From contig JAIOPP010000025.1 in NCBI GenBank assembly GCA_021413845.1, positions 1 through 63,410 on the forward strand: DNA of 63,410 nt. The letters are read 5' to 3'. The DNA is from Planctomycetia bacterium (GTDB taxonomy: Bacteria > Planctomycetota > Planctomycetia > Pirellulales > PNKZ01). The notes under the pieces were generated by a model that was not told the origin of the DNA, ran no database searches, and saw only the letters and a list, made by a program, of their open reading frames with translations. A program made the translations under genes and the position numbers. Numbering within the stretch: position 1 is the stretch's first letter; each line of letters starts with the position of its first letter. Positions 1-63,410 of the stretch are shown one piece after another.

Positions 1-609
1 ACGGCGATCATCTCTCACTTCCGCCACCCACAGCGGCAAGGAGAAGAGCCGATCGATGAGGCTTGGCTGCGCGCGGCAGGGTTCCAAGTCCGCCGCTTGC
101 CGGAAGAGATTTTCTTCGAAGGGGCCGGCGATGCCCTCTTCTGCGGCGACACGCTCTTCGCAGGCTATCGCATTCGGAGCCATGCGCGCGGCCATCAGCT
201 GGTCGGCGCAGAACTCGGGGTGCGCGTGATTCCGTTGGAGCTCATCGACGACTATCACTACCACTTAGACACTTGCTTCTGCCCGCTATCGACGACCACG
301 GCGATCTACTACCCGGCCGCCTTCGACGACTACGGCCGGCAAGTGCTCCGGGAGTTGGTGCCGGAATTGATCGCGGTCGAACGAGACGAGGCCCGCCGGT
401 TCGCATGCAATGCGGTCGTCGTCGGGCGAACGGTCGTGACGAACACCGGTTGCCCCAAGTTGCACGAAGAGCTGCGCCGGCGCTACTTCACCCCGCTGGA
501 AACGCCGCTGGACGAGTTCGTAAAGGCCGGCGGGAGCGCGAAGTGCCTGACGCTCCGTCTCGACGGCGAAGAAGGAGCCGGCTGGAAGCACGCGCCGGCC
601 GGGCGCTAG
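1..609 (+). CDS. DDAH/amidinotransferase-family protein, 3' part
   Basis: The reading frame is open from the first base to the TAG at 607-609, giving the last 202 residues of a gene that begins outside the window. The guanidino-modifying (dimethylargininase, arginine deiminase, amidinotransferase) signatures are present. An FEGAGDAL-type Glu/Asp motif lies at visible residues 39-46, an HLD motif with the likely catalytic His at 88, and a C-terminal GSAKC segment with the likely nucleophilic Cys at 182. The family hydrolyses or transfers the amidino group of arginine derivatives in the cytosol. Substrate cannot be told: dimethylarginine, arginine and related guanidines are all possible. Family placement is firm, exact reaction is not. 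Confidence 0.82.
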   Translation, partial: TAIISHFRHPQRQGEEPIDEAWLRAAGFQVRRLPEEIFFEGAGDALFCGDTLFAGYRIRSHARGHQLVGAELGVRVIPLELIDDYHYHLDTCFCPLSTTTAIYYPAAFDDYGRQVLRELVPELIAVERDEARRFACNAVVVGRTVVTNTGCPKLHEELRRRYFTPLETPLDEFVKAGGSAKCLTLRLDGEEGAGWKHAPAGR

Positions 610-664
610 AAACGATCGGCGGACGGAATCGCTTGACGGGTTCGCCTGCCGTGCGGCATGATTC

Positions 665-1681
665 GTGCGCCATTGCTCTACAGTGCCGTCCATCTCAACG
701 AGAATCGAACGTTTTGTGGCTGAACTCGATCGTCTACTTTCCGGCATCAGCATCTATCAAGATGTCGTCGTCGCCGGGAAGACCGAGCGGAAGGGAGTGC
801 GTGATTGCGAGAGTCGGTGGCAAGCGATCGCGCCGTATCTTCCTGCGCGGGGCGCGCTGCTGGATGTGGGGGCGAACTTCGGTTGGTTCTGTTTGCGCTG
901 GTGTGCCGAAGGGGCCGAGCGAACGGCAGTCGCGTGGGAAGCCGATCTGCGCACGGCGGCCGTAGCGCGGTATGTGCTCGCCTCACATCGGCATGAACGA
1001 GTTTGCCTCGCCACGACCACGGCCGAAGCCGAAGCCGTGCGGAAAATGGAAGCGGCGGGCCAGCGCTTCGATGCCGTGCTCTGTCTGTCCGTGCTGCATT
1101 GGATTGCGGATCATCGCGAATTCGTCGCCACGCTGGGGCGCATCGCCGATCGGATTTTCATCGAACATTGCGACCCGCGCGAAGAGGGGGCGGGTATCGA
1201 ACAGCTGCGCCGCGAGATCGGCGACATCGGGCCTTATCTACGCAACCTGTTTCCGGAGTTGCACGTCGAACGGATCGCCGTGTGGGAAGGGCATCGCTCG
1301 AAAGAGTATCCGCGCGAGCTCTGGCTCGTGGCTCGCAACGAAAACAAGCCGACGAGCGCCGAAGCGAGCCGCGCGGGTTCGTCGACGAATGGGGGAATCT
1401 TCGCCGGCGCGGTCTTGCCGCTCTCGGTCGTTTGGCCGCCGCGCTCTTGGTGGCGCGAACGGCTTGACGAGACGTTGCTCGAAGCTGACGGCCGGACGGT
1501 GTTCACGCCGCACGGGATCCGCTGCCGAGTCGAAGAAGAGGTTGATGCGAAGGGGGCCGTCGTCGATGATCCCGACGAGATTCGCAGCGCCATCGCGAAC
1601 ATGCCGGAGCGGGGTGTGACGACGCTCCGAAGGCGGCTGGCCCGTTGGTTGCATGCCGCGCGACGACGACTGACGAGGTGA
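665..1681 (+). CDS. SAM-dependent methyltransferase-like protein
   Basis: 338 residues from a GTG start, 55 bases after the preceding stop. Residues 65-73 form a Rossmann SAM-binding motif I (LLDVGANFG). A motif IV/post-I stretch VLCLSVLHWI follows near residue 140, and an IEHCDPRE strand further on. This is the usual layout of a class I methyltransferase. The last 100 residues (Arg-rich at the end) are not part of the core fold and are unrecognised. The acceptor is unknown; neighbours do not suggest one. The start is uncertain because no strong Shine-Dalgarno sequence precedes the GTG; the ATG at 658 is in another frame and closes quickly. Confidence 0.7.
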   Translation: MRHCSTVPSISTRIERFVAELDRLLSGISIYQDVVVAGKTERKGVRDCESRWQAIAPYLPARGALLDVGANFGWFCLRWCAEGAERTAVAWEADLRTAAVARYVLASHRHERVCLATTTAEAEAVRKMEAAGQRFDAVLCLSVLHWIADHREFVATLGRIADRIFIEHCDPREEGAGIEQLRREIGDIGPYLRNLFPELHVERIAVWEGHRSKEYPRELWLVARNENKPTSAEASRAGSSTNGGIFAGAVLPLSVVWPPRSWWRERLDETLLEADGRTVFTPHGIRCRVEEEVDAKGAVVDDPDEIRSAIANMPERGVTTLRRRLARWLHAARRRLTR

Positions 1682-1687
1682 GAACGG

Positions 1688-3409
1688 TTACGGCCGTTCG
1701 AGCATCATCACGTTGTTGTCCGCAACTTGGAACAGCGGTCGGTAAGGGGTGTTGTGGATCCCTTCGCGTGCGCGACCGAAGTACCACACGATGTTCATCG
1801 ACAGGCCCCACGATTCGGCGGCGGTGCCGTTTCCTTGTTGGCCGGCCGGCGGCATGATGTAGTTGAAGCCGCCGACGAGATCGGTTCGGTTCGACATCGG
1901 AACGCGGAAGTCGGAGCCGATGATCGTGAGGTTTTGGCTGGTGAAACCGCCCCAGAAGCGACCTTGGCCGCCGTACTTGGTCGTGTAGCGATAGAAGAAG
2001 TTGTACATGTCGCTCGGCGTGATCGTTTGGTTCGCGACCATGTTGAAGATGGTGAAGCTCACCTCGTCGGACTTCGTGCCGAACACGCCCCAGAAGCCGA
2101 ACTCATGTCCCCGGCCGGTGAGCCAACTGGTTTCGAGTCGGACCTGAGCATACGTGGCTTTGGTGTAAAAGTTGTCGGTCGTCCAATCGTAGGCGACGCC
2201 CCATTGCAGGCCGCAGCCGCGATAGGCACGATGGAAAATCGCACCGGTGACGAACACTTGTTCGCGAGCCGACGAGCCGAAGATGTTGCCCGAGAGATCG
2301 CTCTGCGCCCAACGGGCACCGAATTGATAGCCGATTCCGCACTTCGGATACGGCACGATCGCGCCGGCGAGATTGAACCCTTCGTTGAAGCCGAAGTTGC
2401 CGTTGATTCCTAAGTCGAGCGGACCTTTGAAGCCTTGCGTGCCGCCGAAGACGGAAGCTTCACGGAACAAGAAGCCGAGGCAGTTTTGCAAGCAGCGTGC
2501 GACCTGACCGCAGCCGATACGGTGGTGTCCGTAGAGACCGCATTCCGGGCAGCGCGAAGGATCGCCCCATTCGTCTTGGCTGCATGTCCCCGAACCGCAG
2601 TTGCCGGCCGCACAGTTGCCCGACACGCACGACGAGCGGTCTCCTTGACCTTGAGCACCTTCGTAGTCGGGATCGAGGTGGATGTCTCCTTGCAGGTATT
2701 GGGAGCCGTCTTGGGTGAGGTCGCCGTGATACTCGGTGCCGTCTTCGTTGTAGATCGGGCCGCTGAATTTTCCTTGGTTGCCCGAAACGCTATCGGGCAC
2801 CGGCACGACTTCTCCGCGAATGGTTCCCGGCACCTGAGCGCGAGAGGTCGCCGAGCGTGGAGCGGGGGCTTGGATGATGCCGTTGGCATTGCTGCCGGAG
2901 CCGATCGGGCCCCCTTCGGTGATCTTCGGCGGACCGACGAGTTTCTCGCCGTCGGCGAGCCGGATGTTGTAGTCGGTAAGCGTTTGCGTGCCCGACTGCG
3001 AGCCGGCCTGATGCGCGACTTGGCGGGCATCGGAGCGGCCGGTGAAGTTCGAGCGACCGGCGGGAGCACGTGAAGGGACCGAGTGGAAGTGCGTGGCTTG
3101 CGATTGCGTGGCCGGGGCCGGCTTCGAGCGAGCGGCGGCAGGAGAACGATTCGTCGTGGTCGGAGCGGCTGGGCTTTGTTGCCAGTCGGGCCGGTAGGAG
3201 GCATCGGCGGTTTGCGTACTGCGAACGGCCGAGCTGTGCATGGCCGGGGTTGCGTAGTCGACCGTGGCTTCGCTAGTGCCTGCCGTCGCGGCACGGGTCG
3301 GAGCCCACTTGCTGTTTTGAGCGCGGCTCTGGGTCGACGCGAATGCCGCCGTTAGGAACAGTGCGGCTGTCGCGAGACGCGAGGCGGAGCTGAGATCGGC
3401 AAATGTCAT
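1688..3409 (-). CDS. Secreted planctomycetal protein with probable outer-membrane beta-barrel
   Basis: 573 residues from the ATG at 3409. An in-frame GTG twelve bases upstream lies inside GTGAGGG, whose GAGG is better read as the ribosome binding site, so I prefer the ATG. Residues 1-31 are a Sec signal peptide ending in an AQ cleavage-like site. A Ser/Pro/Ala/Thr-rich linker runs to about 250. A short Cys-rich patch follows (about 256-305, with CxxxxC, GNC and CPECG motifs). The last 250 residues alternate aromatic and Gly residues as in barrel proteins (FGFWGVFG, GLSMNIVWYFGR). I take it as an envelope or outer-membrane protein specific to this phylum; function unknown. It is convergent with the methyltransferase, only 6 bases away. 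Confidence 0.75.
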   Translation of the reverse strand: MTFADLSSASRLATAALFLTAAFASTQSRAQNSKWAPTRAATAGTSEATVDYATPAMHSSAVRSTQTADASYRPDWQQSPAAPTTTNRSPAAARSKPAPATQSQATHFHSVPSRAPAGRSNFTGRSDARQVAHQAGSQSGTQTLTDYNIRLADGEKLVGPPKITEGGPIGSGSNANGIIQAPAPRSATSRAQVPGTIRGEVVPVPDSVSGNQGKFSGPIYNEDGTEYHGDLTQDGSQYLQGDIHLDPDYEGAQGQGDRSSCVSGNCAAGNCGSGTCSQDEWGDPSRCPECGLYGHHRIGCGQVARCLQNCLGFLFREASVFGGTQGFKGPLDLGINGNFGFNEGFNLAGAIVPYPKCGIGYQFGARWAQSDLSGNIFGSSAREQVFVTGAIFHRAYRGCGLQWGVAYDWTTDNFYTKATYAQVRLETSWLTGRGHEFGFWGVFGTKSDEVSFTIFNMVANQTITPSDMYNFFYRYTTKYGGQGRFWGGFTSQNLTIIGSDFRVPMSNRTDLVGGFNYIMPPAGQQGNGTAAESWGLSMNIVWYFGRAREGIHNTPYRPLFQVADNNVMMLERP

Positions 3410-3726
3410 AGAATCCCTCACAAAGCTGATACGTGCTCGAAAAGTGAGCCTGCACGAGTTGTCAGGCGTATATTCGGAAAGACCCTAACCGGAACTTTCG
3501 TTAAAACCGGAAAAGTTCTCGTAATCGGAAAAGTCTGACTATTCGACGCAGTCTAAAGACAAGCTTGTGCATGCATGAGAGAGGCTGATTACCAACCGAA
3601 GCCGGTCTTTGCACAACTTAGGCAGAACGCCTAGACATGAACCGCAGCCGAGGCCATGCTAGCGGCCTGGGTAAATTAGTGAAGAAGTCGCTCGGTACTG
3701 TGCTGTCTCTATTAGGAGTTTTGATC
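3410..3726. promoter_or_regulatory. Divergent intergenic region with CGGAA direct repeats
   Basis: These 317 bases separate two genes transcribed away from each other and hold no convincing gene. They contain four CGGAA-centred repeats at about 3475, 3490, 3508 and 3526 (listed separately). An AGGAG ribosome binding site at 3714-3718 serves the GTG start at 3727. No clear sigma-70 -35/-10 pair stands out. Confidence 0.5.
3487..3540. repeat. Three 18-bp tandem iterons (AAYCGGAA...)
   Basis: Three units in exact 18-base phase begin at 3487, 3505 and 3523: AACCGGAACTTT, AACCGGAAAAGT and AATCGGAAAAGT at their starts. A looser copy (TTCGGAAAG) precedes at 3473-3481 with its CGG 15 bases before the next. 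A weaker unit sharing AGTCT follows at 3541-3558. The array is about 80-130 bases upstream of the minus-strand barrel gene's start codon. Regular direct repeats in a divergent promoter suggest cooperative binding of a transcription factor; this is inference. Confidence 0.55.
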
Positions 3727-4422
3727 GTGAACGTTCGATCCGTTGTGCATGGTGCCGCGTTGGTTTTCCTCGGCGGCATGCTGACGAATTTTGCCCAAGC
3801 CCAAAATACGAAAGAAGAAGGCTTTCGGCCGTTGTTCGACGGCAAGACGCTCGGCGGTTGGGTGCAGCGCGGCGGCAAAGCGAAGTACACGATCGAAAAC
3901 GGCGAGATCGTCGGCTCGAGTGTCGCCGGAACTCCCAATAGTTTTCTCTGCACCGATCGCGATTACGGCGACTTCATCTTAGAAGTCGAGTTTAAAGTCG
4001 ATCCCGCCTTGAACTCCGGAATTCAGATTCGAAGCCAGATATTCGATAGCGAGAAATCGGTCGAGATCGGCGGGAAGAAAATCACGATCTCCGCCGGTCG
4101 GGTGCATGGTTACCAAGTCGAGATCGATCCTTCGGATCGCGCCTGGAGCGGCGGCATCTACGACGAAGGGCGGCGCGGTTGGCTCGTCGACTTGAAGGGG
4201 AACGCGGAAGCCCGCAAAGCCTTCAAGCAAGGGGAGTGGAATAAGTATCGCGTCGAATGCCAAGGGAGCTCGATCAAGACGTTTATCAACGGAGTCGCCG
4301 CGGCCGACTTGAAAGACGACGTCACGCCGAGCGGTTTCATTTCCTTGCAGGTTCACTCGACGAAGAACCCGAAGCCGCTAGAAGTGCGCTGGCGAAACAT
4401 CAACATCCGCGAGTTGAAGTAG
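3727..4422 (+). CDS. DUF1080 (3-keto-disaccharide hydrolase-like) secreted protein
   Basis: 231 residues from GTG 3727, chosen because AGGAG lies 8 bases upstream and the product then begins with a clean signal peptide (cleavage near AQAQ, about residue 27). A longer in-frame ORF from 3637 would place 30 extra residues before it. The mature part has the family's concanavalin-like core: FRPLFDGKTLGGW at the start, a GEIVG strand, NSGIQIRS in the middle, GYQVEID, a WNKYRV segment, and a closing VHSTKNPKPLEVRWRNI. The family is very abundant in planctomycetes and includes periplasmic enzymes that cleave 3-ketoglycosides. Substrate is not predictable. It diverges from the barrel protein across the repeat region. 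Confidence 0.88.
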   Translation: MNVRSVVHGAALVFLGGMLTNFAQAQNTKEEGFRPLFDGKTLGGWVQRGGKAKYTIENGEIVGSSVAGTPNSFLCTDRDYGDFILEVEFKVDPALNSGIQIRSQIFDSEKSVEIGGKKITISAGRVHGYQVEIDPSDRAWSGGIYDEGRRGWLVDLKGNAEARKAFKQGEWNKYRVECQGSSIKTFINGVAAADLKDDVTPSGFISLQVHSTKNPKPLEVRWRNINIRELK

Positions 4423-4448
4423 CTCGCGAGAGTAGTGCGACGACGCAG

Positions 4449-5339
4449 TTACTTTGCGTCTTTCATTCCGGCGATTCGCTTCGCAGCCCGCACTCCTCCG
4501 ACGAAAGCGAGCTTCATCCGATCGCGCAGGGCCGACGCACCGACGTTGCTCGGCTTCACCCCGAGCTTGCGCAGCGACTTGTTCAGGCGATGCAGCGAGC
4601 GGCGATCGGTCGAGTCTTTCGTTTGAAACGTCACGCTGAACGAGATCGACACTTCGGGCCCGTTCTGCACCCAATGCGGCGCGGCCACCGGGAAGTGCAA
4701 CCCATCGCCGGCGAGCAACTCGAAGCGTTCGCTGCGCGTGTTGTACCAATCTTCGAACGGCAGATTGCGATGGCCGCCGGTGAAGAACGCCTCGAGATTT
4801 TCTTCGGTGAGAATCTCGCGGTCGTTCTGCGGAAACATATGCACGGTCTTCCGCCCGCGGATTTGCAGCAGGAAGTTGTTTTCCGGATCGATATGGTAAG
4901 GCGTCACGGAGCCCGGCGACGAGATGAAGATGAAGCCGGCCTGATGTTTCATGCCCGGCGATACATGATCGGAAAGCCCGCGAATCTCCGCGAGGCAGCT
5001 GCCCAGTAGGTCCGAATATTCTTCATCGAGCTCGACGTTCTTCAGCACCATCCAGGAGCGGCATTCTTCGATGCGGCGAATCGTGTCGGGAATCGAGAGG
5101 CCGTTGAGCGGCGTCTTCGTCGGATCTTGCGAGACCGGGAGTTCGCCCGAGTTGTACTCGACCTTCTTCGCCGGCAACTTCTGAGCGAGCTCGATCAATC
5201 GCGGCAGCGAGAACAACGGGTGATCGCTCAAGTGGTGGCCGATCGTAAACGGGCTGCGATTGAACTTCGCGTCGAACGTGCTCTGATCGAGATTCGCAAG
5301 CAGGTTGCCGGTCGACGAGCGGAGAAGTTGTGGCGTCAT
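4449..5339 (-). CDS. JmjC/cupin-8-like Fe(II)/2-oxoglutarate oxygenase
   Basis: 296 residues; ATG at 5339 with GAGGA just upstream. The metal-binding triad of cupin-8/JmjC enzymes is visible: H149 and D151 in PYHIDPENNF, and H222 in the later FPVAAPHWVQNG. A basic RGRKTV stretch after the first motif fits 2-oxoglutarate binding. Such proteins hydroxylate protein side chains or small molecules in the cytosol. It is the last gene of a three-gene minus-strand operon, 46 bases after the second acyltransferase gene. That suggests a shared pathway with acylation of the same product, but the substrate is unknown. It converges on the DUF1080 gene. Confidence 0.8.
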   Translation of the reverse strand: MTPQLLRSSTGNLLANLDQSTFDAKFNRSPFTIGHHLSDHPLFSLPRLIELAQKLPAKKVEYNSGELPVSQDPTKTPLNGLSIPDTIRRIEECRSWMVLKNVELDEEYSDLLGSCLAEIRGLSDHVSPGMKHQAGFIFISSPGSVTPYHIDPENNFLLQIRGRKTVHMFPQNDREILTEENLEAFFTGGHRNLPFEDWYNTRSERFELLAGDGLHFPVAAPHWVQNGPEVSISFSVTFQTKDSTDRRSLHRLNKSLRKLGVKPSNVGASALRDRMKLAFVGGVRAAKRIAGMKDAK

Positions 5340-5385
5340 AGGTTCCTCGGAGCGTATTGAGATGTGCTTGTTGTTTTTGAAGGTC

Positions 5386-6681
5386 TTAGTGCTGCGAATT
5401 CGTTTTCGAGGCCGCCCGACCGCCGGCAGTTTCGCGATGCTTCCCGCGCGACAGCTTCGACTTCACCCAGCGCACCAGCGGCATCAGCGAAACCGCGAGG
5501 TCGCCATAGCGGGCCCCGGTGGAAACGACGAGCGATTGCCGAATCGTCCGCTCCGGCCAAAGCGGGTTGATCATCGGATGGTCGGGTACGGCGCACGAAT
5601 CCATCCATTCGATGCCGCGCTCGTGCAACTCGCGAATCAAAGCCAATTCGAGCAGTAGGCCGGGAGAATGCTCGGCGAACTTCTCGTCGTACGCGATCTT
5701 GAAGCTGTAACCGCCGTCGCCGGTCATGAAGTTGCAGATCATCGCGATCGGTCGGCCGTCGAAGTCGAGCCGGCCGAGCAGCAGCTTGTCGGCCATCGCG
5801 CCGCCGTGAAGCATGTCGCGAAAGAAGCGTGAGTGTCGTTCGTCGGAGTCGAGCGCCGTTTGCGAATCACCCTTCCAGCCGCCCGCTTCCAGCCGAAGAA
5901 ACGCATCGACCCAAGCGTCGACATCGTCGTGGTCGCGATACCAGGAGGTGGTCAGCGTGCCCGTTTCGGCGAGGCGGCGTTCCGTGCGCTGAATGCTTTG
6001 GCGCTTCTTCCGCGACAGGCTCGTCTTCAAAAACGATTCGGCATCGGCGGCGCGGCGAAACAAAGCGCGCGTTTGCAGGTCTTTCGTAAACACCGGCCGG
6101 CGCGCGGCGTAATTCGACTCGATCAACGCGCGCTGGAGCGGCCCGTCGCCGGCGATCATCGGCAGGTGGACGACTGCGGCACCTTCCGGCGACGTGGCGG
6201 CCGCCGTGAAGAAGTAGTCGAGCACCTCGCCGACGCAATCGCGGCGCACGAGCGGAGTGCCGAGAAAGCAGTGTGGGTGTCGCCAAAGTTCCCAACAGCG
6301 TATAGGCAGACCATAGAACGACCGCCGACGAATGATCGGAAACAGTCCGCAGATCACTTTCGGACCTTCCGGATGCACGCGCTTCGGAGCTTCGATGACT
6401 AGCAGTTCGACCCGTTCGTCTTGCGCCAAACTGCACCAAGCCGGCAGCAGAAACCACGGCTCGAAAAACGAATTCGGCTCGATGGCCGTCGCGACCAAGC
6501 GTTGCCATGCCGGCTCTAATTGGCCGAGCATGTCGGGCTGGGTCTCGAACCGATGCGTGAACTCGAACAGGGGCAGATCCGGCTCGTCTTGGCGTGGCGG
6601 GGCGGCCCGATCGGTGGCGAGCTTACGCGCTTTCTGGGCGAGCGATACGGCAAGTGAGTCGGCCATGGCGTGCAGCGTCAT
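5386..6681 (-). CDS. BcsL/FemAB-like GNAT acyltransferase (second of a pair)
   Basis: 431 residues. Its ATG overlaps the TGA of the upstream gene (ATGA at 6678-6681), so the two are translationally coupled. The C-terminal half has the Acetyltransf_6 (COG5653) pattern: SRKKRQSIQRTERRL, then a GRPIAMICNF strand, YDEKFAEHSPGLLL and a long helix ending in the Pro-rich DHPMINPLWPER. No signal peptide or membrane segment is seen, so it should act in the cytosol. The family transfers acyl or aminoacyl groups in polysaccharide or peptidoglycan-related pathways. The target is unknown. It is related in fold but not closely similar to its upstream neighbour. Confidence 0.8.
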   Translation of the reverse strand: MTLHAMADSLAVSLAQKARKLATDRAAPPRQDEPDLPLFEFTHRFETQPDMLGQLEPAWQRLVATAIEPNSFFEPWFLLPAWCSLAQDERVELLVIEAPKRVHPEGPKVICGLFPIIRRRSFYGLPIRCWELWRHPHCFLGTPLVRRDCVGEVLDYFFTAAATSPEGAAVVHLPMIAGDGPLQRALIESNYAARRPVFTKDLQTRALFRRAADAESFLKTSLSRKKRQSIQRTERRLAETGTLTTSWYRDHDDVDAWVDAFLRLEAGGWKGDSQTALDSDERHSRFFRDMLHGGAMADKLLLGRLDFDGRPIAMICNFMTGDGGYSFKIAYDEKFAEHSPGLLLELALIRELHERGIEWMDSCAVPDHPMINPLWPERTIRQSLVVSTGARYGDLAVSLMPLVRWVKSKLSRGKHRETAGGRAASKTNSQH

Positions 6682-7883
6682 ACTTCGACGAGCTCCTTCG
6701 TGGCGAGCGGTTGCGCACTATCGCCGGTCGTAGAACTCGGCGCGCGTTGGTTCCTGATCGGCTGCGACGTGCCGGCCTTCGCACGATATCCGCGCCATGC
6801 GCGACTGAGATTCCGTGCCGCAACGAAAGCGGTGTCGCGAATTCTCGAAACGGTGCGGGGCGACACGCAGCGCAGCCGCGCCAACGGCACTGGTCGGCCG
6901 TTCCAATCGGCTTTATACGATTCGTCGCCGCGCAGGAAATCGAGCGTCGCGAAACCGGAAGCGATGAGCTGATCTACGGTGAAGCTATACAGCAAGTGCC
7001 CCGGCTCCAGATGCGCAAATGCGGGATCGAAGCCCGACTGATACATGTATGCGGTCTCGCGACCGAGCAGATACATCTGAATCGAAATCGGCACCCCTCG
7101 CTGCGTACACCACATGAGCCGGACGTTGCCCAACGGCGCAATTCGATCGACCGCGCTGCGCAGAAAGCGCTCGAACGTCGGATCGGTAAAGCACCCTCCG
7201 CCGACGACTTTCTCTTGAAACCGGCTTTGATGCAGACGGACGAAGTCGTCCCAGATCGCGGCGATTTCGTCCGGCTGCGCGGCCGAATGGAAAGCGATCT
7301 CGGGATCTTCGGAGCGGCGTCGCGCTTTGTGAATCTTGCGGCGAATGGTTCGATGTGTCGAGGCGACGAACTCGTTCCAGCTGCCGGGCAGCGAGGTCGT
7401 CCAACTCGATTCGAGCTCATCGGTCGAAATCGCGAAGCCCTGTTTTTTCAGACCGGCGACGAGCGACTTTAGCGACGGTTCGCCGATGTCGATCCCTTCC
7501 AGTTCCCAAAGATCGATCGGGCCGATGCCGGCCGCTTTCCAAGCCGCAGGATCGAGCAGCGCGGCCACGATGGCATCGATGTGGTTCGCGTCGTCGGTCG
7601 GGCCGAGCAGGATGCGGCGATAATCGGTGCAGGCCTTGCCGCTGCCGAGAAATTGGAGCACATGCCCCTGTACGCTTCGCCGGACCAAGTAGAACGGAGC
7701 GATGGCTACGATCGTGCCTGCCTCGCGCACGACGCCGAGCGCCAGCCGGCCGCCGCGTCGAAACTCGTGCCACCACGCGTAGCTCCACTCCCAGCCGTTG
7801 AGCGGGTCCTCGCCGGCAAGGCGATTCCAATCTTCGCGCAAAGAGGCGAAGCCGGCATCGCAGCGGATGATTTCGAGTTGCAT
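6678..7883 (-). CDS. BcsL/FemAB-like GNAT acyltransferase (first of a pair)
   Basis: 401 residues, first gene of the GNAT-GNAT-oxygenase operon. N-terminal DWNRLAGEDP and NGWEWSYAWW segments are typical of CelD/BcsL proteins. The C-terminal acyltransferase domain contains HRTIRRKIHKARRR, a GVPISIQMYLL strand, a GFDPAFAHLEPGHLL motif and LDFLRGDESYKADW, which closely matches family members from exopolysaccharide loci. Probably cytosolic, working on an activated sugar or amino-acid intermediate. The ATG at 7883 follows a stretch without a strong ribosome site, so an alternative start a few codons away cannot be excluded. Confidence 0.83.
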   Translation of the reverse strand: MQLEIIRCDAGFASLREDWNRLAGEDPLNGWEWSYAWWHEFRRGGRLALGVVREAGTIVAIAPFYLVRRSVQGHVLQFLGSGKACTDYRRILLGPTDDANHIDAIVAALLDPAAWKAAGIGPIDLWELEGIDIGEPSLKSLVAGLKKQGFAISTDELESSWTTSLPGSWNEFVASTHRTIRRKIHKARRRSEDPEIAFHSAAQPDEIAAIWDDFVRLHQSRFQEKVVGGGCFTDPTFERFLRSAVDRIAPLGNVRLMWCTQRGVPISIQMYLLGRETAYMYQSGFDPAFAHLEPGHLLYSFTVDQLIASGFATLDFLRGDESYKADWNGRPVPLARLRCVSPRTVSRIRDTAFVAARNLSRAWRGYRAKAGTSQPIRNQRAPSSTTGDSAQPLATKELVEV

Positions 7884-8341
7884 CGAGGTTCGACCGAGGA
7901 AGAACGGGACCGTAGATCGCTAAATGTAGTGCGCTAAATCCGGCTGCGGCCGATAGGGACGCAACGGCCTAACGGAATGCTCCGTCAACGCACGTCAAAC
8001 CTAGCTTAGAAACGTACGTCGGGCGGGCAGGTGTGGAGGTCCGCGGCCGGCGAAAGGCGGCGAGGTACGCCAATGATGCCGAAAGGCAACGTAAACGGCT
8101 GCCGATGCGTCGAAAAGCAGCGATTTTGCCGGCTCTGTTGAGGAAATTCCGTCGAAGTGCGGAAACTTTATCTCGGTTCGCGGCGTCTGATCGTCGGGCG
8201 GCACTCCCGGACCTCGCGCCTCGTCCTTCCGCACGTATCTCCCCGTTCGGCGGCTAGTTACATTGGGCGTTGAGCAACCGAGCTATCTTGTATTGGCCGG
8301 CATCTCTCGTCGTCGTTGAGAAATCATTGAGGAATCCGATC
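7884..8341. promoter_or_regulatory. Divergent intergenic region, 458 bases
   Basis: The region lies between the acyltransferase operon and the giant macroglobulin gene. I see no supported gene or RNA. It holds a GGAAATTCC palindrome (about 8142-8150) and a CGGAAACTTT motif (8160-8169) resembling the iterons at 3487-3540. A TTGAGGA site at 8327-8333 sits about 8 bases before the ATG at 8342 and is its likely ribosome binding site. Confidence 0.4.
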
Positions 8342-11300
8342 ATGCGGTTCTCGCACTCCGTCTTGTTTCATGGCGTGGCTTGCACGGCGTTCCTTTCGTC
8401 TTCCTGGACGTTGCCGACGTCCGTCCTTGGTGCGGATGCACCGGAGACGACCTCGGCTAAGCCGCTCGGGAATAAGGCGGCTGCCGAAAAACTCCCTTGG
8501 GACGACGCCGAACCGATTCCCACGCCGATCGCCGAGCGCTTGCAAAGCCGCGATTATGCCGCAGCGGTGGCGATGCTCGATAAGCTCGCCGCCGAGCCCA
8601 AGGCCCCGCGCGCCCGCTTGCTCTATGCCAAAGGGCGCGCCTGGCATCAGGCCGGCAAGTTCGATGACGCCATCGCGGCGTTCGGAGTCGTCGAGAAGGA
8701 ATTCCCGACCGATGTTTGGGCTCGCCGCGCGCGCTTCGCTCGCGCCGTCGCGCTGGCGAAGAAAGGGGACTTCGCTTCGGCCGAAGTCCTGTATCGGGCC
8801 GAGGCCGAATATCTCCTCTCGCACGAACGAAAGCAGGAACTGGCCGACGTCTATTTAAGCTTCGCCCGCAAGTATGCGAAGCCGCGCGATGAGAAGAGCC
8901 CGGCCGATCAACCGCCCCCCGACTTCGGCAAGGCGTTGCAATTCTTTTCCGCCGCCTTGGAGTTGGGACCGAAGCCGAGCTTGCGCCCGGAAATCGAACT
9001 TCAAATGGCCGATTGCCATCGGCTCTCCGGCAACTTACCCGAAGCCATTACGCGCTACGTGAAGTTCGTCAAAGAACGCCCCAGCGACGAGCGAATCATC
9101 GAGGCCCGATTTCGCTTAGGCGAAGCGCAACTAGCCGCGGGGAATCCTCAAGAGGCGCGGCATGCTTGGCAAGACCTGCTCGCGCTCGTGCCGGCCGATC
9201 GGAAGCCGGCCCGTCCGGAAGACGAAGACTTTCTGGCTCAAGCGGCGTTTCAGATCGGCACCACGTACGGCATGCCGACGCCGGCGAACGACGACGATCT
9301 TGCGCTCGGCACGACGGCGCTCGAGGCGATGATCGAACGCTTCCCCGACCACAAGCTGGCGGGGAAGGCGCGCGTGGCGCTGGTGCGGAGTCGGATCGTG
9401 CGCGGACGCTTCGCCGAAGCGACCGCCGCGGCCGAGTTGTTTCTCAAAGACACGAAGCGCGCCGCTTCGGACGAAGCGGCCGACGTGCGCAATCTGATGG
9501 GGTTTGCGCTCCGGCAACAAAAGAAGTTCGTGGAAGCACTCGCCGCCTGGCGAGATTTTCTGTTGAAGCACCCTTCGGATGCGCAGTGGAGCGCGGTTCA
9601 GCAGCGGATCATCGAAACGGAATACCTGATCGGCTGGGAGGCCTTCGAGAAGAAAGACTACGTCGAAGCGCGTAAGCAATGGAATGAATTTCTCATTCGC
9701 TATCCGCTCGATCCTCGGAGCCCGATGATTCTCTTTCAGTTCGGCCGTGCGGAATACTTAAACGAGAAGTGGGACGCCGCGATCGAGCAATGGCGCAGGC
9801 TCGTCTCGAAGTACCCGGGCCACGAGATTTCGTCGCAAGCGCAAATGCTCATCGGCATCCTCTTCGAAGAGAAGAAACACGACCCGATCATGGCGATGGC
9901 CGAGTTCGTGAAGGTGACGTGGGGCTCGCAGGTCGGCGTCGCCCAAAACCGCATTGCGCAACTCCGAGCCAAGCGCCTTACCGTCGCCACGGAGCGGATT
10001 TTCCGCACGTCGGAAACGCCCTATATTAAGCTCGATTCACGAAATATCGACAAGGTGACGGTGCGTGTCTACACGGTCGATCTGGAAACCTACTTCCGCA
10101 AGATGCACCTCGCGCGCGGCATCGAATCGCTCGATCTAGCGTTGATCGATCCCGATCGGACCTTCGAGTTCACGGTGCCTGAGTACGGCGAGTTCAAGCC
10201 GTGTGAAAGTCGGATCGAGTTGAAGTCGGAAGACTTGGCGAAGGCCGCCGACGCCGCGAAGCCGAGCGTCGTCGCCGTGACGATCGGCAGCAAGACGCTC
10301 GAAGCGACGACGCTCGTGATTCGCAGCGATCTCGACATGATCGTGAAGAGTTCGCGCGACGAGGTCTTCGTGTTTGCCGAAAACATGCTCACCGGCAAGC
10401 CGTGGCAGGGGGCGAGAGTTCTCGTTTCCAACGGCACTGAAGTGGTCGCCGAAGGAACGACGGCCGCGGACGGCACGTTCCGTGGCTCCTACAAGCAACT
10501 CCACAATGCGAAAGATGTGCGCGTCTTCGCCGCGTCGGACGGCAACACGGCGTCGAATGTCGTGTCGCTCAGCGGTGTCGGCGTCGGGCAAGGATTGCAA
10601 GAGCGAGGCTTTCTCTATACCGACCGAGGCGGCTATCAGCCGGGACAAGTCGTGCATGTGCGCGGCATTCTGCGCGGCACCGCCGACGATCGTTACGTCG
10701 TGCTGCCGAAGAAAAAGTACCGCTTCGAGACCTACGATGCGCGCAATCGATTGATTCACGGGGCGGAAGTCGTCACGGGGGACTTCGGCACGTTTCACAC
10801 CTACTTCACGCTCCCGTCGATCGCCGCTCCGGGCGACTATCGAATTCAAGTGTGCGATATCGACGGGCGCGCCTTTCAAGGGAGCTTCCGAGTCGAAAAT
10901 TACGCACTCGAACCGGTGCGGTTGTCGATCGATTTGCCGCGCAAAGTTTATTTCCGCGGCGAAGAAATCACCGGCACGATCAAAGCCGAGTATTACTACG
11001 GCACGCCTCTCGCCGGGCGAGAGATTCGCTACACGTTCGGCGACGGGCGAGTCGAATCGGCCCTGACGGATGCCCAGGGGAAAGTTGCGGTGAAGTACCC
11101 GACGCGCGAGCTGCGCGAACATCAAACGCTGACCCTCTCCGCACAATTGCCGGAACGCAACCTCGGCGCCTCGGCCGATTTGCTGATCGCGGTGCGGGCG
11201 TTTTCCGCCGCGATCAAGCTCCCTCGCGACGTCCTGACGACCGGGGAATCGTTTGCGGTCGACGTCTCGACGAGCTCGGCCGACGGGAAACCGACCGGCG

Positions 11301-14300
11301 AAAAGCTCACGCTCAAAGTCTTCGAGAAGACCACGGTCGAAGGGAAGCCGGGAGAGCGCGAAGTGCGCACGCTGGACGTCGCCACGGACGCGAAGACGGG
11401 CATCGCTCGCGTCACGCTTACGCTCGAACAAGCCGCTTCGTATGCGCTGCGCGTCGAAGGACGCGATCGCTTCAGCAATCCGGTCACGGCGAGCCGCGAC
11501 ATTCTCGTCTCCGGCGATGAAGACACCGTGCGGCTCCGGATTCTGGCCGACGAGCATTACTACAAAGCCGGCGACGAGGCGAAGTTCCGCGTCCATTGGC
11601 GCGAAGCGCCGGCCTTGGCTTTGGTGACGTTTCAAGGAGTGAAGATTCTCGACTACCGGCTCGTGCAATTGAAGACCGGAGACAACATTCTCGAACTGCC
11701 GTTGTCGGAACGCTTCGCGCCGAACTTTCAGTTGGAAGTGAACGTGATGACCGACGTACGCGACACGGCGAAGGCCGACTTGGTCGACGCGAAGGGGAGG
11801 CAGGAAGTCGCGAAAAAGAAAACGCGGTTGCACGTGGCGACGAACGAATTCTACGTCGATCGGGCACTCACGGTGAAGGTCGAGACCAAGCGCAAGGCCG
11901 GGGCGACCGGTCCGATTGCGCCGGGAGAAACCGTCGACGTGACGGTGAGCACCTTGGACGGGCAAGGGAAGCCGGTCGCTGCGGAAGTCGGTCTGGCGCT
12001 GATCGATCGGATGAACTTCGACCGCTTCGTCGGCAATCGGTCGTCGTTCGGCAAGTTCTTCAACGGCGTGCCGCGCACCGCTGCGATGCGGACGACGTCG
12101 AGCATCGAGTTCGATTATCGCCCCGCGACGGCGTCGATCAACGCGCGGCTCCTGTCGGAACAAGAACGCCTCGAGATTGCCGAACAAGAAAAAGACTTAC
12201 GGACCTCGTTGGCAACCGCTTCGCAGTCCGGTGGAATGGGCGGCGGTGGTGGCGGCGTCATGGCTCAACAGAACGCTCAAGCTGCGGAATCGGATGGCCT
12301 CTTTCAAAACGGCGTGAACCTCGGCAGTGTGGTGCAGCAGGATAATATCCAGAACTTTGCGTTTTACGTCGGGCGCGAGGACGAAGCACGGATGGCCGGA
12401 GTCGGCGTGAACTCGAATGCGGGAATGTATCAAGGACAGACGACGATCGTCGCCGGCACGGCCGTCAACAGCCCGGCTCCTGCTGCCGCACCTTACGCGA
12501 AGCCGATGGAAGCGAAGCGAAAGCAGCTCCAGCCGCAATCGGACGCAAAAGGAAACGCTCTCAATCGCGAGAGCGCCGCTAAGGCGGACGTAGATCGGAG
12601 TGGCGCGTTCGATCAACCGATCTCGGCTCTCGCGACCGAACTCTTTTTCGACGGTTCCCAACTGCAAGATCGCGAGATCACGGTGCTCAACGGCGGAGTG
12701 TTGTCGAACCTCGATCGGGCCGTATTGAGCAACGATGCGCAGAAGAAAGAACTCTTCGAGAGTCTGAAGCGGCAAGGGGCGCTGCTGCTTCTCAGCGACG
12801 GCTTGCAAGAGACGGCCTATTGGAACCCCGCGATCACGACCGATGCCACGGGTAAGGCCGTGATTACGATCACCCTGCCTGAGCGCTCGACGGCTTGGAA
12901 GTTGCTCGCGCAAGGTGTGACGATGGATACGCGCGTCGGCGATGCCGAGAGCGAGTTGATCGTGAAGAGCGAGTTGTTCGGTGAGTTTGCGCTGCCGAAT
13001 ATCGTGACCGATGGAGATAAGCTGGATGTCGTCGCGACGATCCACGACGATCGGGCCCGCACGGCCGATCAACCGCAGCCGGCGATCGAAGTCACGCTCA
13101 AGACCGTGATCGGCGGCAAGAGTACGGAAGAAAAGCGAACGCTGGAAGCCGGCCCCGGCGGCACGGCGACTCTCCGCGAACTTTCGTTTCCGATCGCGAT
13201 CGACTTGCCGAAACCCGCTGCGGCCAAGGAAGCCGGCGAGAACAAAAAAGGGAGCGCCGACTCTCCGTTGCCGACGACGGCGGAGGTGACCTTGTCGCTT
13301 ACTTCCGGTGGGCAACGCCACCAGGTGAGCCGCAACGTTCCGATTCGTCCGTATGGTTTTCCCGTCGTCGCAGTCGACGGAGGAACCACGACCACCGGGA
13401 CGACGGTTTGGATCGAGCAACCCGCCGACATGACGATCGAACGCCCGCGATTGGAGGTCGTCGTCGGCCCGAACGTCGACCGGAGCTTGTTGGAGATCGT
13501 GCTCGGCGGTCGGCGCTGGTGCGACTTGCACGAACGCTACGCGACGCCGCTGGAAACATCGTCGAGCGATCTGCTGGCCGGTGTGGCGTTGCAAAAAATG
13601 CTGAATACGACGCGCGACAAAGGGACGCCCGAAGCCGCCGAGCTCGACGCCCGCATTCGTTCCGCTTGCGGCTACTTGGCTTCGGCGCAGAACGACGACG
13701 GCGGTTGGAGTTGGTCGGGTGCCGGCGGCAACAGCAATCGCTATGCTTCGGCCCGCGTCGTGTGGGCTCTGAGCGTTGCGAAGGCCGGCGGCTACGCCTT
13801 CGCGCAAGAGACGTTCGACAAAGGAATTAATTATCTCGCGGCGCAGCAAGCGGCCGTCGCCGATGACGACCTTGAAGGCAAAGCCGTGGTGCTCCATGCA
13901 CTGGCCGAAGCAGGGCGGGGCGATTTCGCCGTCGCGAATCGGTTGTTCCGAAGTCGAGGAACGATGGCTCAAGCGGGCATCGCCTACTTGGCGCTGGCGC
14001 TCGCGAAGATGGACCATGTGCCGATGGCGGCCGACCTGCTCACGACGTTCCAAGGACGCGAGCCGGTGGCTGTTCCAGCCGCCGCTCCTGCTGCCGCCGG
14101 CGCCGCGAAGCAAATCGACGCTAGTGGGCTCTCTACTGCACGGAGCGGAGCGACGGAAGTTCGAGCCCTCTACGCGCTCGCGCTGTTGCGATCGGGCATC
14201 GACGTCGCGAAGCAAAAGGAAGCGGTCGATTGGCTGCTCTCGCATCGCGCCGGCAATCGTTGGTCGCCGGAGAAGGCGACCGGTCCGGCTGCGGCGGTGT

Positions 14301-16813
14301 TGGCCGAGTGGTTCGCGAAGCATCGTCCCGGGGGCGAACGGTATAAGCTCGCCGTCGTCGTCAACAACTACGAAGCGGCGAATCTGGAGATCGATCCGAA
14401 CGGCCCGATGCAGACGATCGAGATCGACGCCAAGCATCTCGTCGCCGGCAAACAGAGGATTCAACTCCTCATGACGGGCCGGGGGCACTTGGCCTATCAA
14501 TGCGTGCTCGGCGGATTCGTCGCTGCCGAGAAGATCAAGCCGACGGCCCGCCAGTTCTACGTGCATCGCTATTGGGAACCGGCGCCGGTCGAATTCGAAG
14601 GCAAAGAATTGCCTCGCGGCTTCGACGTTGCGAGCGGCAACATTACGTCGTTCCGCAATCCGCTCACGCAATTGCCGATCGGCCGCCGCGGGCGAATTCA
14701 GATTCAAGTGGCTCGGCACTTCCCGAAGGGAAATCCGCCGGACGACCAGCTGGAATATCTCGTCGTGCGCGAGCCGATCCCCGCCGGTTGCTCGGTCGTC
14801 GAGCAATCGATCAAGGGGGGCTTCGAGCGCTACGAATCGTTGCCGGGCGAGTTGGTGTTTTACGTCGGCAATCGTCGCTATCCCGAGACGATTTCGTACG
14901 AGATCGTGGGGACGAGCGCCGGCGATTTCCGCACCGCGCCGACCATCGTCGCCGATGCATATCGTCCGGAAGATTTCAACATCGCCACCGGAGCGCCGCT
15001 CAAGGTCTTGGCGCGCGGACGAACGTCGATCGACACTTATCGCTGGAGCCCCGACGAGTTGTATGCTCTGGGAAAACGAAACTTCGAGAAGCGAGATTGG
15101 GAAACGGCGCGCAAACATCTCTTGGAGCTTACCGCCGGCTGGTCGCTCGATCCGGAGCCGTATCTCGATTCGTTGAAGATGCTGCTCGACGTCCATCTCG
15201 AGCTCGCTCGTCCGGCCGAGATCGTGAAGTACTTCGAGTTGGTTAAAGAGAAGTCGCCGAACATGGAGATTTCGTTCGACAAGATTCTCAAGGTCGGCGC
15301 GGCCTATCATACCCTCGGCGAATACGAACGGAGCTATCTGGTGTTCCGCGCCACGGTCGAAAGCAGCTTCGCTCGCGATGCGGCGGTCGCCGGCTTCTTA
15401 GACGCGCAGGGAGAATTCTTGCGCAGCGTCGACGTTATGCGCCGGCTACTCGGCGAGTACCCGCCGGAACCGTATGCGGCGGCGGCCGAGTATGCGCTGG
15501 CGCAGCAAGTGTACGGCTACGCTCCACGCGTTGCGGGCGATGCGAAACTGCGTGAACGGAAGCTCACGCGGCTGGCGCTGGTCGCTGCGGGCGAACGGAT
15601 GCTCGACAACTTCCTGACGGCCCATCCCGACGATCCGGCGGCCGATCAAGCGGCTTTCGCCGATGCGAACGCGCTGTTGGAAATGGAACAATACGACCGC
15701 GCCGTGGCGAAGTGTCTCGCGTTCGTCGAGCGCTACCCGAAGAGCGAGTTCGTGGATAGCTACTGGTATGTCGTCGGCTATAGCCACTTCGCGGCCGGCC
15801 GGCCGGAAGCGGCGCTCGAGATCTGTCGCAAGGTCGCCGAGATGAAGCACGTCGACCCGAGCGGACGCGAAACGGAGAGCCGGAACAAGCAGCGGGCGAT
15901 CTACATTCTCGGCCAAGTTTATCACAGCCTCGGCAAAGCGGCCGAAGCGATCCGGGAATACACGCGCGTCGCCGACCAGATTCCCGACGCGAAGCTCGCG
16001 ATCGATTACTTCGCGCATCGCACCATCTCGCTGCCCGAGGTGACGACGATTCGTCCGCAAGATCCGGCGAAGGTGGTGCTTAAGTTCCGCAACGTGCCGA
16101 AGTGCGAGGTGAAAGCGTATCGGATCGACTTGATGAAGTTCAGCCTGCTGCGGCAAAACCTCAGCGCGATCACGCAGATCAATCTGTCGGGCATCCGTCC
16201 GTTGCACGAAGCGACGATCGAACTCGGCGACGGCAAAGACTACCGAGACCGCGAGCATGCCTTGCTCTTGCCGATCCAGGAAGAGGGGGCTTACCTCGTC
16301 GTATGCCGCGGCGACAACTTGCACGCCAGCGGCTTCGTGCTGATCAGCCCGCTTAAGGTCGAGGTGCAGGAAGAAGCGGGGAGCGGGGAAGTGCGCGCGA
16401 CGGTGAAGAACGTGGCCGACGATAAGTTCGTGTCCGACATTCACGTCAAGATCATCGGCTCACGCGACGGCGAGTTCAAAGCCGGCGAGACCGATTTACG
16501 CGGCGTGTTCGCGGCGGAGCCGATCTCAGGACATTCGACCGTGATCGCGCAGGCGGGAACGAATCGCTACGCGTTCTATCGCGGCGAGGTCGATCTGTTG
16601 CCGCGTCCGGTGCCGAACGCCCCCCCTACGACTGCGCCGCAGCAGCAACAGCAGCGCCAGGCCGCTCCCGGCAAGAAAGCGGCTGGCAAGGAGTATCTGC
16701 TCGAAGAATTGCAACGAGGCAATAACATGAACCAGCAGATCCAAATCGACAACTTGCGCAACAACTACTACAACAACCGCGACAACGGGGTGCGCGCGAA
16801 GGCGGCGTTCTGA
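8342..16813 (+). CDS. Giant alpha-2-macroglobulin-like protein with flanking TPRs
   Basis: 2823 residues from ATG 8342, which has GAGGA upstream and starts a 33-residue signal peptide; an in-frame TTG at 8270 gives a less likely start. Order: TPR/Sel-like helical repeats (about 50-540); MG1/MG2-type Ig-like domains (about 550-1270, with GFLYTDRGGYQPGQ); a Gly/Gln/Asn-rich bait-like stretch (about 1290-1420); the A2M domain (YWNPAITTDATG, about 1490); the alpha-helical thioester-type domain (about 1720-2040, NDDGGWSWSG); a receptor-binding-like MG domain; more TPRs (about 2230-2550); a final Ig-like part; and a Gln/Asn-rich tail. Where thioester homologues have CxEQ this protein has PLET (1736-1739), so it cannot form the thioester. 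Probably a periplasmic protease trap or scaffold. Its stop lies 6 bases from the convergent MOSC gene. Confidence 0.85.
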   Translation: MRFSHSVLFHGVACTAFLSSSWTLPTSVLGADAPETTSAKPLGNKAAAEKLPWDDAEPIPTPIAERLQSRDYAAAVAMLDKLAAEPKAPRARLLYAKGRAWHQAGKFDDAIAAFGVVEKEFPTDVWARRARFARAVALAKKGDFASAEVLYRAEAEYLLSHERKQELADVYLSFARKYAKPRDEKSPADQPPPDFGKALQFFSAALELGPKPSLRPEIELQMADCHRLSGNLPEAITRYVKFVKERPSDERIIEARFRLGEAQLAAGNPQEARHAWQDLLALVPADRKPARPEDEDFLAQAAFQIGTTYGMPTPANDDDLALGTTALEAMIERFPDHKLAGKARVALVRSRIVRGRFAEATAAAELFLKDTKRAASDEAADVRNLMGFALRQQKKFVEALAAWRDFLLKHPSDAQWSAVQQRIIETEYLIGWEAFEKKDYVEARKQWNEFLIRYPLDPRSPMILFQFGRAEYLNEKWDAAIEQWRRLVSKYPGHEISSQAQMLIGILFEEKKHDPIMAMAEFVKVTWGSQVGVAQNRIAQLRAKRLTVATERIFRTSETPYIKLDSRNIDKVTVRVYTVDLETYFRKMHLARGIESLDLALIDPDRTFEFTVPEYGEFKPCESRIELKSEDLAKAADAAKPSVVAVTIGSKTLEATTLVIRSDLDMIVKSSRDEVFVFAENMLTGKPWQGARVLVSNGTEVVAEGTTAADGTFRGSYKQLHNAKDVRVFAASDGNTASNVVSLSGVGVGQGLQERGFLYTDRGGYQPGQVVHVRGILRGTADDRYVVLPKKKYRFETYDARNRLIHGAEVVTGDFGTFHTYFTLPSIAAPGDYRIQVCDIDGRAFQGSFRVENYALEPVRLSIDLPRKVYFRGEEITGTIKAEYYYGTPLAGREIRYTFGDGRVESALTDAQGKVAVKYPTRELREHQTLTLSAQLPERNLGASADLLIAVRAFSAAIKLPRDVLTTGESFAVDVSTSSADGKPTGEKLTLKVFEKTTVEGKPGEREVRTLDVATDAKTGIARVTLTLEQAASYALRVEGRDRFSNPVTASRDILVSGDEDTVRLRILADEHYYKAGDEAKFRVHWREAPALALVTFQGVKILDYRLVQLKTGDNILELPLSERFAPNFQLEVNVMTDVRDTAKADLVDAKGRQEVAKKKTRLHVATNEFYVDRALTVKVETKRKAGATGPIAPGETVDVTVSTLDGQGKPVAAEVGLALIDRMNFDRFVGNRSSFGKFFNGVPRTAAMRTTSSIEFDYRPATASINARLLSEQERLEIAEQEKDLRTSLATASQSGGMGGGGGGVMAQQNAQAAESDGLFQNGVNLGSVVQQDNIQNFAFYVGREDEARMAGVGVNSNAGMYQGQTTIVAGTAVNSPAPAAAPYAKPMEAKRKQLQPQSDAKGNALNRESAAKADVDRSGAFDQPISALATELFFDGSQLQDREITVLNGGVLSNLDRAVLSNDAQKKELFESLKRQGALLLLSDGLQETAYWNPAITTDATGKAVITITLPERSTAWKLLAQGVTMDTRVGDAESELIVKSELFGEFALPNIVTDGDKLDVVATIHDDRARTADQPQPAIEVTLKTVIGGKSTEEKRTLEAGPGGTATLRELSFPIAIDLPKPAAAKEAGENKKGSADSPLPTTAEVTLSLTSGGQRHQVSRNVPIRPYGFPVVAVDGGTTTTGTTVWIEQPADMTIERPRLEVVVGPNVDRSLLEIVLGGRRWCDLHERYATPLETSSSDLLAGVALQKMLNTTRDKGTPEAAELDARIRSACGYLASAQNDDGGWSWSGAGGNSNRYASARVVWALSVAKAGGYAFAQETFDKGINYLAAQQAAVADDDLEGKAVVLHALAEAGRGDFAVANRLFRSRGTMAQAGIAYLALALAKMDHVPMAADLLTTFQGREPVAVPAAAPAAAGAAKQIDASGLSTARSGATEVRALYALALLRSGIDVAKQKEAVDWLLSHRAGNRWSPEKATGPAAAVLAEWFAKHRPGGERYKLAVVVNNYEAANLEIDPNGPMQTIEIDAKHLVAGKQRIQLLMTGRGHLAYQCVLGGFVAAEKIKPTARQFYVHRYWEPAPVEFEGKELPRGFDVASGNITSFRNPLTQLPIGRRGRIQIQVARHFPKGNPPDDQLEYLVVREPIPAGCSVVEQSIKGGFERYESLPGELVFYVGNRRYPETISYEIVGTSAGDFRTAPTIVADAYRPEDFNIATGAPLKVLARGRTSIDTYRWSPDELYALGKRNFEKRDWETARKHLLELTAGWSLDPEPYLDSLKMLLDVHLELARPAEIVKYFELVKEKSPNMEISFDKILKVGAAYHTLGEYERSYLVFRATVESSFARDAAVAGFLDAQGEFLRSVDVMRRLLGEYPPEPYAAAAEYALAQQVYGYAPRVAGDAKLRERKLTRLALVAAGERMLDNFLTAHPDDPAADQAAFADANALLEMEQYDRAVAKCLAFVERYPKSEFVDSYWYVVGYSHFAAGRPEAALEICRKVAEMKHVDPSGRETESRNKQRAIYILGQVYHSLGKAAEAIREYTRVADQIPDAKLAIDYFAHRTISLPEVTTIRPQDPAKVVLKFRNVPKCEVKAYRIDLMKFSLLRQNLSAITQINLSGIRPLHEATIELGDGKDYRDREHALLLPIQEEGAYLVVCRGDNLHASGFVLISPLKVEVQEEAGSGEVRATVKNVADDKFVSDIHVKIIGSRDGEFKAGETDLRGVFAAEPISGHSTVIAQAGTNRYAFYRGEVDLLPRPVPNAPPTTAPQQQQQRQAAPGKKAAGKEYLLEELQRGNNMNQQIQIDNLRNNYYNNRDNGVRAKAAF

Positions 16814-16819
16814 TCCATA

Positions 16820-17641
16820 TTAGACGAGGTCGACTCGATCGCCGAGCCGGATCGTCTTCTCGGTCTCGGAGAAGCCGAGCCGGGTGTTGACGCTCAGGCG
16901 GTAGTAGTGGTCGAACGGCTCGCGCGCCGCCCACCGAGGGAGGGTGTTGCGGCGCCGCTCCGCGAAGGTTTGCGCGAAGCCGCGAAAGACTTCGCCGGTT
17001 TGCGAATCGCGCGTCGGCACGACGCACCGCGCGCAAGGGTTGACCCCCGCGAGGACGACGTCGCCGATGCGAAACGGCACCACCTCACGCGTGTCGGGCG
17101 AAGCGTACGACGAGAAGAGTCGATCTTCCCAAAACGCGGGGCACTCTTCCTCAGGGTCGTAGGCATCGGCGGCGGCGTCGACTTCCAAGTTGGCTCGAAA
17201 GCGGCGGCGCATCTCCGCGACGTCGAGCGACGGGAACCAGCGCGCCGTTTCGAGGAGCGTCGGCACCGAGATCAACGTAGCGCCGGGCGAATCGCCGTCG
17301 TCGGGAAAGCCCGACTCGCGATTCTCGATGAAACGCACGGGCGTGCCGAAGTATTCGCCGCACCAGCGTTCGAGATCCGCGTTGCCGGCCGCGAGCGCGA
17401 AGGTCGCCGAGGGGCGATCGGCGGCGGAGAGCGTGACGGTCTCGGCGGCAAGATCGAACGTCGACCGTAGCCGATGCATCGCCGCGTAAGCTTTGCCGTT
17501 GACGAATTTGCCGTCGGGCTTTTGCAGCGCGAAGCGGCGGTCGTTGCGCAATCCGCCGGCAGGCGTGAAACCGGATTCGTCGACCTCGACGCCGTCGAAC
17601 GACTTGATCGGATAGACGATGATCTTCGTCAGGCGCGGCAT
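16820..17641 (-). CDS. MOSC domain protein
   Basis: 273 residues. The N-terminal MOSC beta-barrel is recognisable (IIVYPIKSFDGVEV, then AGGLRNDRRFAL). The C-terminal MOSC domain contains the conserved NPCARCVVPTRD with the catalytic-type Cys and DSQTGE. Relatives bind a molybdenum cofactor or carry out sulfur-transfer and N-hydroxylated-base reduction (mARC, YcbX, YiiM). It starts 4 bases after the S26-like gene stops and is probably cotranscribed. The physiological substrate is unknown. Confidence 0.88.
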   Translation of the reverse strand: MPRLTKIIVYPIKSFDGVEVDESGFTPAGGLRNDRRFALQKPDGKFVNGKAYAAMHRLRSTFDLAAETVTLSAADRPSATFALAAGNADLERWCGEYFGTPVRFIENRESGFPDDGDSPGATLISVPTLLETARWFPSLDVAEMRRRFRANLEVDAAADAYDPEEECPAFWEDRLFSSYASPDTREVVPFRIGDVVLAGVNPCARCVVPTRDSQTGEVFRGFAQTFAERRRNTLPRWAAREPFDHYYRLSVNTRLGFSETEKTIRLGDRVDLV

Positions 17642-17645
17642 GCGA

Positions 17646-18476
17646 TTATTCGATCGTGTGGAGAAACGGCGGCTTCCCGAAGTGAAAGAGCTTCGTGCTG
17701 ACGATGTGCGGTCGCTTCGCGTAAGCGAGCACGCGGCTATCGTAGCCCGACGTGATCGAATCTTGCGAAACGAAAAAACAATCGGCCGGGACTTTCAGCA
17801 TCCGCGGCGATTGCGGCACCTGCAGAGCGATCGGCAGATGCTCCGACGGCGCGACATGACGCTCGATTTGGCCGTTGATCACGTAGCGTTCCTTGGAAAT
17901 CGAAATCATATCGCCGGGCACCGCGATGATCCGGCCGATCATCAACGTGCCGGGCTCCGTGATCTTGTTATCGGCATCGAGCTCGAACAAGACGACGTTT
18001 CCGCGTTGCAAACGTGCGTCGTCGACGCTGCGGTGGAACAGCAAGCTTTCGTCTTCGGAGATCGTGGGAGACATGAGCGAGCCGCCGAACGCGACGAGCT
18101 TATACGAATTGAGCACGACGACGGCGAAGATCGCGACCGCGATCCAAATGGCGAGCGCACCGAGCCAAGGGTTGAACGAAGAAGGGGCCAAGCTCGCGGG
18201 AGGCCAAGCCGTGTAAGTGCTGAAAAGCTCCAAGCCCCAGAGAACGGTGCCGGCGATGATGAAAGCGATCGTCGCCAGCAGGAGCGTTTGCGAAGGGACT
18301 ATCGCCGTGGCGATGGCGGCGACGAACGTGCCGATGCTCGAAAGGTAGCAGAGCGCGGCCATGGCGGGACGGCCGAGGTAGGCGAAGCCGGCGCCGGGAC
18401 AAACCCAGGCCTTGCGACGCGCCGTCTTACGATAAGCGAAGACGTTGATTTCGGCGGCGGGTGTCGTGGTTGCCAA
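17646..18476 (-). CDS. Signal peptidase I-like (S26) membrane protein, probably inactive
   Basis: 276 residues, apparently from a TTG at 18476. Three to four hydrophobic segments occupy residues 35-125. An S26 fold follows: GGSLMSPTI (131-139) matches box B, GRIIAVPGD (181-189) matches box D, and FFVSQDS...GYDSR (234-248) matches box E. In active enzymes the Ser sits directly before the Met of box B and the Lys directly before the Arg of box D. Here those positions are Leu134 and Gly181. Ser133 is adjacent, so a shifted register cannot be wholly excluded. I read it as a pseudoenzyme. It lies between an unknown membrane-protein gene and MOSC in a minus-strand operon. Confidence 0.75.
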   Translation of the reverse strand: MATTTPAAEINVFAYRKTARRKAWVCPGAGFAYLGRPAMAALCYLSSIGTFVAAIATAIVPSQTLLLATIAFIIAGTVLWGLELFSTYTAWPPASLAPSSFNPWLGALAIWIAVAIFAVVVLNSYKLVAFGGSLMSPTISEDESLLFHRSVDDARLQRGNVVLFELDADNKITEPGTLMIGRIIAVPGDMISISKERYVINGQIERHVAPSEHLPIALQVPQSPRMLKVPADCFFVSQDSITSGYDSRVLAYAKRPHIVSTKLFHFGKPPFLHTIE

Positions 18477-18560
18477 GAGGAAGTTCTTTCGCGGCGAGGG
18501 GCGCGTTGCGGGCGATATTGCTCTGCGGTGATCGGAACGGGGGCTGTATCGATCGGGCGG

Positions 18561-19409
18561 TTACCAATCCGTTAGCCGCTTACGCTTGGCAGCTTCGGCA
18601 TCGAGCACTTCGTTGATCGGCTGGCTTGGCTTCGGAAGCGGGGGCCGACGCGGAGCGCCCGAGGCGTCGTCTGCGGGTTCTTCGTCGACCTCTTCGTCTT
18701 CGGCTTCCGCGGCGATCGCGGCAAGCCGCTCGTTGGCCGATTTGATTCCTTCGAACGTGCCGCCGACGACGACGGCCAGCGTGCCGAAGATCGACAGATA
18801 ACAACCGAGGGCGACCCCTTGCGAGTAGCCCGCGCCGTTGACGTCGGGGGCATTGAAGTAGAAGGCCAGCACGGCGATCAGGTAGATGGCGCCGAGCGCC
18901 GTCCAAACCCAAGGAATCGTCCAAGCGAAGTCTTCGAGCTCGGGCTTGAACTTCGGCGCAGCGAACCACGCCGCTCCGGCGATGACGAACAGCACCCCGA
19001 ACCAACCGGTGCCGGTCGACCAGCCGAAGAGGGACATGCTGCCGCTGCGGAGCGAGACGTTCTCCAGATTTCGCAGCCGCTGGTCGTAGTCTTGGCCGAA
19101 GGCGGCTAGGTAATAATCTCGGTTAAGGCTTTGATTGGCCTGCCAAGCGACGCTGTATTGAGCGATGCGGCTATCGTAGTCTTTCTTGTCCTCGGCGGTC
19201 ATGTTGGCGGTGATCGCTTCTTGCGCGGCGGCATCGGCGACGCTCACCCCTTGTTGCTCATACACGCGCTCTTTCTTGAGCCCCCACCACGACATGACGA
19301 ACGAGAGGACGATCAGACCTGCGCCGATGTAAACGAGTCGCCGGCTGTTGGTCCGCGCCTTCTCGATGCCGAGAGTGAGCTTGGCTTGAAGTTCTTGAGG
19401 AGTCGTCAC
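18561..19409 (-). CDS. Membrane protein of unknown function
   Basis: 282 residues from GTG 19409. The frame is open to 19514, but the extra 35 residues look non-coding and carry no signal. Hydrophobic segments fall at about residues 26-42 (LVYIGAGLIVLSFVMSWWG), 138-160, 170-190 and 205-225. A soluble loop with Gln/Asn/Asp-rich helices separates the first from the rest. The C-terminus is acidic and then Pro-rich (EDEEVDEEPADD). I do not recognise the family. It is the first gene of a run with the S26-like and MOSC genes (84-base and 4-base gaps), and diverges from the MFS gene. Confidence 0.65.
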   Translation of the reverse strand: MTTPQELQAKLTLGIEKARTNSRRLVYIGAGLIVLSFVMSWWGLKKERVYEQQGVSVADAAAQEAITANMTAEDKKDYDSRIAQYSVAWQANQSLNRDYYLAAFGQDYDQRLRNLENVSLRSGSMSLFGWSTGTGWFGVLFVIAGAAWFAAPKFKPELEDFAWTIPWVWTALGAIYLIAVLAFYFNAPDVNGAGYSQGVALGCYLSIFGTLAVVVGGTFEGIKSANERLAAIAAEAEDEEVDEEPADDASGAPRRPPLPKPSQPINEVLDAEAAKRKRLTDW

Positions 19410-19624
19410 GGATGAAAGGTTCCGGAAAGAGAAGCGAAGAATGGACAAGCCACGGAAGTGCGGTGGCGTGCGCGGCCGATTCTCCGAGTTTACCCCCTTC
19501 GACACTCGATTCAAGCCGCGAGCGAGCTGAAGACCGTAAGAATCGTAAGCTTCATCGGACCGAGTTGCGCGTCGGCCGCGCTTTCGTCTCGTCGGCGCAT
19601 CGATTCCGTTCTAAAATCGACGCC

Positions 19625-20998
19625 ATGACCACGCTCCCCCGTTCGTCGCCCGACGCTTCCGATGAATTGCCTTTAATCGCCATGACCGGGGCGATTGAGG
19701 AGTCGTCGATCGGCGCCGGACCGAGCGAAGAAGACGGACGTGAAGTGCGCAACGTCGTGGCGCTGGCGTCGTACGACGTCATCTTGCGGATCGGTTGGAT
19801 CTTCAAGACCGAAAGCGTCATCATGCCCGCCTTTCTCGACTTGTTGGCGGGGCCGGGCTGGATTCGCGGCTGCCTGCTCGTCGTCAATCGGTTCGGGCAA
19901 AGCGTTCCTCCGGCATTCTTTGCGCGCCGGCTGCGCAAGATGCCGCAGAAGAAGTTGGCGCTGGCTGCGTGGACGTTTGCGATGGGCCTGCCGTTTCTGG
20001 CGCTGGCCGCGGTGTGGCATGTCGTCGGCAACGGCCCGCCGGCGTGGATGGCCGGCTTGTTCTTAGTGCTGTATGGAATCTTTTCTTGCTGCCACGGATT
20101 GAATCAGCTTTCTTATAGCACGTTGCAAGGGAAGCTCGTGCCTGTGCGATTGCGCGGGCGGCTGATGGCGCTTGCCACGTTCTCGGGCTCCGCCGCGGCG
20201 ATCGTGTTTGCGTGGTGGCTGATGGGAGACTGGCTGCAACGCTCCGACGGCGGCTTCACCTATATTTTCGGCTTCACCGGATTGATGTTCGCCGGCGCGG
20301 CGGGCTTGGCCTTGTTCATTCGCGAACATGCCGACGATCACGAACGCCGAGGCGAAGTCGTCGACCATCCTCTGCGAGGTGCGTGGGATGTCTTGCGTGA
20401 GGATGCGAACTTCCGCAAGCTTGCGGTCGTCGTGATGTTTTCGGTCGTCGGCACGGTCTTGTTCCCGCACTATCAGGCCATGGCCCGCGAGGAACTGCGC
20501 CTGACGGGAGAGAACTTGATGATCTGGGTTATCGTGCAGAATGCCGCGGTCGGGATGTTCGGCTTGCTGTTGGGTTGGGTGATCGAGCGGCGCGGAGAAC
20601 GGCTCGGCTTGCGCATCGCAGTGTTTTGCAACGCGCTCGCGCCGCTCGCGGCGCTGGGGATCGCCTCGTTGAACGTTGACGAAGGGCGGCGCTGGTTCTG
20701 GGTCGTGTTCATCCCGCTCGGCATGACTCCGATCTCGCTCAAGACTATGGTCGGCTACACGCTCGAGATTGCGCCGGAGCACGATCACCCGCGCTATCTC
20801 AGCACGTTGAGTTTGTGCCTTGCTGTGCCGTTTTGTTTTTCGCCCCTCGTGGGCTGGTGCGTCGATCTGTTCGGCTACGAGCGCGTGTTCGTCGGAGGAG
20901 CCGCGTGTATTGCACTGGCCGGAGTCTTAACGTTCGGGCTCATCGAGCCGCGCCACGCTCGCCGTGCCCCGTTGCCGGATTCGAGCACGATCGTTTGA
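19625..20998 (+). CDS. MFS transporter
   Basis: 457 residues from ATG 19625. The frame is open 213 bases further upstream, but that part is low-quality coding and overlaps the divergent gene's promoter. About twelve hydrophobic helices are visible. Between helices two and three lies ARRLRKMPQKKLALAAW, and after helix five RLRGRLMALATFSG, which are MFS cytoplasmic-loop patterns. Helices are rich in Gly and Trp. The final helices contain FSPLVGWCVDLFGYERVF. The N-terminal 55 residues are hydrophilic and acidic. Substrate cannot be inferred from neighbours, though a sugar-isomerase-like gene follows 214 bases downstream on the same strand. Confidence 0.82.
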   Translation: MTTLPRSSPDASDELPLIAMTGAIEESSIGAGPSEEDGREVRNVVALASYDVILRIGWIFKTESVIMPAFLDLLAGPGWIRGCLLVVNRFGQSVPPAFFARRLRKMPQKKLALAAWTFAMGLPFLALAAVWHVVGNGPPAWMAGLFLVLYGIFSCCHGLNQLSYSTLQGKLVPVRLRGRLMALATFSGSAAAIVFAWWLMGDWLQRSDGGFTYIFGFTGLMFAGAAGLALFIREHADDHERRGEVVDHPLRGAWDVLREDANFRKLAVVVMFSVVGTVLFPHYQAMAREELRLTGENLMIWVIVQNAAVGMFGLLLGWVIERRGERLGLRIAVFCNALAPLAALGIASLNVDEGRRWFWVVFIPLGMTPISLKTMVGYTLEIAPEHDHPRYLSTLSLCLAVPFCFSPLVGWCVDLFGYERVFVGGAACIALAGVLTFGLIEPRHARRAPLPDSSTIV

Positions 20999-21212
20999 AC
21001 TCGCCGGCGCGCAGAAAAGCAAGATCAAGATTCAGCGAGTTTTTCTATGATTCGGCAGAAGAGTGCCGGCATCCTTCACGTCGCTTTACAGAACCACGAC
21101 CATGCGAGATACTGGCTCGCACATGAGGGAATGTGGTTCGCAAGCGCCGCTGATGTTATGCCTCGGCGCGAATCTCAGTGAGCCGATGAAGAGTTTGTAG
21201 GAGCGCACACGG

Positions 21213-22031
21213 ATGGCGGTGTTGTCGATAAGCGAGCTGACGACCTTTCGTTGGTCGTTCGAGGAAGACGTGGCGCAGGTGCGCGAGGCGGGATTTCGCG
21301 CAATCGGCGTTTGGCGACAAAAACTCGCCGAATACGGCGAAGCGAAAGGGATCGAGCTACTGCGCAAGTCGGGGCTCGCCGTTTCGAACCTGCAATGGTG
21401 CGGCGGCTTCACGGGCAGCGACGGCCGGTCGCATCGCGATGGCCTGGAAGATGCCCGCGAAGCGATCGAGCTCGCCGCGGCGTTGAACGCCGGCTGCCTG
21501 ATCGTCTACAGCGGCGCACGAGGCGGTCATACCTTTAATCATGCCAAGCGGTTGCTGCGCGACGCGCTCAAGGAGCTCTTGCCGATCGCACGAAAGCACA
21601 AAGTAACGCTGGCATTGGAGCCGATGCATCCGGATGCGTCGGCGGAATGCACGTTTCTCAACGACCCGCTCGATGCCTTATCGTTGATCGAAACGTTTCA
21701 CGATCCGCATTTGAAGCTCGCTTTCGATACTTACCACATCGGCTTGCTGCCGGACTGGCAAGCGAAGTTGAAGGCGGTAGCCGAGCATATCGCGGTCGTG
21801 CATCTCGGCGACGGCACGGCCCCGGTCGATCGAGAACAAGTGCGCACGCGGCTTGGCGAAGGGATCGTGCCGTTGCAGGAAATTCTCTCGGCATTGCAAA
21901 CCGCCGGCTTCGACGGTTATTACGACGTCGAACTCGTGGGGATGAACTCGGAACCGGCGCGCTATCCGGAACTGCTCGCGCATTCGCGCGATGCGTTCAC
22001 GCGCCTGACGACGCTCGTGCAACTACCTTAA
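21213..22031 (+). CDS. Sugar phosphate isomerase/epimerase-like TIM barrel
   Basis: 272 residues; ATG 21213 with AGGAG upstream. Xylose isomerase-like TIM-barrel metal ligands are in place: the Glu in LALEPMHP, the Asp/His of LAFDTYHIG, the His of VVHLGDG and a C-terminal Glu in YYDVELVGM. This AP-endonuclease-2 superfamily includes keto-sugar epimerases, myo-inosose dehydratase and hydroxypyruvate isomerase; planctomycetes carry many. Cytosolic. The specific substrate is not readable. It ends 44 bases before the convergent spermidine-synthase-like gene. Confidence 0.87.
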   Translation: MAVLSISELTTFRWSFEEDVAQVREAGFRAIGVWRQKLAEYGEAKGIELLRKSGLAVSNLQWCGGFTGSDGRSHRDGLEDAREAIELAAALNAGCLIVYSGARGGHTFNHAKRLLRDALKELLPIARKHKVTLALEPMHPDASAECTFLNDPLDALSLIETFHDPHLKLAFDTYHIGLLPDWQAKLKAVAEHIAVVHLGDGTAPVDREQVRTRLGEGIVPLQEILSALQTAGFDGYYDVELVGMNSEPARYPELLAHSRDAFTRLTTLVQLP

Positions 22032-22075
22032 CGCGGTACGCTATTGCCTCGAGGCTTCGCTTGCTGCCGACTGCT

Positions 22076-24172
22076 TTAATGCAGCAACACTTGCCGCAAG
22101 CTGCCGAAGTCATCGGTCCAGAGAATCGGGTCGAGCTTCGAAGGGATCGGCCGGAAGTGGGCCGTCGCTTGCGGGTCGTTTAAGAACTGCGTGTTGCGCG
22201 TCAAGATGAGCCAATCGGAGCGTTGCATGGATTTGCTCCGATCTTCGGCGCTTCCTAACGAGCGAATCTGCAACTGCAACTCCGCGGCATGCGCTCGCAC
22301 GACCGGCGCCAGATCGACGTTGTCGTTCGAGATGTTCATCACGATCATGCCTCCTTCGGCAAGATGCGCGTCGTAGGTGCGGAAGCACTCGCGAGTCAAT
22401 AAGTGCATCGGCACGGCATCGCCGCTGAAGGCATCGATCACGAGAATATCGAACTTCTGCGAGCCCGAGATCAGTTCGCGCTCTAAGCAGACGCGCGCAT
22501 CGCCGAGCACGATCTCGTTCGACGCGCGGCTGTCGCGCAGGAACGAGAAGTATTGCTGAGCCATGCGAATCACATCGGGATTGATCTCGTAGTAGCGGAT
22601 CGAATCGCCGGCCTGTCCATAGGCGGAGATGACGCCCGCCCCGAGCCCGACGACGCCGATGCGCAGGTTGCGTCGGTCGGCTTCGGCTGATGCGCGGCGA
22701 GGATGCAAGCTCGCGGCGACGGCGAAGCCGCTGTCGGGCCCATAGTACGAGGTCGGCATGCGGCGCAAGGCTTCGTTCGTGAACTGCACGCCGTGGACGA
22801 TCCGGCCGTGAACCATTGCGACTTGCGGGCCCACGGCATCGCTTTCGCGATTGACGATCTTCAGCACGCCGTAGAAGTTGCGAGCCGCGGTGATCTCGGT
22901 CGCATCGGCGGCGAACGCTTGTTTGCCGAGCGCAGCGCAAAGAGCCATGCAAGCGCAGCCCAGGCTGCACCAGACCCAAAACGGCTTCAATCGATACAGC
23001 GGAGAGCGTGCATCGCGCTCCAGGCATACGAGCAGCAGCACGCAAGCCGCGGCGAGCCCGAGTTGGTATTCGACGTAGCCGCTGAAGAGGCGCGGAGCGA
23101 CGAGCGCGGTGAGCAACCCCCCGAGCGCACCGCCGACGGAGATGAGCAGATAAAACAACGTCAGATGCGAAGGATGCGGTTTCGCCCGGACGAGCTCGCC
23201 GTGGCAGGTCATGCAGACGGCGAACAGCGCGAGGCCGTAGACGACGAGTTGCGTGTCGTGTCGAAACATCGGGCTGTTGTCGACGACGTACCAAGCCGCA
23301 CAGGTCGACAGAGCCAACAACGGCCCGAAGACATCGCGGCGATACCAGCGCGGCGCATCGAATGTGAGAATGAACGAGATCAAATAGATCGCCAGCGGCA
23401 CGATCCAAAGAAACGGCGTGACCGCGACTTGCTGGCAGATTTGATTCGTCGTCGCGAGCAGCATGACGGAAGCGGTGCAAGCGAGCAGAATCCAGAGCAG
23501 CTTCGTGCCGCTGGAGACCGCCGCCGGCGCACCGGCTTGCGCACGCACGAGCGTAGTAGCGGCGCTGCTGGATAGCGGTGCTTCGGTTTTCGAGAAGCGG
23601 ATCAGCTTCACGGCGTTCCAGCCGCAGACGAGCGTGAAGGCCGAGTAGAGCATCGACCACACCGCGGCTTGCGTGCCGAGCTTCAACGAGGGTTCGACCA
23701 GCAGCGGGTAGCTGAGCAGCGCCAACAGCGAGCCGAAGTTCGACAGTGCATACAGGCGGAACGGCGAGCGGTTCGGATATTCGCGTGCGAACCAGCTTTG
23801 CAACAGCGGGCCGGTCGTCGAGAGCAAAAAGTAAGGAATGCCGATCGTGTTGACGAGCAGCAGCAGAATACGCCACGACGGCGACTCTTCGCCGCTCGGC
23901 TTCCACGAGTCGTCCGGCACGATCGGCAGCATGACGAGCGACGCTAAGAGCAAGATGAGATGCACGATCCCTTGCGTGCGGGGCTTCATGCGCGTGGTGG
24001 CGAAATGCGCGTAGCCGTAGCCGGCGAGCAACAGCATTTGGAACATCAACATACAGGTCGTCCACACGCCGGGACTACCGCCGAACCAAGGCAAGATGTA
24101 TTTGCCGATCAGCGGTTGCACTTGGAAGAGCAGGAACGCACTGAGGAAAATCGTGACGGCGAAACGGAACAT
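22076..24172 (-). CDS. Membrane-anchored spermidine synthase-like protein (paralogue 1)
   Basis: 698 residues; ATG 24172 preceded by AAGG at suitable spacing. The first 430 residues contain about twelve transmembrane helices, beginning with FLLFQVQPLIGKYILPWFGG, a signature of fused spermidine-synthase proteins. The last 200 residues are a Rossmann domain with a VVGLGAGVISAYG nucleotide loop, YYEINPDV, VLGDARV and IDAFSGDAVPMHLLT, as in spermidine synthases. No reaction has been firmly assigned to the fused family as far as I know, so polyamine synthesis should not be assumed. A clear paralogue lies at 37727-39937. Confidence 0.85.
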   Translation of the reverse strand: MFRFAVTIFLSAFLLFQVQPLIGKYILPWFGGSPGVWTTCMLMFQMLLLAGYGYAHFATTRMKPRTQGIVHLILLLASLVMLPIVPDDSWKPSGEESPSWRILLLLVNTIGIPYFLLSTTGPLLQSWFAREYPNRSPFRLYALSNFGSLLALLSYPLLVEPSLKLGTQAAVWSMLYSAFTLVCGWNAVKLIRFSKTEAPLSSSAATTLVRAQAGAPAAVSSGTKLLWILLACTASVMLLATTNQICQQVAVTPFLWIVPLAIYLISFILTFDAPRWYRRDVFGPLLALSTCAAWYVVDNSPMFRHDTQLVVYGLALFAVCMTCHGELVRAKPHPSHLTLFYLLISVGGALGGLLTALVAPRLFSGYVEYQLGLAAACVLLLVCLERDARSPLYRLKPFWVWCSLGCACMALCAALGKQAFAADATEITAARNFYGVLKIVNRESDAVGPQVAMVHGRIVHGVQFTNEALRRMPTSYYGPDSGFAVAASLHPRRASAEADRRNLRIGVVGLGAGVISAYGQAGDSIRYYEINPDVIRMAQQYFSFLRDSRASNEIVLGDARVCLERELISGSQKFDILVIDAFSGDAVPMHLLTRECFRTYDAHLAEGGMIVMNISNDNVDLAPVVRAHAAELQLQIRSLGSAEDRSKSMQRSDWLILTRNTQFLNDPQATAHFRPIPSKLDPILWTDDFGSLRQVLLH

Positions 24173-24559
24173 GACGAGCCTTCATGTGGGCGCACGCGCT
24201 GGGCATAGATTGATGCTTTTACGCGCTGGAAAACGGAGCCGCGACGGCTGCCGTAGCTCGAAAAATATAGGTTTCGTTCCGGGAGCGGCCGCCAAAGTTT
24301 TTGCGAGCTAACTTGGAACGGGAATCGCCGGCGCCGCGATCGCTCGACGAAGCGTGGAAAACAACCGACGAGTGCCCGACGGTACGACCGCTACGACACG
24401 CATTTTCGGCCGCGCAATAATCGGCACCATGCGCAACCACGGTACGCTTTGCGTAGGGTTCCGAAATCCACATCCGTCCTAGCGATTCGTGACCTATGTT
24501 TTCAGTAGACGTACCGTGTATGCGCTAAAAACGAACTTTTCCAGACCGGAAAAATAGCC
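24173..24559. other. Intergenic region upstream of the Tad locus
   Basis: These 387 bases hold no ORF I would defend. Near the right end, AACTTTTCC (24534-24542) and CCGGAAAAAT (24546-24555) form an imperfect inverted repeat (TTTTCC, 5 bases, GGAAAA). It resembles the CGGAAAA iterons near 3.5 kb and could be the operator of the pilus operon. No convincing -35/-10 pair was found. Confidence 0.35.
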
Positions 24560-24667
24560 ATGTATCCGACCTTGCCGCTCGAACCGGCCGCCGTCGTTCA
24601 AGTCGTGACGGCCTTGTTCACCCTGTTTACGACGCTGTTCACCTGCATGTTTTGCCTCCGCGGATAA
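24560..24667 (+). CDS. Putative 35-residue hydrophobic peptide at the head of the Tad locus
   Basis: ATG 24560 to TAA 24665-24667. The product starts MYPTLPLEPAAVV, then has one hydrophobic stretch (VVTALFTLFTTLFTCMF), and ends CLRG. It sits directly upstream of the prepilin peptidase, where Flp pilin genes often lie, and is about Flp size after processing. It lacks the Flp features: no Lys/Arg-rich leader, no Gly cleavage site followed by Glu and Tyr. Only weak GGAAAA lies upstream as a ribosome site. It may be a small membrane protein of the machine or chance. Confidence 0.3.
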   Translation: MYPTLPLEPAAVVQVVTALFTLFTTLFTCMFCLRG

Positions 24668-24671
24668 TCCT

Positions 24672-24690
24672 GAGCGGCGACTTGCCGCTC
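24672..24690. other. Perfect 7-bp hairpin between the 35-codon ORF and prepilin peptidase gene
   Basis: GAGCGGC (24672-24678) and GCCGCTC (24684-24690) are perfectly complementary around a 5-base loop. On the plus strand it is followed by GTTAAAAAAC rather than a T-run, so it is not a classical terminator for the Tad genes. It could be an RNA-processing or stability element that sets expression of the two flanking genes apart. Confidence 0.35.
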
Positions 24691-24723
24691 GTTAAAAAAC
24701 TTCGAAATGGGACGCTCAATACG

Positions 24724-25290
24724 ATGTTCGATTTTCATGAAATCTTCTCCGCCGTCGTACGACACTGGCCCATCTGGGTTGTGACGACGACGCTCGTCGT
24801 CGCGGCCGTCATCGACGGCATCCAGTTGAAGGTGCCGAATTGGATCACCTTCCCGATGATCATCGCCGGTTGGGTCTACAGCTTCGCCTACTTCGGCTGG
24901 GCCGGGTTCGGCTGGAGCATGCTCGGCACCGTGGTCGGGTTGGCTCTGTTGATGCCGGCGTATGCCATCGGTGGCATGGGTGCCGGCGATGTGAAGCTCT
25001 TGGCCGGCATCGGGGCCTGGATCTGGACGATGGACACGCTCTATGCGTTTTGCTGGACCGCGGTGTTCGGCGGCGTCATCGCCGTGCTCATGGTCTGGTA
25101 TCGCAAAGCTTGGGAAAAGCACAGCACGCAGTTCTTCGCGATCATCAACGAAGTCGTAGCGATTAAGGATCCGGAACAACTCGCGACGATCGCCGCCGAA
25201 CGGAAGCCGCGCATGCTGCTGCTGCCGTACGGAATTCCGATGGCGATCGGCACGATCTTCTACTTCGCAATGTCGGGAATGTTGATATGA
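24724..25290 (+). CDS. cpaA: Prepilin peptidase, A24 family (CpaA/TadV-type)
   Basis: 188 residues from ATG 24724, chosen because the first membrane helix starts soon after; upstream in-frame residues look non-coding. The two catalytic aspartates of type IV prepilin peptidases are D31 (VIDGIQLKVPN) and D89 in GMGAGDVK (84-91). Five to six membrane helices are present and the N-terminal methylase domain of PilD is absent, as in CpaA/TadV. It should cleave the leader of Flp-type pilins and TadE/F pseudopilins at the inner membrane. A 40-residue cytosolic loop (about 120-160) is longer than usual. Its stop overlaps the TadE start (ATGA), so they are coupled. Confidence 0.9.
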   Translation: MFDFHEIFSAVVRHWPIWVVTTTLVVAAVIDGIQLKVPNWITFPMIIAGWVYSFAYFGWAGFGWSMLGTVVGLALLMPAYAIGGMGAGDVKLLAGIGAWIWTMDTLYAFCWTAVFGGVIAVLMVWYRKAWEKHSTQFFAIINEVVAIKDPEQLATIAAERKPRMLLLPYGIPMAIGTIFYFAMSGMLI

Positions 25291-25808
25291 GCCTAGTCAC
25301 CCCCAATTCGACGAGTACGCTAGCGGCCCTCGCCGGCGCTAGAGGCACCTGGCAACTCGAAAAGTTTTCCCAAACCTCCGCTGGGAAGTTGGAGAAACTT
25401 TACCGGTTGTGCCGAAAACAGAGACGGGGTGCTGCCGTCGTCGAGTTCGCAGTGGTGGCGCCGATTTTCATCATGCTGGTGTTCGGCATGATCGAATATG
25501 GCCGGATGGTAATGGTTCAGCAGCTGATCGTGAATGCGGCAAGAGAAGGGGCGAGGGTCGGAGTTCTCGACGGCGCCACGACTTCCAACGTCACGTCGAC
25601 CGTGAATTCCTACCTGACGAATGCTTCGATTTCAGGCGCGACTGTGACGGTTAGTCCTAGTCCGCCTAGTTCTGCCGGATATGGCGCACCCGTGACTGTT
25701 ACCGTCTCAATTCCTTTCAATCAAGTCAGTTGGTATCCGTCGCCAATGTACTTAGGCGGGAAGACATTAACGACAACAACCGTTATGCGTCGGGAGACAG
25801 TTCAATAG
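25287..25808 (+). CDS. tadE: TadE-family pseudopilin
   Basis: 173 residues; start overlaps the cpaA stop. Residues 46-75 are the TadE signature: a basic CRKQRRG, then AAVVEFAVVAPIFIMLVFG and IEYGRM. An AAREGARVGVLDGAT stretch follows, typical of TadE/TadG-like proteins. The 45-residue N-terminal extension is longer than in most members, but no better start with coupling exists. It should be processed by CpaA and act as a minor pilin or pilus-assembly protein. No TadF or TadG gene follows; CpaB is next. Confidence 0.9.
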   Translation: MSLVTPNSTSTLAALAGARGTWQLEKFSQTSAGKLEKLYRLCRKQRRGAAVVEFAVVAPIFIMLVFGMIEYGRMVMVQQLIVNAAREGARVGVLDGATTSNVTSTVNSYLTNASISGATVTVSPSPPSSAGYGAPVTVTVSIPFNQVSWYPSPMYLGGKTLTTTTVMRRETVQ

Positions 25809-25875
25809 CGTTGTGCCGGACGATGCGTTGATAGCACGAACGACAGTCGCGACGAACGTAACGGAGAGTTAAGCC

Positions 25876-26982
25876 ATGCGTCCAAAATCCTTAATGCTGT
25901 TAGCCATGGCGCTCGGTTGCGGCCTGATTGCCGCGATCGGCATCAACCAAATCATGGCGCGCCCCTCGAACGAAGTCGAAACGACTTCGATCGTCGTGGC
26001 GAAGCGCGAAATCCTGAAGGGCGACCTGATCAAGCCGGACGACATTCGGCTGCAGGAATGGCGCAAAGACGCAATGCCCGAAGGGGCGATCGAGAAGATC
26101 GAAGACCTGCAAGACAAACGCGTCCGCTCGTCGATCATTCCGGGCGAGCCCTTGCTCATGGGCAAGCTGCTCGACGACAAAGGGGGGAACATCGAAATTC
26201 CCGCCGGCATGAAAGCCGTCACGGTCAAGGTCGACAACGTCAGCGGATTAGGCGGACTCGTTAAGCCGGGCGACAACGTCGATGTGCTGGTGCATGTCGT
26301 CGCCGATCAGCAACGCGGCATCATGGCGACCACGACCAAACGCTTCTTGGAAAACGTCAAGGTCTTAGCCGTCGACGACGTTACCGAACGCCCGACTGCC
26401 GGCGAACCGTCGATCGCCGCGAAAACGGTTTCGTTGCTCGTCAGCCCGAAGGATGCGATGCGTACGACGCTGGCCTCGGAAATCGGGACCATCCGGTTGT
26501 TGATGCGGAGCGCGAAAGATCAAGGAGATTCGGGCGAACAAGGAGTCGGCGACGGTGGCGTAGGCATCGCCGATGTACTGGGTGGTCAGTCGGGCTCCGG
26601 CACGGCTGCCGCTGCCGGTGCGGGCGGCTCGGCCCTACCGCCGGGAATCACTCCGCTGCCGCCGGTAGCGGAAGGGGACGGAGTCGGCGAGGCGCTGAAC
26701 AAGGGTTTCACCTCGCTCGGCGACTTGCTCAAGGAAATGCAAAACGCGCGCGTCAACGGCCCGCCGCCGGAAAAGAAGACTTGGAAAGTGTTGTTGATCG
26801 AAGGACCGGAAGCGAAGGAAGTGGAATTCAGCGCAGGCTCGCGGATCGCGCGCACGGTCGGTGGTTTGGAAAGTGCGCCACCGGCCGCAGCCCCGGCGGC
26901 TCCGATTCCGGCCGCACCGCCGGTGAGCCTCGGCTTGCCGCCGGAAGACCCGATCGACCGCCAGCCGGATGTCGTGAACTGA
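25876..26982 (+). CDS. cpaB: CpaB/RcpC Flp pilus assembly protein
   Basis: 368 residues, ATG 25876 with GGAGAG upstream, 67 bases after tadE. One N-terminal membrane segment is followed by an SAF domain (about 37-105: VVAKREILKGDLIKPDDI, PGEPLLMGKL). Then comes the RcpC/CpaB domain (AGMKAVTVKVDNVSGLGG, VKPGDNVDVLVHV). The C-terminal third is Gly/Ala/Pro-rich and ends PPEDPIDRQPDVVN, likely a flexible periplasmic tail. CpaB is a periplasmic partner of the secretin in Tad machines. Position immediately before cpaC is the conserved gene order. Confidence 0.92.
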   Translation: MRPKSLMLLAMALGCGLIAAIGINQIMARPSNEVETTSIVVAKREILKGDLIKPDDIRLQEWRKDAMPEGAIEKIEDLQDKRVRSSIIPGEPLLMGKLLDDKGGNIEIPAGMKAVTVKVDNVSGLGGLVKPGDNVDVLVHVVADQQRGIMATTTKRFLENVKVLAVDDVTERPTAGEPSIAAKTVSLLVSPKDAMRTTLASEIGTIRLLMRSAKDQGDSGEQGVGDGGVGIADVLGGQSGSGTAAAAGAGGSALPPGITPLPPVAEGDGVGEALNKGFTSLGDLLKEMQNARVNGPPPEKKTWKVLLIEGPEAKEVEFSAGSRIARTVGGLESAPPAAAPAAPIPAAPPVSLGLPPEDPIDRQPDVVN

Positions 26983-27141
26983 GTAGGAATGCCGTAAGAG
27001 TTACGAAGCAGGACGGAAGAGCAGAACGGAAGAGACGGAGCTTAACACCAAGGATCTCAGTCGAGACGTAAGTTCGCCGATCGACGAACGAACGAACCGA
27101 CTGAACTGCCCGCCGACTAGGGCCCATAAGGAAGATCAAGG
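26983..27141 (+). promoter_or_regulatory. Purine-rich leader before the secretin gene
   Basis: This 159-base gap inside the Tad operon is unusually purine-rich. It contains a duplicated CGGAAGAG (near 27014 and 27027) and a short CGAA run (ACGAACGAACGAAC near 27084-27097). AAGGAAGATCAAGG just before ATG 27142 provides the ribosome binding site. No terminator or RNA motif is evident. Confidence 0.3.
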
Positions 27142-29046
27142 ATGATCTCTCTCGACACTCGCTATGCGACGACTTTGCCGGCGCTTCTGCGCCGCGCCGC
27201 GCTCGGCCTCTCGGCTTGGGCCCTCGCTCTGGGCGTAACACACGCACAGCAACCGGCGGCTCCTCCGGCCGAAGCCCCGCGCTCGTCGATCACGATCGCG
27301 ACCCCTTCGAAGCCGTTTTCGCAATTGGATCTTCCGCCGGTCACGCACCAGGTTTCGGAAGCGGTCGATCGCATCCAGATGATCGTGAACACGAGCCGCA
27401 TCCTCTCGCAAGAGTCGAAGATCCCGCAGGCGCAGGTCAACAATCCGGAGATCGTCGGACTCACGGCCTTGTCGCCGAACCAAGTGCAGATCTACGGTCG
27501 CCGGCCGGGCGTGACGCAAGTCAACATTTGGGATGAAAAAGGAAGCATTCGCACGATCGACGTCATGGTCCACGGCGATGCACAAGAGCTCGCCCGGCTG
27601 TTGCACGACACATTCCCCAAGGCCGCGCTACGCATCCGGCCGATCTCGACCGGCGTGATCATCTCGGGCTACGTCGACGATCCGAACCAACAGAGCCGCA
27701 TCGTCGAAATCTCGCAGAACTATTATCCGAACGTCATCAACTACATCACCGTCGGCGGCGTGCAGCAAGTGTTGCTGCAAGTCCGGATCATGGAAGTGTC
27801 GCGAACGAAGCTGCGCAACCTCGGCGTCGACTTAGCCGCGGTGATGCAAAGCGGCAGCGCGTTCGGTTCCGGGGCGGCGGGCATTCTCACGACGACGGCG
27901 CTGTCGGCGTCGAACACCATCGCGACTTCCGGGCGGCAGACGATTCCGATCCGCATCTCGAGCGGCGGCGACAACTTCTATGCGTTCGTCGAAGCGCTCA
28001 AGCAAAACAACCTCGCTAAGGTGCTCGCCGATCCGAACTTGGTGACCGAAAGCGGCCGGCCGGCGTTTATGAACGCGGGTGGTGAGTTTCCGATCTTGGT
28101 GCCGCAAAGTCTCGGTACGATCTCGGTCGAGTATCGTCGTTTCGGTACGCAGATCGACTTCGTGCCGATCGTGATGGGGAGCAACATCATCAACCTGCAA
28201 GTTCGCCCGCGCATCAGCGAAATCGACGATACGCGCAGCGTGACGATCAACGGTCAGCAAGTTCCCGGCCTCACGGTGCGCGAGGCCGACACGGCCGTCA
28301 CGCTTCGCGCCGGGCAGACCCTTGCGATCGCCGGTTTGGTGCAGACGCGCACCAACTCGTCGACGCGCGGTATTCCCGTCTTGATGGATACGCCGGTCAT
28401 CGGTTCGTTCTTCCGCCGTACCAGCGATCAGATCAATGAAGTCGAGTTGTTGATCATGGTCACGCCGCAGATCGTCGAGGGGATCGATCCGCAGCAGATC
28501 TGCGACATCGGCGGCGGGCCGGGAAGCCAAACGACGAACCCTGACGATCGTCAGCTCTTCAATCGCGGCAACATCGAAGTCTTGCCCGATCCTTGCTTCC
28601 GTCCGCCGCACTTCCAACGTGAGTTCGCGATCTCGCCGAACGGTGTGAGCGACGTGACCATTCCGCCGCCGGGCCCACCGACGGGTGGCGAGCCGCTCCA
28701 AGCGCCGATCCAAGACCTAACGCCGCCGAAGCCGATCTCGACTGAAGACGGCACAAGGCCGAACGGTGCGTTGATCCGTCCGCTCCCGCAAAATCCTCCC
28801 AACCCGGCTTTCGACGATCAAAACGCGGCGGCGCAGAACCGCACGCAAGGGTTCTTCGTCTCCGCGCCTCGCAACAACGTCGATCCGATGGGCACGGTCG
28901 TGGTGCGGGGAAATTCGGCGGCGCCGCAAAACACCCCGAACCCACAAGGGAATTCCCCGACACCGCAGACGTTGCCCCCCGTACAACCGGAAAATCCGTC
29001 AGAGATGGGACTAATCGGCCCAATTGGGTATGACGTGGCGAAATAA
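27142..29046 (+). CDS. cpaC: CpaC/RcpA outer-membrane secretin
   Basis: 634 residues with an N-terminal signal peptide (about 1-36, ending THAQQ). A pilus-assembly N-terminal/BON-like part (about 60-200: LSPNQVQIYGRRPGVTQVNIWD) precedes the secretin core (about 215-450). Core motifs include VLLQVRIMEVSRTKLRNLG, VLADPNLVTESGRPA, GTQIDFVPIV, LQVRPRISEIDD and VTPQIVEGIDP. The last 180 residues are Pro/Asn-rich and disordered, longer than in typical CpaC. It should form the outer-membrane pore of the Tad pilus. It follows cpaB and precedes cpaE, the standard order. Confidence 0.93.
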   Translation: MISLDTRYATTLPALLRRAALGLSAWALALGVTHAQQPAAPPAEAPRSSITIATPSKPFSQLDLPPVTHQVSEAVDRIQMIVNTSRILSQESKIPQAQVNNPEIVGLTALSPNQVQIYGRRPGVTQVNIWDEKGSIRTIDVMVHGDAQELARLLHDTFPKAALRIRPISTGVIISGYVDDPNQQSRIVEISQNYYPNVINYITVGGVQQVLLQVRIMEVSRTKLRNLGVDLAAVMQSGSAFGSGAAGILTTTALSASNTIATSGRQTIPIRISSGGDNFYAFVEALKQNNLAKVLADPNLVTESGRPAFMNAGGEFPILVPQSLGTISVEYRRFGTQIDFVPIVMGSNIINLQVRPRISEIDDTRSVTINGQQVPGLTVREADTAVTLRAGQTLAIAGLVQTRTNSSTRGIPVLMDTPVIGSFFRRTSDQINEVELLIMVTPQIVEGIDPQQICDIGGGPGSQTTNPDDRQLFNRGNIEVLPDPCFRPPHFQREFAISPNGVSDVTIPPPGPPTGGEPLQAPIQDLTPPKPISTEDGTRPNGALIRPLPQNPPNPAFDDQNAAAQNRTQGFFVSAPRNNVDPMGTVVVRGNSAAPQNTPNPQGNSPTPQTLPPVQPENPSEMGLIGPIGYDVAK

Positions 29047-29056
29047 ATACCGCAGT

Positions 29057-29087
29057 TTGCAATCCGGCCGTAAGTGCGTCCTATAGT
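29057..29087 (+). promoter_or_regulatory. Possible promoter before cpaE
   Basis: TATAGT at 29082-29087 resembles a -10 element, with TTGCAA at 29057-29062 as a poor -35 at 19-base spacing. It lies in the 88-base gap after the secretin gene and could give extra transcription of the cytoplasmic part of the Tad operon. Weak evidence only. Confidence 0.2.
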
Positions 29088-29134
29088 TTCTCACTGCTGG
29101 TTACCCGGATTCTTTTTGCGAACCATTCACCGCC

Positions 29135-30355
29135 ATGAGCAACGTCTTACGACTGGCGATTGTCGATCCCGTCGACACGACGCGTAACGCGCTCAAGACC
29201 ATGCTCTTGGGCATGGATACCGTGTGGCTCGAGGCGGAATGCTCGCGCTACGAATTCTTCGCCGACGTCATTTCGCAGACGCATCCCGACATCGGGATCG
29301 TCGTGCTCGACAACAATACGAACAAAGGCCTCGACCTCGTCGAGAAGCTCGGCCAGGCCTCGCCCGATTGTGCGATCTTGGTCATCAGCGCTTCCACCGA
29401 AGGCTCGGTGATCTTGCAGGCGATGCGTGCCGGAGCGAAAGAATTTCTCACGCAGCCCGTGAAGCTGCAAGACATTCTCGACGCGCTCGGCCGAATCAGC
29501 GAGAAGAAGTTCGGCAAGGGTGAGAACAAGGCCCGCGGCAGCACCGTGATCGCCGTGGCCGGAGCGACCGGCGGCGTCGGCACGACGAGCATCGCGGTGA
29601 ACCTCGGTTGTGCGCTGGCGAAAGATCCTAAGAAAACCGCGGCACTTATCGATCTCGATCTTTGCCTCGGCGACGCGGACGTGTTTCTCGACGCGATTCC
29701 CGATTTCACGTTGGTCGACGTCGCGCAGAACGTTTCGCGGCTCGACTTCTCGTTGCTCAAGCGCTCGTTGACGAAGCACTCGTCGGGCCTTTATCTGTTG
29801 CCCCGGCCGGTGCAGATGGAAGACATGGCGCTGATCACGCCTGACGACCTTCAGCGCGTGATCGGCCTGATGAAGGCGACCTTCTCGCACTTAGTGCTCG
29901 ACCTCTCGAAGGGCTACACCGCCAACGATATGGTCGCCTTGCACATGGCGAACCATATTCTGCTGGTGACGCAGCTCGATCTCCCTTGCTTGCGCAACGT
30001 CGTCCGGTTGTTGACGTCGCTCAAGGAAAACAAAGAGCTGTCGGACAAGGTCAAGATCGTCGTCAATCGGGCCGGGTTGGATACGGGAGCGATCACGCTC
30101 AAGAAAGCTCAGGAAACGATCGGTCGCGAAATCTTCTGGCAAGTGCCGAACGATTATCGCACGATGATCGAAGTGCGCAACAACGGCGTGCCGCTCGTGG
30201 AGCAAGCCCCGAAAGCGAACGTGACGATGTCGATCGTCAGCCTGGCCGAAGCACTTTCCGGCGAGAAAAAAGAAGAAACGGTCGCCGAAGTGGTGGCCGA
30301 TCCGAAGGCCGCGAAGAGCGGGATCTTCGGCATGTTCAAAGCGAAGGCTAAGTAA
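29135..30355 (+). CDS. cpaE: CpaE/TadZ pilus localisation ATPase
   Basis: 406 residues. Residues 1-125 form an atypical receiver domain (LRLAIVDPVD, IGIVVLDNNTNKG). Residues 137-380 are a MinD/ParA-like P-loop domain with AGATGGVGTTSIAVNLG. The deviant Walker A lacks the usual Lys at the first signature position, as TadZ proteins commonly do. IDLDLCLGD and DLSKGYTANDM follow. TadZ proteins sit at the pole or membrane and recruit the Tad ATPase. Its position upstream of cpaF agrees. Confidence 0.92.
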   Translation: MSNVLRLAIVDPVDTTRNALKTMLLGMDTVWLEAECSRYEFFADVISQTHPDIGIVVLDNNTNKGLDLVEKLGQASPDCAILVISASTEGSVILQAMRAGAKEFLTQPVKLQDILDALGRISEKKFGKGENKARGSTVIAVAGATGGVGTTSIAVNLGCALAKDPKKTAALIDLDLCLGDADVFLDAIPDFTLVDVAQNVSRLDFSLLKRSLTKHSSGLYLLPRPVQMEDMALITPDDLQRVIGLMKATFSHLVLDLSKGYTANDMVALHMANHILLVTQLDLPCLRNVVRLLTSLKENKELSDKVKIVVNRAGLDTGAITLKKAQETIGREIFWQVPNDYRTMIEVRNNGVPLVEQAPKANVTMSIVSLAEALSGEKKEETVAEVVADPKAAKSGIFGMFKAKAK

Positions 30356-30560
30356 GCCTTTCGCCACAGCCGCGCTTCGACGCAGCGGATCTTACGCACG
30401 AACGGCCCAACCGCCGGAAACTTCCGTGCGGTTTCCCCTCTCTCAGGCCGCATCGCGAAACTCTCGACGATGCCGCAAAACCGTGAGCTATGGTTTGACG
30501 GAAGCAATATCTTGCGCTTTCGTTCTCTTCTCGTAACTTCGTACCGTGAGCGGGTTCGCT
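30356..30560 (+). promoter_or_regulatory. Gap before cpaF with a CGGAA palindrome
   Basis: The 205-base gap contains a perfect inverted repeat CGGAA-AC-TTCCG at 30415-30426, related to the CGGAA motifs at 3.5 kb and 24.5 kb. No terminator is seen. A second promoter within the Tad locus is possible. Confidence 0.3.
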
Positions 30561-31886
30561 ATGGCTAAAACAATGTCTCCTAACTTGAAGCCCGGAGATA
30601 AAACCTCGGACAACGAGTTTGAGAATCTCAAGCGCCGCATTCACAGCAAGCTCGTCGATAAGCTCGATCTGACGAAAGTCAGCGAGATGGACAACGACGT
30701 GCTCCGCCGTGAAATTCGCATGGTGATCGAGCACCTAAGCGATGCCGAAAACACGCTCCTCAATCGGGCCGAACGAGAACGGCTCGTTGAAGAAGTGCTT
30801 GACGAAACCTTCGGCTTCGGGCCTCTGGAGTTGCTGCTGAAAGATCCGCTGATCAGCGATATTCTCATCAACGGTCCGAAGAATATTTATGTCGAAAAGC
30901 GCGGCAAGATGGAGAAGTCGCCCGTCACGTTTCGCGACGGCGCGCACTTGCTGCAGATCATCGACCGCATCGTGTCGAAGGTCGGCCGTCGCGTCGACGA
31001 CGTGAGCCCGATGGTCGATGCTCGCTTGCCCGATGGTTCGCGTGTGAACGCGATCATCCCACCGCTGGCGTTAGACGGTGCCGCGGTTTCGATTCGCCGC
31101 TTCGGTTCCAATCCGCTCAAGCTCGAAGACTTGCTCAACTACAAAGCCTTCACGCCCGAGATGGTGATGTTGCTCGAAGGAGCGATCAAGGCCCGGCTGA
31201 ATTGCGTGATCTCCGGCGGTACCGGTTCCGGTAAGACGACGTTGCTCAACACTCTGTCGAGCTTCATCCCGGGCCACGAACGCGTCATCACGATCGAAGA
31301 CGCGGCCGAACTTCAGCTTCAACAAGAGCACGTCGTGCGCCTGGAAACACGTCCGGCCAACATCGAAGGCAAGGGAGCAGTGTCGGCGACCGATCTCGTG
31401 AAAAACGCCCTGCGTATGCGGCCCGAACGGATCATCATCGGCGAATGCCGCGGACCGGAAACGCTGGACATGCTGCAAGCCATGAATACGGGCCACGAAG
31501 GTTCGATGACGACGCTGCACGCCAATACGCCGCGCGATGCCGTCGCACGTATCGAGACGATGATCACGATGTCGGGCTTCGCGCTGCCGTTGAAGGCGAT
31601 GCGTCAGCAGCTTGCCAGCGCCGTCGACTTGATTATTCAAGCCAACCGTCTGCAGGGGGGCGTCCGTCGGATCACGGCGATTACCGAAGTCGTCGGAATG
31701 GAACAAGACACCGTCGTGTTGCAAGACATTTATAAGTTCGAGCCGCAAGGGATCGATGCCAACGGCAAGGCTTACGGAAACTTCGTCGCCTCGGGAATCC
31801 GGCCGACGTTTATGGACAAGCTCGAGCAAGCAGGCGTCCGCTTGCCGGCGAGTGCGTTCCGCCAGCGCGTGATGATGCAAGCTTAG
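30561..31886 (+). CDS. cpaF: CpaF/TadA secretion ATPase
   Basis: 441 residues from ATG 30561; an in-frame GTG at 30546 is an alternative. This is the hexameric type II/IV secretion ATPase that powers Flp pilus assembly. N-terminal helical domain (about 20-110: [22 protein letters not shown]). The ATPase domain has Walker [10 protein letters not shown] (219-227), an Asp box [11 protein letters not shown], a Walker B region [11 protein letters not shown] and a His box [12 protein letters not shown]. All are intact, so it should be active. It is followed by tadB after 46 bases. Confidence 0.95.
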
Positions 31887-31932
31887 AGTCGCAACGCTTG
31901 ATTCGATCGTTTGAGAGTTTCAACGAGGTATT

Positions 31933-32892
31933 ATGAGTCCGCTCATTATTTCCATCGCCGTGTTCGCCGCCGTAGCCGGCATCATCGGTGCCGTCGCGCT
32001 TATGTTCCGCGGCAACGGCGAGACGAAAGTCGAAGATCGCCTGAGCATGTTGACGAGCGTCGGCCAAGCGAAGAAAGACGCGCCGGGCGCGTCCGTCATT
32101 GCGCAACCGCTCGACGCCGTGCCGTCGATCGTCGAGTTGGCGATGGCCCGCTTCGAGCGTTTTCAGCTCCTCTTCCAGCAGGCCGATACGAACCTCACGC
32201 CCTCCCGTTTCTTCTTGATCTCGGGCATCCTCGGCCTCGGCGGCGTGTTGGCGACTTTAGTTGCCGGCATCAGTTTCGCGATCGCTCCGTTCGCATTCGC
32301 GGGCTGTGCGACGTTTCCGCTGATGTGGCTCATGCTGCGCCGCAAGCGCCGCCTGAAAGCATTCGGCGCGCAACTACCCGACGCGTTGGAGTTGCTCGCT
32401 CGGGCCTTGCGCTCGGGGCATAGCTTGGGAGCGGGCTTCGATCTCGTTCATCAAGAAATGCTGCCGCCGATCAGCGTCGAGTTCGGCCGCGTGTTCGAAG
32501 AAAACAACCTCGGTATCCCCATTACCGAAGCCATGAACAACCTCACCGACCGGATCCCGAACCTCGACTTGAAGTTCTTCGCCACGGCGATCGTGCTGCA
32601 ACGACAGACCGGTGGTGACTTGGCCGAAATTCTCGACAAGATCGGGGCGCTCGTTCGCGACCGCTTCCGCATCTGGGGACAAATTCAAGCCCTCACCTGC
32701 GAAGGTCGGCTGTCGGGCGTCGTGTTGCTCGGCCTGCCGATCGTCTTGTTTATAACCGTTTATAGATTGAATCCCGAATACGTGATGGTGCTGTTCCGCG
32801 ATCCGATGGGCAAGCAGATGCTGGCCGGTGCCGTGGTGATGCAGCTCATGGGTGCGTGGATGATTCGCAAGATCGTGAATATCAAGGTATAG
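31933..32892 (+). CDS. tadB: TadB inner-membrane pilus platform protein
   Basis: 319 residues; ATG with GAGGT five bases upstream. One N-terminal membrane helix, a cytosolic part, paired helices at about 90-130, then the T2SS-F domain (LPDALELLARALRSGHSLGAGF, PITEAMNNLTDRIPNLDL, VLQRQTGGDLAEILDKI). Two C-terminal membrane helices close the protein. TadB and TadC form the inner-membrane platform worked by CpaF. Four bases separate it from tadC, so they are probably cotranslated. Confidence 0.93.
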   Translation: MSPLIISIAVFAAVAGIIGAVALMFRGNGETKVEDRLSMLTSVGQAKKDAPGASVIAQPLDAVPSIVELAMARFERFQLLFQQADTNLTPSRFFLISGILGLGGVLATLVAGISFAIAPFAFAGCATFPLMWLMLRRKRRLKAFGAQLPDALELLARALRSGHSLGAGFDLVHQEMLPPISVEFGRVFEENNLGIPITEAMNNLTDRIPNLDLKFFATAIVLQRQTGGDLAEILDKIGALVRDRFRIWGQIQALTCEGRLSGVVLLGLPIVLFITVYRLNPEYVMVLFRDPMGKQMLAGAVVMQLMGAWMIRKIVNIKV

Positions 32893-32896
32893 CGCT

Positions 32897-33886
32897 ATGT
32901 CGACCGACCTTCTTTTGTTCGCCTTCATCGGTGCCGATCAACTCGTTCCGGTCGCCATCTTCGGCGCATTCGCGATCGGAGCTTGGGCGCTGCTCAACAC
33001 CGTCGCGGTCGAGAAGCCCCGCGCGCTCGAGCGGCTCGAAGAGTTTAAGAACCCGGGCAAACGCAAACGCCGTTCGGAAGACGAATCGGCGATGAAGAAG
33101 CAAGACTCGACGATGACGCGCATGCTCGCGATGGCTTCGCCCGCGCTGGCCGCTCCGCTGCAGCCGACGAACGTCAAAGACGCCGGCAAGCTCAAGCAGA
33201 AGCTCGACGAAGCCGGCTTTCGCAACGAAAACGCGCCGGCGATGTTTCTCAGCGTGAAGGTCGCGATGCTCGCCATCGGGCTCTTCTTCAGCGGAGCCGG
33301 CGTCGCGCTATTTACCGAGATGAACCAGAAGAACATCATGATCGCCGTCTCGATCACGGGCCTGATGTTCTATATTCCGGAAATCGTGCTGCATTTCATC
33401 GGCAAGAGCCGCAAAGAGCAGATCTTCCTCGGCTTGCCCGACGCGCTCGATCTGATGGTCGTCTGCGTCGAGGCGGGGCTCGGGCTCGATCAGGCGTTGC
33501 GCAAAGTCGCCGAAGAAATGAAGCGCTCTTATAAGATCATCTCCGACGAATTCGGCTTGGCGAACTTCCAGATGCAAGTCGGCAAGCTGCGCGCCGACGT
33601 GCTCCACGATCTCGGCAGCCGTACCGGAGTCGACGACTTGCGGCAACTCGCCGCCATCTTGATCCAGGCGGATAAGTTCGGCTCGAGCGTAGCACAAGCT
33701 CTGCGCGTGCAAAGCGAATCGATGCGCACGCGCCGCCGTCAGCTGGCGGAAGAAAAAGCCGCGAAGACGGCCGTTAAGCTCATCTTCCCGCTCGTGATCT
33801 TCATCTTCCCGGGCATCTTTGTGATTTTGGTCGGCCCGGCGGCGATCACGATGATCCGGCAGATGTTCCCGGCGATGCAAGGGTAA
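32897..33886 (+). CDS. tadC: TadC inner-membrane pilus platform protein
   Basis: 329 residues. N-terminal membrane helix (about 12-32), a basic cytosolic segment (KNPGKRKRRSEDE), paired helices at about 110-165, then the T2SS-F domain with LPDALDLMVVCVEAGLGLDQAL and ADKFGSSVAQALRVQSESMR, and a final membrane helix. It is the partner of TadB. A 186-base gap follows before the next gene. Confidence 0.93.
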   Translation: MSTDLLLFAFIGADQLVPVAIFGAFAIGAWALLNTVAVEKPRALERLEEFKNPGKRKRRSEDESAMKKQDSTMTRMLAMASPALAAPLQPTNVKDAGKLKQKLDEAGFRNENAPAMFLSVKVAMLAIGLFFSGAGVALFTEMNQKNIMIAVSITGLMFYIPEIVLHFIGKSRKEQIFLGLPDALDLMVVCVEAGLGLDQALRKVAEEMKRSYKIISDEFGLANFQMQVGKLRADVLHDLGSRTGVDDLRQLAAILIQADKFGSSVAQALRVQSESMRTRRRQLAEEKAAKTAVKLIFPLVIFIFPGIFVILVGPAAITMIRQMFPAMQG

Positions 33887-34072
33887 GAGCCGCGTCGGGT
33901 CCGGTTATAGCGACCGCGTAGGAGCGACCATGCGGCCCTCGGCCGGCTCGTTTATCGCGCCGGCAACGACGATAGCTTGAGAATAGTCTCTCGTCGGCGA
34001 GCGCATGATGCGCGGGATGTGGAGACTCGTGCTTCGGCTACCGGAGCGTGCGTTTCACACGGAGGTGCTCGA

Positions 34073-34630
34073 ATGTCTCGTTCGCGCCATGCTTGCTTGC
34101 TAGCGATTGCGGCTCTGCTGCCCGCCTCGGCGTTTGCCGAGAATTGGTTCTCCAATACCTACCGCGGCTTCTGCAACGAGTTCCGCAGCAACAACCAATG
34201 GCCCGAGCAGTTTCTCGACCACGACCGCGCGGCAGCTCGCGCGCCGTTCACCGCGATGGTTGCTGCCGGCTGGCGCTCGCAGAACACGCTGAGTGCGTAT
34301 CACTTCGACGATATCGCCGGCGACCTGAATGAAACCGGTCGGCTCAAGATGAAGTCGATCTTGTTTGAAACCCCCGTCGATTGGCGCTCGATTTACGTGC
34401 TGCGAGCCGACGATCCGGCAGTAACAACGGTTCGAGTCAAAGCGGTGCAAGCATACGGTCTCGGCCTGCTGCAAGGGGAAGCCTTGCCGCCGCTCATGGT
34501 CACGACGGTCGAGCCGCGCGGCGCACGGGGCGATGTTACCAACGGCGTTCACCAACGCGTAATGGAAAACGCTCCCGTGCCGGTCCTTCCGCCGGCACAG
34601 CGCGACACCGGCTCGTCGTCCGGCAGCTAA
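34073..34630 (+). CDS. Secreted hypothetical protein within the Tad locus
   Basis: 185 residues from ATG 34073, which has GGAGG eight bases upstream and begins a clean signal peptide (MSRSRHACLLAIAALLPASAFA). The mature protein starts NWFSNTYRGFCNEFRSNNQWP and contains a GWRSQNTLSAYHF segment, which resembles repeats in planctomycetal surface proteins. No enzyme motif is seen. Lying between tadC and the TPR gene on the same strand, it may be an envelope accessory of the pilus, but that is inference from position only. Confidence 0.7.
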   Translation: MSRSRHACLLAIAALLPASAFAENWFSNTYRGFCNEFRSNNQWPEQFLDHDRAAARAPFTAMVAAGWRSQNTLSAYHFDDIAGDLNETGRLKMKSILFETPVDWRSIYVLRADDPAVTTVRVKAVQAYGLGLLQGEALPPLMVTTVEPRGARGDVTNGVHQRVMENAPVPVLPPAQRDTGSSSGS

Positions 34631-34815
34631 CGGCCGGCTGCAGCGTTGCCGGCATGTACGAGCCCTCCCCTCGTAATCGATTTGTTTGGCAAACTTGGTC
34701 TTCTTCGCTAACGTCGACCCGCGGCGACGGACGAAGAAAAAGATGACGCGCGAGATCCAAGGATGGGATCGCGCCTCATCGTTGCCCGAGTTCGCGTCGC
34801 AGGGAGGGTTTTATC

Positions 34816-36657
34816 GTGGTAATGCACCGTCAAGCGGGTCGCTGGTTGCTCGTGGTCGCGTTGACGACGGCGCCGAACGTCGGCTGCAAGAGCGGCTTTT
34901 CGTTTCCGGTTTGGAATCCGTTTTCGAAGCCGACACCGAGCGGTCCGATTCTGCAACGTGAGTCGGATGGCGGCTACATTCAGCCACCTTCCCCCTCGGT
35001 AGCCCCGCCGGAACCGCGCGCCGAAGAGTTCGGCTGGACGGCACCGTTCCGAAAATTCGGCGAAACGATCTCGTCGCCGTTCAAGAAGTCGGCGACGAAC
35101 AAGCCCGCGAAGCCCGTGGTCGCCGAAGACGATCCCGTCTCCTTGGTCTCGAAGCAAGCCCCGGCCGGCGCTACGCTCTACATCTCGCTCGCCAAGCTGC
35201 AACACAAGGCCGGCAATACCGAATCGGCGATCGAGCAGTATCAAAAGGCGCTCGAAGTCGAGCCGAAGAATCTTCAAGCCCTCTTAGGGCTCGCGCATCT
35301 CTACGACAACGTCGGCGACTACCCGAACGCGATCAAGAGCTACAAAGCGGCCGTCAAGGCGCATGAAGATAGCGCGGCCGCGTTCAACGACCTCGGCCTC
35401 TGCTATGCCCGCAGCAAGAACTTGCCGGAGTCGATCACGGCTCTGAAGCGCGCGGTAGAGCTAGACGAAACCAAAGCGCTGTACCGCAACAACTTGGCGA
35501 AGGTCTACGTCGAATCCGACCGAGCGCCGGAAGCTTATAAGATCCTCGTCGGGGCGCATGGCGAAGCGGTGGCGCATTACAACGTCGGCTATATGCTGAA
35601 CGATCGGGGCCAAAAGACGCAGGCTCTCGAGCATTTCAAAACCGCCGCGAAGCTCGATCCGAAATTGAAACCCGCGCAGCAGTGGGTCGAGCTCCTCAGC
35701 AAAGGCGAAAGCCAATCGCGCACCGTGGTAGTTCCCCCTCCCGCCGCACCCGTGGTCGTGCCGAGTCTAGTGCCGAGCCTAGCGCCGAACATTGCCCCCG
35801 TTGTCGGATCGACGGCGGCGGCACCGAGCGTTGAACCTGCGGCAGGCCCGGTGGTGGCACCGGTCGCAGGCCCTCGCTATACGCAAGTTTCGTTGCCGAC
35901 CGATGAGTCGCCGGTTGCTCCTCCGGCCGCGAACGTGCCGCCGGCGCTTCCGCTCATCGTCTTGCCTCCGGAAGCCTCGGCCGAAGTCACCCCGTCGGGT
36001 GCCGCTTCCGTGATCGCTGCGGCTCGCGCGGTCGGCTCGCCTTCGCCCGGCGCAGCTCCGGAAATCGCTCCGCGAGCCGCTGCCGCTTCAGCGGGGCCGA
36101 TCGGTCCTTTCATTTCTACACCACCGGTCGCAACGTCGCCGAAAGCGGAAACCGACCCGTCTTTGAATACGCCGATTCCTTCGCCGATCATCGTGCCGGG
36201 ACGAGCCGAGCCACGCTTGTCGGTCGATTCGCGACCACGCTATTCGACGGAAATGCCGTCGGCCAACGGAGCCGGCGCCGGTCCGATAAAGTTGCCGCCC
36301 GCCGCGCAAGACGCACCGAGCCCGACAACGACTCCGCTCCCCGCGCCGGCCGCCGATGAAGAAGGCCCGCGCTTAGGAAAGAAGCAGCGTCCAACCGACA
36401 CGAATGTCGTCGGCGATCGTTATGCGACGGGCAGCCGATACTCGACGGGCAACCCGGTCGTTGCCGCTCGGCCGCCCGTTCCGGCCGCGCCCATGACGGC
36501 TCCGATTCCGCCATCGCAGGGAGCCGTTCCTCCGCTACCCGAGCAGTTCTCGAAGGCGACGAATCAGGGGCCGGTCGCTAAGAGCGGAGCGGCTCCTAGT
36601 GCGGAGCCGACTGCACGTCCTGCCACCGCGGCTCGTTATCCGGCGAGCCGCTACTAA
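34816..36657 (+). CDS. TPR lipoprotein-like protein in the TadD position
   Basis: 613 residues from GTG 34816 (GGAGGG eight bases upstream; ATG 34822 is too far from it). The N-terminus is hydrophobic and ends in PNVGCKSG, a weak lipobox that would make it a lipoprotein. Residues about 115-290 are four to five TPR units (GATLYISLAKLQHKAGNTESAIEQY and following). The remaining 320 residues are Pro/Ala/Val-rich and probably disordered. TadD in Tad systems is a TPR lipoprotein that helps the secretin, and the position here fits, so a TadD-like role is my inference. The tail is far longer than in classical TadD. Confidence 0.78.
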   Translation: MVMHRQAGRWLLVVALTTAPNVGCKSGFSFPVWNPFSKPTPSGPILQRESDGGYIQPPSPSVAPPEPRAEEFGWTAPFRKFGETISSPFKKSATNKPAKPVVAEDDPVSLVSKQAPAGATLYISLAKLQHKAGNTESAIEQYQKALEVEPKNLQALLGLAHLYDNVGDYPNAIKSYKAAVKAHEDSAAAFNDLGLCYARSKNLPESITALKRAVELDETKALYRNNLAKVYVESDRAPEAYKILVGAHGEAVAHYNVGYMLNDRGQKTQALEHFKTAAKLDPKLKPAQQWVELLSKGESQSRTVVVPPPAAPVVVPSLVPSLAPNIAPVVGSTAAAPSVEPAAGPVVAPVAGPRYTQVSLPTDESPVAPPAANVPPALPLIVLPPEASAEVTPSGAASVIAAARAVGSPSPGAAPEIAPRAAAASAGPIGPFISTPPVATSPKAETDPSLNTPIPSPIIVPGRAEPRLSVDSRPRYSTEMPSANGAGAGPIKLPPAAQDAPSPTTTPLPAPAADEEGPRLGKKQRPTDTNVVGDRYATGSRYSTGNPVVAARPPVPAAPMTAPIPPSQGAVPPLPEQFSKATNQGPVAKSGAAPSAEPTARPATAARYPASRY

Positions 36658-36697
36658 GCTTTCGCTTCGCCGCTAAGTGGCGATCGCACATCGAGCG

Positions 36698-37510
36698 TCA
36701 GCTCGCGCGCGTCAGGACTTCCCCTTTGCCGACGGTCAACGCATCGCCGGAGTGCATGCGTAGCTCCGTGGTTGCCAGTCGTTCGTCGACGCTGAAGCCA
36801 CGGGCGCGTAGCTCTGCGAAGTAAAGCCGTAAGAAAGTCGGGTTGCATCGGCCCGCGGCGCGAAACGTCGGGAGCAATTGCGGCGGCCGGCCGAATATGG
36901 CGAGTGTGCCACGACGCATTCCCGCGGCGGCGCGCATGCCGGTCGTTCCGAAGACGAGCATCGTGCCGGCGATCATGTTCCAGGCGGGGAAGTCGCCGGT
37001 GTCGCCTCCGACCGCGATCAAGCCCCGCCGCATCAGATAGCCGGCTTCGCTTCCGGAGTTCTTTTCGATCAAGAGCGTGCCGCCGGTCATTCCTCGCGCG
37101 CTTCCTCGATACGCGGCGCCGGCCTGATCGCCGGCGGAGCCGCGAACATGGATCAGACCCGACTTCATTTCCGCGCCGAGCCAGTCTGCCACGTTGCCCG
37201 CAACATGGATCGCGCCGCCGTGAAGCTCGCTGCCGACATGCCTGCCGGCGTTGCCCTCGATACGCAGCGTTCCGCTTTGCATCTTCGCACCGATCCAATG
37301 CACCCCGGCCAACTCGCCGTGCAACGCAACTTGCTCGTCGCTCGCGTCTCCGGCGACGCGAAACAGTTCGCCGAGCGCCACGCTTTGGTTGCCGTGGAAG
37401 ATCGGGAGCCGCTCGATCGAAGAAGGCGAGAGTGCCTGCAACTTATCCGGCACGATCCCTTCGAGTTCGACCGGCACCGATGTCGTGCCGCGGTAGGTGA
37501 GCGTGAGCAT
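36698..37510 (-). CDS. fhcC: Formylmethanofuran dehydrogenase subunit C-like (FhcC/FwdC)
   Basis: 270 residues, near the usual length. The protein is a right-handed beta-helix of repeated GxxxGxxMxxGxIxVxGxxG units (residues about 90-220: GAKMQSGTLRIEGNAG, GAEMKSGLIHVRGSAG, AAGMRRGTLAIFG). This is diagnostic of subunit C of formylmethanofuran dehydrogenase/formyltransferase-hydrolase. In planctomycetes and methylotrophs the complex handles formyl groups in the tetrahydromethanopterin C1 pathway. No fhcA, B or D gene is in the window. A mobA-like gene is 2.4 kb away. Relatives include glutamate synthase alpha C-terminal domains, but length and repeats favour FhcC. Confidence 0.85.
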   Translation of the reverse strand: MLTLTYRGTTSVPVELEGIVPDKLQALSPSSIERLPIFHGNQSVALGELFRVAGDASDEQVALHGELAGVHWIGAKMQSGTLRIEGNAGRHVGSELHGGAIHVAGNVADWLGAEMKSGLIHVRGSAGDQAGAAYRGSARGMTGGTLLIEKNSGSEAGYLMRRGLIAVGGDTGDFPAWNMIAGTMLVFGTTGMRAAAGMRRGTLAIFGRPPQLLPTFRAAGRCNPTFLRLYFAELRARGFSVDERLATTELRMHSGDALTVGKGEVLTRAS

Positions 37511-37726
37511 GGGCCGAACAAAGAGAAGAAGCGATAAGATAGCGAAGTGATCGTCTCGCGCGACGTCGCACGAATCGAAGTTCGTTCGATTATAGTCCGC
37601 GGTCGGCGCATGTCCTAGTCGGGAGCGACGATCGGTCCCCTTGGCCCGTGCGAAACCGTCGGCGATCGATTATCATCGAATCAGTCAGCGTCGTTCGTCA
37701 TAATCCCTCGTGTGCATCTCTCCGTT

Positions 37727-39937
37727 ATGCATTCTCTCGTTGCCGAGCCGAATCCGCCGGAGCCCGCAACGATCGCCGAACCTTCGCGCTGGTTCGCTCG
37801 GGCCGTGGCGACGATGACGTTTCTCGGCGCGTTCTTGCTCTTTCAAGTGCAGCCGCTGATCGGCAACGTGATCCTGCCGTGGTTCGGCGGCACTCCGACG
37901 GTCTGGACGACGTCGATGTTGTTCTTTCAAGCGATGCTCGTCGTCGGCTACGGCTTCGTATATCTCACGACGCGTTTCTTGCCGCCGAGTTGGCGGAGTG
38001 TATTGTTTATCGCTTGTGCGGCGCTCTCGCTGGCTGCGTTGCCGATCTTGCCCGATGCCCGTTGGAAACCGACTCCCGACACGGACCCGACCGCCGGCGT
38101 GTTGCTCTTGCTGTTCGCTTGCGTCGGGGGGCCATACTTCTTGCTCTCGACGACAGGGCCGGCGACCCAAGAGTGGTTTTCGCGAGCCTTCGCCGGCCGG
38201 TCGCCGTATCGGTTGTATGCGCTCTCGAATCTCGGCTCGCTGCTAGGTCTGCTCACCTATCCGCTGCTAGTCCAGCCGACGCTCGATCTCCCCGTGCAAT
38301 CGCGATTGTGGAGCATCGGCTTCGGCGTGTTTGCGTTGCTGGCCGGGTTCTGCGCTTGGCGCGTACGAGGCTTTGCCGACGTTCCCCTGATCGCCACGCC
38401 GCAGATCGACGAACCCGTGAAGCGACTGGCCGGCAATAAGAAGTCGCGCGTCGAGGCGGTCGCAGAACCGGCGGCCGCCAAGTCGCCTCTGCGCGAATCG
38501 CTCCAATGGCTCGCGCTGTCGATGGGAGGCTCGGTTCTGCTGCTCGGAACGACGAATCATCTCTGCCAAGATGTTTCTTCGTTTCCGATGCTCTGGATCG
38601 CACCGCTCGTCGTTTACCTCACGACCTTCATCATTTGTTTCGATCGGCCTCGCTGGTACGTCCGTTCGTGGCTCGCCGTTCTCACGATGATCTTGGTGCC
38701 GCTTGCTTGCTTGCCGATTCTCGAAGACGCACGTTACGATTTCATGCGCCCTCGGTTCTTGCCGGTCGCAGTCTTGAACCTGGCGATGTTGTTCGTGGGC
38801 TGTATGCTTTGCCACGGCGAGCTTGCTGCCCGTAAGCCGCGCCCGCAACGACTGACGTTTTACTATCTTGTGATCGCCGTCGGCGGCGCGCTCGGCGGGC
38901 TGTTCGTAAGCATTATCGCGCCGCTGATCTACACGCTCTATTGGGAATGGATTCTCGCCTCCCCCGGGCTGTTTCTATTCGCCGCGATCTTGCTGGCCGA
39001 CAATTGGACGAAGGCCGGGTATCTCCATCGGCTCTGGGCGAAAGGGTTGTTCGTCGCCGCGATCGTCGCCGGGTTGCTGCTCGTTGCGCGCAACCATATA
39101 GAACGCAGCGAAACGTATGTGCTCGCTTCGGCTCGCAACTTCTACGGCGTCGTGCAAGTCAGCGGCGTCTACGATGAGAAGAACAGCGACGAGTTGAAAT
39201 GGGCCGTGATGCGGAGCGGGTCGACGCGCCACGGGAGTCAGCTCTTCAAAAGCCCCGCCATCGGCGACAAGGTTCGTCGCATGGCGACCACGTACTACGG
39301 CTCGGATAGCGGCATCGGCCGCGCGTTGTTTCGGGCCCGTGAGTTGCCGAAGCCGCACCGGATCGGAGTCGTCGGCTTAGGGGCGGGCACGCTCGCCACC
39401 TACAGCCGGAGCAACGACATCTTCCACTTCTACGAGATCAATCCGATCGTAGTCGATTTCGCGAAAGAGTATTTCACCTATCTCAAAGATTGCGAAGGGA
39501 AATCCGACGTCTTGCTCGGCGACGCGCGGCTGACCCTCGAAAACGAGCCGCCGCAAGACTACGACTTCTTGATCCTCGATGCGTTTTCGAGCGATGCCAT
39601 TCCCGTGCATCTGCTCACGACGCAAGCCTTCGAGATTTATCTGCGGCATTTGAACGAAGACGGCATCCTCGCGATTCATATTTCCAACAAGTATTTGAAT
39701 CTCGCGCCGGTCGTCGCGGCGGCGGCGAAGCGCTTCGGCTTAGAAGGGACGTTGATCTACAGCCGCGACGATCCCGACACGCTTCAACAAGCGTCTCGGT
39801 GGGTCTTGATGACGCGCCGCACGACGAGCCCGCTGTGGCAACGCTGGTCGCGCGAGGGCGCGAACTCGCTCGACGCTTTCGACACGATCGAGCCTTGGAC
39901 CGACGAGCGCAGCAATCTGTTGGAAATTCTCAAGTAG
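37727..39937 (+). CDS. Membrane-anchored spermidine synthase-like protein (paralogue 2)
   Basis: 736 residues from ATG 37727; GTG 37712 is an in-frame alternative and neither has a strong ribosome site. Architecture equals the protein at 22076-24172: FLLFQVQPLIGNVILPWFGG at the start of about twelve membrane helices, then a Rossmann domain with VVGLGAGTLATYS, YEINPIVV, LLGDARL and ILDAFSSDAIPVHLLT. A cytosolic Lys/Arg-rich loop lies at about 230-255. The two proteins are clear paralogues with different neighbours. Function unassigned. It diverges from the fhcC-like gene and is followed 23 bases later by mobA. Confidence 0.86.
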   Translation: MHSLVAEPNPPEPATIAEPSRWFARAVATMTFLGAFLLFQVQPLIGNVILPWFGGTPTVWTTSMLFFQAMLVVGYGFVYLTTRFLPPSWRSVLFIACAALSLAALPILPDARWKPTPDTDPTAGVLLLLFACVGGPYFLLSTTGPATQEWFSRAFAGRSPYRLYALSNLGSLLGLLTYPLLVQPTLDLPVQSRLWSIGFGVFALLAGFCAWRVRGFADVPLIATPQIDEPVKRLAGNKKSRVEAVAEPAAAKSPLRESLQWLALSMGGSVLLLGTTNHLCQDVSSFPMLWIAPLVVYLTTFIICFDRPRWYVRSWLAVLTMILVPLACLPILEDARYDFMRPRFLPVAVLNLAMLFVGCMLCHGELAARKPRPQRLTFYYLVIAVGGALGGLFVSIIAPLIYTLYWEWILASPGLFLFAAILLADNWTKAGYLHRLWAKGLFVAAIVAGLLLVARNHIERSETYVLASARNFYGVVQVSGVYDEKNSDELKWAVMRSGSTRHGSQLFKSPAIGDKVRRMATTYYGSDSGIGRALFRARELPKPHRIGVVGLGAGTLATYSRSNDIFHFYEINPIVVDFAKEYFTYLKDCEGKSDVLLGDARLTLENEPPQDYDFLILDAFSSDAIPVHLLTTQAFEIYLRHLNEDGILAIHISNKYLNLAPVVAAAAKRFGLEGTLIYSRDDPDTLQQASRWVLMTRRTTSPLWQRWSREGANSLDAFDTIEPWTDERSNLLEILK

Positions 39938-39960
39938 GACCGACAGGGCGAGCCACGCAT

Positions 39961-40608
39961 GCCGACGCAATGGGGAGCGATTATCGTCTGCGGCGGAAAG
40001 AGTAGCCGGATGGGAACCGCGAAGGCGTGGCTGCCGTTCGGCTCCGAGTTGATTTTGCCGCGCATCGTGCGGATCGTCGGCGAAGCGATCGCGGGGCCGA
40101 TCGTCGTCGTCGCGGCCCGCGGCCAGGCGTTGCCGCCGCTAGTCGGCGAAATTGCCGTCGTCGTCGACGAGCAAGAAGATTGTGGCCCGCTCGAAGGATT
40201 GCGCGTCGGCCTCGCGGCACTGCGGGGTCGTGCGGGAGTTGCCGGCGCGTCCGCTTGTGCGTACGCCGTCAGTTGCGATGTCCCCCTCTTAAAGCCGGAG
40301 CTGATTCGTCGCATCTGCGCGGCTCTCGACGAGGAACCTTCGTTGGCTGCCGCGGTTCCTCGTTGCGGCGGCTTTTTGCACCCGCTCGCTGCGGCTTATC
40401 GGATCGAGGCCGTACTGCCGCACGTCGAGCGACTCGTCGCCGCGAGAAAGTTGCGGGCCGCGGGCTTGTTCGAGGAAATCCGTACGCGCATCGTCGACGA
40501 AGCGGAGCTCCGCGTGCTCGATCCCTCGCTCGCCGGCCTGCGCACGATGAACACGCCCGAGGAATACGAAGCCGCGCTCCGAATCGCCGGCTTGGCGTCG
40601 GGCTAGTT
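39961..40608 (+). CDS. mobA: Molybdenum cofactor guanylyltransferase-like protein (MobA family)
   Basis: About 215 residues; start ATG lies 23 bases after the preceding stop (position good to two or three bases). The nucleotidyltransferase loop CGGKSSRMGTAK is at residues 11-22, with the expected Lys. A later VSCDVPLL carries the metal-binding Asp, and HPLAAAYRIE matches the family. MobA links GMP to molybdopterin, giving the guanine dinucleotide cofactor that formylmethanofuran dehydrogenase and other Mo/W enzymes need. CTP- or other NTP-transferases are alternatives, but the loop best fits MobA. Confidence 0.82.
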
Positions 40609-40668
40609 CCGCGTCTGGAGATCGGCGCCTCTTGACCGCGGTTTGCTGCGCCGCGTATTCTGCTCGAC

Positions 40669-41145
40669 GTGAACTACGAACCGCTATTCCACGTCGTCCT
40701 CTTTCAGCCCGAGATCCCGCACAATACGGGAAGCGTCGGGCGCACGTGCGTGGCCGTCGGCGCGAAGCTCTGGCTCGTTCGTCCGCTCGGCTTTCGGGTC
40801 GACGACTACTATTTACGCCGCGCGGGCCTCGACTATTGGGAGCGTTTGGAGTGGGAAGTGGTCGACGATTGGGCTCAGCTCTGCGAGCGCCTGCCCGTCC
40901 GGCAATTCTATTATTTCACGAAGACCTCGACGCGGACTTACAGCGACGTCGCTTACGCGCGCGACGATGTGCTCGTCTTCGGTTGCGAAACCAAGGGGTT
41001 GCCGCCGTCGCTGCTCGAAGAGAACCGAGACCGTGCGCTGAAGATCCCGATCCGTTCGGCGGTGCGTAGTTTGAACCTGTCGAACAGCGCCGCGATCGTC
41101 ATCTATGAGGCGGTGCGGCAGCTCGGCGTGACGTTCGACGGCTGA
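40669..41145 (+). CDS. trmL: tRNA (cytidine/uridine-34 2'-O)-methyltransferase TrmL
   Basis: 158 residues from GTG 40669, the usual TrmL length. SPOUT motifs: FQPEIPHNTGSVGRTCVAVG at the N-terminus, VFGCETKGLPPSLLEE in the middle and IPIRSAVRSLNLSNSAAI at the C-terminus, which forms the trefoil-knot SAM site. TrmL methylates the wobble ribose of some leucine tRNAs as a homodimer. It follows mobA by about 60 bases and may be cotranscribed. Confidence 0.93.
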   Translation: MNYEPLFHVVLFQPEIPHNTGSVGRTCVAVGAKLWLVRPLGFRVDDYYLRRAGLDYWERLEWEVVDDWAQLCERLPVRQFYYFTKTSTRTYSDVAYARDDVLVFGCETKGLPPSLLEENRDRALKIPIRSAVRSLNLSNSAAIVIYEAVRQLGVTFDG

Positions 41146-41273
41146 AGTCGCGGAATTCCGCGCTGCGCGACCCATTGCAATTTGGCGATCGGTTGCGGAA
41201 AATCGCTCGTTCACCGTGCGCTATCTTTCGTTTAACAGCTTTCGTTTAACAGACCGAACTCCGGATATCAGCC

Positions 41274-42323
41274 ATGCCCGTTCTTTCCGCCGCCGCGTTG
41301 ACCGAAATGTCGCAGAAGATGCTCGCAGCCGGAGGGGTCGGCGGTACGGAAGCCGACCTCGTCGCGAAGAGTTTGGTCGAAGCGAACCTCTGCGGCCACG
41401 ATTCGCACGGCGTCATGCGTCTGCCGTACTACATCGATTGCGTGGCGAAAAAAGAAGTCGTGCCGGGCGTCGAACTCCACATCATTCGCGAGAGCGATTC
41501 ACTCGTCTCGGCGGACGGCAACTGGGGCTTCGGCCAAACGCAGGCCCGCCGGTTGATGGACTTGCTCATCGCCAAAGCGCAGCAGACCGGCGTCGGCGTC
41601 GGTACGTTGATTCGTTGCGGCCACATCGGCCGGCTCGGTGAATACTGCGAGCAAGCCGCGGCGGCCGGCATGGTGTCGATGCTGATGGTGAACACGCACG
41701 GCGTCGCGCGGCGCGTCGCCCCCGTCGGCGGTACGGCCCCTCGCTTGGGAACCAACCCGCTCGGCATCGGCGTGCCCTCGAAGGACGGCACGCTCATTCT
41801 CGACTTCGGCACCAGCGCCACGGCGGAAGGAAAAGTACGCGTGAAGAAGATCGCCGGCCAACAAGTGCCCGACGGTTGGCTGCTCGATAGCGACGGCAAG
41901 CCGACGAACGATCCCAACACGCTCTACGGCACCCCGCCGGGCACGATTTTGCCGATGGGAGGCAACCAAGCCTATAAAGGCTTCGGCCTCGCGATGATGA
42001 TCGAGATTTTCTCCGGCGCTCTTTCCGGCGGCGTCACGATCCGCGAGAAGCCGATCAACCAAAACGGCAACTGCGTGTTCATGCAGGTTATCAATCCGGC
42101 GGCGCTCGGAGGAGCGGAGCACTTCGCGGCGGAAGTCACGCAGTTGAACGCGTTCGTCCGAAGCTGCCCCCGCATGGATGGGGTGCCGGAGATTCTCTTG
42201 CCCGGCGATCCGGAACGCCGGACGTTCGCCGAGCGCTCGAAGAACGGCGTGCCGCTCGACGACGGCAACTGGAACCAGCTTAAAGCCCTGGCCGATAAGC
42301 TCGGCGTGGCGACGAGCGTGTAG
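41274..42323 (+). CDS. Malate/L-lactate dehydrogenase-family (Ldh) oxidoreductase
   Basis: 349 residues, typical length. Family motifs: SLVEANLCGHDSHGVMRLPYY with the catalytic-type His, SADGNWGFGQTQARR, a GRLGEYCEQAA segment, GTNPLGIGVP, and KGFGLAMMIEI near the C-terminus. These NAD(P)-dependent enzymes reduce 2-oxoacids such as malate, lactate, ureidoglycolate or 3-dehydrogulonate and differ from the classical MDH fold. The substrate is not readable here. It is a single gene with 128-base and 194-base gaps either side. Confidence 0.9.
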   Translation: MPVLSAAALTEMSQKMLAAGGVGGTEADLVAKSLVEANLCGHDSHGVMRLPYYIDCVAKKEVVPGVELHIIRESDSLVSADGNWGFGQTQARRLMDLLIAKAQQTGVGVGTLIRCGHIGRLGEYCEQAAAAGMVSMLMVNTHGVARRVAPVGGTAPRLGTNPLGIGVPSKDGTLILDFGTSATAEGKVRVKKIAGQQVPDGWLLDSDGKPTNDPNTLYGTPPGTILPMGGNQAYKGFGLAMMIEIFSGALSGGVTIREKPINQNGNCVFMQVINPAALGGAEHFAAEVTQLNAFVRSCPRMDGVPEILLPGDPERRTFAERSKNGVPLDDGNWNQLKALADKLGVATSV

Positions 42324-42517
42324 CAGAGTTGGTCTAGCGAGAAACTTGAGAAGTTCGCAGCGTAGGCGATCCCTGCGATGTGCGCGCACTCGTCGCAGCG
42401 GACGGCCGATCGATTTCCGCTCGTCGTCATCTTAGGGTCGGCATGTTATGCTAGACAGGCGAGCAATCCGTTCGTCGAAGCTGACTTATCTCTCCGCGCC
42501 CCGACTATGAGAACGCC

Positions 42518-44938
42518 GTGACTGTCGTTTCCTCCGTCCGTGCTTTGCTATTACTGTTCGCGCTCGGAGGAGTCGTTGCGGCGGCCGAGGCACCGCCGGC
42601 AGCCGCGTTGGATCCGAAAGTGCAGGCGTATTTCAAGACGCACTGCCTGAATTGCCACGGTGCCGACGCGACGAAGAGCGACTTTCGGATCGATACCTTA
42701 TCTCCGAAGGTCGGGCACGAAGACACTCCGCAGTGGCTTGAGATCATGGAGCGGATCAGCTCCGGCGAGATGCCGCCGAAGGACGTGAAGAATCGCCCGA
42801 CGGCCGAAGAGAGTGCCCGGATCGTCGAATGGCTTGCCGGCCGGATCAAGGAAGGAGAAGCCGCGCGCATGGCGGCGCGCGGTCGTGTTTCCTACAACCG
42901 GCTGACGCGCGATGAGTATGTGAATACGGTGCGCGACCTGATCGGCGTCCACTTCGATGCGACCGATCCAGGGGGCTTTCTGGAAGATCCGGAATGGCAC
43001 GGCTTCGAGCGGATCGGCTCCGTCCTAACGCTCTCGCCGTCGAACGTCGAAAAGTATTTCTCCGCCGCCGAGACGGTGCTGGCCGAAGCCTATCCGGCCG
43101 TGCAGCCGAAGTTTCTCGAAGCCTCGAAGCGGGCCGTCGCGGAAAACGAAATCGATGAGTCGCATCGCGAACGTCTGCGCGGCCTGGGTCTGCTCGACAA
43201 GGTGCGCTACGAGTTGTGGGCCGGCGACGTCTTTCGCGGTTCCGTTGCGGAGGCGCTGCCGGAAGCCGGCATCTATGAGATCAGCTACACCCTCAGCGGA
43301 TTGAAGCCCGAGAAAGGGCGCGCGCCGCGCTTATTCGTCTACGAGACCAAGCTCGACCGCGTGCTGCATGAGCAAGATGTCGTCGCGCCGGAAGATAAAC
43401 CGATCACGGTCACCTTCCGCACCCATCTGCCGCAGGGGCGGCCGAACATTTTCGTAATCAATGAAATTCCCGGGCCGTCGAACACGCCGCGCTCGGGCCG
43501 CCACGGTCGGCGACCTTTCGTCAGTACGAAAGACGGCCGTATTCCTTGGCAGATGAAGCTGACCGACGAACAAGGTCGTGCGCGGTACCCGTTTCTTATT
43601 TTGGATTCCATCTCGTTTCGCGGGCCGATCATTTCGGCGGAAGAACGCAAACGTCGCGACGAATACTTTCCGCGCGAAGCAGGCAACCTCTCGCAAGTGC
43701 GCGTAGGGCTCGGCAAGATGGCACGGCGCGCGTTCCGGCGGCCAGTCACGTCGGAAGAACTGGACGGTTACGTCGGCATCGTGCAAGCTGAACTCGCGGC
43801 GAAAGAAAAATTCCCCGACGCCGTGAAGGCCGGCATGCTCGCGATCCTCTGCTCGAAAAGCTTCCTTTTCCTGGCCGAAGGAGACGAAGACTCGGATCGC
43901 GCGACGTTGAACGACTGGGAGATCGCCTCAAGATTATCGTATCTCCTCTGGAGCACGATGCCGGACGACGAGCTCTTCGCGCTCGCCGAACAAGGCAAGC
44001 TGCGCGACAAGGCCGAGCGGGCGAAGCAAGTCGCGCGGATGCTGGCCGACCCTCGCGCCCAGCGGTTCGCCGATTCGTTCGCTACCCAATGGCTGCACCT
44101 CCGCAAAGTAGGGCAGTTCCCGCCCGACAAGAAAATTTATCCCGAGTACGACAAGCACTTGGAAAAGAGCATGGTCGGAGAAACGACGGCGTTTTTCCGG
44201 CAAGTACTTCAAAGCGGTCTCACGCTCCGCGAGTTTCTCAACTCCGACTGGAGCATGTTGAACGGCCGTCTCGCGCAGTTCTACGGTCTGCCGGCCGGAA
44301 CCGTCGTGGGAGACGACTTTCAGCGCATCGCGCTGCCGGCCGAGAGTCGGCGCGGCGGGCTCCTCACGCAAGCGGCGATCTTGTCGCTCACTTCCGACGG
44401 CACACGGCATCGACCCGTCCATCGCGGCAAATGGGTTTCGGAAGCGATCTTCGGCAAGACCCCTCCGCCGCCGCCGGCGAATGTCGACCCGATCGCCCCG
44501 AATCCGATCGACGCGCCGAAAGCGACGTTGCGCATGAAGCTGGAAGCGCACATCCACGATGCGCGCTGCGCTTCGTGCCATAGCAAGATCGACCCTCTCG
44601 GGCTCGCCTTCGAGAATTACGACGCGATCGGTCGCTGGCGCACGGAAGAAGTCGTCGAAGGTACAGGCGACAATCCCAAGGTCGATGCCTCCGGCAAATT
44701 CCCGGACGGACGTAGTTACGCGACGCCCGAAGAGTTCAAGCAATTGCTGTCGGCCGATATCGACACGTTCAACGCCGCGTTCGTCGAGAAACTCGCCACG
44801 TACGGTCTTCGCCGCTCAATGTCGTTCGACGATCGTGACGAGTTGGCGGCGATCGCCGCCGCCGGCCGCGCGAAGGATTATCGCCTGCGAGACATTATCG
44901 AGGCGTTGGTTGTTTCGGATTTATTCGTGAAACGCTAA
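42518..44938 (+). CDS. DUF1587/1595/1592/1588/1585 cytochrome-like secreted protein
   Basis: 806 residues from GTG 42518 with a signal peptide (1-23). A haem-binding CLNCH begins at residue 43 inside a cytochrome-like PSCyt part. The planctomycetal domain string follows: DUF1587 ([16 protein letters not shown], about 128), an unusual sugar-binding-like insert (about 210-380), DUF1595 ([18 protein letters not shown]), DUF1592 ([17 protein letters not shown]), DUF1588 ([23 protein letters not shown], then [19 protein letters not shown]) and DUF1585 ([11 protein letters not shown]). Such proteins are almost always next to a DUF1552 gene, as here (37-base gap). Suspected periplasmic role in polysaccharide or other polymer use; not proven. 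Confidence 0.92.
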
Positions 44939-44975
44939 ACAAGATCACCGCTTCTTTACCTCAGGATCAAGCACG

Positions 44976-46346
44976 ATGAGCAACATCAACCTCCGGCGCT
45001 GGCGCATGAATCGACGTCAGATGTTGCGCGGCCTGGGCGTGACGATGGCTTTGCCGCTGCTCGACTGCATGGCCGCTGCCGAGCCGGCGGCGTCGTCGAA
45101 GCCGAAGCGGAGCGTGTTTCTTTACATTCCCAATGGCGTGAACACGCTCACTTGGCAGATCGAAAAGGCAGGCACCGACTTCCGTTTCAGCTTGCCTCTG
45201 GAATCGCTCGAGCGCCATCGAGCCGACGTGACGCCGATCTCCGGCTTGCACCACCCGCTGGTTCTCGGCAAGCATCACAATTGCGACAAGGTGTGGCTCA
45301 CCGGAGCCGATGTGCCGGGCGACGGCGGCGCGTTTCGCAACACCGTGTCGGTCGATCAGCTCATGGCCGAGGTACAAGGGCAGACGACCCGATACGCCTC
45401 GCTCGAGATGGCGATCGAAGGGCACTCGCTCGCGTGGTCGCGCGACGGCATTCAGATTCCGGCCGAGCGGAATACTCAAGCGATTTTCAATATGCTCTTC
45501 GGCGTCGAGCGCGAGAGCAATGAGTCGATTCGCCGCCGGCTCACGCGCCGCGGCAGCATTCTCGATCTCGTCGCCGACGACGCCAAACGAGTGACGGGCA
45601 AGCTCGGCAGCAAAGACCGCAACAAGTTGGACGAATACCTCACGGCCGTGCGTCAGGTCGAAGTGCGCACGCAGCGTGCCGACTCCTGGCTGAACATTCC
45701 GAAGCCGAAGCTCGAAGGGGGCGATGCGGCGCGCTTGAACCGCAAGCTCGATCTGCGCGCCGTGACGGAATACCACCGCCTGTTTTATGATCTCATGGTC
45801 ATGGCGCTGCAAACGGATTCCACGCGCGTCATCAGCTGCATGATTTGCAGCGAATCCAATGGCGGTTCCATTCCCGACATCGGCATCTCGCAGACTCGGC
45901 ACGGCTTGTCGCATCACAACGGCGATCCCGAGCAGCTGCGTCGTCTCACGCAGACCGACACGTTTCTCGTCGAACAACTCAGCTACTTTCTCGATCAGCT
46001 CAAGGCGCATAAGGAAGAAGACGGCCGTTCGCTGCTCGACACTACGCAAGTGCTGTGGGGAAGCGGCATGGCCTACGGACACAGCCACGGCAACGCCAAC
46101 CTGCCGACGTTGCTCGCCGGCGGCCGCGCGTTGGGCTACAAGCACGGCACCCATCTCGACTTCAACTTGCCGAAGATCGGCAAATACGACGTCGCCGATG
46201 CCAACGCCCACTATCGCGTCTGCTCCCGTCCGGTCGACGGCGATGCGCGGCTCAGCAACCTGTTTCTCACCATGCTGCAGCGCGTCGACTTCCCGACGGA
46301 CAAGTTTCAAGACAGCGTTCGCCCCCTGTCGGAAATCGTCGCGTAA
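44976..46346 (+). CDS. DUF1552 Tat-exported protein
   Basis: 456 residues, ATG 44976. Twin-arginine-type leader: [19 protein letters not shown] (11-29). The mature part contains [37 protein letters not shown], and later MICSESNGG and [31 protein letters not shown], family hallmarks related to the alkaline-phosphatase-like DUF1501 fold. Tat export suggests folding with a cofactor in the cytosol. It forms an operon with the DUF1592 gene upstream and a hypothetical 52 bases downstream. Confidence 0.92.
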
Positions 46347-46398
46347 GAATAAGAACTCGGAACCCGCGGGCCTGCGCTCGGCGGCTGATGGACTACCT

Positions 46399-47649
46399 AT
46401 GACGCCTCTCGCTCGTTTATCTTTCGTCGCCGGTTTCTGTTTCGCGCTCTGCGCCGCTTTAGCACAAGCCGAAGAGCGGCCGAAGTATCGCATCGATGCC
46501 GATGGCCCCGTCGGTCCGAACCAGCCGAAGAAGGTCCACCCCAAAGACCAGACCGCGCTGGAGTGGTATCAAGTCGTCGAGGGGCGATTCCCGCCCGCCG
46601 GCTCGGCGCACGCCATCACCGGCGAACTGATTTTCGTCGACCATCTCGAACGCCGGTTTCATCTGCGGGTCGATCGGAACGACAGCCAAGATCGGGGCGT
46701 ATGGGACCTGCCGGTCGACGCGGCGATGCTTCCGTACGGCGCGATCTACTACCACGGCGCGCCCGCCGCCTTGCAAGACATTCCGCTCGGTACGCACTTG
46801 CATGGGCAGTTCTACATGCGCGCTCCCGACGACAAGACCGCCTCTCCTTCGGCCAACTACAATCGCAAGACTCCCGAGGTCGACTTTCGCCGTTGCTTCC
46901 TATTGGAAGACGACTTCTCGCATCACGCGAAGCAAAACGAACTTTGGAAAATCGAGTCGGTCGATCTGTCGACGAAGAAACTCGTTGCCGTGCTCCAGCG
47001 CAACGGCGCGCCGGCCGAGAAGCCGCGCACGTTCGATCTGCTGACGAGCACGCGCGTGCTCCATGGCAACGGTTTCGGCAACCTCGAATCCATCAAGCCG
47101 GGACAATCGGCATTGTTCAACCTCACCTGGGGGACGCTCTACGGGCCGGGTCGGATCGTAGACATCATGCTCGACGAGCCGAGCCGGCGGCTCGCCACGG
47201 CGCAGCAATTGGAACGACACCGCAACCACACGCGCGAACGCGGTCTTGCCGGCTGGATCGACGAGGTCGACGACGAAAAGCAGATCGTCACGATCACGTT
47301 CTTCGGCGGAGTCGATCCGAAGCTGTTCGACGAACTGACGCACATCAATCCCGAGCCGTTCGGCTGGCCCCTCTCGAAGCCCGAAGACAAGCCGCTGGAA
47401 CCGAAGGGAACGATCGCCGTGGCGCGCGAAAGCCTGATGACGTACGATCCGGTGAATGACCGCAAAGGGGGGAACATCCTCGACATTCGCAAGGTCCCGA
47501 TCGAGCCCGGCAGCGGCGGCGTGCGCATTCGGGTGAAGTGCGACATGCTCTTAGAAGGCTACCGCCCGCACCGCATCGTGCGCTTCTATCCCGCCACTTG
47601 GAAAGTGATTGCCCTGCCGCAAGAAGAACAATTCCAAGGGCGGGAATAA
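46399..47649 (+). CDS. Secreted hypothetical protein, third gene of the DUF1592-DUF1552 operon
   Basis: 416 residues from ATG 46399, which starts a signal peptide (MTPLARLSFVAGFCFALCAALAQAEE); the frame is open much further upstream only because it shadows the DUF1552 gene. The mature protein is all-beta in appearance. It has a repeated small-barrel pattern (AITGELIFVDHLERRFHLRVD; FNLTWGTLYGPGRIVDI; GWIDEVDDEKQIVTITFFGG) and a HLHGQFYMRAP motif, reminiscent of OB-fold or SH3-like metal/copper proteins. I do not recognise the family. Gene order suggests a partner of the two upstream proteins. Confidence 0.8.
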   Translation: MTPLARLSFVAGFCFALCAALAQAEERPKYRIDADGPVGPNQPKKVHPKDQTALEWYQVVEGRFPPAGSAHAITGELIFVDHLERRFHLRVDRNDSQDRGVWDLPVDAAMLPYGAIYYHGAPAALQDIPLGTHLHGQFYMRAPDDKTASPSANYNRKTPEVDFRRCFLLEDDFSHHAKQNELWKIESVDLSTKKLVAVLQRNGAPAEKPRTFDLLTSTRVLHGNGFGNLESIKPGQSALFNLTWGTLYGPGRIVDIMLDEPSRRLATAQQLERHRNHTRERGLAGWIDEVDDEKQIVTITFFGGVDPKLFDELTHINPEPFGWPLSKPEDKPLEPKGTIAVARESLMTYDPVNDRKGGNILDIRKVPIEPGSGGVRIRVKCDMLLEGYRPHRIVRFYPATWKVIALPQEEQFQGRE

Positions 47650-47698
47650 CGGCGTCGACAGGGCGAGACGAACGCAAGTCGACTCAGTGCGAAGTAGC

Positions 47699-49168
47699 TC
47701 AGCGACAGACCTGCTTCATGATCCGATGTTCTTGAACGCCGGTAAGGCGCTGATCTAAGCCGTTGTTGAAATAGGTGAGCCGGTGATGGTCGAAGCCCAT
47801 CAAGTGCAAAATCGTGGCATGCAGATCGGACACGTGGCAGCGATCTTCGACCCCTTCGAAGCCTAGTTCATCGGTCGCCCCGACGGCTTGCCCACCTTTC
47901 ACGCCCGCTCCCGCGAGCCACATCGAGAACCCGAGCCAGTTGTGATCGCGGCCGGGCTTGTCGATTCCTTCGCTCGTCGGCGTGCGGCCGAATTCGCCTC
48001 CCCAGACGAGCAGCGTTTCGTCCCACAAGCCGGTTCGTTTCAAATCGGTGATCATCGCGGCGATCGGGCGATCGGTCTCGGCGGCATGCGTCTTGTGGTT
48101 CGTGATGCAGTCGCTGTGGCCGTCCCAGGTCGATTCGATATGCCCGCCCCCCGAGTAGAGTTGCACGAAGCGCACCCCTTTCTCAATTAGGCGGCGCGTG
48201 ATCAGACACTTGCGGCCGAAGTCGGCGGTGATCGGATCGTCGAGGCCGTACATTGCGCGGGTCGCGGCATCTTCCTTTTCGACATCGACCACTTCGGCCG
48301 CCGTAGTTTGCATCCGATAGGCGAGCTCGTAAGCGCCGATGCGCGCCGCCAGTTCGTTTTCTTCGCTTCGTGCTGCGGCATGCCGCTCGTTGAGCGATTG
48401 AATCAAGTCCAACGTGCCGCGCTGCATGCGCGGCGAAACGCCTGCCGGATTATCCAGATCCAACAGGGGCGACTTTCCGCTGCGAAACAGCGTTCCCTGA
48501 TGACGCGCCGGCATGTAGCCGGCTCCCCAATTCGGCGCGCCGCCGATCGGGCCGCCGCGCGGATCGGTCATGACGACGTAGCTCGGCAAGTTGTCGTTGA
48601 GCGAGCCGAGGCCGTAGTTCAACCACGAGCCCAAGCTCGGCCGGCCGGTGAGCGGGCTGCCGGTGTTCAACTGCAAGCAACCGGAGGAGTGCGCGGCCGT
48701 GTCGGTATGCATCGCTCGGAGCACGCAGAGCTCGTCGGCGTGTCGCGCGGTGTGCGGAAACAATTCGCTGATCTCCAGGCCGCTCGCACCATGCGGCCGA
48801 AAACGAAACGGGCTGCGCATCAAGTAGCCGACCGGCCGGCTGTTCGAGCCGACCTTCACTTTGCCGTGGTACGGCTTGCCGTGATGCTTATCGAGCGCAG
48901 GCTTAGGATCGAACGTATCGACCTGACTCGGCGCTCCGTTCATGAACAGGAAAACGCAGTGTTTCGCCTTGGTCGTGAAATGCGGCTGCGGCGACGTGCG
49001 AAGATCGGTCTCGCCGGCGCGAACCGGCGGCGAGAAAAAGCCATCGCGCCCTAAGAGGTCGACCAGCGCGAGCGATGCAAAGCCGCCTCCCATCTCCCAC
49101 AGGAAGTCGCGCCGCGACCGACGGCAGGGAGTGGGGTTGTCGAGGAATCGCCGAGGTTGCGTGGTCAC
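47699..49168 (-). CDS. DUF1501 Tat-exported protein
   Basis: 489 residues. The leader contains RRSRRDFLWEMGGGFASLALVDLLG, a Tat-type signal. Family motifs include FLFMNGAPSQVDTFDPKP, CQL-like LQLNTGSPLTGRPSLGSWL, a GHIESTWDGHSDCITNHK segment and LLVWGGEFGRTPTSEG, as in sulfatase/alkaline-phosphatase-like DUF1501 proteins. It lies 21 bases after the true end of the DUF1553 gene, the standard planctomycetal pair. Role unknown, probably periplasmic. It converges on the DUF1552 operon. Confidence 0.93.
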   Translation of the reverse strand: MTTQPRRFLDNPTPCRRSRRDFLWEMGGGFASLALVDLLGRDGFFSPPVRAGETDLRTSPQPHFTTKAKHCVFLFMNGAPSQVDTFDPKPALDKHHGKPYHGKVKVGSNSRPVGYLMRSPFRFRPHGASGLEISELFPHTARHADELCVLRAMHTDTAAHSSGCLQLNTGSPLTGRPSLGSWLNYGLGSLNDNLPSYVVMTDPRGGPIGGAPNWGAGYMPARHQGTLFRSGKSPLLDLDNPAGVSPRMQRGTLDLIQSLNERHAAARSEENELAARIGAYELAYRMQTTAAEVVDVEKEDAATRAMYGLDDPITADFGRKCLITRRLIEKGVRFVQLYSGGGHIESTWDGHSDCITNHKTHAAETDRPIAAMITDLKRTGLWDETLLVWGGEFGRTPTSEGIDKPGRDHNWLGFSMWLAGAGVKGGQAVGATDELGFEGVEDRCHVSDLHATILHLMGFDHHRLTYFNNGLDQRLTGVQEHRIMKQVCR

Positions 49169-49189
49169 GTGGAAGAACTCTCGCTCGAC

Positions 49190-51600
49190 TCAATTGGGGT
49201 AAACGAACTCATTGAGATTCAACACCGCCCGGCATAACTGTACCAACGCTCGATGTGCAGCCTCTGCTTCCGAGCTCTTCGTTTGCGAAAACGGCGCTTC
49301 TTGCCGAAGCTGCGCCGTGGTTCGGTCTAAAAACTCACGGATCGTATTCAGTTCCGGCTCGCTCGGCGAGCGAACCAGCGCCAAGCGATAGGCCAATCGA
49401 TTCGGGCTGCGGTGTCGGCACCCGCCTCGCGTTCCAATCGTCGGGCGAAATACTCGGCTTGCTCGTTCACGAACGTGCCGTTGTAGAGCGTTAAGGCTTG
49501 CGTCGCCACGTTGGTGATCGACCGACGCTCGCTGCTTTGCGTCGTGTCGCAGAAATCGAACGTTTCCAACATCGGCACCATCAACGTTCGCTTGACGAAG
49601 GTGTAAATCGTGCGGCGTTTCACTTCCTCAGGGGGCGACTTTTGCCAGGCCGACTGTTTGTCGGTATGAGCTTCGATCACTGCTTCGGGCAGCGGGAGAT
49701 AGACCGCGGGCCCGAAGGGCTTGCGATTCAATTCGCCCGACACCGCCAGCGCGCTATCGCGAATGGCTTCCGCATCGAGCCTGCGATAGGGATACCGCCA
49801 CAGCCGCTTATTCTCGGGATCGATTTCGACCGAGGTTGCTTTGCGTTGCGAGCTTTGCCGATAGGTGTCGCTCGTGAGGATGAGTCGATGCAGTTTCTTC
49901 AACGACCAGCCGGCGTCGTGCGTGAACCAGTGCGCGAGCCAATCCAGCAACTCCGGATGCGTCGGGCGAGCACCCATGTGGCCGAAGTCGCTCGACGTAG
50001 CGACTAACCCGACGCCGAAGTGATGTTGCCAAACTCGGTTGACCATCACGCGAGCGGTGAGCGGGTGATCGGGATCGGCGAGCCACTTGGCAAGCGTGAG
50101 CCGGCGCAGCGTGCTTCGAGTCCCTCCGGCAGGGAACACCGGCTGCGCATTCGCCAGCACGGCCGGAACGCGCGGCTGCATCACGGGCCCGGGATTGGAC
50201 GCTCGGCCCGACTTGAGCAGATACGTCGCCGGAGCTACGGCCGAATCTTCGAAGAGCCGATACACGCGTGGCAGGTCGGGCTGCTTCACACGCAGCAAAC
50301 GTTGTTGATCGCGCAACTCCGCCAAGGGGGCATCCGAATCGCTCGACGGTTTTTTCTTTTGTTCTTCGAGCAACGCTCGGATCCGTTTTTCCAATTCGGC
50401 ATCGGCTCGGTCGCGGTCCTTCTGCGCCTCGATCTGTTCGGCCGTTCCGACCGGTAAATCGCGATCGTTGCGCCCTTGGCTCGGGCGACGGAGCGGCGCG
50501 AGAATCGCCGCGAGACTGTAATAATCGACCATCGTAAACGGGTCGAACTTGTGTTGATGGCAGCGGGCACAACCGAGCGTGATTCCCAAAAACGTTTGCG
50601 ATACGGTGCGAATCATGTCGTCCAACTCATCGGCCCGATACTGCGGGGCTTCGAGCGGATCGACCTCGTCTTGCCAAGTTCCTAAGGCGTGAAAGCCGGT
50701 TGCCGCCAGCGTCTCGAACGTGACCTCGGGAAGTTCGTCGCCGGCAAGCTGTTCGACGACGAACCGGTCGTACGGCTTGTCGGCGTTCAGCGAGCGAATC
50801 ACGTAGTCGCGATACTGATAGACGCTCGGCTTGGGGGCATCGCGCTCGTAGCCGTTGGAGTCGGCGTAGCGCACCAAGTCGAGCCAGTGGCGAGCCCAGC
50901 GTTCTCCATACGCGCTGTCGGCCAGCATGCGGTCGATGAGTCGCTCATAGGCTTCCGGCGCGGAGTCGGCGAGAAAGCGGTGCTGCTCTTCGATGGTCGG
51001 CGGGAGGCCACGCACATCGAGCGAGGCGCGCCGCAGTTGATCGGATAGCGGGGCTCGTTCGGATAGCGCGAGCCCTACGGCAGATAGCCTCGCCGAGATA
51101 AACGCATCGATCGGATTCGCCGTGCGAGCCGTGGCGGGACCGACGGGCAAGGGGAGACGTACAACTTTTCGGAACGACCAAAAGTCGCGCGCTTGATCGA
51201 GGTCGACCGTTTTCTCATGGACTCCCAAATCGCGATCTTTGGGCCAGCGAGCGCCGGAGGCGATCCAACTCCGCAACCGTTCGGCTTCGGGGGCTGTCAG
51301 GCGTCGTGCGTCTTTGGCCTCCGTCGGCGGCATTTCGCCCGCGGCAATGCGCTCGATCAGCAAGCTCTCGGCAGGCTTTCCGCGCACGACGGCAGCGCCC
51401 GAGTCGCCGCCGCGCAGCTGCCCTTCAATCGTCGTTAGGTCTAAGCCGCCGCTGCGCTTGTTGATTTGATGGCAGTCGATGCAATGTTGCACCAGCAGCG
51501 GGGCGATATCGCGCTCGAAGTCGGGCTCGTCGGCCGCTGCCGCAAGCGCGGCGCAAGGCAGCAGCAGGCCGAGGATGAGCAGGCGACCCTTCAACCGCAT
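49190..51600 (-). pseudogene. PSCyt1-DUF1549-DUF1553 protein with a frameshift near the 3' end
   Basis: ATG 51600 opens a 750-residue frame with signal peptide, CIDCH haem motif (PSCyt1), DUF1549 (LRRASLDVRGLPPT, YGERWARHWLDLVRYADSNG) and DUF1553 (LAKWLADPDHPLTARVMVNR, HHFGVGLVATSSDFG). In its last 21 residues the frame becomes unlike the family (WPIAWRWFARRASRN). The normal ending, LAYRLALVRSPSEPELN to LCRAVLNLNEFVYPN, is read in another frame at 49190-49396. One extra base near 49396-49402 would join them into about 803 residues. Either the gene is broken, the sequence lacks a base, or the frameshift is tolerated because it only removes the tail. DUF1501 follows 21 bases on. Confidence 0.85.
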
Positions 51601-51677
51601 GGTCGATTCCTTCGCAGGCGCTCGCGGGTTGATCGTTGCTTCGGAGACGCCGCCGCGCAGGCGAAGCGACGCGGCTC

Positions 51678-53576
51678 TTATTTCGCTTCAATCGTTAAGT
51701 CGGGGCGGGCCTTGCGCAAACGCTCGACTCCCTCGGGCGTGATCTTCTTCATGCCGCTGAGGGAAAGTTTCTTGAGCTTCTTCGCAGCCGCTAGGGTTTG
51801 CAAGCCTTCGTCGGTTAATTGCGCGCTGCCGATCTTCAGTTCTTCCAACTGCGGCATCTCGGCCAACTGGTTGAGCGAGTCGTCCCCCACGGTCGGAGCA
51901 TGCGAGATGTCGAGGCGTCGCAGCGTGGCGATCTTCGCCGCGTGGACGAGACCGGCCGGGGTCGCTTGGTTGTCGAGCAGCGAAAGGTCTTCCAACGGAA
52001 GCTTCGCGAGCGCGGCCACCGCTTCGCCGGAACTGGCTTTCTCCATGCTGCCGATGCCGCAACGTTTCAGCTGAGTCAGAGCGGCAAGGCTCGCGGAGCC
52101 CGCATCCGTAAAATGGGTGTGGGCGAACCAGAGCCGGCCGGAAATGGGAAGCTGCGAAATCGCTTGCAGCCCGGCATCGTTTACCGGCGTGAAGTGCAAG
52201 TTGACGTTCTCCAACTTCGTTAGGCCCTTAAAGTGGGCGAAGCCGGTGCCGGTGCATTTTGTGGAAGCGAGTCCCAAAGTGCGCAACTCGGTGAGTCCGC
52301 CGAGATGCTTGAGGCTCTCGTCGGCGATCGGGGTGAGCGTCAGGTTCAGTTCTCGCAGCGCGGTGAGAGTGCCGACATGGCGCAAGCCGTCTCCGTGGAC
52401 CTCGCAATTCGCTAAGTCGAGCTTGCGCAACGTGGGAAGACCGACAAGCCGGCTGAGCCACGCATCGGTTGCTTGTACGTTGCGGCCCCCCTTGCCTTTG
52501 AGCGGGTTGTTACCGTTGTAGAGATCGATCGCGGCCGGCACATCGAAGATGCTCATGCCCGTATCGCCGGTCGCTAGGTAAAGCCATTGCGGCCCGGTGG
52601 GGGTGCAGTGGAGTTTGCCGCCGACTTTCGCGACGTCGGCCTCGAGGGCCAGCGTGCTGCGCCGCATTTCGCAAGCTTGTTCGATCGTCGGCAGAAGGGC
52701 CGTGAGCTTGCTTTGCAGGTTCTTGTCGGACAATCTCGCGATCAATGCGGGCCGGCCTTCCGACGCATCGAGCGAGAGGATCTGCGACAGCAAGGCTTGG
52801 TCCTTTGCCGTCGTGTTTAGCTGCGCGAGAACGCCATCGAGATATTGCTTGACTTGAGGATCGATCTTTTCGAACCCCACGACCGACGGCGGTTGCCCGA
52901 GCGCGTGCCGCATGGCATTGTGCATGAGATACTTGCCGGCATCGTGCGTGAGGTGAATGTCGTCGCGATAGAGGACTTCGAGCTTTTCGAGCGGAGCCCG
53001 TTTCGCGGCGATGTCTTCGGCGATGATCGCCAAGAGATTTTGCGCCAACGTTTGTCGGATCTCGCGGCCCGGATGCAAGCGTTTCAATTCGGCGATCAAC
53101 TCGCGAAGATAAGCCGGGCTATGCACCATCTGCACCGGTACCGAGTAGCTCGCAAACTCGTCGGCGCGCTGCAAATACATAGCCCAACCGGAATGGACGA
53201 CGAACACGGCCTTGGGTTGCAATTTCATCCAAGCGGAAATCGTTTCGACATCTTGCGCCAACGTCGAGCCGTAGTGAGGCTGCACCGAGATCACGTCGTA
53301 TTGCTTCTCGGCCAGCGCCGCAGGCCAGAGCGTGGAAGTCTTCACGCAAGGCTTGCCGGGATTCGCAAATACGAACGGCAGGCTCACTCCGCAATCGACA
53401 TGCCACTGCACATCGCCGCTGAGATTCCCGGGCACGGTGTCCCAGGTCAGCGAGTTGCCGATGAGGTAATAGCTGGGGCCCTTCGGCTCGTTCGCCGCAC
53501 TCGCAACTAAGGCCTGAACAACGATGGCCTGGGCGATGAAGATCGAAAGTAGCAACCAAGTCTTAAGACGATTCAT
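51678..53576 (-). CDS. Secreted SGNH-hydrolase/leucine-rich-repeat fusion protein
   Basis: 632 residues, ATG 53576, signal peptide 1-28. The N-terminal 220 residues look like an SGNH hydrolase: YYLIGNSLTWDT with Ser42 in the block I position, and DDIHLTHDAGKYL with Asp205 and His208 as the block V pair. A helical linker (220-320) follows. From about 370 to the end come leucine-rich repeats of the planctomycetal 24-residue type (LRKLDLANCEVHGDGLRHV, LRELNLTLTPIADESLKHL and following). It lies 77 bases upstream of the DUF1553 gene on the same strand and may head that operon. Probable extracellular or periplasmic esterase with a binding array; the substrate is unknown. Confidence 0.82.
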   Translation of the reverse strand: MNRLKTWLLLSIFIAQAIVVQALVASAANEPKGPSYYLIGNSLTWDTVPGNLSGDVQWHVDCGVSLPFVFANPGKPCVKTSTLWPAALAEKQYDVISVQPHYGSTLAQDVETISAWMKLQPKAVFVVHSGWAMYLQRADEFASYSVPVQMVHSPAYLRELIAELKRLHPGREIRQTLAQNLLAIIAEDIAAKRAPLEKLEVLYRDDIHLTHDAGKYLMHNAMRHALGQPPSVVGFEKIDPQVKQYLDGVLAQLNTTAKDQALLSQILSLDASEGRPALIARLSDKNLQSKLTALLPTIEQACEMRRSTLALEADVAKVGGKLHCTPTGPQWLYLATGDTGMSIFDVPAAIDLYNGNNPLKGKGGRNVQATDAWLSRLVGLPTLRKLDLANCEVHGDGLRHVGTLTALRELNLTLTPIADESLKHLGGLTELRTLGLASTKCTGTGFAHFKGLTKLENVNLHFTPVNDAGLQAISQLPISGRLWFAHTHFTDAGSASLAALTQLKRCGIGSMEKASSGEAVAALAKLPLEDLSLLDNQATPAGLVHAAKIATLRRLDISHAPTVGDDSLNQLAEMPQLEELKIGSAQLTDEGLQTLAAAKKLKKLSLSGMKKITPEGVERLRKARPDLTIEAK

Positions 53577-53674
53577 CGGTCTGTTGTTCCTAAGGGAAAT
53601 CTTTTTCCATCGGTTTGAGTCAATGTCGTCGCGGCAACTCTCGTCGGCTAGATGCCGCCGGCCTCGCCCCCGAC

Positions 53675-53680
53675 TATAAT
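53675..53680 (+). promoter_or_regulatory. TATAAT -10-like element before the DUF885 gene
   Basis: A perfect TATAAT at 53675-53680, 66 bases upstream of ATG 53747, in the divergent gap. No TTGACA-like -35 lies at 16-18 bases. Weak. Confidence 0.25.
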
Positions 53681-53746
53681 CGCCGCGGCCTTACGAAGCC
53701 AACATCCCACGCCCGTTTTCTTCACCTTCTTAGTCGACGCACGACC

Positions 53747-55516
53747 ATGATTCGCACGATCTTCATCGCCGCTTCGGTATTTCTCGCAACGATCGGGGCC
53801 TCGCAAGCGCAAGTCGCCGAAGATAGGGCCGAAGATAAGCTAGAGGCGTTTTATAGAGCCTAACTAGAAGAGACCTTTCGCCTGCGACCGCTCGAGGCGA
53901 CGTTGCTGGGCGACCATCGATTCGATGCCTTGCTCGACGATCTTTCGCCGCAGGCGCGCGCAGGCTGGACCGCTCAGGCCCGACGAGGATTGGATGCGTT
54001 GGCGAAAGAGGTTTCCTACGAAGGTTTGTCGCCCGACGGCAAGGTGAGCTACGGCATCTTTCGCGACGACCTCATCCGCACGATATGGCTGGCCGAGAAC
54101 ACCCGCCCATTCGAGGAAGATCCGCGCACGTATGGGGCGTATATCAGCGACGGCGTCTATTCGTTGCTGACGCAATCGACGTTGCCCAAGGAAACGAACA
54201 TCTCGAACGCGATCGCGCGCATGAAGCAGATCCCGCGCATCGTCGCCACGGCGAAGGAAACGCTTACCGTTCCGCCCCGCTCGGTGTTGGAGACCGCCGT
54301 GCTGCAAAATCGGGGAGCGATTCGCTTCTATGAGAAAGAGATCTTCGACCTCGTCGGCGACACGCCGCAACTGGCCGCTTTGAAGGAAACGGCCGGTACG
54401 GTGGTCGAAGCGCTTCGCCGGCATCAGCAGTTCTTGGAAGTCGATTTACGTCCTAAAGCGAATGGAGAATGGCGGCTCGGCAAAGAAAAGTTCTCGCGCA
54501 AGATCGAGTTGGTGCTCGACGCCGGAATGTCGTCGGACGAGGTTCTCGCCGACGCCGAGGTGGAGCTTGCGCGCGTGCAGCGCGAGATGTACGTCATCGC
54601 ACGGCAACTGTGGAGTAGTCGTTTTGCGCAGACGCCGATGCCGCCCGATGATGCCGCGGGCCGTTCCCATGCCATCGCCGCAGTCATTCGCGCGGTCGGT
54701 CAGGATCATGGTCCGCCTGAAATGCTGATCGCCGATGCTCGGGCTACCGCCGGTCGCATCAAAGAGTTTATTCGCGAACACGATATTCTTCGTCTTCCCG
54801 AGCCCGATCGTTGTCTCATTTTGGAAATGCCCGAATTCCGGCGCGGCAACGCGGCGGCCTATCTAGAGCCGGCGCTCCCGCTCGATCCGCAGGGTTCGAG
54901 CACCTATGCGGTGAGCCCACCGCCGGCCGATTGGAGCGCCGCGCGCATTCGGAGCTTTCTCGAAGAATACAATCGCCGGATGCTGCAGGTGTTGACGATT
55001 CACGAAGCCTATCCCGGCCACTACGTGCAACTCGAGTATTCCAATCGGAGCAAGTCGTTGATTCGTCGCACGCTGCAGTCGGGCGTGTTTATGGAGGGGT
55101 GGGCGGTCTACACCGAGCAAATGATGCTCGACCAAGGTTACGGCGACGGAGATCTAGCGCTCCGATTGAATCAACTGAAGTTTTATCTCCGAGCCGTGGC
55201 GAATGCCGTGCTCGACTACAAGATGCATTGCACCACACTGACCGACGAAGATGCGTTGCGATTCTTGATGGACGACGCTTATCAATCCGAAGGAGAAGCG
55301 CGGTTGAAGATCATTCGAGCCAAACAAAGCTCGGTTCAATTGAGCACCTATTTCGTCGGCCGCACCGCGCTGTATCGCTTGCGTCAGCAGATTCAACGTG
55401 AACTAGGCGAGAAATTCGAGCTCGGTCGTTATCACGAAGCGGTCTTGGATCACGGCTCGGTCCCCGTGAAATACTTGCCCGACTTAGTTCGAGCACGATT
55501 GGCTCGGCCGAGATAG
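53747..55516 (+). pseudogene. DUF885 metallopeptidase-like protein interrupted by an in-frame stop
   Basis: ATG 53747 starts a signal peptide (MIRTIFIAASVFLATIGASQAQ). After 38 codons a TAA (53861-53863) interrupts, yet the same frame continues without a break to 55516. The first codons beyond (LEETFRLRPLEATLLGDHRFD) are exactly what DUF885 proteins have at this point, preceded by FYRA. A single change of TAA to TAT or TAC would give a 589-residue protein. The zinc site is HEAYPGH (419-425 in full-length numbering), with a downstream GWAVYTEQMM helix. If the stop is real, only a leaderless product from an internal start could be made. A sequencing error is also possible. Confidence 0.82.
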
Positions 55517-55590
55517 TCGTTTGCTGAGATTACCTAGATGTTTTTCAGCGAAGCCACCTGGATGGCGGCCCGACGGAATCGCAGTCACTT

Positions 55591-55776
55591 CTACTTCTCG
55601 ATATAAGCGTTCACGCCGACGACGACTTTCTTGCCGTTCACGACGCATTCGGTTTCCTTGTTGCCGCGCGTCGACGCGACGACCATCGTCTTGCCGCTGG
55701 CCGAGCGTTCCGGCTTGTCGTGGAGCGTGAGGCGAATGATGAGTTCGTTGCCTTCGATCTTGGCGGTGAAGCTCAT
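55591..55776 (-). CDS. Small conserved-looking hypothetical protein (61 aa)
   Basis: ATG 55776. Composition is that of a real soluble protein: MSFTAKIEGNELIIRLTLHD, then a basic KPERSASGKTMVV, and two further beta strands (ETECVVNGKKVVVGVNAYI). It has no signal peptide and no Cys pair. CCTCC-complement (GGAGG on the coding strand is absent) gives no strong ribosome site. It resembles a small beta-sheet protein; function unknown. It stands alone between the DUF885 gene and a small secreted protein. Confidence 0.6.
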   Translation of the reverse strand: MSFTAKIEGNELIIRLTLHDKPERSASGKTMVVASTRGNKETECVVNGKKVVVGVNAYIEK

Positions 55777-55896
55777 GGTCCGGTCCGTTCGGAGGGAGGA
55801 AGTTTCGCGATCGTCGAGGATTCCGCAATCGACGAAATCGTCGCTCGCTCGCCGCCGGCGTGAGAAAATACGCTGAGAAACTTCTTCCTCTGCGAA

Positions 55897-56085
55897 CTAC
55901 CAGGCTCGAACTCGATTCACGGCTCGCACCGTGTTGCCGTAGATGTGGCCGGGGCGATACGGTCGCTGAGTGATCGGGGTGGCTCGAATTGCGGCGCGCT
56001 GCGAAGCCGAATAAACCGCCGATGCCGGTTGTGCGGACAGCGAAACAGCGACGACGGCAAGCGCGAATAACGTGCGTAGAAACAT
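55897..56085 (-). CDS. Small secreted hypothetical protein (62 aa)
   Basis: ATG 56085 starts a textbook signal peptide (MFLRTLFALAVVAVSLSAQP, cleavage near ASA). The mature part is about 38 residues, Arg/Tyr/Pro-rich and without Cys, ending AVNRVRAW. The frame is open upstream to 56253 but those residues overlap the divergent epimerase's leader and look non-coding. Same strand as the 61-residue gene, 120 bases upstream of it. Function unknown. Confidence 0.55.
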   Translation of the reverse strand: MFLRTLFALAVVAVSLSAQPASAVYSASQRAAIRATPITQRPYRPGHIYGNTVRAVNRVRAW

Positions 56086-56298
56086 GGGATGGCTCTTTTG
56101 ATGTAGTGCTGGATTTTCCAGCCCTAATGCCGGACGACCCGCCCGGCACGGGCGACGCGAAGATACTTCAAATTCCGTGCCAAGATCAAGGAGCTGGCCG
56201 ATTTGAAACCGAGCCGCCCCGCCGGCCGCGGGCAACTGTGTTACAATCCCCACTCATTCGCCCAATACATCGCCGTAGTACACGCACGCCGCTCGGAC

Positions 56299-57321
56299 AT
56301 GAACCGCTCTCCCCTTATTCGCACCGTTTACGTTACCGGCGGAGGGGGGTATGTCGGCGCGGTTCTGATTCCGAAGCTGCTCGCGGCGGGCTACCACGTG
56401 CGCTGCCTCGATCTATTCTTATACGGTGAAGACGTCTTCCCGACGGTCGCGCGCCAGGCATCGCTCGAACTCATCCGCGGCGACCTGCGCGATCAAGCCT
56501 TGCTCCGTCGCACGCTCGCCGGCTCCGACGCGGTCATCCATCTAGCGTGCATCTCAAACGATCCGAGCTTCGAGCTCGACCCGGCCCTCGGCAAGAGCAT
56601 CAACTACGATAGTTTTCGGCCGCTGGTCGAGCTGTCGCGCGCGGCCGGTGTGCGGCGTTTCATCTACGCGTCGAGTTCGAGCGTCTACGGAGTTAAGCAA
56701 GAAGCGAACGTCACGGAAGAGCTCGCGCTCGAACCGCTGACCGACTACTCGCGCTTCAAGGCAGCTTGCGAAGCGATTCTCGCGGAGTATCAAGCGCCCG
56801 ACTTTACGACCGTCACGCTCCGGCCCGCGACCGTGTGCGGCTACTCTCCGCGACTTCGGCTCGATCTCAGCGTTAACATTCTCACCAACCACGCCTACTC
56901 CAACGGCCGCATTCGGGTCTTCGGCGGCAATCAATATCGCCCGAACATCCATATCGACGACGTTACCGATCTCTACGTTCGCCTGCTCACGCTCGATGCC
57001 GAGTTGGTGGCCGGCCGAACGTGGAACGCCGGCTACGAAAACCAAACGATCAACGATATCGCGGCGCATGTGCGCGAGGTCGTCGTGCGCGAGCCGGGGC
57101 ATGAGCTAGTCGCGATCGCACACGAACCGACCGACGATCAGCGGAGCTACCGCATCTCGTCCGAAAAGATTCGTCGCGACATCGGGTTCGTGCCGAAGCA
57201 TTCGATCGCCGAGGCCGCCGCCGACTTAGTCGCCGCGTTTCGTGCCGGTAAGGTTCCGAATCCGATGCACGACCCGAAGTATTACAACATCAAAACGATG
57301 CAGGCGCTGAGTCTGCGATGA
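56299..57321 (+). CDS. NAD-dependent epimerase/dehydratase, extended SDR (first of six-gene cluster)
   Basis: 340 residues from ATG 56299; the frame is open 96 bases further but without a start that suits. NAD-binding TGGGGYVG at 13-20, IRGDLRD, and the catalytic Ser region SSSSVYG with Y150xxxK154. Later RPATVCGYSPRLRLDLSVNIL resembles UDP-/GDP-sugar epimerases such as nucleoside-diphosphate-sugar 4-epimerases or reductases. The product is cytosolic and acts on a nucleotide-linked sugar by analogy. Its TGA overlaps the next ATG (ATGA at 57318-57321). Confidence 0.88.
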   Translation: MNRSPLIRTVYVTGGGGYVGAVLIPKLLAAGYHVRCLDLFLYGEDVFPTVARQASLELIRGDLRDQALLRRTLAGSDAVIHLACISNDPSFELDPALGKSINYDSFRPLVELSRAAGVRRFIYASSSSVYGVKQEANVTEELALEPLTDYSRFKAACEAILAEYQAPDFTTVTLRPATVCGYSPRLRLDLSVNILTNHAYSNGRIRVFGGNQYRPNIHIDDVTDLYVRLLTLDAELVAGRTWNAGYENQTINDIAAHVREVVVREPGHELVAIAHEPTDDQRSYRISSEKIRRDIGFVPKHSIAEAAADLVAAFRAGKVPNPMHDPKYYNIKTMQALSLR

Positions 57322-58202
57322 ACATGCCCGACCCAGGCGAACGGTTGCGCGAGATTGCTGCTGCGGCCCGAAAGGTCCGGGGCCAAGTCGTGCAAATGTC
57401 GCATCGCAGCGGCGCGGCGCATCTCGGCTCGTCGTTGTCGTGCGTCGATCTGTTGCTCGCCGCGTATGCGTGGGGAGTGCGAGTCGATCCTCGTCGGCCG
57501 GATGCTCCGGAGCGCGATCGGCTGATTCTCAGCAAAGGGCACGCAGCCTCGGCGCTCTACGCGGTCGCGGCGGAAGTCGGCTTCTTCGACGAAGAACTGT
57601 TGCAGACGTTCGGCACTCCTGGCGGTCGGCTTCCCGAACAGCCTGCGCCGCGCTGCTTGCCCGGCATCGAAGCGGCGACCGGATCGCTCGGCCACGGGCT
57701 TTCGCTCGGCGTCGGCATGGCGCTCGCGTCTCGGATTCAACAGCTCGGCTTTCGAGTCGTGGTCATTATGAGTGACGGAGAATGCAACGAGGGTTCGGTG
57801 TGGGAAGCGGCGATGTTCGCGGCCGGGCAAGGCATAGACAACCTCACCGTGCTCGTCGACTACAACAAATGGCAAGCGACCGGCCGCTCGAACGAAGTGA
57901 TGGCGCTCGCTCCCTTGGCGAAGAAGTTCGAAGCGTTCGGCTGGTCGGCGACGGAAGTCGACGGCCACGACTTCGCAGCCCTGCGCACGCAGCTCACGGC
58001 ACATCCTCAAACGCTCGGCAAACCGACGGCGCTAGTTTGCCATACGATCAAGGGCAAGGGAGTGTCGTTCATGGAAGACGACAACAACTGGCATTATCGC
58101 GTGCCGACCGCCGGCGAAACCGAACGGGCATGGCAAGAGCTTGGGCTTGATCTTCGCGAATTGACATCGGACAGCCGCTTGCCCGAGGTGCGTCCCTCGT
58201 GA
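57318..58202 (+). CDS. Transketolase N-terminal half (ThDP-binding subunit)
   Basis: 294 residues, coupled to the epimerase upstream. The thiamine diphosphate/metal motif is MSDGECNEGS with DYN following (D153, N183). HRSGAAHLGSSLS and LSKGHAASALYAV at the front and TGSLGHGLSLGVGMA in the middle are transketolase signatures. It is only the N-terminal third to half of a full transketolase; the C-terminal half is the next gene, overlapping by GTGA. Split transketolases of this kind occur in secondary sugar pathways as well as in central metabolism. Here the surrounding genes suggest the former. Confidence 0.93.
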   Translation: MNMPDPGERLREIAAAARKVRGQVVQMSHRSGAAHLGSSLSCVDLLLAAYAWGVRVDPRRPDAPERDRLILSKGHAASALYAVAAEVGFFDEELLQTFGTPGGRLPEQPAPRCLPGIEAATGSLGHGLSLGVGMALASRIQQLGFRVVVIMSDGECNEGSVWEAAMFAAGQGIDNLTVLVDYNKWQATGRSNEVMALAPLAKKFEAFGWSATEVDGHDFAALRTQLTAHPQTLGKPTALVCHTIKGKGVSFMEDDNNWHYRVPTAGETERAWQELGLDLRELTSDSRLPEVRPS

Positions 58203-59128
58203 GAAACGCCTTTGCCGACGAACTGTTGACACTCGCCGAACGAGACGATCGGATCGTCTTCCTTTCGGGCGACATCGGCAACCGACTGTTCGACAAATTC
58301 AAAGCCCGATTTCCGGAGCGGTTCTTCAACTGCGGAGTCGCGGAGCAAAACATGATCGGCATGGGAGCCGGCATGGCGCTCTCCGGCTTGCGCCCGATCT
58401 GTTACACGATCGCATCTTTCGCCACAGTCCGTTGTTTGGAGCAAATTCGAGTCGACGTTTGCTACCACGACCTCCCGGTCACGATCGTCGGCGTCGGTGC
58501 CGGGCTCGGCTATGCAGAGCTCGGGGCTACGCATCACGCTTGCGAAGACATCGCCATGCTCCGTTCGCTGCCGAACATGGCCGTGGTTTGTCCAGGCGAT
58601 CCGCTGGAAGTGCGCGGCGCGTTGGCGGCAGCCGTGCGTCGATCGGGCCCCGTTTATCTGCGATTGGGCAAGAAGGGGGAGCCGATCGTGCATGCGACGC
58701 GGCCGGATTTGGAAATCGGAAAAGCGATCCCGGTGCGGACCGGCCGGCACGTTGCGCTGCTCGTCACCGGAACGCTGCTGCCGACCGTCGTCGAAGTCGG
58801 CAAGCGATTGGCCGAGCAAAACATCGAGGCCTCGATCTTTAGCTTTCACACTGTCAAGCCGCTCGACGAAGAACTGCTCGCGTCCCTCTTCGCCGAGTTC
58901 CCTCTCGTAGCGACGATCGAAGAACACAGCCTCGTCGGAGGTTTCGGCGGCGCCGTTGCGGAATGGATTGCGGATCGACCGCCGCGACGAGCGCGTCTTC
59001 TCCGCTTCGGCACACGCGACGAATTCCTGCATGTCGCGGCCGACGAAGAATACGCTCGCCGCCATTTCGGGCTCGATGCCGAAAGCATCGCGGCGCGCGT
59101 CGTGGCGGAACTCAAAGCATCTTCGTAG
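58199..59128 (+). CDS. Transketolase C-terminal half
   Basis: 309 residues from GTG 58199. Pyrimidine-binding domain with the catalytic Glu in NCGVAEQNMIGMGAGMA (E49), a YTIASFATVRCLEQIRVDV helix, GAGLGYAELGATHHACEDIAML, and the C-terminal domain (ALLVTGTLLPTVVEVGKRL). It pairs with the preceding subunit to form the active site at their interface. Together they would transfer a two-carbon unit between a ketose and an aldose in the cytosol. Confidence 0.93.
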   Translation: MRNAFADELLTLAERDDRIVFLSGDIGNRLFDKFKARFPERFFNCGVAEQNMIGMGAGMALSGLRPICYTIASFATVRCLEQIRVDVCYHDLPVTIVGVGAGLGYAELGATHHACEDIAMLRSLPNMAVVCPGDPLEVRGALAAAVRRSGPVYLRLGKKGEPIVHATRPDLEIGKAIPVRTGRHVALLVTGTLLPTVVEVGKRLAEQNIEASIFSFHTVKPLDEELLASLFAEFPLVATIEEHSLVGGFGGAVAEWIADRPPRRARLLRFGTRDEFLHVAADEEYARRHFGLDAESIAARVVAELKASS

Positions 59129-59180
59129 ACTGAGGCTCGCCCAAGCAAGACGTCGCGGCATTCGAGAGCACCATCTATCT

Positions 59181-60233
59181 ATGAAAACGCTTGCCGCCGT
59201 GTTGGTCGAACTCGGCCGACCGCTGGAACTCGCCGATCTTGAAGTTCCTTTGCTCGCGCCGGGGCAAGTGCTGGTGCAAGTCGCATTCAGCGGCGTCTGC
59301 GCCACGCAACTCGGTGAAGCGCGCGGCCTGCGCGGACCGAACGCCTATCTTCCCCATTGCCTCGGCCATGAGGCCGGCGGAACCGTCGTTGAAGTGGGCC
59401 CCGCCGTGACGAAAGTCCGTGTCGGTAATCGCGTCATCCTCTCTTGGATGAAGGGCTCCGGCATCGATGTGCCCGGCACCACTTATCGCTGGGGCGACCG
59501 AACCGTCAACGCCGGCGGAGTGACGACCTTTGCCACCTACACCGTCGTCGCGGAGAATCGATTGACTCCTATCGATGCTGCGTTTCCGCTACGCGAAGCG
59601 GCGCTACTAGGCTGCGCCGCGCCGACCGGCCTCGGCGCGGTGTTCAATACCGCCGCTGCGGAGCGCGGCGCAAGCGTCGTCGTCTTCGGCACCGGCGGCA
59701 TCGGGCTGTGCGCCGTCGCCGCCGCCCGCATCGCCGGGCTTGGTCCGATCGTGGCAGTCGACCCGAGCGCCGATCGGTTGCAGGCCGCCGAACGGATGGG
59801 GGCCACGCAACGGATCAACCCGCGCGAACTCGGCGACGACGTCGACATCGCCGCGGCGCTGAAGAAGATCGCGCCGCAAGGGTTCGACTACGCGATCGAA
59901 GCGAGCGGTGTGCCCGACGTCATGTCGCAGGCTTTGGCGGCCGTGCGCAATCGGGGCGGCACGGCGGTGCTCGTCGGCAACGCACCGCACGGGCGCAAAC
60001 TCGAAATCGATCCGAAGCAGTTCAACTTGGGAAAGCGATTGCTTGGCACCTGGGGAGGCGACAACGTGCCCGATCGCGACTTTCCTCGCTATTGCGAAAT
60101 GGTCGGCGACGGTCGCTTGTCGCTTGCGCCGTTGATGGAGCATGAATACGCGCTGACGGACGTCAACCGCGCGCTCGAAGACTTGGAACGGGGAACGGTC
60201 GTGCGCCCGTTGTTGAATATGGCCGTGGCTTAG
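59181..60233 (+). CDS. Zinc-type medium-chain dehydrogenase lacking the structural-zinc lobe
   Basis: 350 residues from ATG 59181, 52 bases after the transketolase. Catalytic zinc ligands are C40 (FSGVCATQLGEARG), H63 with E64 (LGHEAGG) and C145 (LGCAAPTGLGAV). The coenzyme loop is FGTGGIGLCAV (169-179). The four-Cys structural-zinc lobe normally at about residues 90-110 is absent; this region is WMKGSGIDVPGTTYRWGDRT with no Cys. It likely oxidises or reduces a polyol or sugar alcohol with NAD(P). Its TAG overlaps the GTG of an alternative start for the next gene. Confidence 0.9.
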   Translation: MKTLAAVLVELGRPLELADLEVPLLAPGQVLVQVAFSGVCATQLGEARGLRGPNAYLPHCLGHEAGGTVVEVGPAVTKVRVGNRVILSWMKGSGIDVPGTTYRWGDRTVNAGGVTTFATYTVVAENRLTPIDAAFPLREAALLGCAAPTGLGAVFNTAAAERGASVVVFGTGGIGLCAVAAARIAGLGPIVAVDPSADRLQAAERMGATQRINPRELGDDVDIAAALKKIAPQGFDYAIEASGVPDVMSQALAAVRNRGGTAVLVGNAPHGRKLEIDPKQFNLGKRLLGTWGGDNVPDRDFPRYCEMVGDGRLSLAPLMEHEYALTDVNRALEDLERGTVVRPLLNMAVA

Positions 60234-60241
60234 TGGTCGCC

Positions 60242-61933
60242 ATGCTGATCGGAATCGATTTTGACAACACGCTCGTCTGCTACGATCGCCTGTTCCATGC
60301 GCTCGCGCTGGAGCGCGCGTGGATCCCGGCCGACTTGCCGGCAGCGAAGACGAGCGTACGCGATTACCTTCGCTCCGTCGGGCGCGAAGACGACTGGACC
60401 GAACTGCAAGGGCTCGCGTATGGGCCCGAGATTCAGCGGGCCGAATTGTTTCCTGGCGTTCTCGATTTCTTCCGTGAAGCCCATCGTCGCGGCATCGCAA
60501 CGATCGTCGTCAGCCACAAGACTCGACACGCACTTCGTGGGCCGAAACACAATCTGCATGCGAGCGCATTAGAGTTCTTAAAGCGCCAAGGCTTCTTCGA
60601 CACCGCGATCGGCCTCACCGAGGCGCACGTATTTCTCGAGCCGACCAAAGTCGACAAGCTCGCGAGAATTGCGACGGTAGGCTGCACGCACTTCATCGAC
60701 GACCTGCCGGAGTTTCTCGCTGAGCCCGACTTTCCGGCAAACGTGCGAAAGATTTTGTTCGATCCGCAACGAGCATTTTCAGCCGTTCCGCATCGTACGA
60801 CGATTCACTCATGGCGCGATGCAGTCGGGCTTTTGATCGACGAATATGCCCCATCGCTTGAACTGGCACCCGAGCCCTTGCCCGATGCCGTGGCAAGGCT
60901 ATTGCTAGGGGCCGAAATACCGAACGCCGGCTATTCGCTCACCCGTATCGCCGGCGGGCGCAACAATCGAGCCTATCTGCTGACAACCTCCGACGGACGG
61001 CGCTGCTTGGTTAAATGGTACTTTCGCCACCGCGAAGACGCGCGCGACCGGCTCGGAGCGGAATATCGATTCGTCGGGTATTGTCGACGCTTCGGAATCG
61101 ACAAAGCCCCGAAGCCGCTTGCGCACGACGACGACGCACGGCTCGGGCTCTATGAATTCATCGACGGCAAGAAACTCACGCCGGCCGAAATCGCCGAGCG
61201 CCACGTATCGCAAGCGATCGAGTTCGTCGTTCAGCTTCAAGCCCACCGCAACACTCCGGAAGCACGCGCTCTGCCCACGGCTTCCGAGGCCTGCTTCAGC
61301 GTCGAAGAGCATCGCCTTTGCATCGACAATCGCGTTCGTGCCTTGCAGCGCGTGGCACCGGAGCACGACGCATTGCAAAAGTTCGTGCTCGATCGGCTTC
61401 TCCCGGCGTGGGAACAAATCGATCGAGGCATCTGCGAGACCGTTCGACAACGGCCTGAGATCCATTCCGCGCCGCTTACCGACGCCGACCACTGTTTATC
61501 GCCGTCCGACTTCGGGTTTCACAACGCGCTACAAACGGCTGACGGCTCGCTCCGATTCTTCGATTTCGAATACGCCGGTTGGGACGACCCGGCGAAGTTG
61601 CTGTGCGATTTCTTTTGCCAAGTCGAAGTGCCCGTGCCGCTCCGCTTTGCAACCTCGTTCGCCGCGCGATTGGCCGCACAGCAGCTCGACCCGGAAGCGT
61701 TTCTCGCGCGGGCCGAATTGCTGTTTCCGGCGTATCGGATCAAATGGTGCTGTATCGTGCTAAACGAGTTCTTGTCGTCGGGCTCAGCGCGACGCTCGTT
61801 CACCTCAGGCATACCGGTCGCCGACGACCGGCTCGGCACGCAACTCACACTCGCCACGCAGATGCTCGACCGGCTCGCTACGGATCACGATCCACACGTT
61901 TTTCGCTCGTCTTCCATCGGCAGCACGTCATGA
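60242..61933 (+). CDS. HAD phosphatase/APH-type kinase fusion
   Basis: 563 residues from ATG 60242 (GTG 60233, overlapping the previous stop, is an alternative). Residues 1-200 are a HAD hydrolase: nucleophile D6 and acid/base D8 in GIDFDNT, motif II S91 (VVSHKT), Lys137 or 140, and D154-D155 (HFIDDLPEF). Residues 230-560 form an aminoglycoside-phosphotransferase/choline-kinase-like domain: Gly-loop AGGRNNRAYLL, K259, catalytic SPSDFGFHN with D424 and N429, and metal-binding D442 in FFDFEYAGWDDP. The usual HxD is SxD here. Both halves keep their catalytic residues, so one polypeptide may phosphorylate one site and dephosphorylate another. Coupled to the next gene by ATGA (61930-61933). Confidence 0.88.
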   Translation: MLIGIDFDNTLVCYDRLFHALALERAWIPADLPAAKTSVRDYLRSVGREDDWTELQGLAYGPEIQRAELFPGVLDFFREAHRRGIATIVVSHKTRHALRGPKHNLHASALEFLKRQGFFDTAIGLTEAHVFLEPTKVDKLARIATVGCTHFIDDLPEFLAEPDFPANVRKILFDPQRAFSAVPHRTTIHSWRDAVGLLIDEYAPSLELAPEPLPDAVARLLLGAEIPNAGYSLTRIAGGRNNRAYLLTTSDGRRCLVKWYFRHREDARDRLGAEYRFVGYCRRFGIDKAPKPLAHDDDARLGLYEFIDGKKLTPAEIAERHVSQAIEFVVQLQAHRNTPEARALPTASEACFSVEEHRLCIDNRVRALQRVAPEHDALQKFVLDRLLPAWEQIDRGICETVRQRPEIHSAPLTDADHCLSPSDFGFHNALQTADGSLRFFDFEYAGWDDPAKLLCDFFCQVEVPVPLRFATSFAARLAAQQLDPEAFLARAELLFPAYRIKWCCIVLNEFLSSGSARRSFTSGIPVADDRLGTQLTLATQMLDRLATDHDPHVFRSSSIGSTS

Positions 61934-62922
61934 AAACAGTCGTCGTTCTCGGGTCGAATTCATTCTCCGGCCAAGACTTTGTCGATCTCCTGCTGGATGA
62001 TCCGGAATACGACGTCATCGGGGTGAGTCGCAGGCCGGAGCCGGCGGCGTGGAAGCTCAAGTATCGTTCGCACGCCGCGGTCGCACGATTTCGCTTCTTC
62101 GCGCTCGACATGAATCGCGACATGCCGGAATTGCTGACGCTGCTCGACCGAGAACGGCCCCGCTACATCGTCAACTTCGCGGCCCAAAGCGAAGTCGCGC
62201 CGAGTTGGGAACGGCCGGAGCATTGGTTTCAGACGAACACCGTCGCGCTCGCCGAACTCGTCAACCATCTTCGCCGGCAAACGTATCTCGACAAATACGT
62301 TCATATTTCGTCGCCCGAGGTGTACGGCACTTGCCGCGGCAACGTCACGGAACAAGCGCCGCTGAACCCGAGCACTCCGTACGCGGCGTCGAAAGCCGCG
62401 GCCGATATGCTGCTCGCCGTTTATCGCAAGCAATACGGATTCCCGGTGACGACGGTGCGTGCGACGAACGTTTACGGCGCGCGGCAGCAGTTGTTCAAGA
62501 TCGTTCTCCGCTCGATCATCTCGATGAAGCTCGACAAGAAGATTTCGCTTCATGGGGGAGGGCGGGCCGTGAAGTCGTATATCCACGTGCGCGACGTTTC
62601 GCGCGGCGAGCTTGCGATCATGCAGCACGGCGAGCTCGGCGAGATCTATCATCTCTCGCCCGACGAAGGAATCGCCGTCTGCGACCTCGTGCGAGAGCTA
62701 GTCTTCCTGCTCGATAAGAACTTCGCCGAGGTGACGCAAGCCGTCGACGAGCGGCCGGGCCAGGATGCCGCTTATGTGATCGATTCGTCGCTCGCGCGAT
62801 CGCGCTTCGCTTGGCGACCGCGCATCGAACTACGCCAAGGCCTGGAAGAGGCGATCACCTGGGTCGACCGATATTGGAACGAAATCCAAACGGCTCCGCT
62901 CGACTACGAGCATCTCGCATAG
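61930..62922 (+). CDS. NAD-dependent epimerase/dehydratase (last of six-gene cluster)
   Basis: 330 residues from ATG 61930, coupled to the fusion gene; upstream in-frame sequence shadows it and is ignored. Nucleotide motif LGSNSFSGQ (7-15), S128 in ISSPEVYGT, and catalytic Y151xxxK155. ATNVYGARQQLFKIVLR and GGRAVKSYIHVRDVSRGELAIM are typical of dTDP-glucose 4,6-dehydratase/GDP-mannose 4,6-dehydratase-like enzymes. Probably the nucleotide-sugar-modifying step of the pathway. It is followed by the convergent stress-protein gene. Confidence 0.9.
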   Translation: MKTVVVLGSNSFSGQDFVDLLLDDPEYDVIGVSRRPEPAAWKLKYRSHAAVARFRFFALDMNRDMPELLTLLDRERPRYIVNFAAQSEVAPSWERPEHWFQTNTVALAELVNHLRRQTYLDKYVHISSPEVYGTCRGNVTEQAPLNPSTPYAASKAAADMLLAVYRKQYGFPVTTVRATNVYGARQQLFKIVLRSIISMKLDKKISLHGGGRAVKSYIHVRDVSRGELAIMQHGELGEIYHLSPDEGIAVCDLVRELVFLLDKNFAEVTQAVDERPGQDAAYVIDSSLARSRFAWRPRIELRQGLEEAITWVDRYWNEIQTAPLDYEHLA

Positions 62923-62944
62923 TCTGCGCGAAACGTCTTCGGCA

Positions 62945-63400
62945 TTATGCCGCGATGAGATCGTCGACCTTCACGGTCAGCACCGGGCAGGGAGCGTTCC
63001 GCACGATCGACTCGGCGATGCTCCCCATGATGAACTGCGCGAAAGCGCTCCGGCTCGAATTTCCGAGCACGATCAAATCAATCTTGCGGCTGCGCGCATA
63101 TTCCATGATCGCTTCGTAGGCGCTTTCGCGCACGACTTGATATTCGACATGCAATCGGTTCCGATCTTCGGCGCTTAACAGCCCCTTCAAGCGATCCAGC
63201 GATGCCCCTTCGACTTGCTCGCGAATGCCGTCGAGATCGACTGCGGTGAGCATCGGCGAGTCGCTCGTGAAGTCTTCCACGGCGTGCAAGATGTGGAGCG
63301 TGGCACCGGATTCCGCCGCGACCTGCTTGGCATATTCCAAAGCAGCGCCGGCCGATTCGGAATAGTTCGTCGGAACCAGGATGTTTCGTGCTGGAACCAT
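62945..63400 (-). CDS. Universal stress protein (UspA family)
   Basis: 151 residues; ATG 63400. The first strand/loop is NILVPTNYSESAGAAL, and the C-terminal NAPCPVLTV and MGSIAESIV match the family. The ATP-binding G2xG9xGS pattern is present except that the second Gly is Ser (GNSSRS). It may therefore belong to the non-ATP-binding branch or bind poorly. Members are cytosolic and induced by growth arrest. Complete in the window, with only 10 bases upstream. Confidence 0.9.
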   Translation of the reverse strand: MVPARNILVPTNYSESAGAALEYAKQVAAESGATLHILHAVEDFTSDSPMLTAVDLDGIREQVEGASLDRLKGLLSAEDRNRLHVEYQVVRESAYEAIMEYARSRKIDLIVLGNSSRSAFAQFIMGSIAESIVRNAPCPVLTVKVDDLIAA

Positions 63401-63410
63401 AAAGCAACTC

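Follow-up and report, generated by a model that had tools for sequence, protein, structure and literature searches.

Gene content and layout of the cluster

The window, a stretch of 63,410 nt from a Planctomycetia bacterium (GCA_021413845.1, contig JAIOPP010000025.1, positions 1–63,410 of the forward strand), carries six intact, co-directional genes on its forward strand in the order SDR1–TKN–TKC–ADH–HAD-APH–SDR2, in which HAD-APH is one fusion gene. SDR1 (56299–57321, start ATG) encodes an extended SDR of the NAD-dependent epimerase/dehydrogenase type (Pfam Epimerase, 131 bits). TKN (57318–58202) encodes the N-terminal, ThDP-binding half of a split transketolase (Pfam Transketolase_N, 118 bits) and TKC (58199–59128, start GTG) its C-terminal half, with the pyrimidine and C domains (Pfam Transket_pyr, 139.8 bits; Transketolase_C, 66.7 bits). 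These are followed by ADH (59181–60233, start ATG), a zinc-type (MDR) dehydrogenase (Pfam ADH_N and ADH_zinc_N); HAD-APH (from GTG at 60233 or ATG at 60242 to 61933), in which a HAD phosphatase domain is fused to an APH-fold kinase domain; and SDR2 (61930–62922), an NDP-sugar 4,6-dehydratase-like SDR with (S/T)-P-E and Y-x-x-x-K/R motifs. The intact frames, the Pfam assignments and the recurrence of the order elsewhere bear out the preliminary description of this locus as a real six-gene cluster.

That description had counted overlaps at four of the five junctions. Three are certain, each of 4 bases (SDR1/TKN, TKN/TKC and HAD-APH/SDR2); the fourth, ADH/HAD-APH, depends on the start codon: the GTG at 60233 gives a 1-base overlap, the ATG at 60242, at which the conserved domain begins, an 8-base gap. 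The remaining junction, TKC/ADH, has the 52-base gap (59129–59180) reported there. On the reverse strand behind SDR2 lie a universal stress protein gene (62945–63400; Pfam Usp, 111 bits), which is not thought to be part of the pathway, and, past the window end, the inverted gene of an MT5 methyltransferase (C25:63643 to about 64305; family checked, frame open), at most about 0.8 kb from SDR2.

Distribution and recurring neighbours

A scan with the window’s HAD-APH protein found 127 relatives, the best 80 of which were kept as a set of loci; 40 of these have wide flanks. The complete seven-domain order SDR1–TKN–TKC–ADH–HAD–APH–SDR2 recurs in 10 of the best 80 loci, labelled as six phyla (the labels come from the records, for the most part metagenome-assembled genomes in which mis-binning is possible), the same order minus SDR2 in 17, and TKN–TKC–HAD–APH are adjacent in 31. 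Because the same order is found in 10 of 80 loci, it is not a product of chance, and it is not unique to this assembly, a possibility that the preliminary description had raised against itself. Bacteria of many unrelated lineages, and a small number of archaea, thus share the cassette; a divergent variant lies on a plasmid of the cultured carrier Solidesulfovibrio carbinolicus DSM 3852.

The neighbourhood extends beyond the six genes. All 10 full-order loci have an HldE-like gene and 9 have MT5, the tenth (L044) being ended by its contig soon after SDR2. Among the 40 wide loci, TKN and TKC are each present in 38, ADH in 37, MT5 in 36, SDR1 in 35, an HldE-like kinase/nucleotidyltransferase in 34, SDR2 in 33 and a GmhA-like gene in 14. 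A GmhB-like gene occurs in 9 of the best 80 loci and also in the two same-genus carriers described below. Thus, the six genes are a conserved cluster, as first described, but an incomplete view of a larger set that adds the HldE-like gene, MT5 and sometimes GmhA- and GmhB-like genes.

The split transketolase

Transketolase_N lies on one chain and Transket_pyr with Transketolase_C on the next, the layout of split transketolases, and the nearest solved relatives of both halves (6yak for TKN, 6yaj for TKC) come from the two-subunit enzyme of Carboxydothermus hydrogenoformans, from which the pair here differs in being tied to a sugar-nucleotide cassette. The ThDP/substrate histidines H35, H75 and H126 of TKN are invariant in 58 of 58 relatives, together with D153 and N183; in TKC, the catalytic Glu49 is kept in 63 of 64 relatives (one gap), and His112, Arg155 and Lys158 in all 64.

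The phylogenetic check raised in the preliminary description, of the transketolase halves against central ones, places the TKN core in a clade of its own. In a quick tree of the N half, 59 core TKN rows fall on one side of a branch (SH-aLRT 100), apart from eight full-length central transketolases, each above the TIGR00232 cut-off. A quick tree of the C half sets the core apart solely from DXS and from other split pairs; its nine comparison rows comprise DXS (L118, L126, L127 and L128), a PDH E1 beta (L131), a one-chain transketolase of split-like type (L135), L136 (no hit at the cut used), L129 and L132. As the core rows were labelled by profile score, the one-clade result is partly circular in both trees, and the TKC rows of L014 and G052 are identical and therefore near-copies. 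Among 57 related genomes, four carry the cassette, and each of them encodes a full-length central transketolase (above the NCBIfam cut-off) as well; the split pair thus comes on top of it.

Dehydrogenases and the HAD-APH fusion

Among solved structures, SDR1 best matches 6vo6 (132 bits, against 101 for the next), which we take to be Cj1427, the C4-dehydrogenase of GDP-heptose. The portion of PMC10680097 that bears on Cj1427 likewise gives it this activity. SDR1, with GGxGYxG and YxxxK invariant in 32 relatives, is an extended SDR closest to Cj1427 among solved structures, with a putative role in C4 oxidation of an NDP-heptose. The SDR matches all stay below curated equivalog cut-offs, and SDR2 has no equivalog-level match to a known 4,6-dehydratase (TIGR01181, 194.8 bits, cut-off 365.1); its Y151, P129 and E130 are invariant in 43 relatives, and position 155 is K in 22 and R in 21. 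ADH keeps its catalytic zinc ligands: C40, H63 and E64 are invariant in 63 relatives, and the third ligand is C in 44 and D in 19.

In the fusion protein (numbered from the ATG at 60242), HAD spans about residues 1–195 and APH about 209–557, and the AF2 model has a pLDDT of 92.4. The HAD half scores 25.2 bits in Pfam, just under the cut-off of 27; its predicted fold backs the identity, matching HADs of the 5′(3′)-deoxyribonucleotidase type (Z = 16.5). We rejected HAD as a GmhB (HisB-type) phosphatase on the basis of this fold and of the separate GmhB-like gene in some loci; the fold alone would permit the activity. The APH half (Pfam, 45.1 bits, cut-off 23.2) has a predicted APH/choline-kinase fold and resembles, among others, the anomeric sugar 1-kinase NahK (Z = 21.0), homoserine kinase (20.6) and choline kinase (20.0), matches within 1 Z unit being treated as tied; Foldseek’s own order places corramycin phosphotransferase and choline kinases first. 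The catalytic D...N and DxE motifs are present, with D228, N233 and D246 in 82 of 82 relatives and E248 in 81 of 82. Across the cluster, the active-site motifs that were initially read as intact are present and conserved in relatives.

These enzymes would also fit a branched-chain product, in which the transketolase adds a two-carbon hydroxyacetyl unit to the keto group of an NDP-sugar made by SDR1 or SDR2, ADH reduces the side-chain ketone and MT5 methylates. SDRs able to make 4-keto sugars are present, ADH and a methyltransferase adjoin the pair, and two-subunit ThDP enzymes occur in branched-sugar antibiotic pathways. We regard this as improbable: Arg155 and Lys158, kept in all 64 TKC relatives, are presumably phosphate-binding residues of the kind that goes with phosphorylated substrates; transketolases do not usually take ketones as acceptors; and the HAD and APH domains would be left unexplained.

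Heptose-type partners

In the HldE-like proteins, the matches to domains I and II of HldE/RfaE, below the NCBIfam equivalog cut-offs, stand in swapped order: the nucleotidyltransferase comes first, and the kinase is of the PfkB type, its nearest solved relative being a heptose 7-phosphate kinase. In this genome, the HldE-like gene lies on contig C92, with an open frame and 53.7% identity to its best match among relatives. The GmhA-like matches also fall below the curated equivalog cut-off; the candidate here, an SIS protein encoded on contig C128, shows 36% identity and has gmhA as its best model (101.6 bits, cut-off 209.45). Two GmhB-like proteins that were tested have GmhB as their best NCBIfam match, below the cut-off, and this genome has two candidate matches (43% and 38%).

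An HldE-like partner, sometimes joined by GmhA- or GmhB-like ones, points to heptose-type chemistry. The cyclitol or polyol product entertained in the preliminary description is therefore set aside: the recurring partners are heptose-type rather than inositol-type, and the match of ADH to the scyllo-inosose dehydrogenase model is weak (123.9 bits, cut-off 450).

Heptose-type partners would also suit a more modest role, in which the transketolase does no more than replenish sedoheptulose 7-phosphate for an otherwise ordinary NDP-heptose pathway and nothing longer or branched is made. Sedoheptulose 7-phosphate is the substrate of GmhA in the relevant portion of PMC10680097, GmhA-, HldE- and GmhB-like genes recur, and the nearest solved relatives of TKN and TKC are genuine split transketolases. 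This supply would, however, be redundant with the full-length transketolase in all four carriers, and it makes superfluous the HAD and APH kinase domains that travel with the pair in 31 of the best 80 loci. Moreover, a GmhA-like gene was not seen in 26 of the 40 wide loci. We consider this role unlikely.

Related genomes

Among the 57 related genomes, HAD-APH occurs in 4 (three of them in one genus), the same 4 have TKC matches of at least 55% identity, and HldE-like matches at E ≤ 1e-80 are found in 7, including all 4 carriers. In two carriers of the same genus (G001 and G003), HAD and APH are separate genes, ADH is 42–43% identical, and the set adjoins polysaccharide-export-ABC-like and glycosyltransferase genes. 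An RmlA-type nucleotidyltransferase gene is also nearby in both, so either its product or the HldE-like protein may activate the sugar.

In two further genomes (G010 and G028), HldE-like, SDR1, SDR2 and MT5-like genes are present (ADH too, seen in G010) and a HAD-APH match is absent; the transketolase, HAD and APH may therefore be a separate module. On such a reading, TKN, TKC, HAD and APH would form one pathway and the HldE-like protein, SDR1, SDR2, ADH and MT5 another, the two supplying different building blocks of one glycan, and loci L019 and L081, which have HAD-APH without a transketolase in reach, agree with it. Yet in the order seen in the window ADH separates TKC from HAD, and SDR2 comes after APH; the two modules would thus be interleaved in tightly spaced genes, and we think a division of this kind improbable.

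The cassette in this genome lies away from any glycosyltransferase gene seen here. This distance, the HldE-like gene on another contig and the inverted MT5 behind the Usp gene could mark a stranded, non-functional remnant; we judge this very improbable, given that the six frames and the checked active sites are intact, MT5 has an open frame no farther than about 0.8 kb from SDR2, and the HldE-like gene is open and well matched among relatives.

A proposed pathway and its relation to known systems

On balance, we think it likely that a conserved pathway, of which the six genes form the greater part, leads to a nucleotide-activated sugar, heptose-derived or longer, of a surface glycan. From the gene families and their neighbours we infer its substrates, order of steps and product. 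The split transketolase would make or extend a ketose phosphate, which the GmhA-like isomerase, when present, would convert to an aldose phosphate; the HAD and APH domains would take one phosphate off and put another on; the HldE-like protein would phosphorylate C1 and attach the nucleotide; SDR1 would oxidise the activated sugar, probably at C4; and SDR2, ADH and MT5 may then complete it by dehydration or epimerisation, reduction or oxidation, and methylation. As a GmhA-like gene is near only 14 of the 40 wide loci, these data do not make sedoheptulose 7-phosphate a general point of entry. More tentatively, the cassette may represent an undescribed route: a split transketolase dedicated to it would build a chain of at least eight carbons (or a branch), HAD-APH would shift the position of the phosphate, and the product would serve surface glycans in DPANN archaea and in many phyla of bacteria. 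If so, many environmental bacteria and some DPANN archaea would encode the synthesis of a surface sugar of which we found no account, and transketolase would be added to transaldolase among the chain builders of activated higher sugars. The roughly nine proteins of the cassette, their active sites conserved, form a defined set that could be co-expressed to find the product, and the genes can serve as a genomic marker of a sugar perhaps overlooked in glycan analysis.

The preliminary description knew of no pathway with exactly this set, and we found none in the literature searched, the coverage of which excludes most subscription journals; together with the recurrence of the order in other phyla, this supports its view that the cluster is conserved and serves an unusual activated sugar. 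Bacterial NDP-heptose pathways (GmhA, HldE, GmhB and HldD) resemble the cassette in the GmhA-, GmhB- and HldE-like genes that recur around it, and differ from it in HldE domain order and in family scores, which here stay below equivalog cut-offs; the cassette adds the transketolase pair, ADH, HAD-APH, two further SDRs and a methyltransferase. Isomerase and kinase roles are also part of the lincosamine GDP-octose pathway. There, according to the pertinent portions of PMC12945683 and PMC5854111, a ketose-phosphate chain builder, the transaldolase LmbR, is followed by a phosphatase, a nucleotidyltransferase and GDP-octose tailoring, an overall logic from chain builder to NDP-sugar tailoring that the cassette would share. 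In place of an LmbR-type transaldolase, the six-gene cluster has a transketolase by Pfam assignment, and the split pair would be its chain builder. The modification of GDP-heptose in Campylobacter jejuni by Cj1427 and its partners (PMC10680097, in part) is similar in that an activated heptose is modified and that Cj1427 is nearest to SDR1; the word transketolase is absent from the main text of that paper, and the cassette’s kinase is, by contrast, of the PfkB type and fused to a nucleotidyltransferase.

Base composition and mobile elements

The GC content of the cluster (0.620) is close to that of the preceding 16 kb (0.614) and thus gives no sign of recent foreign DNA. Despite this match, G001 and G003 of the same genus hold a rearranged, less similar version, and a third same-genus genome (G002) has no HAD-APH match. 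We rejected a phage origin, as the HAD-APH protein matched none of 50,697 phage records; among 72,556 plasmid records, one matched.

Gene cluster and conservation of its order

The six genes described previously as a coupled cluster for an unusual activated sugar or polyol are present on the forward strand of the window: SDR1 (56299–57321), the split transketolase halves TKN (57318–58202) and TKC (58199–59128), the zinc-type dehydrogenase ADH (59181–60233), the phosphatase–kinase fusion HAD-APH (starting at GTG 60233 or ATG 60242 and ending at 61933) and SDR2 (61930–62922). The 52-base gap between TKC and ADH stands, as do three of the four reported overlaps, each of 4 bases. The fourth, between ADH and HAD-APH, hinges on the start codon: GTG 60233 gives a 1-base overlap and ATG 60242, the better match to where the conserved domain begins, gives an 8-base gap. 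The gene names agree with Pfam; the HAD match is slightly below the Pfam cut-off, yet is backed by fold prediction. Pfam also identifies a DUF885 gene upstream and a universal stress protein (Usp) gene downstream on the opposite strand, both of which look unrelated to the cluster. PSCyt domains in the window fit a planctomycete origin. Elsewhere in the window, 8270–16813 encodes a protein of 2847 amino acids that carries TPR repeats together with alpha-2-macroglobulin domains of the bacterial type.

A scan of genome contigs with the HAD-APH protein recovered 127 relatives, the best 80 of which were retained as loci (L008–L087); per-gene profiles were made from these 80 and searched against the same loci. 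The preliminary description had proposed looking for the gene order in other phyla. The exact order SDR1-TKN-TKC-ADH-HAD-APH-SDR2 recurs in 10 of the best 80 of 127 loci (L013, L039, L042, L044, L047, L052, L056, L060, L064 and L084), with titles that name six phyla (Elusimicrobia, Armatimonadetes, Margulisiibacteriota, Planctomycetota, Verrucomicrobia and Nitrospira), and in 17 of these 80 if SDR2 is not required. HAD and APH are adjacent in 74 pairs in this set, and 22 form a single fused frame. A divergent, plasmid-borne version (L108; NZ_CP026539.1, Solidesulfovibrio carbinolicus plasmid pDCAR1) has HAD, APH, two transketolase pairs, HldE-like and GmhA-like genes amid pse, radical SAM and MptE-like genes.

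Recurrent partners

Among 40 wide loci (flanks of over 7 kb upstream and over 5 kb downstream), we found TKN and TKC in 38 each, ADH in 37, SDR1 in 35 and SDR2 in 33. Two further families recur as regularly as the six cluster genes: MT5, a small SAM-dependent methyltransferase (36/40), and an HldE-like protein (34/40), in which a cytidylyltransferase-like domain precedes a PfkB kinase, the reverse of the domain order of HldE. GmhA-like SIS proteins occur in 14/40 wide loci, and a GmhB-like HAD in 9 of the best 80 of 127 loci and in both same-genus carriers; the two GmhB-like proteins checked matched GmhB models best, with scores under the cut-off.

In this genome, MT5 lies inverted behind the Usp gene, just beyond the window end (C25:63643 to about 64305, reverse strand; L125:3643–4305). 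The HldE-like gene adjoins a PMT_2-type gene on contig C92 (L109:11304–13010), and a GmhA-like candidate is on contig C128. Also beyond the window, L125:4755–5540 encodes a small Cys-rich protein, which we take to resemble an exported copper-storage (Csp) four-helix protein.

Active sites and structural relatives

Active-site positions, which we presume to be catalytic from family knowledge, are nearly invariant among relatives. They include H35, H75, H126, D153 and N183 of TKN (58/58); E49 (63/64, one gap) and H112, R155 and K158 (64/64) of TKC; C40, H63 and E64 of ADH (63/63); D6 and D8 (80/81, one gap) and D153 and D154 (81/81) of HAD; D228, N233 and D246 of APH (82/82); Y150 and K154 of SDR1 (32/32); and Y151 and E130 of SDR2 (43/43). 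The HAD motif-III lysine is looser (60 K, 14 R, 6 L and 1 I), the third ADH zinc ligand varies (44 C and 19 D), and K155 of the SDR2 YxxxK motif is replaced by R in 21/43 (for example, L012, L016 and L065). These SDR2 and ADH signatures go with gene order: the 10 loci of window-type order have YxxxK and the Cys ligand, and the eight loci ordered SDR2-SDR1-HldE-ADH-TKN-TKC have YxxxR and Asp.

The predicted HAD-APH model is confident (mean pLDDT of 92.4). Its APH half resembles kinases of the APH fold; N-acetylhexosamine 1-kinase scores Z 21.0 (310 aligned, rmsd 3.5), and homoserine and choline kinases tie with it. Its HAD half resembles phosphatases of the 5'(3')-deoxyribonucleotidase type (Z 16.5, 155 aligned, rmsd 2.4). 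The solved relatives are 6vo6, which we take to be Cj1427, for SDR1 (132 bits); the split transketolase 6yak/6yaj for TKN and TKC; and, for the HldE-like protein, a heptose 7-phosphate kinase for the kinase domain (51.7 bits) and a putative cytidylyltransferase for the other domain (53.9 bits).

Transketolase phylogeny

Comparison of the transketolase halves with central enzymes was also proposed in the preliminary description; for the N halves it separates the two groups. In a quick N-half tree of 89 rows, one branch sets off the 59 core rows (SH-aLRT 100), another sets off eight full-length central transketolases (SH-aLRT 100) and 22 other split or split-like rows lie in between; the core grouping is partly circular because core rows were labelled by profile score. 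All eight central rows exceed the TIGR00232 cut-off; one each comes from this genome, G001, G003 and G052, and these carriers therefore also possess an ordinary transketolase. The C-half tree unites 65 core rows (SH-aLRT 99), and its supposed central rows turned out to be mainly DXS. The window TKC is nearest L056 (67% identity), mostly among rows with the same gene order; the same-genus carriers G001 and G003 fall elsewhere within the core clade. A second split transketolase pair of this genome (contig C84, L110:8830–11736) adjoins APH/fructosamine-kinase-like and sulfotransferase genes.

Co-occurrence and surroundings

Among 57 genomes (this genome and relatives), HAD-APH and TKC matches of at least 55% identity occur in the same four: this genome, G001, G003 and G052. 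The HldE-like protein (E ≤ 1e-80) occurs in seven, including all four HAD-APH carriers; such overlap would arise by chance in 35 of 395,010 ways (~9e-5) if genomes were independent, and the carriers are not, as three are of one genus. MT5 (E ≤ 1e-30) and SDR2 (E ≤ 1e-60) each occur in six: the four carriers, G010 and G028. One module can exist without HAD-APH, because in G010 (L116) and G028 (L117) the HldE-like gene adjoins SDR1 in a stretch without transketolase or HAD-APH. Conversely, L019 and L081 have HAD-APH and no transketolase within reach of the locus. Such cases speak against one rigid pathway.

The genes HldE-like, SDR1, TKN, TKC, HAD, APH, MT5, ADH and SDR2 are contiguous in G003; a group-1 glycosyltransferase gene borders one end of the set, and polysaccharide-export-ABC-like genes border the opposite end. 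The G001 set is divided between two contigs, the second of which holds glycosyltransferase-like and export-permease-like genes; the export matches in both genomes and the G001 glycosyltransferase match are under NCBIfam cut-offs.

Proposed pathway

Every cassette enzyme falls in a known superfamily. The preliminary description knew of no pathway with exactly this set; our literature search likewise found no description of the gene set, and its results contained none of the gene combination, the swapped HldE-like protein or the HAD-APH partner. We regard the cassette as a probable activated higher-sugar pathway. Its product is best read as a nucleotide-activated, heptose-derived or longer sugar, which would serve a surface glycan. 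The HldE-, GmhA- and GmhB-like partners and the Cj1427-like SDR point to heptose chemistry; one study describes oxidation of GDP-heptose at C4 by Cj1427 and a Campylobacter jejuni route that begins at sedoheptulose 7-phosphate (PMC10680097). That the extra transketolase is mostly accompanied by a phosphatase and a kinase suggests an unusual ketose phosphate with a moved phosphate: the transketolase would form the ketose phosphate from presumed substrates, and its phosphate would then be relocated. An RmlA-type sugar-1-phosphate nucleotidyltransferase near the cassette in G001 (L115:6849–7607) and G003 (L111:13034–13792) is a possible second candidate for the activating enzyme.
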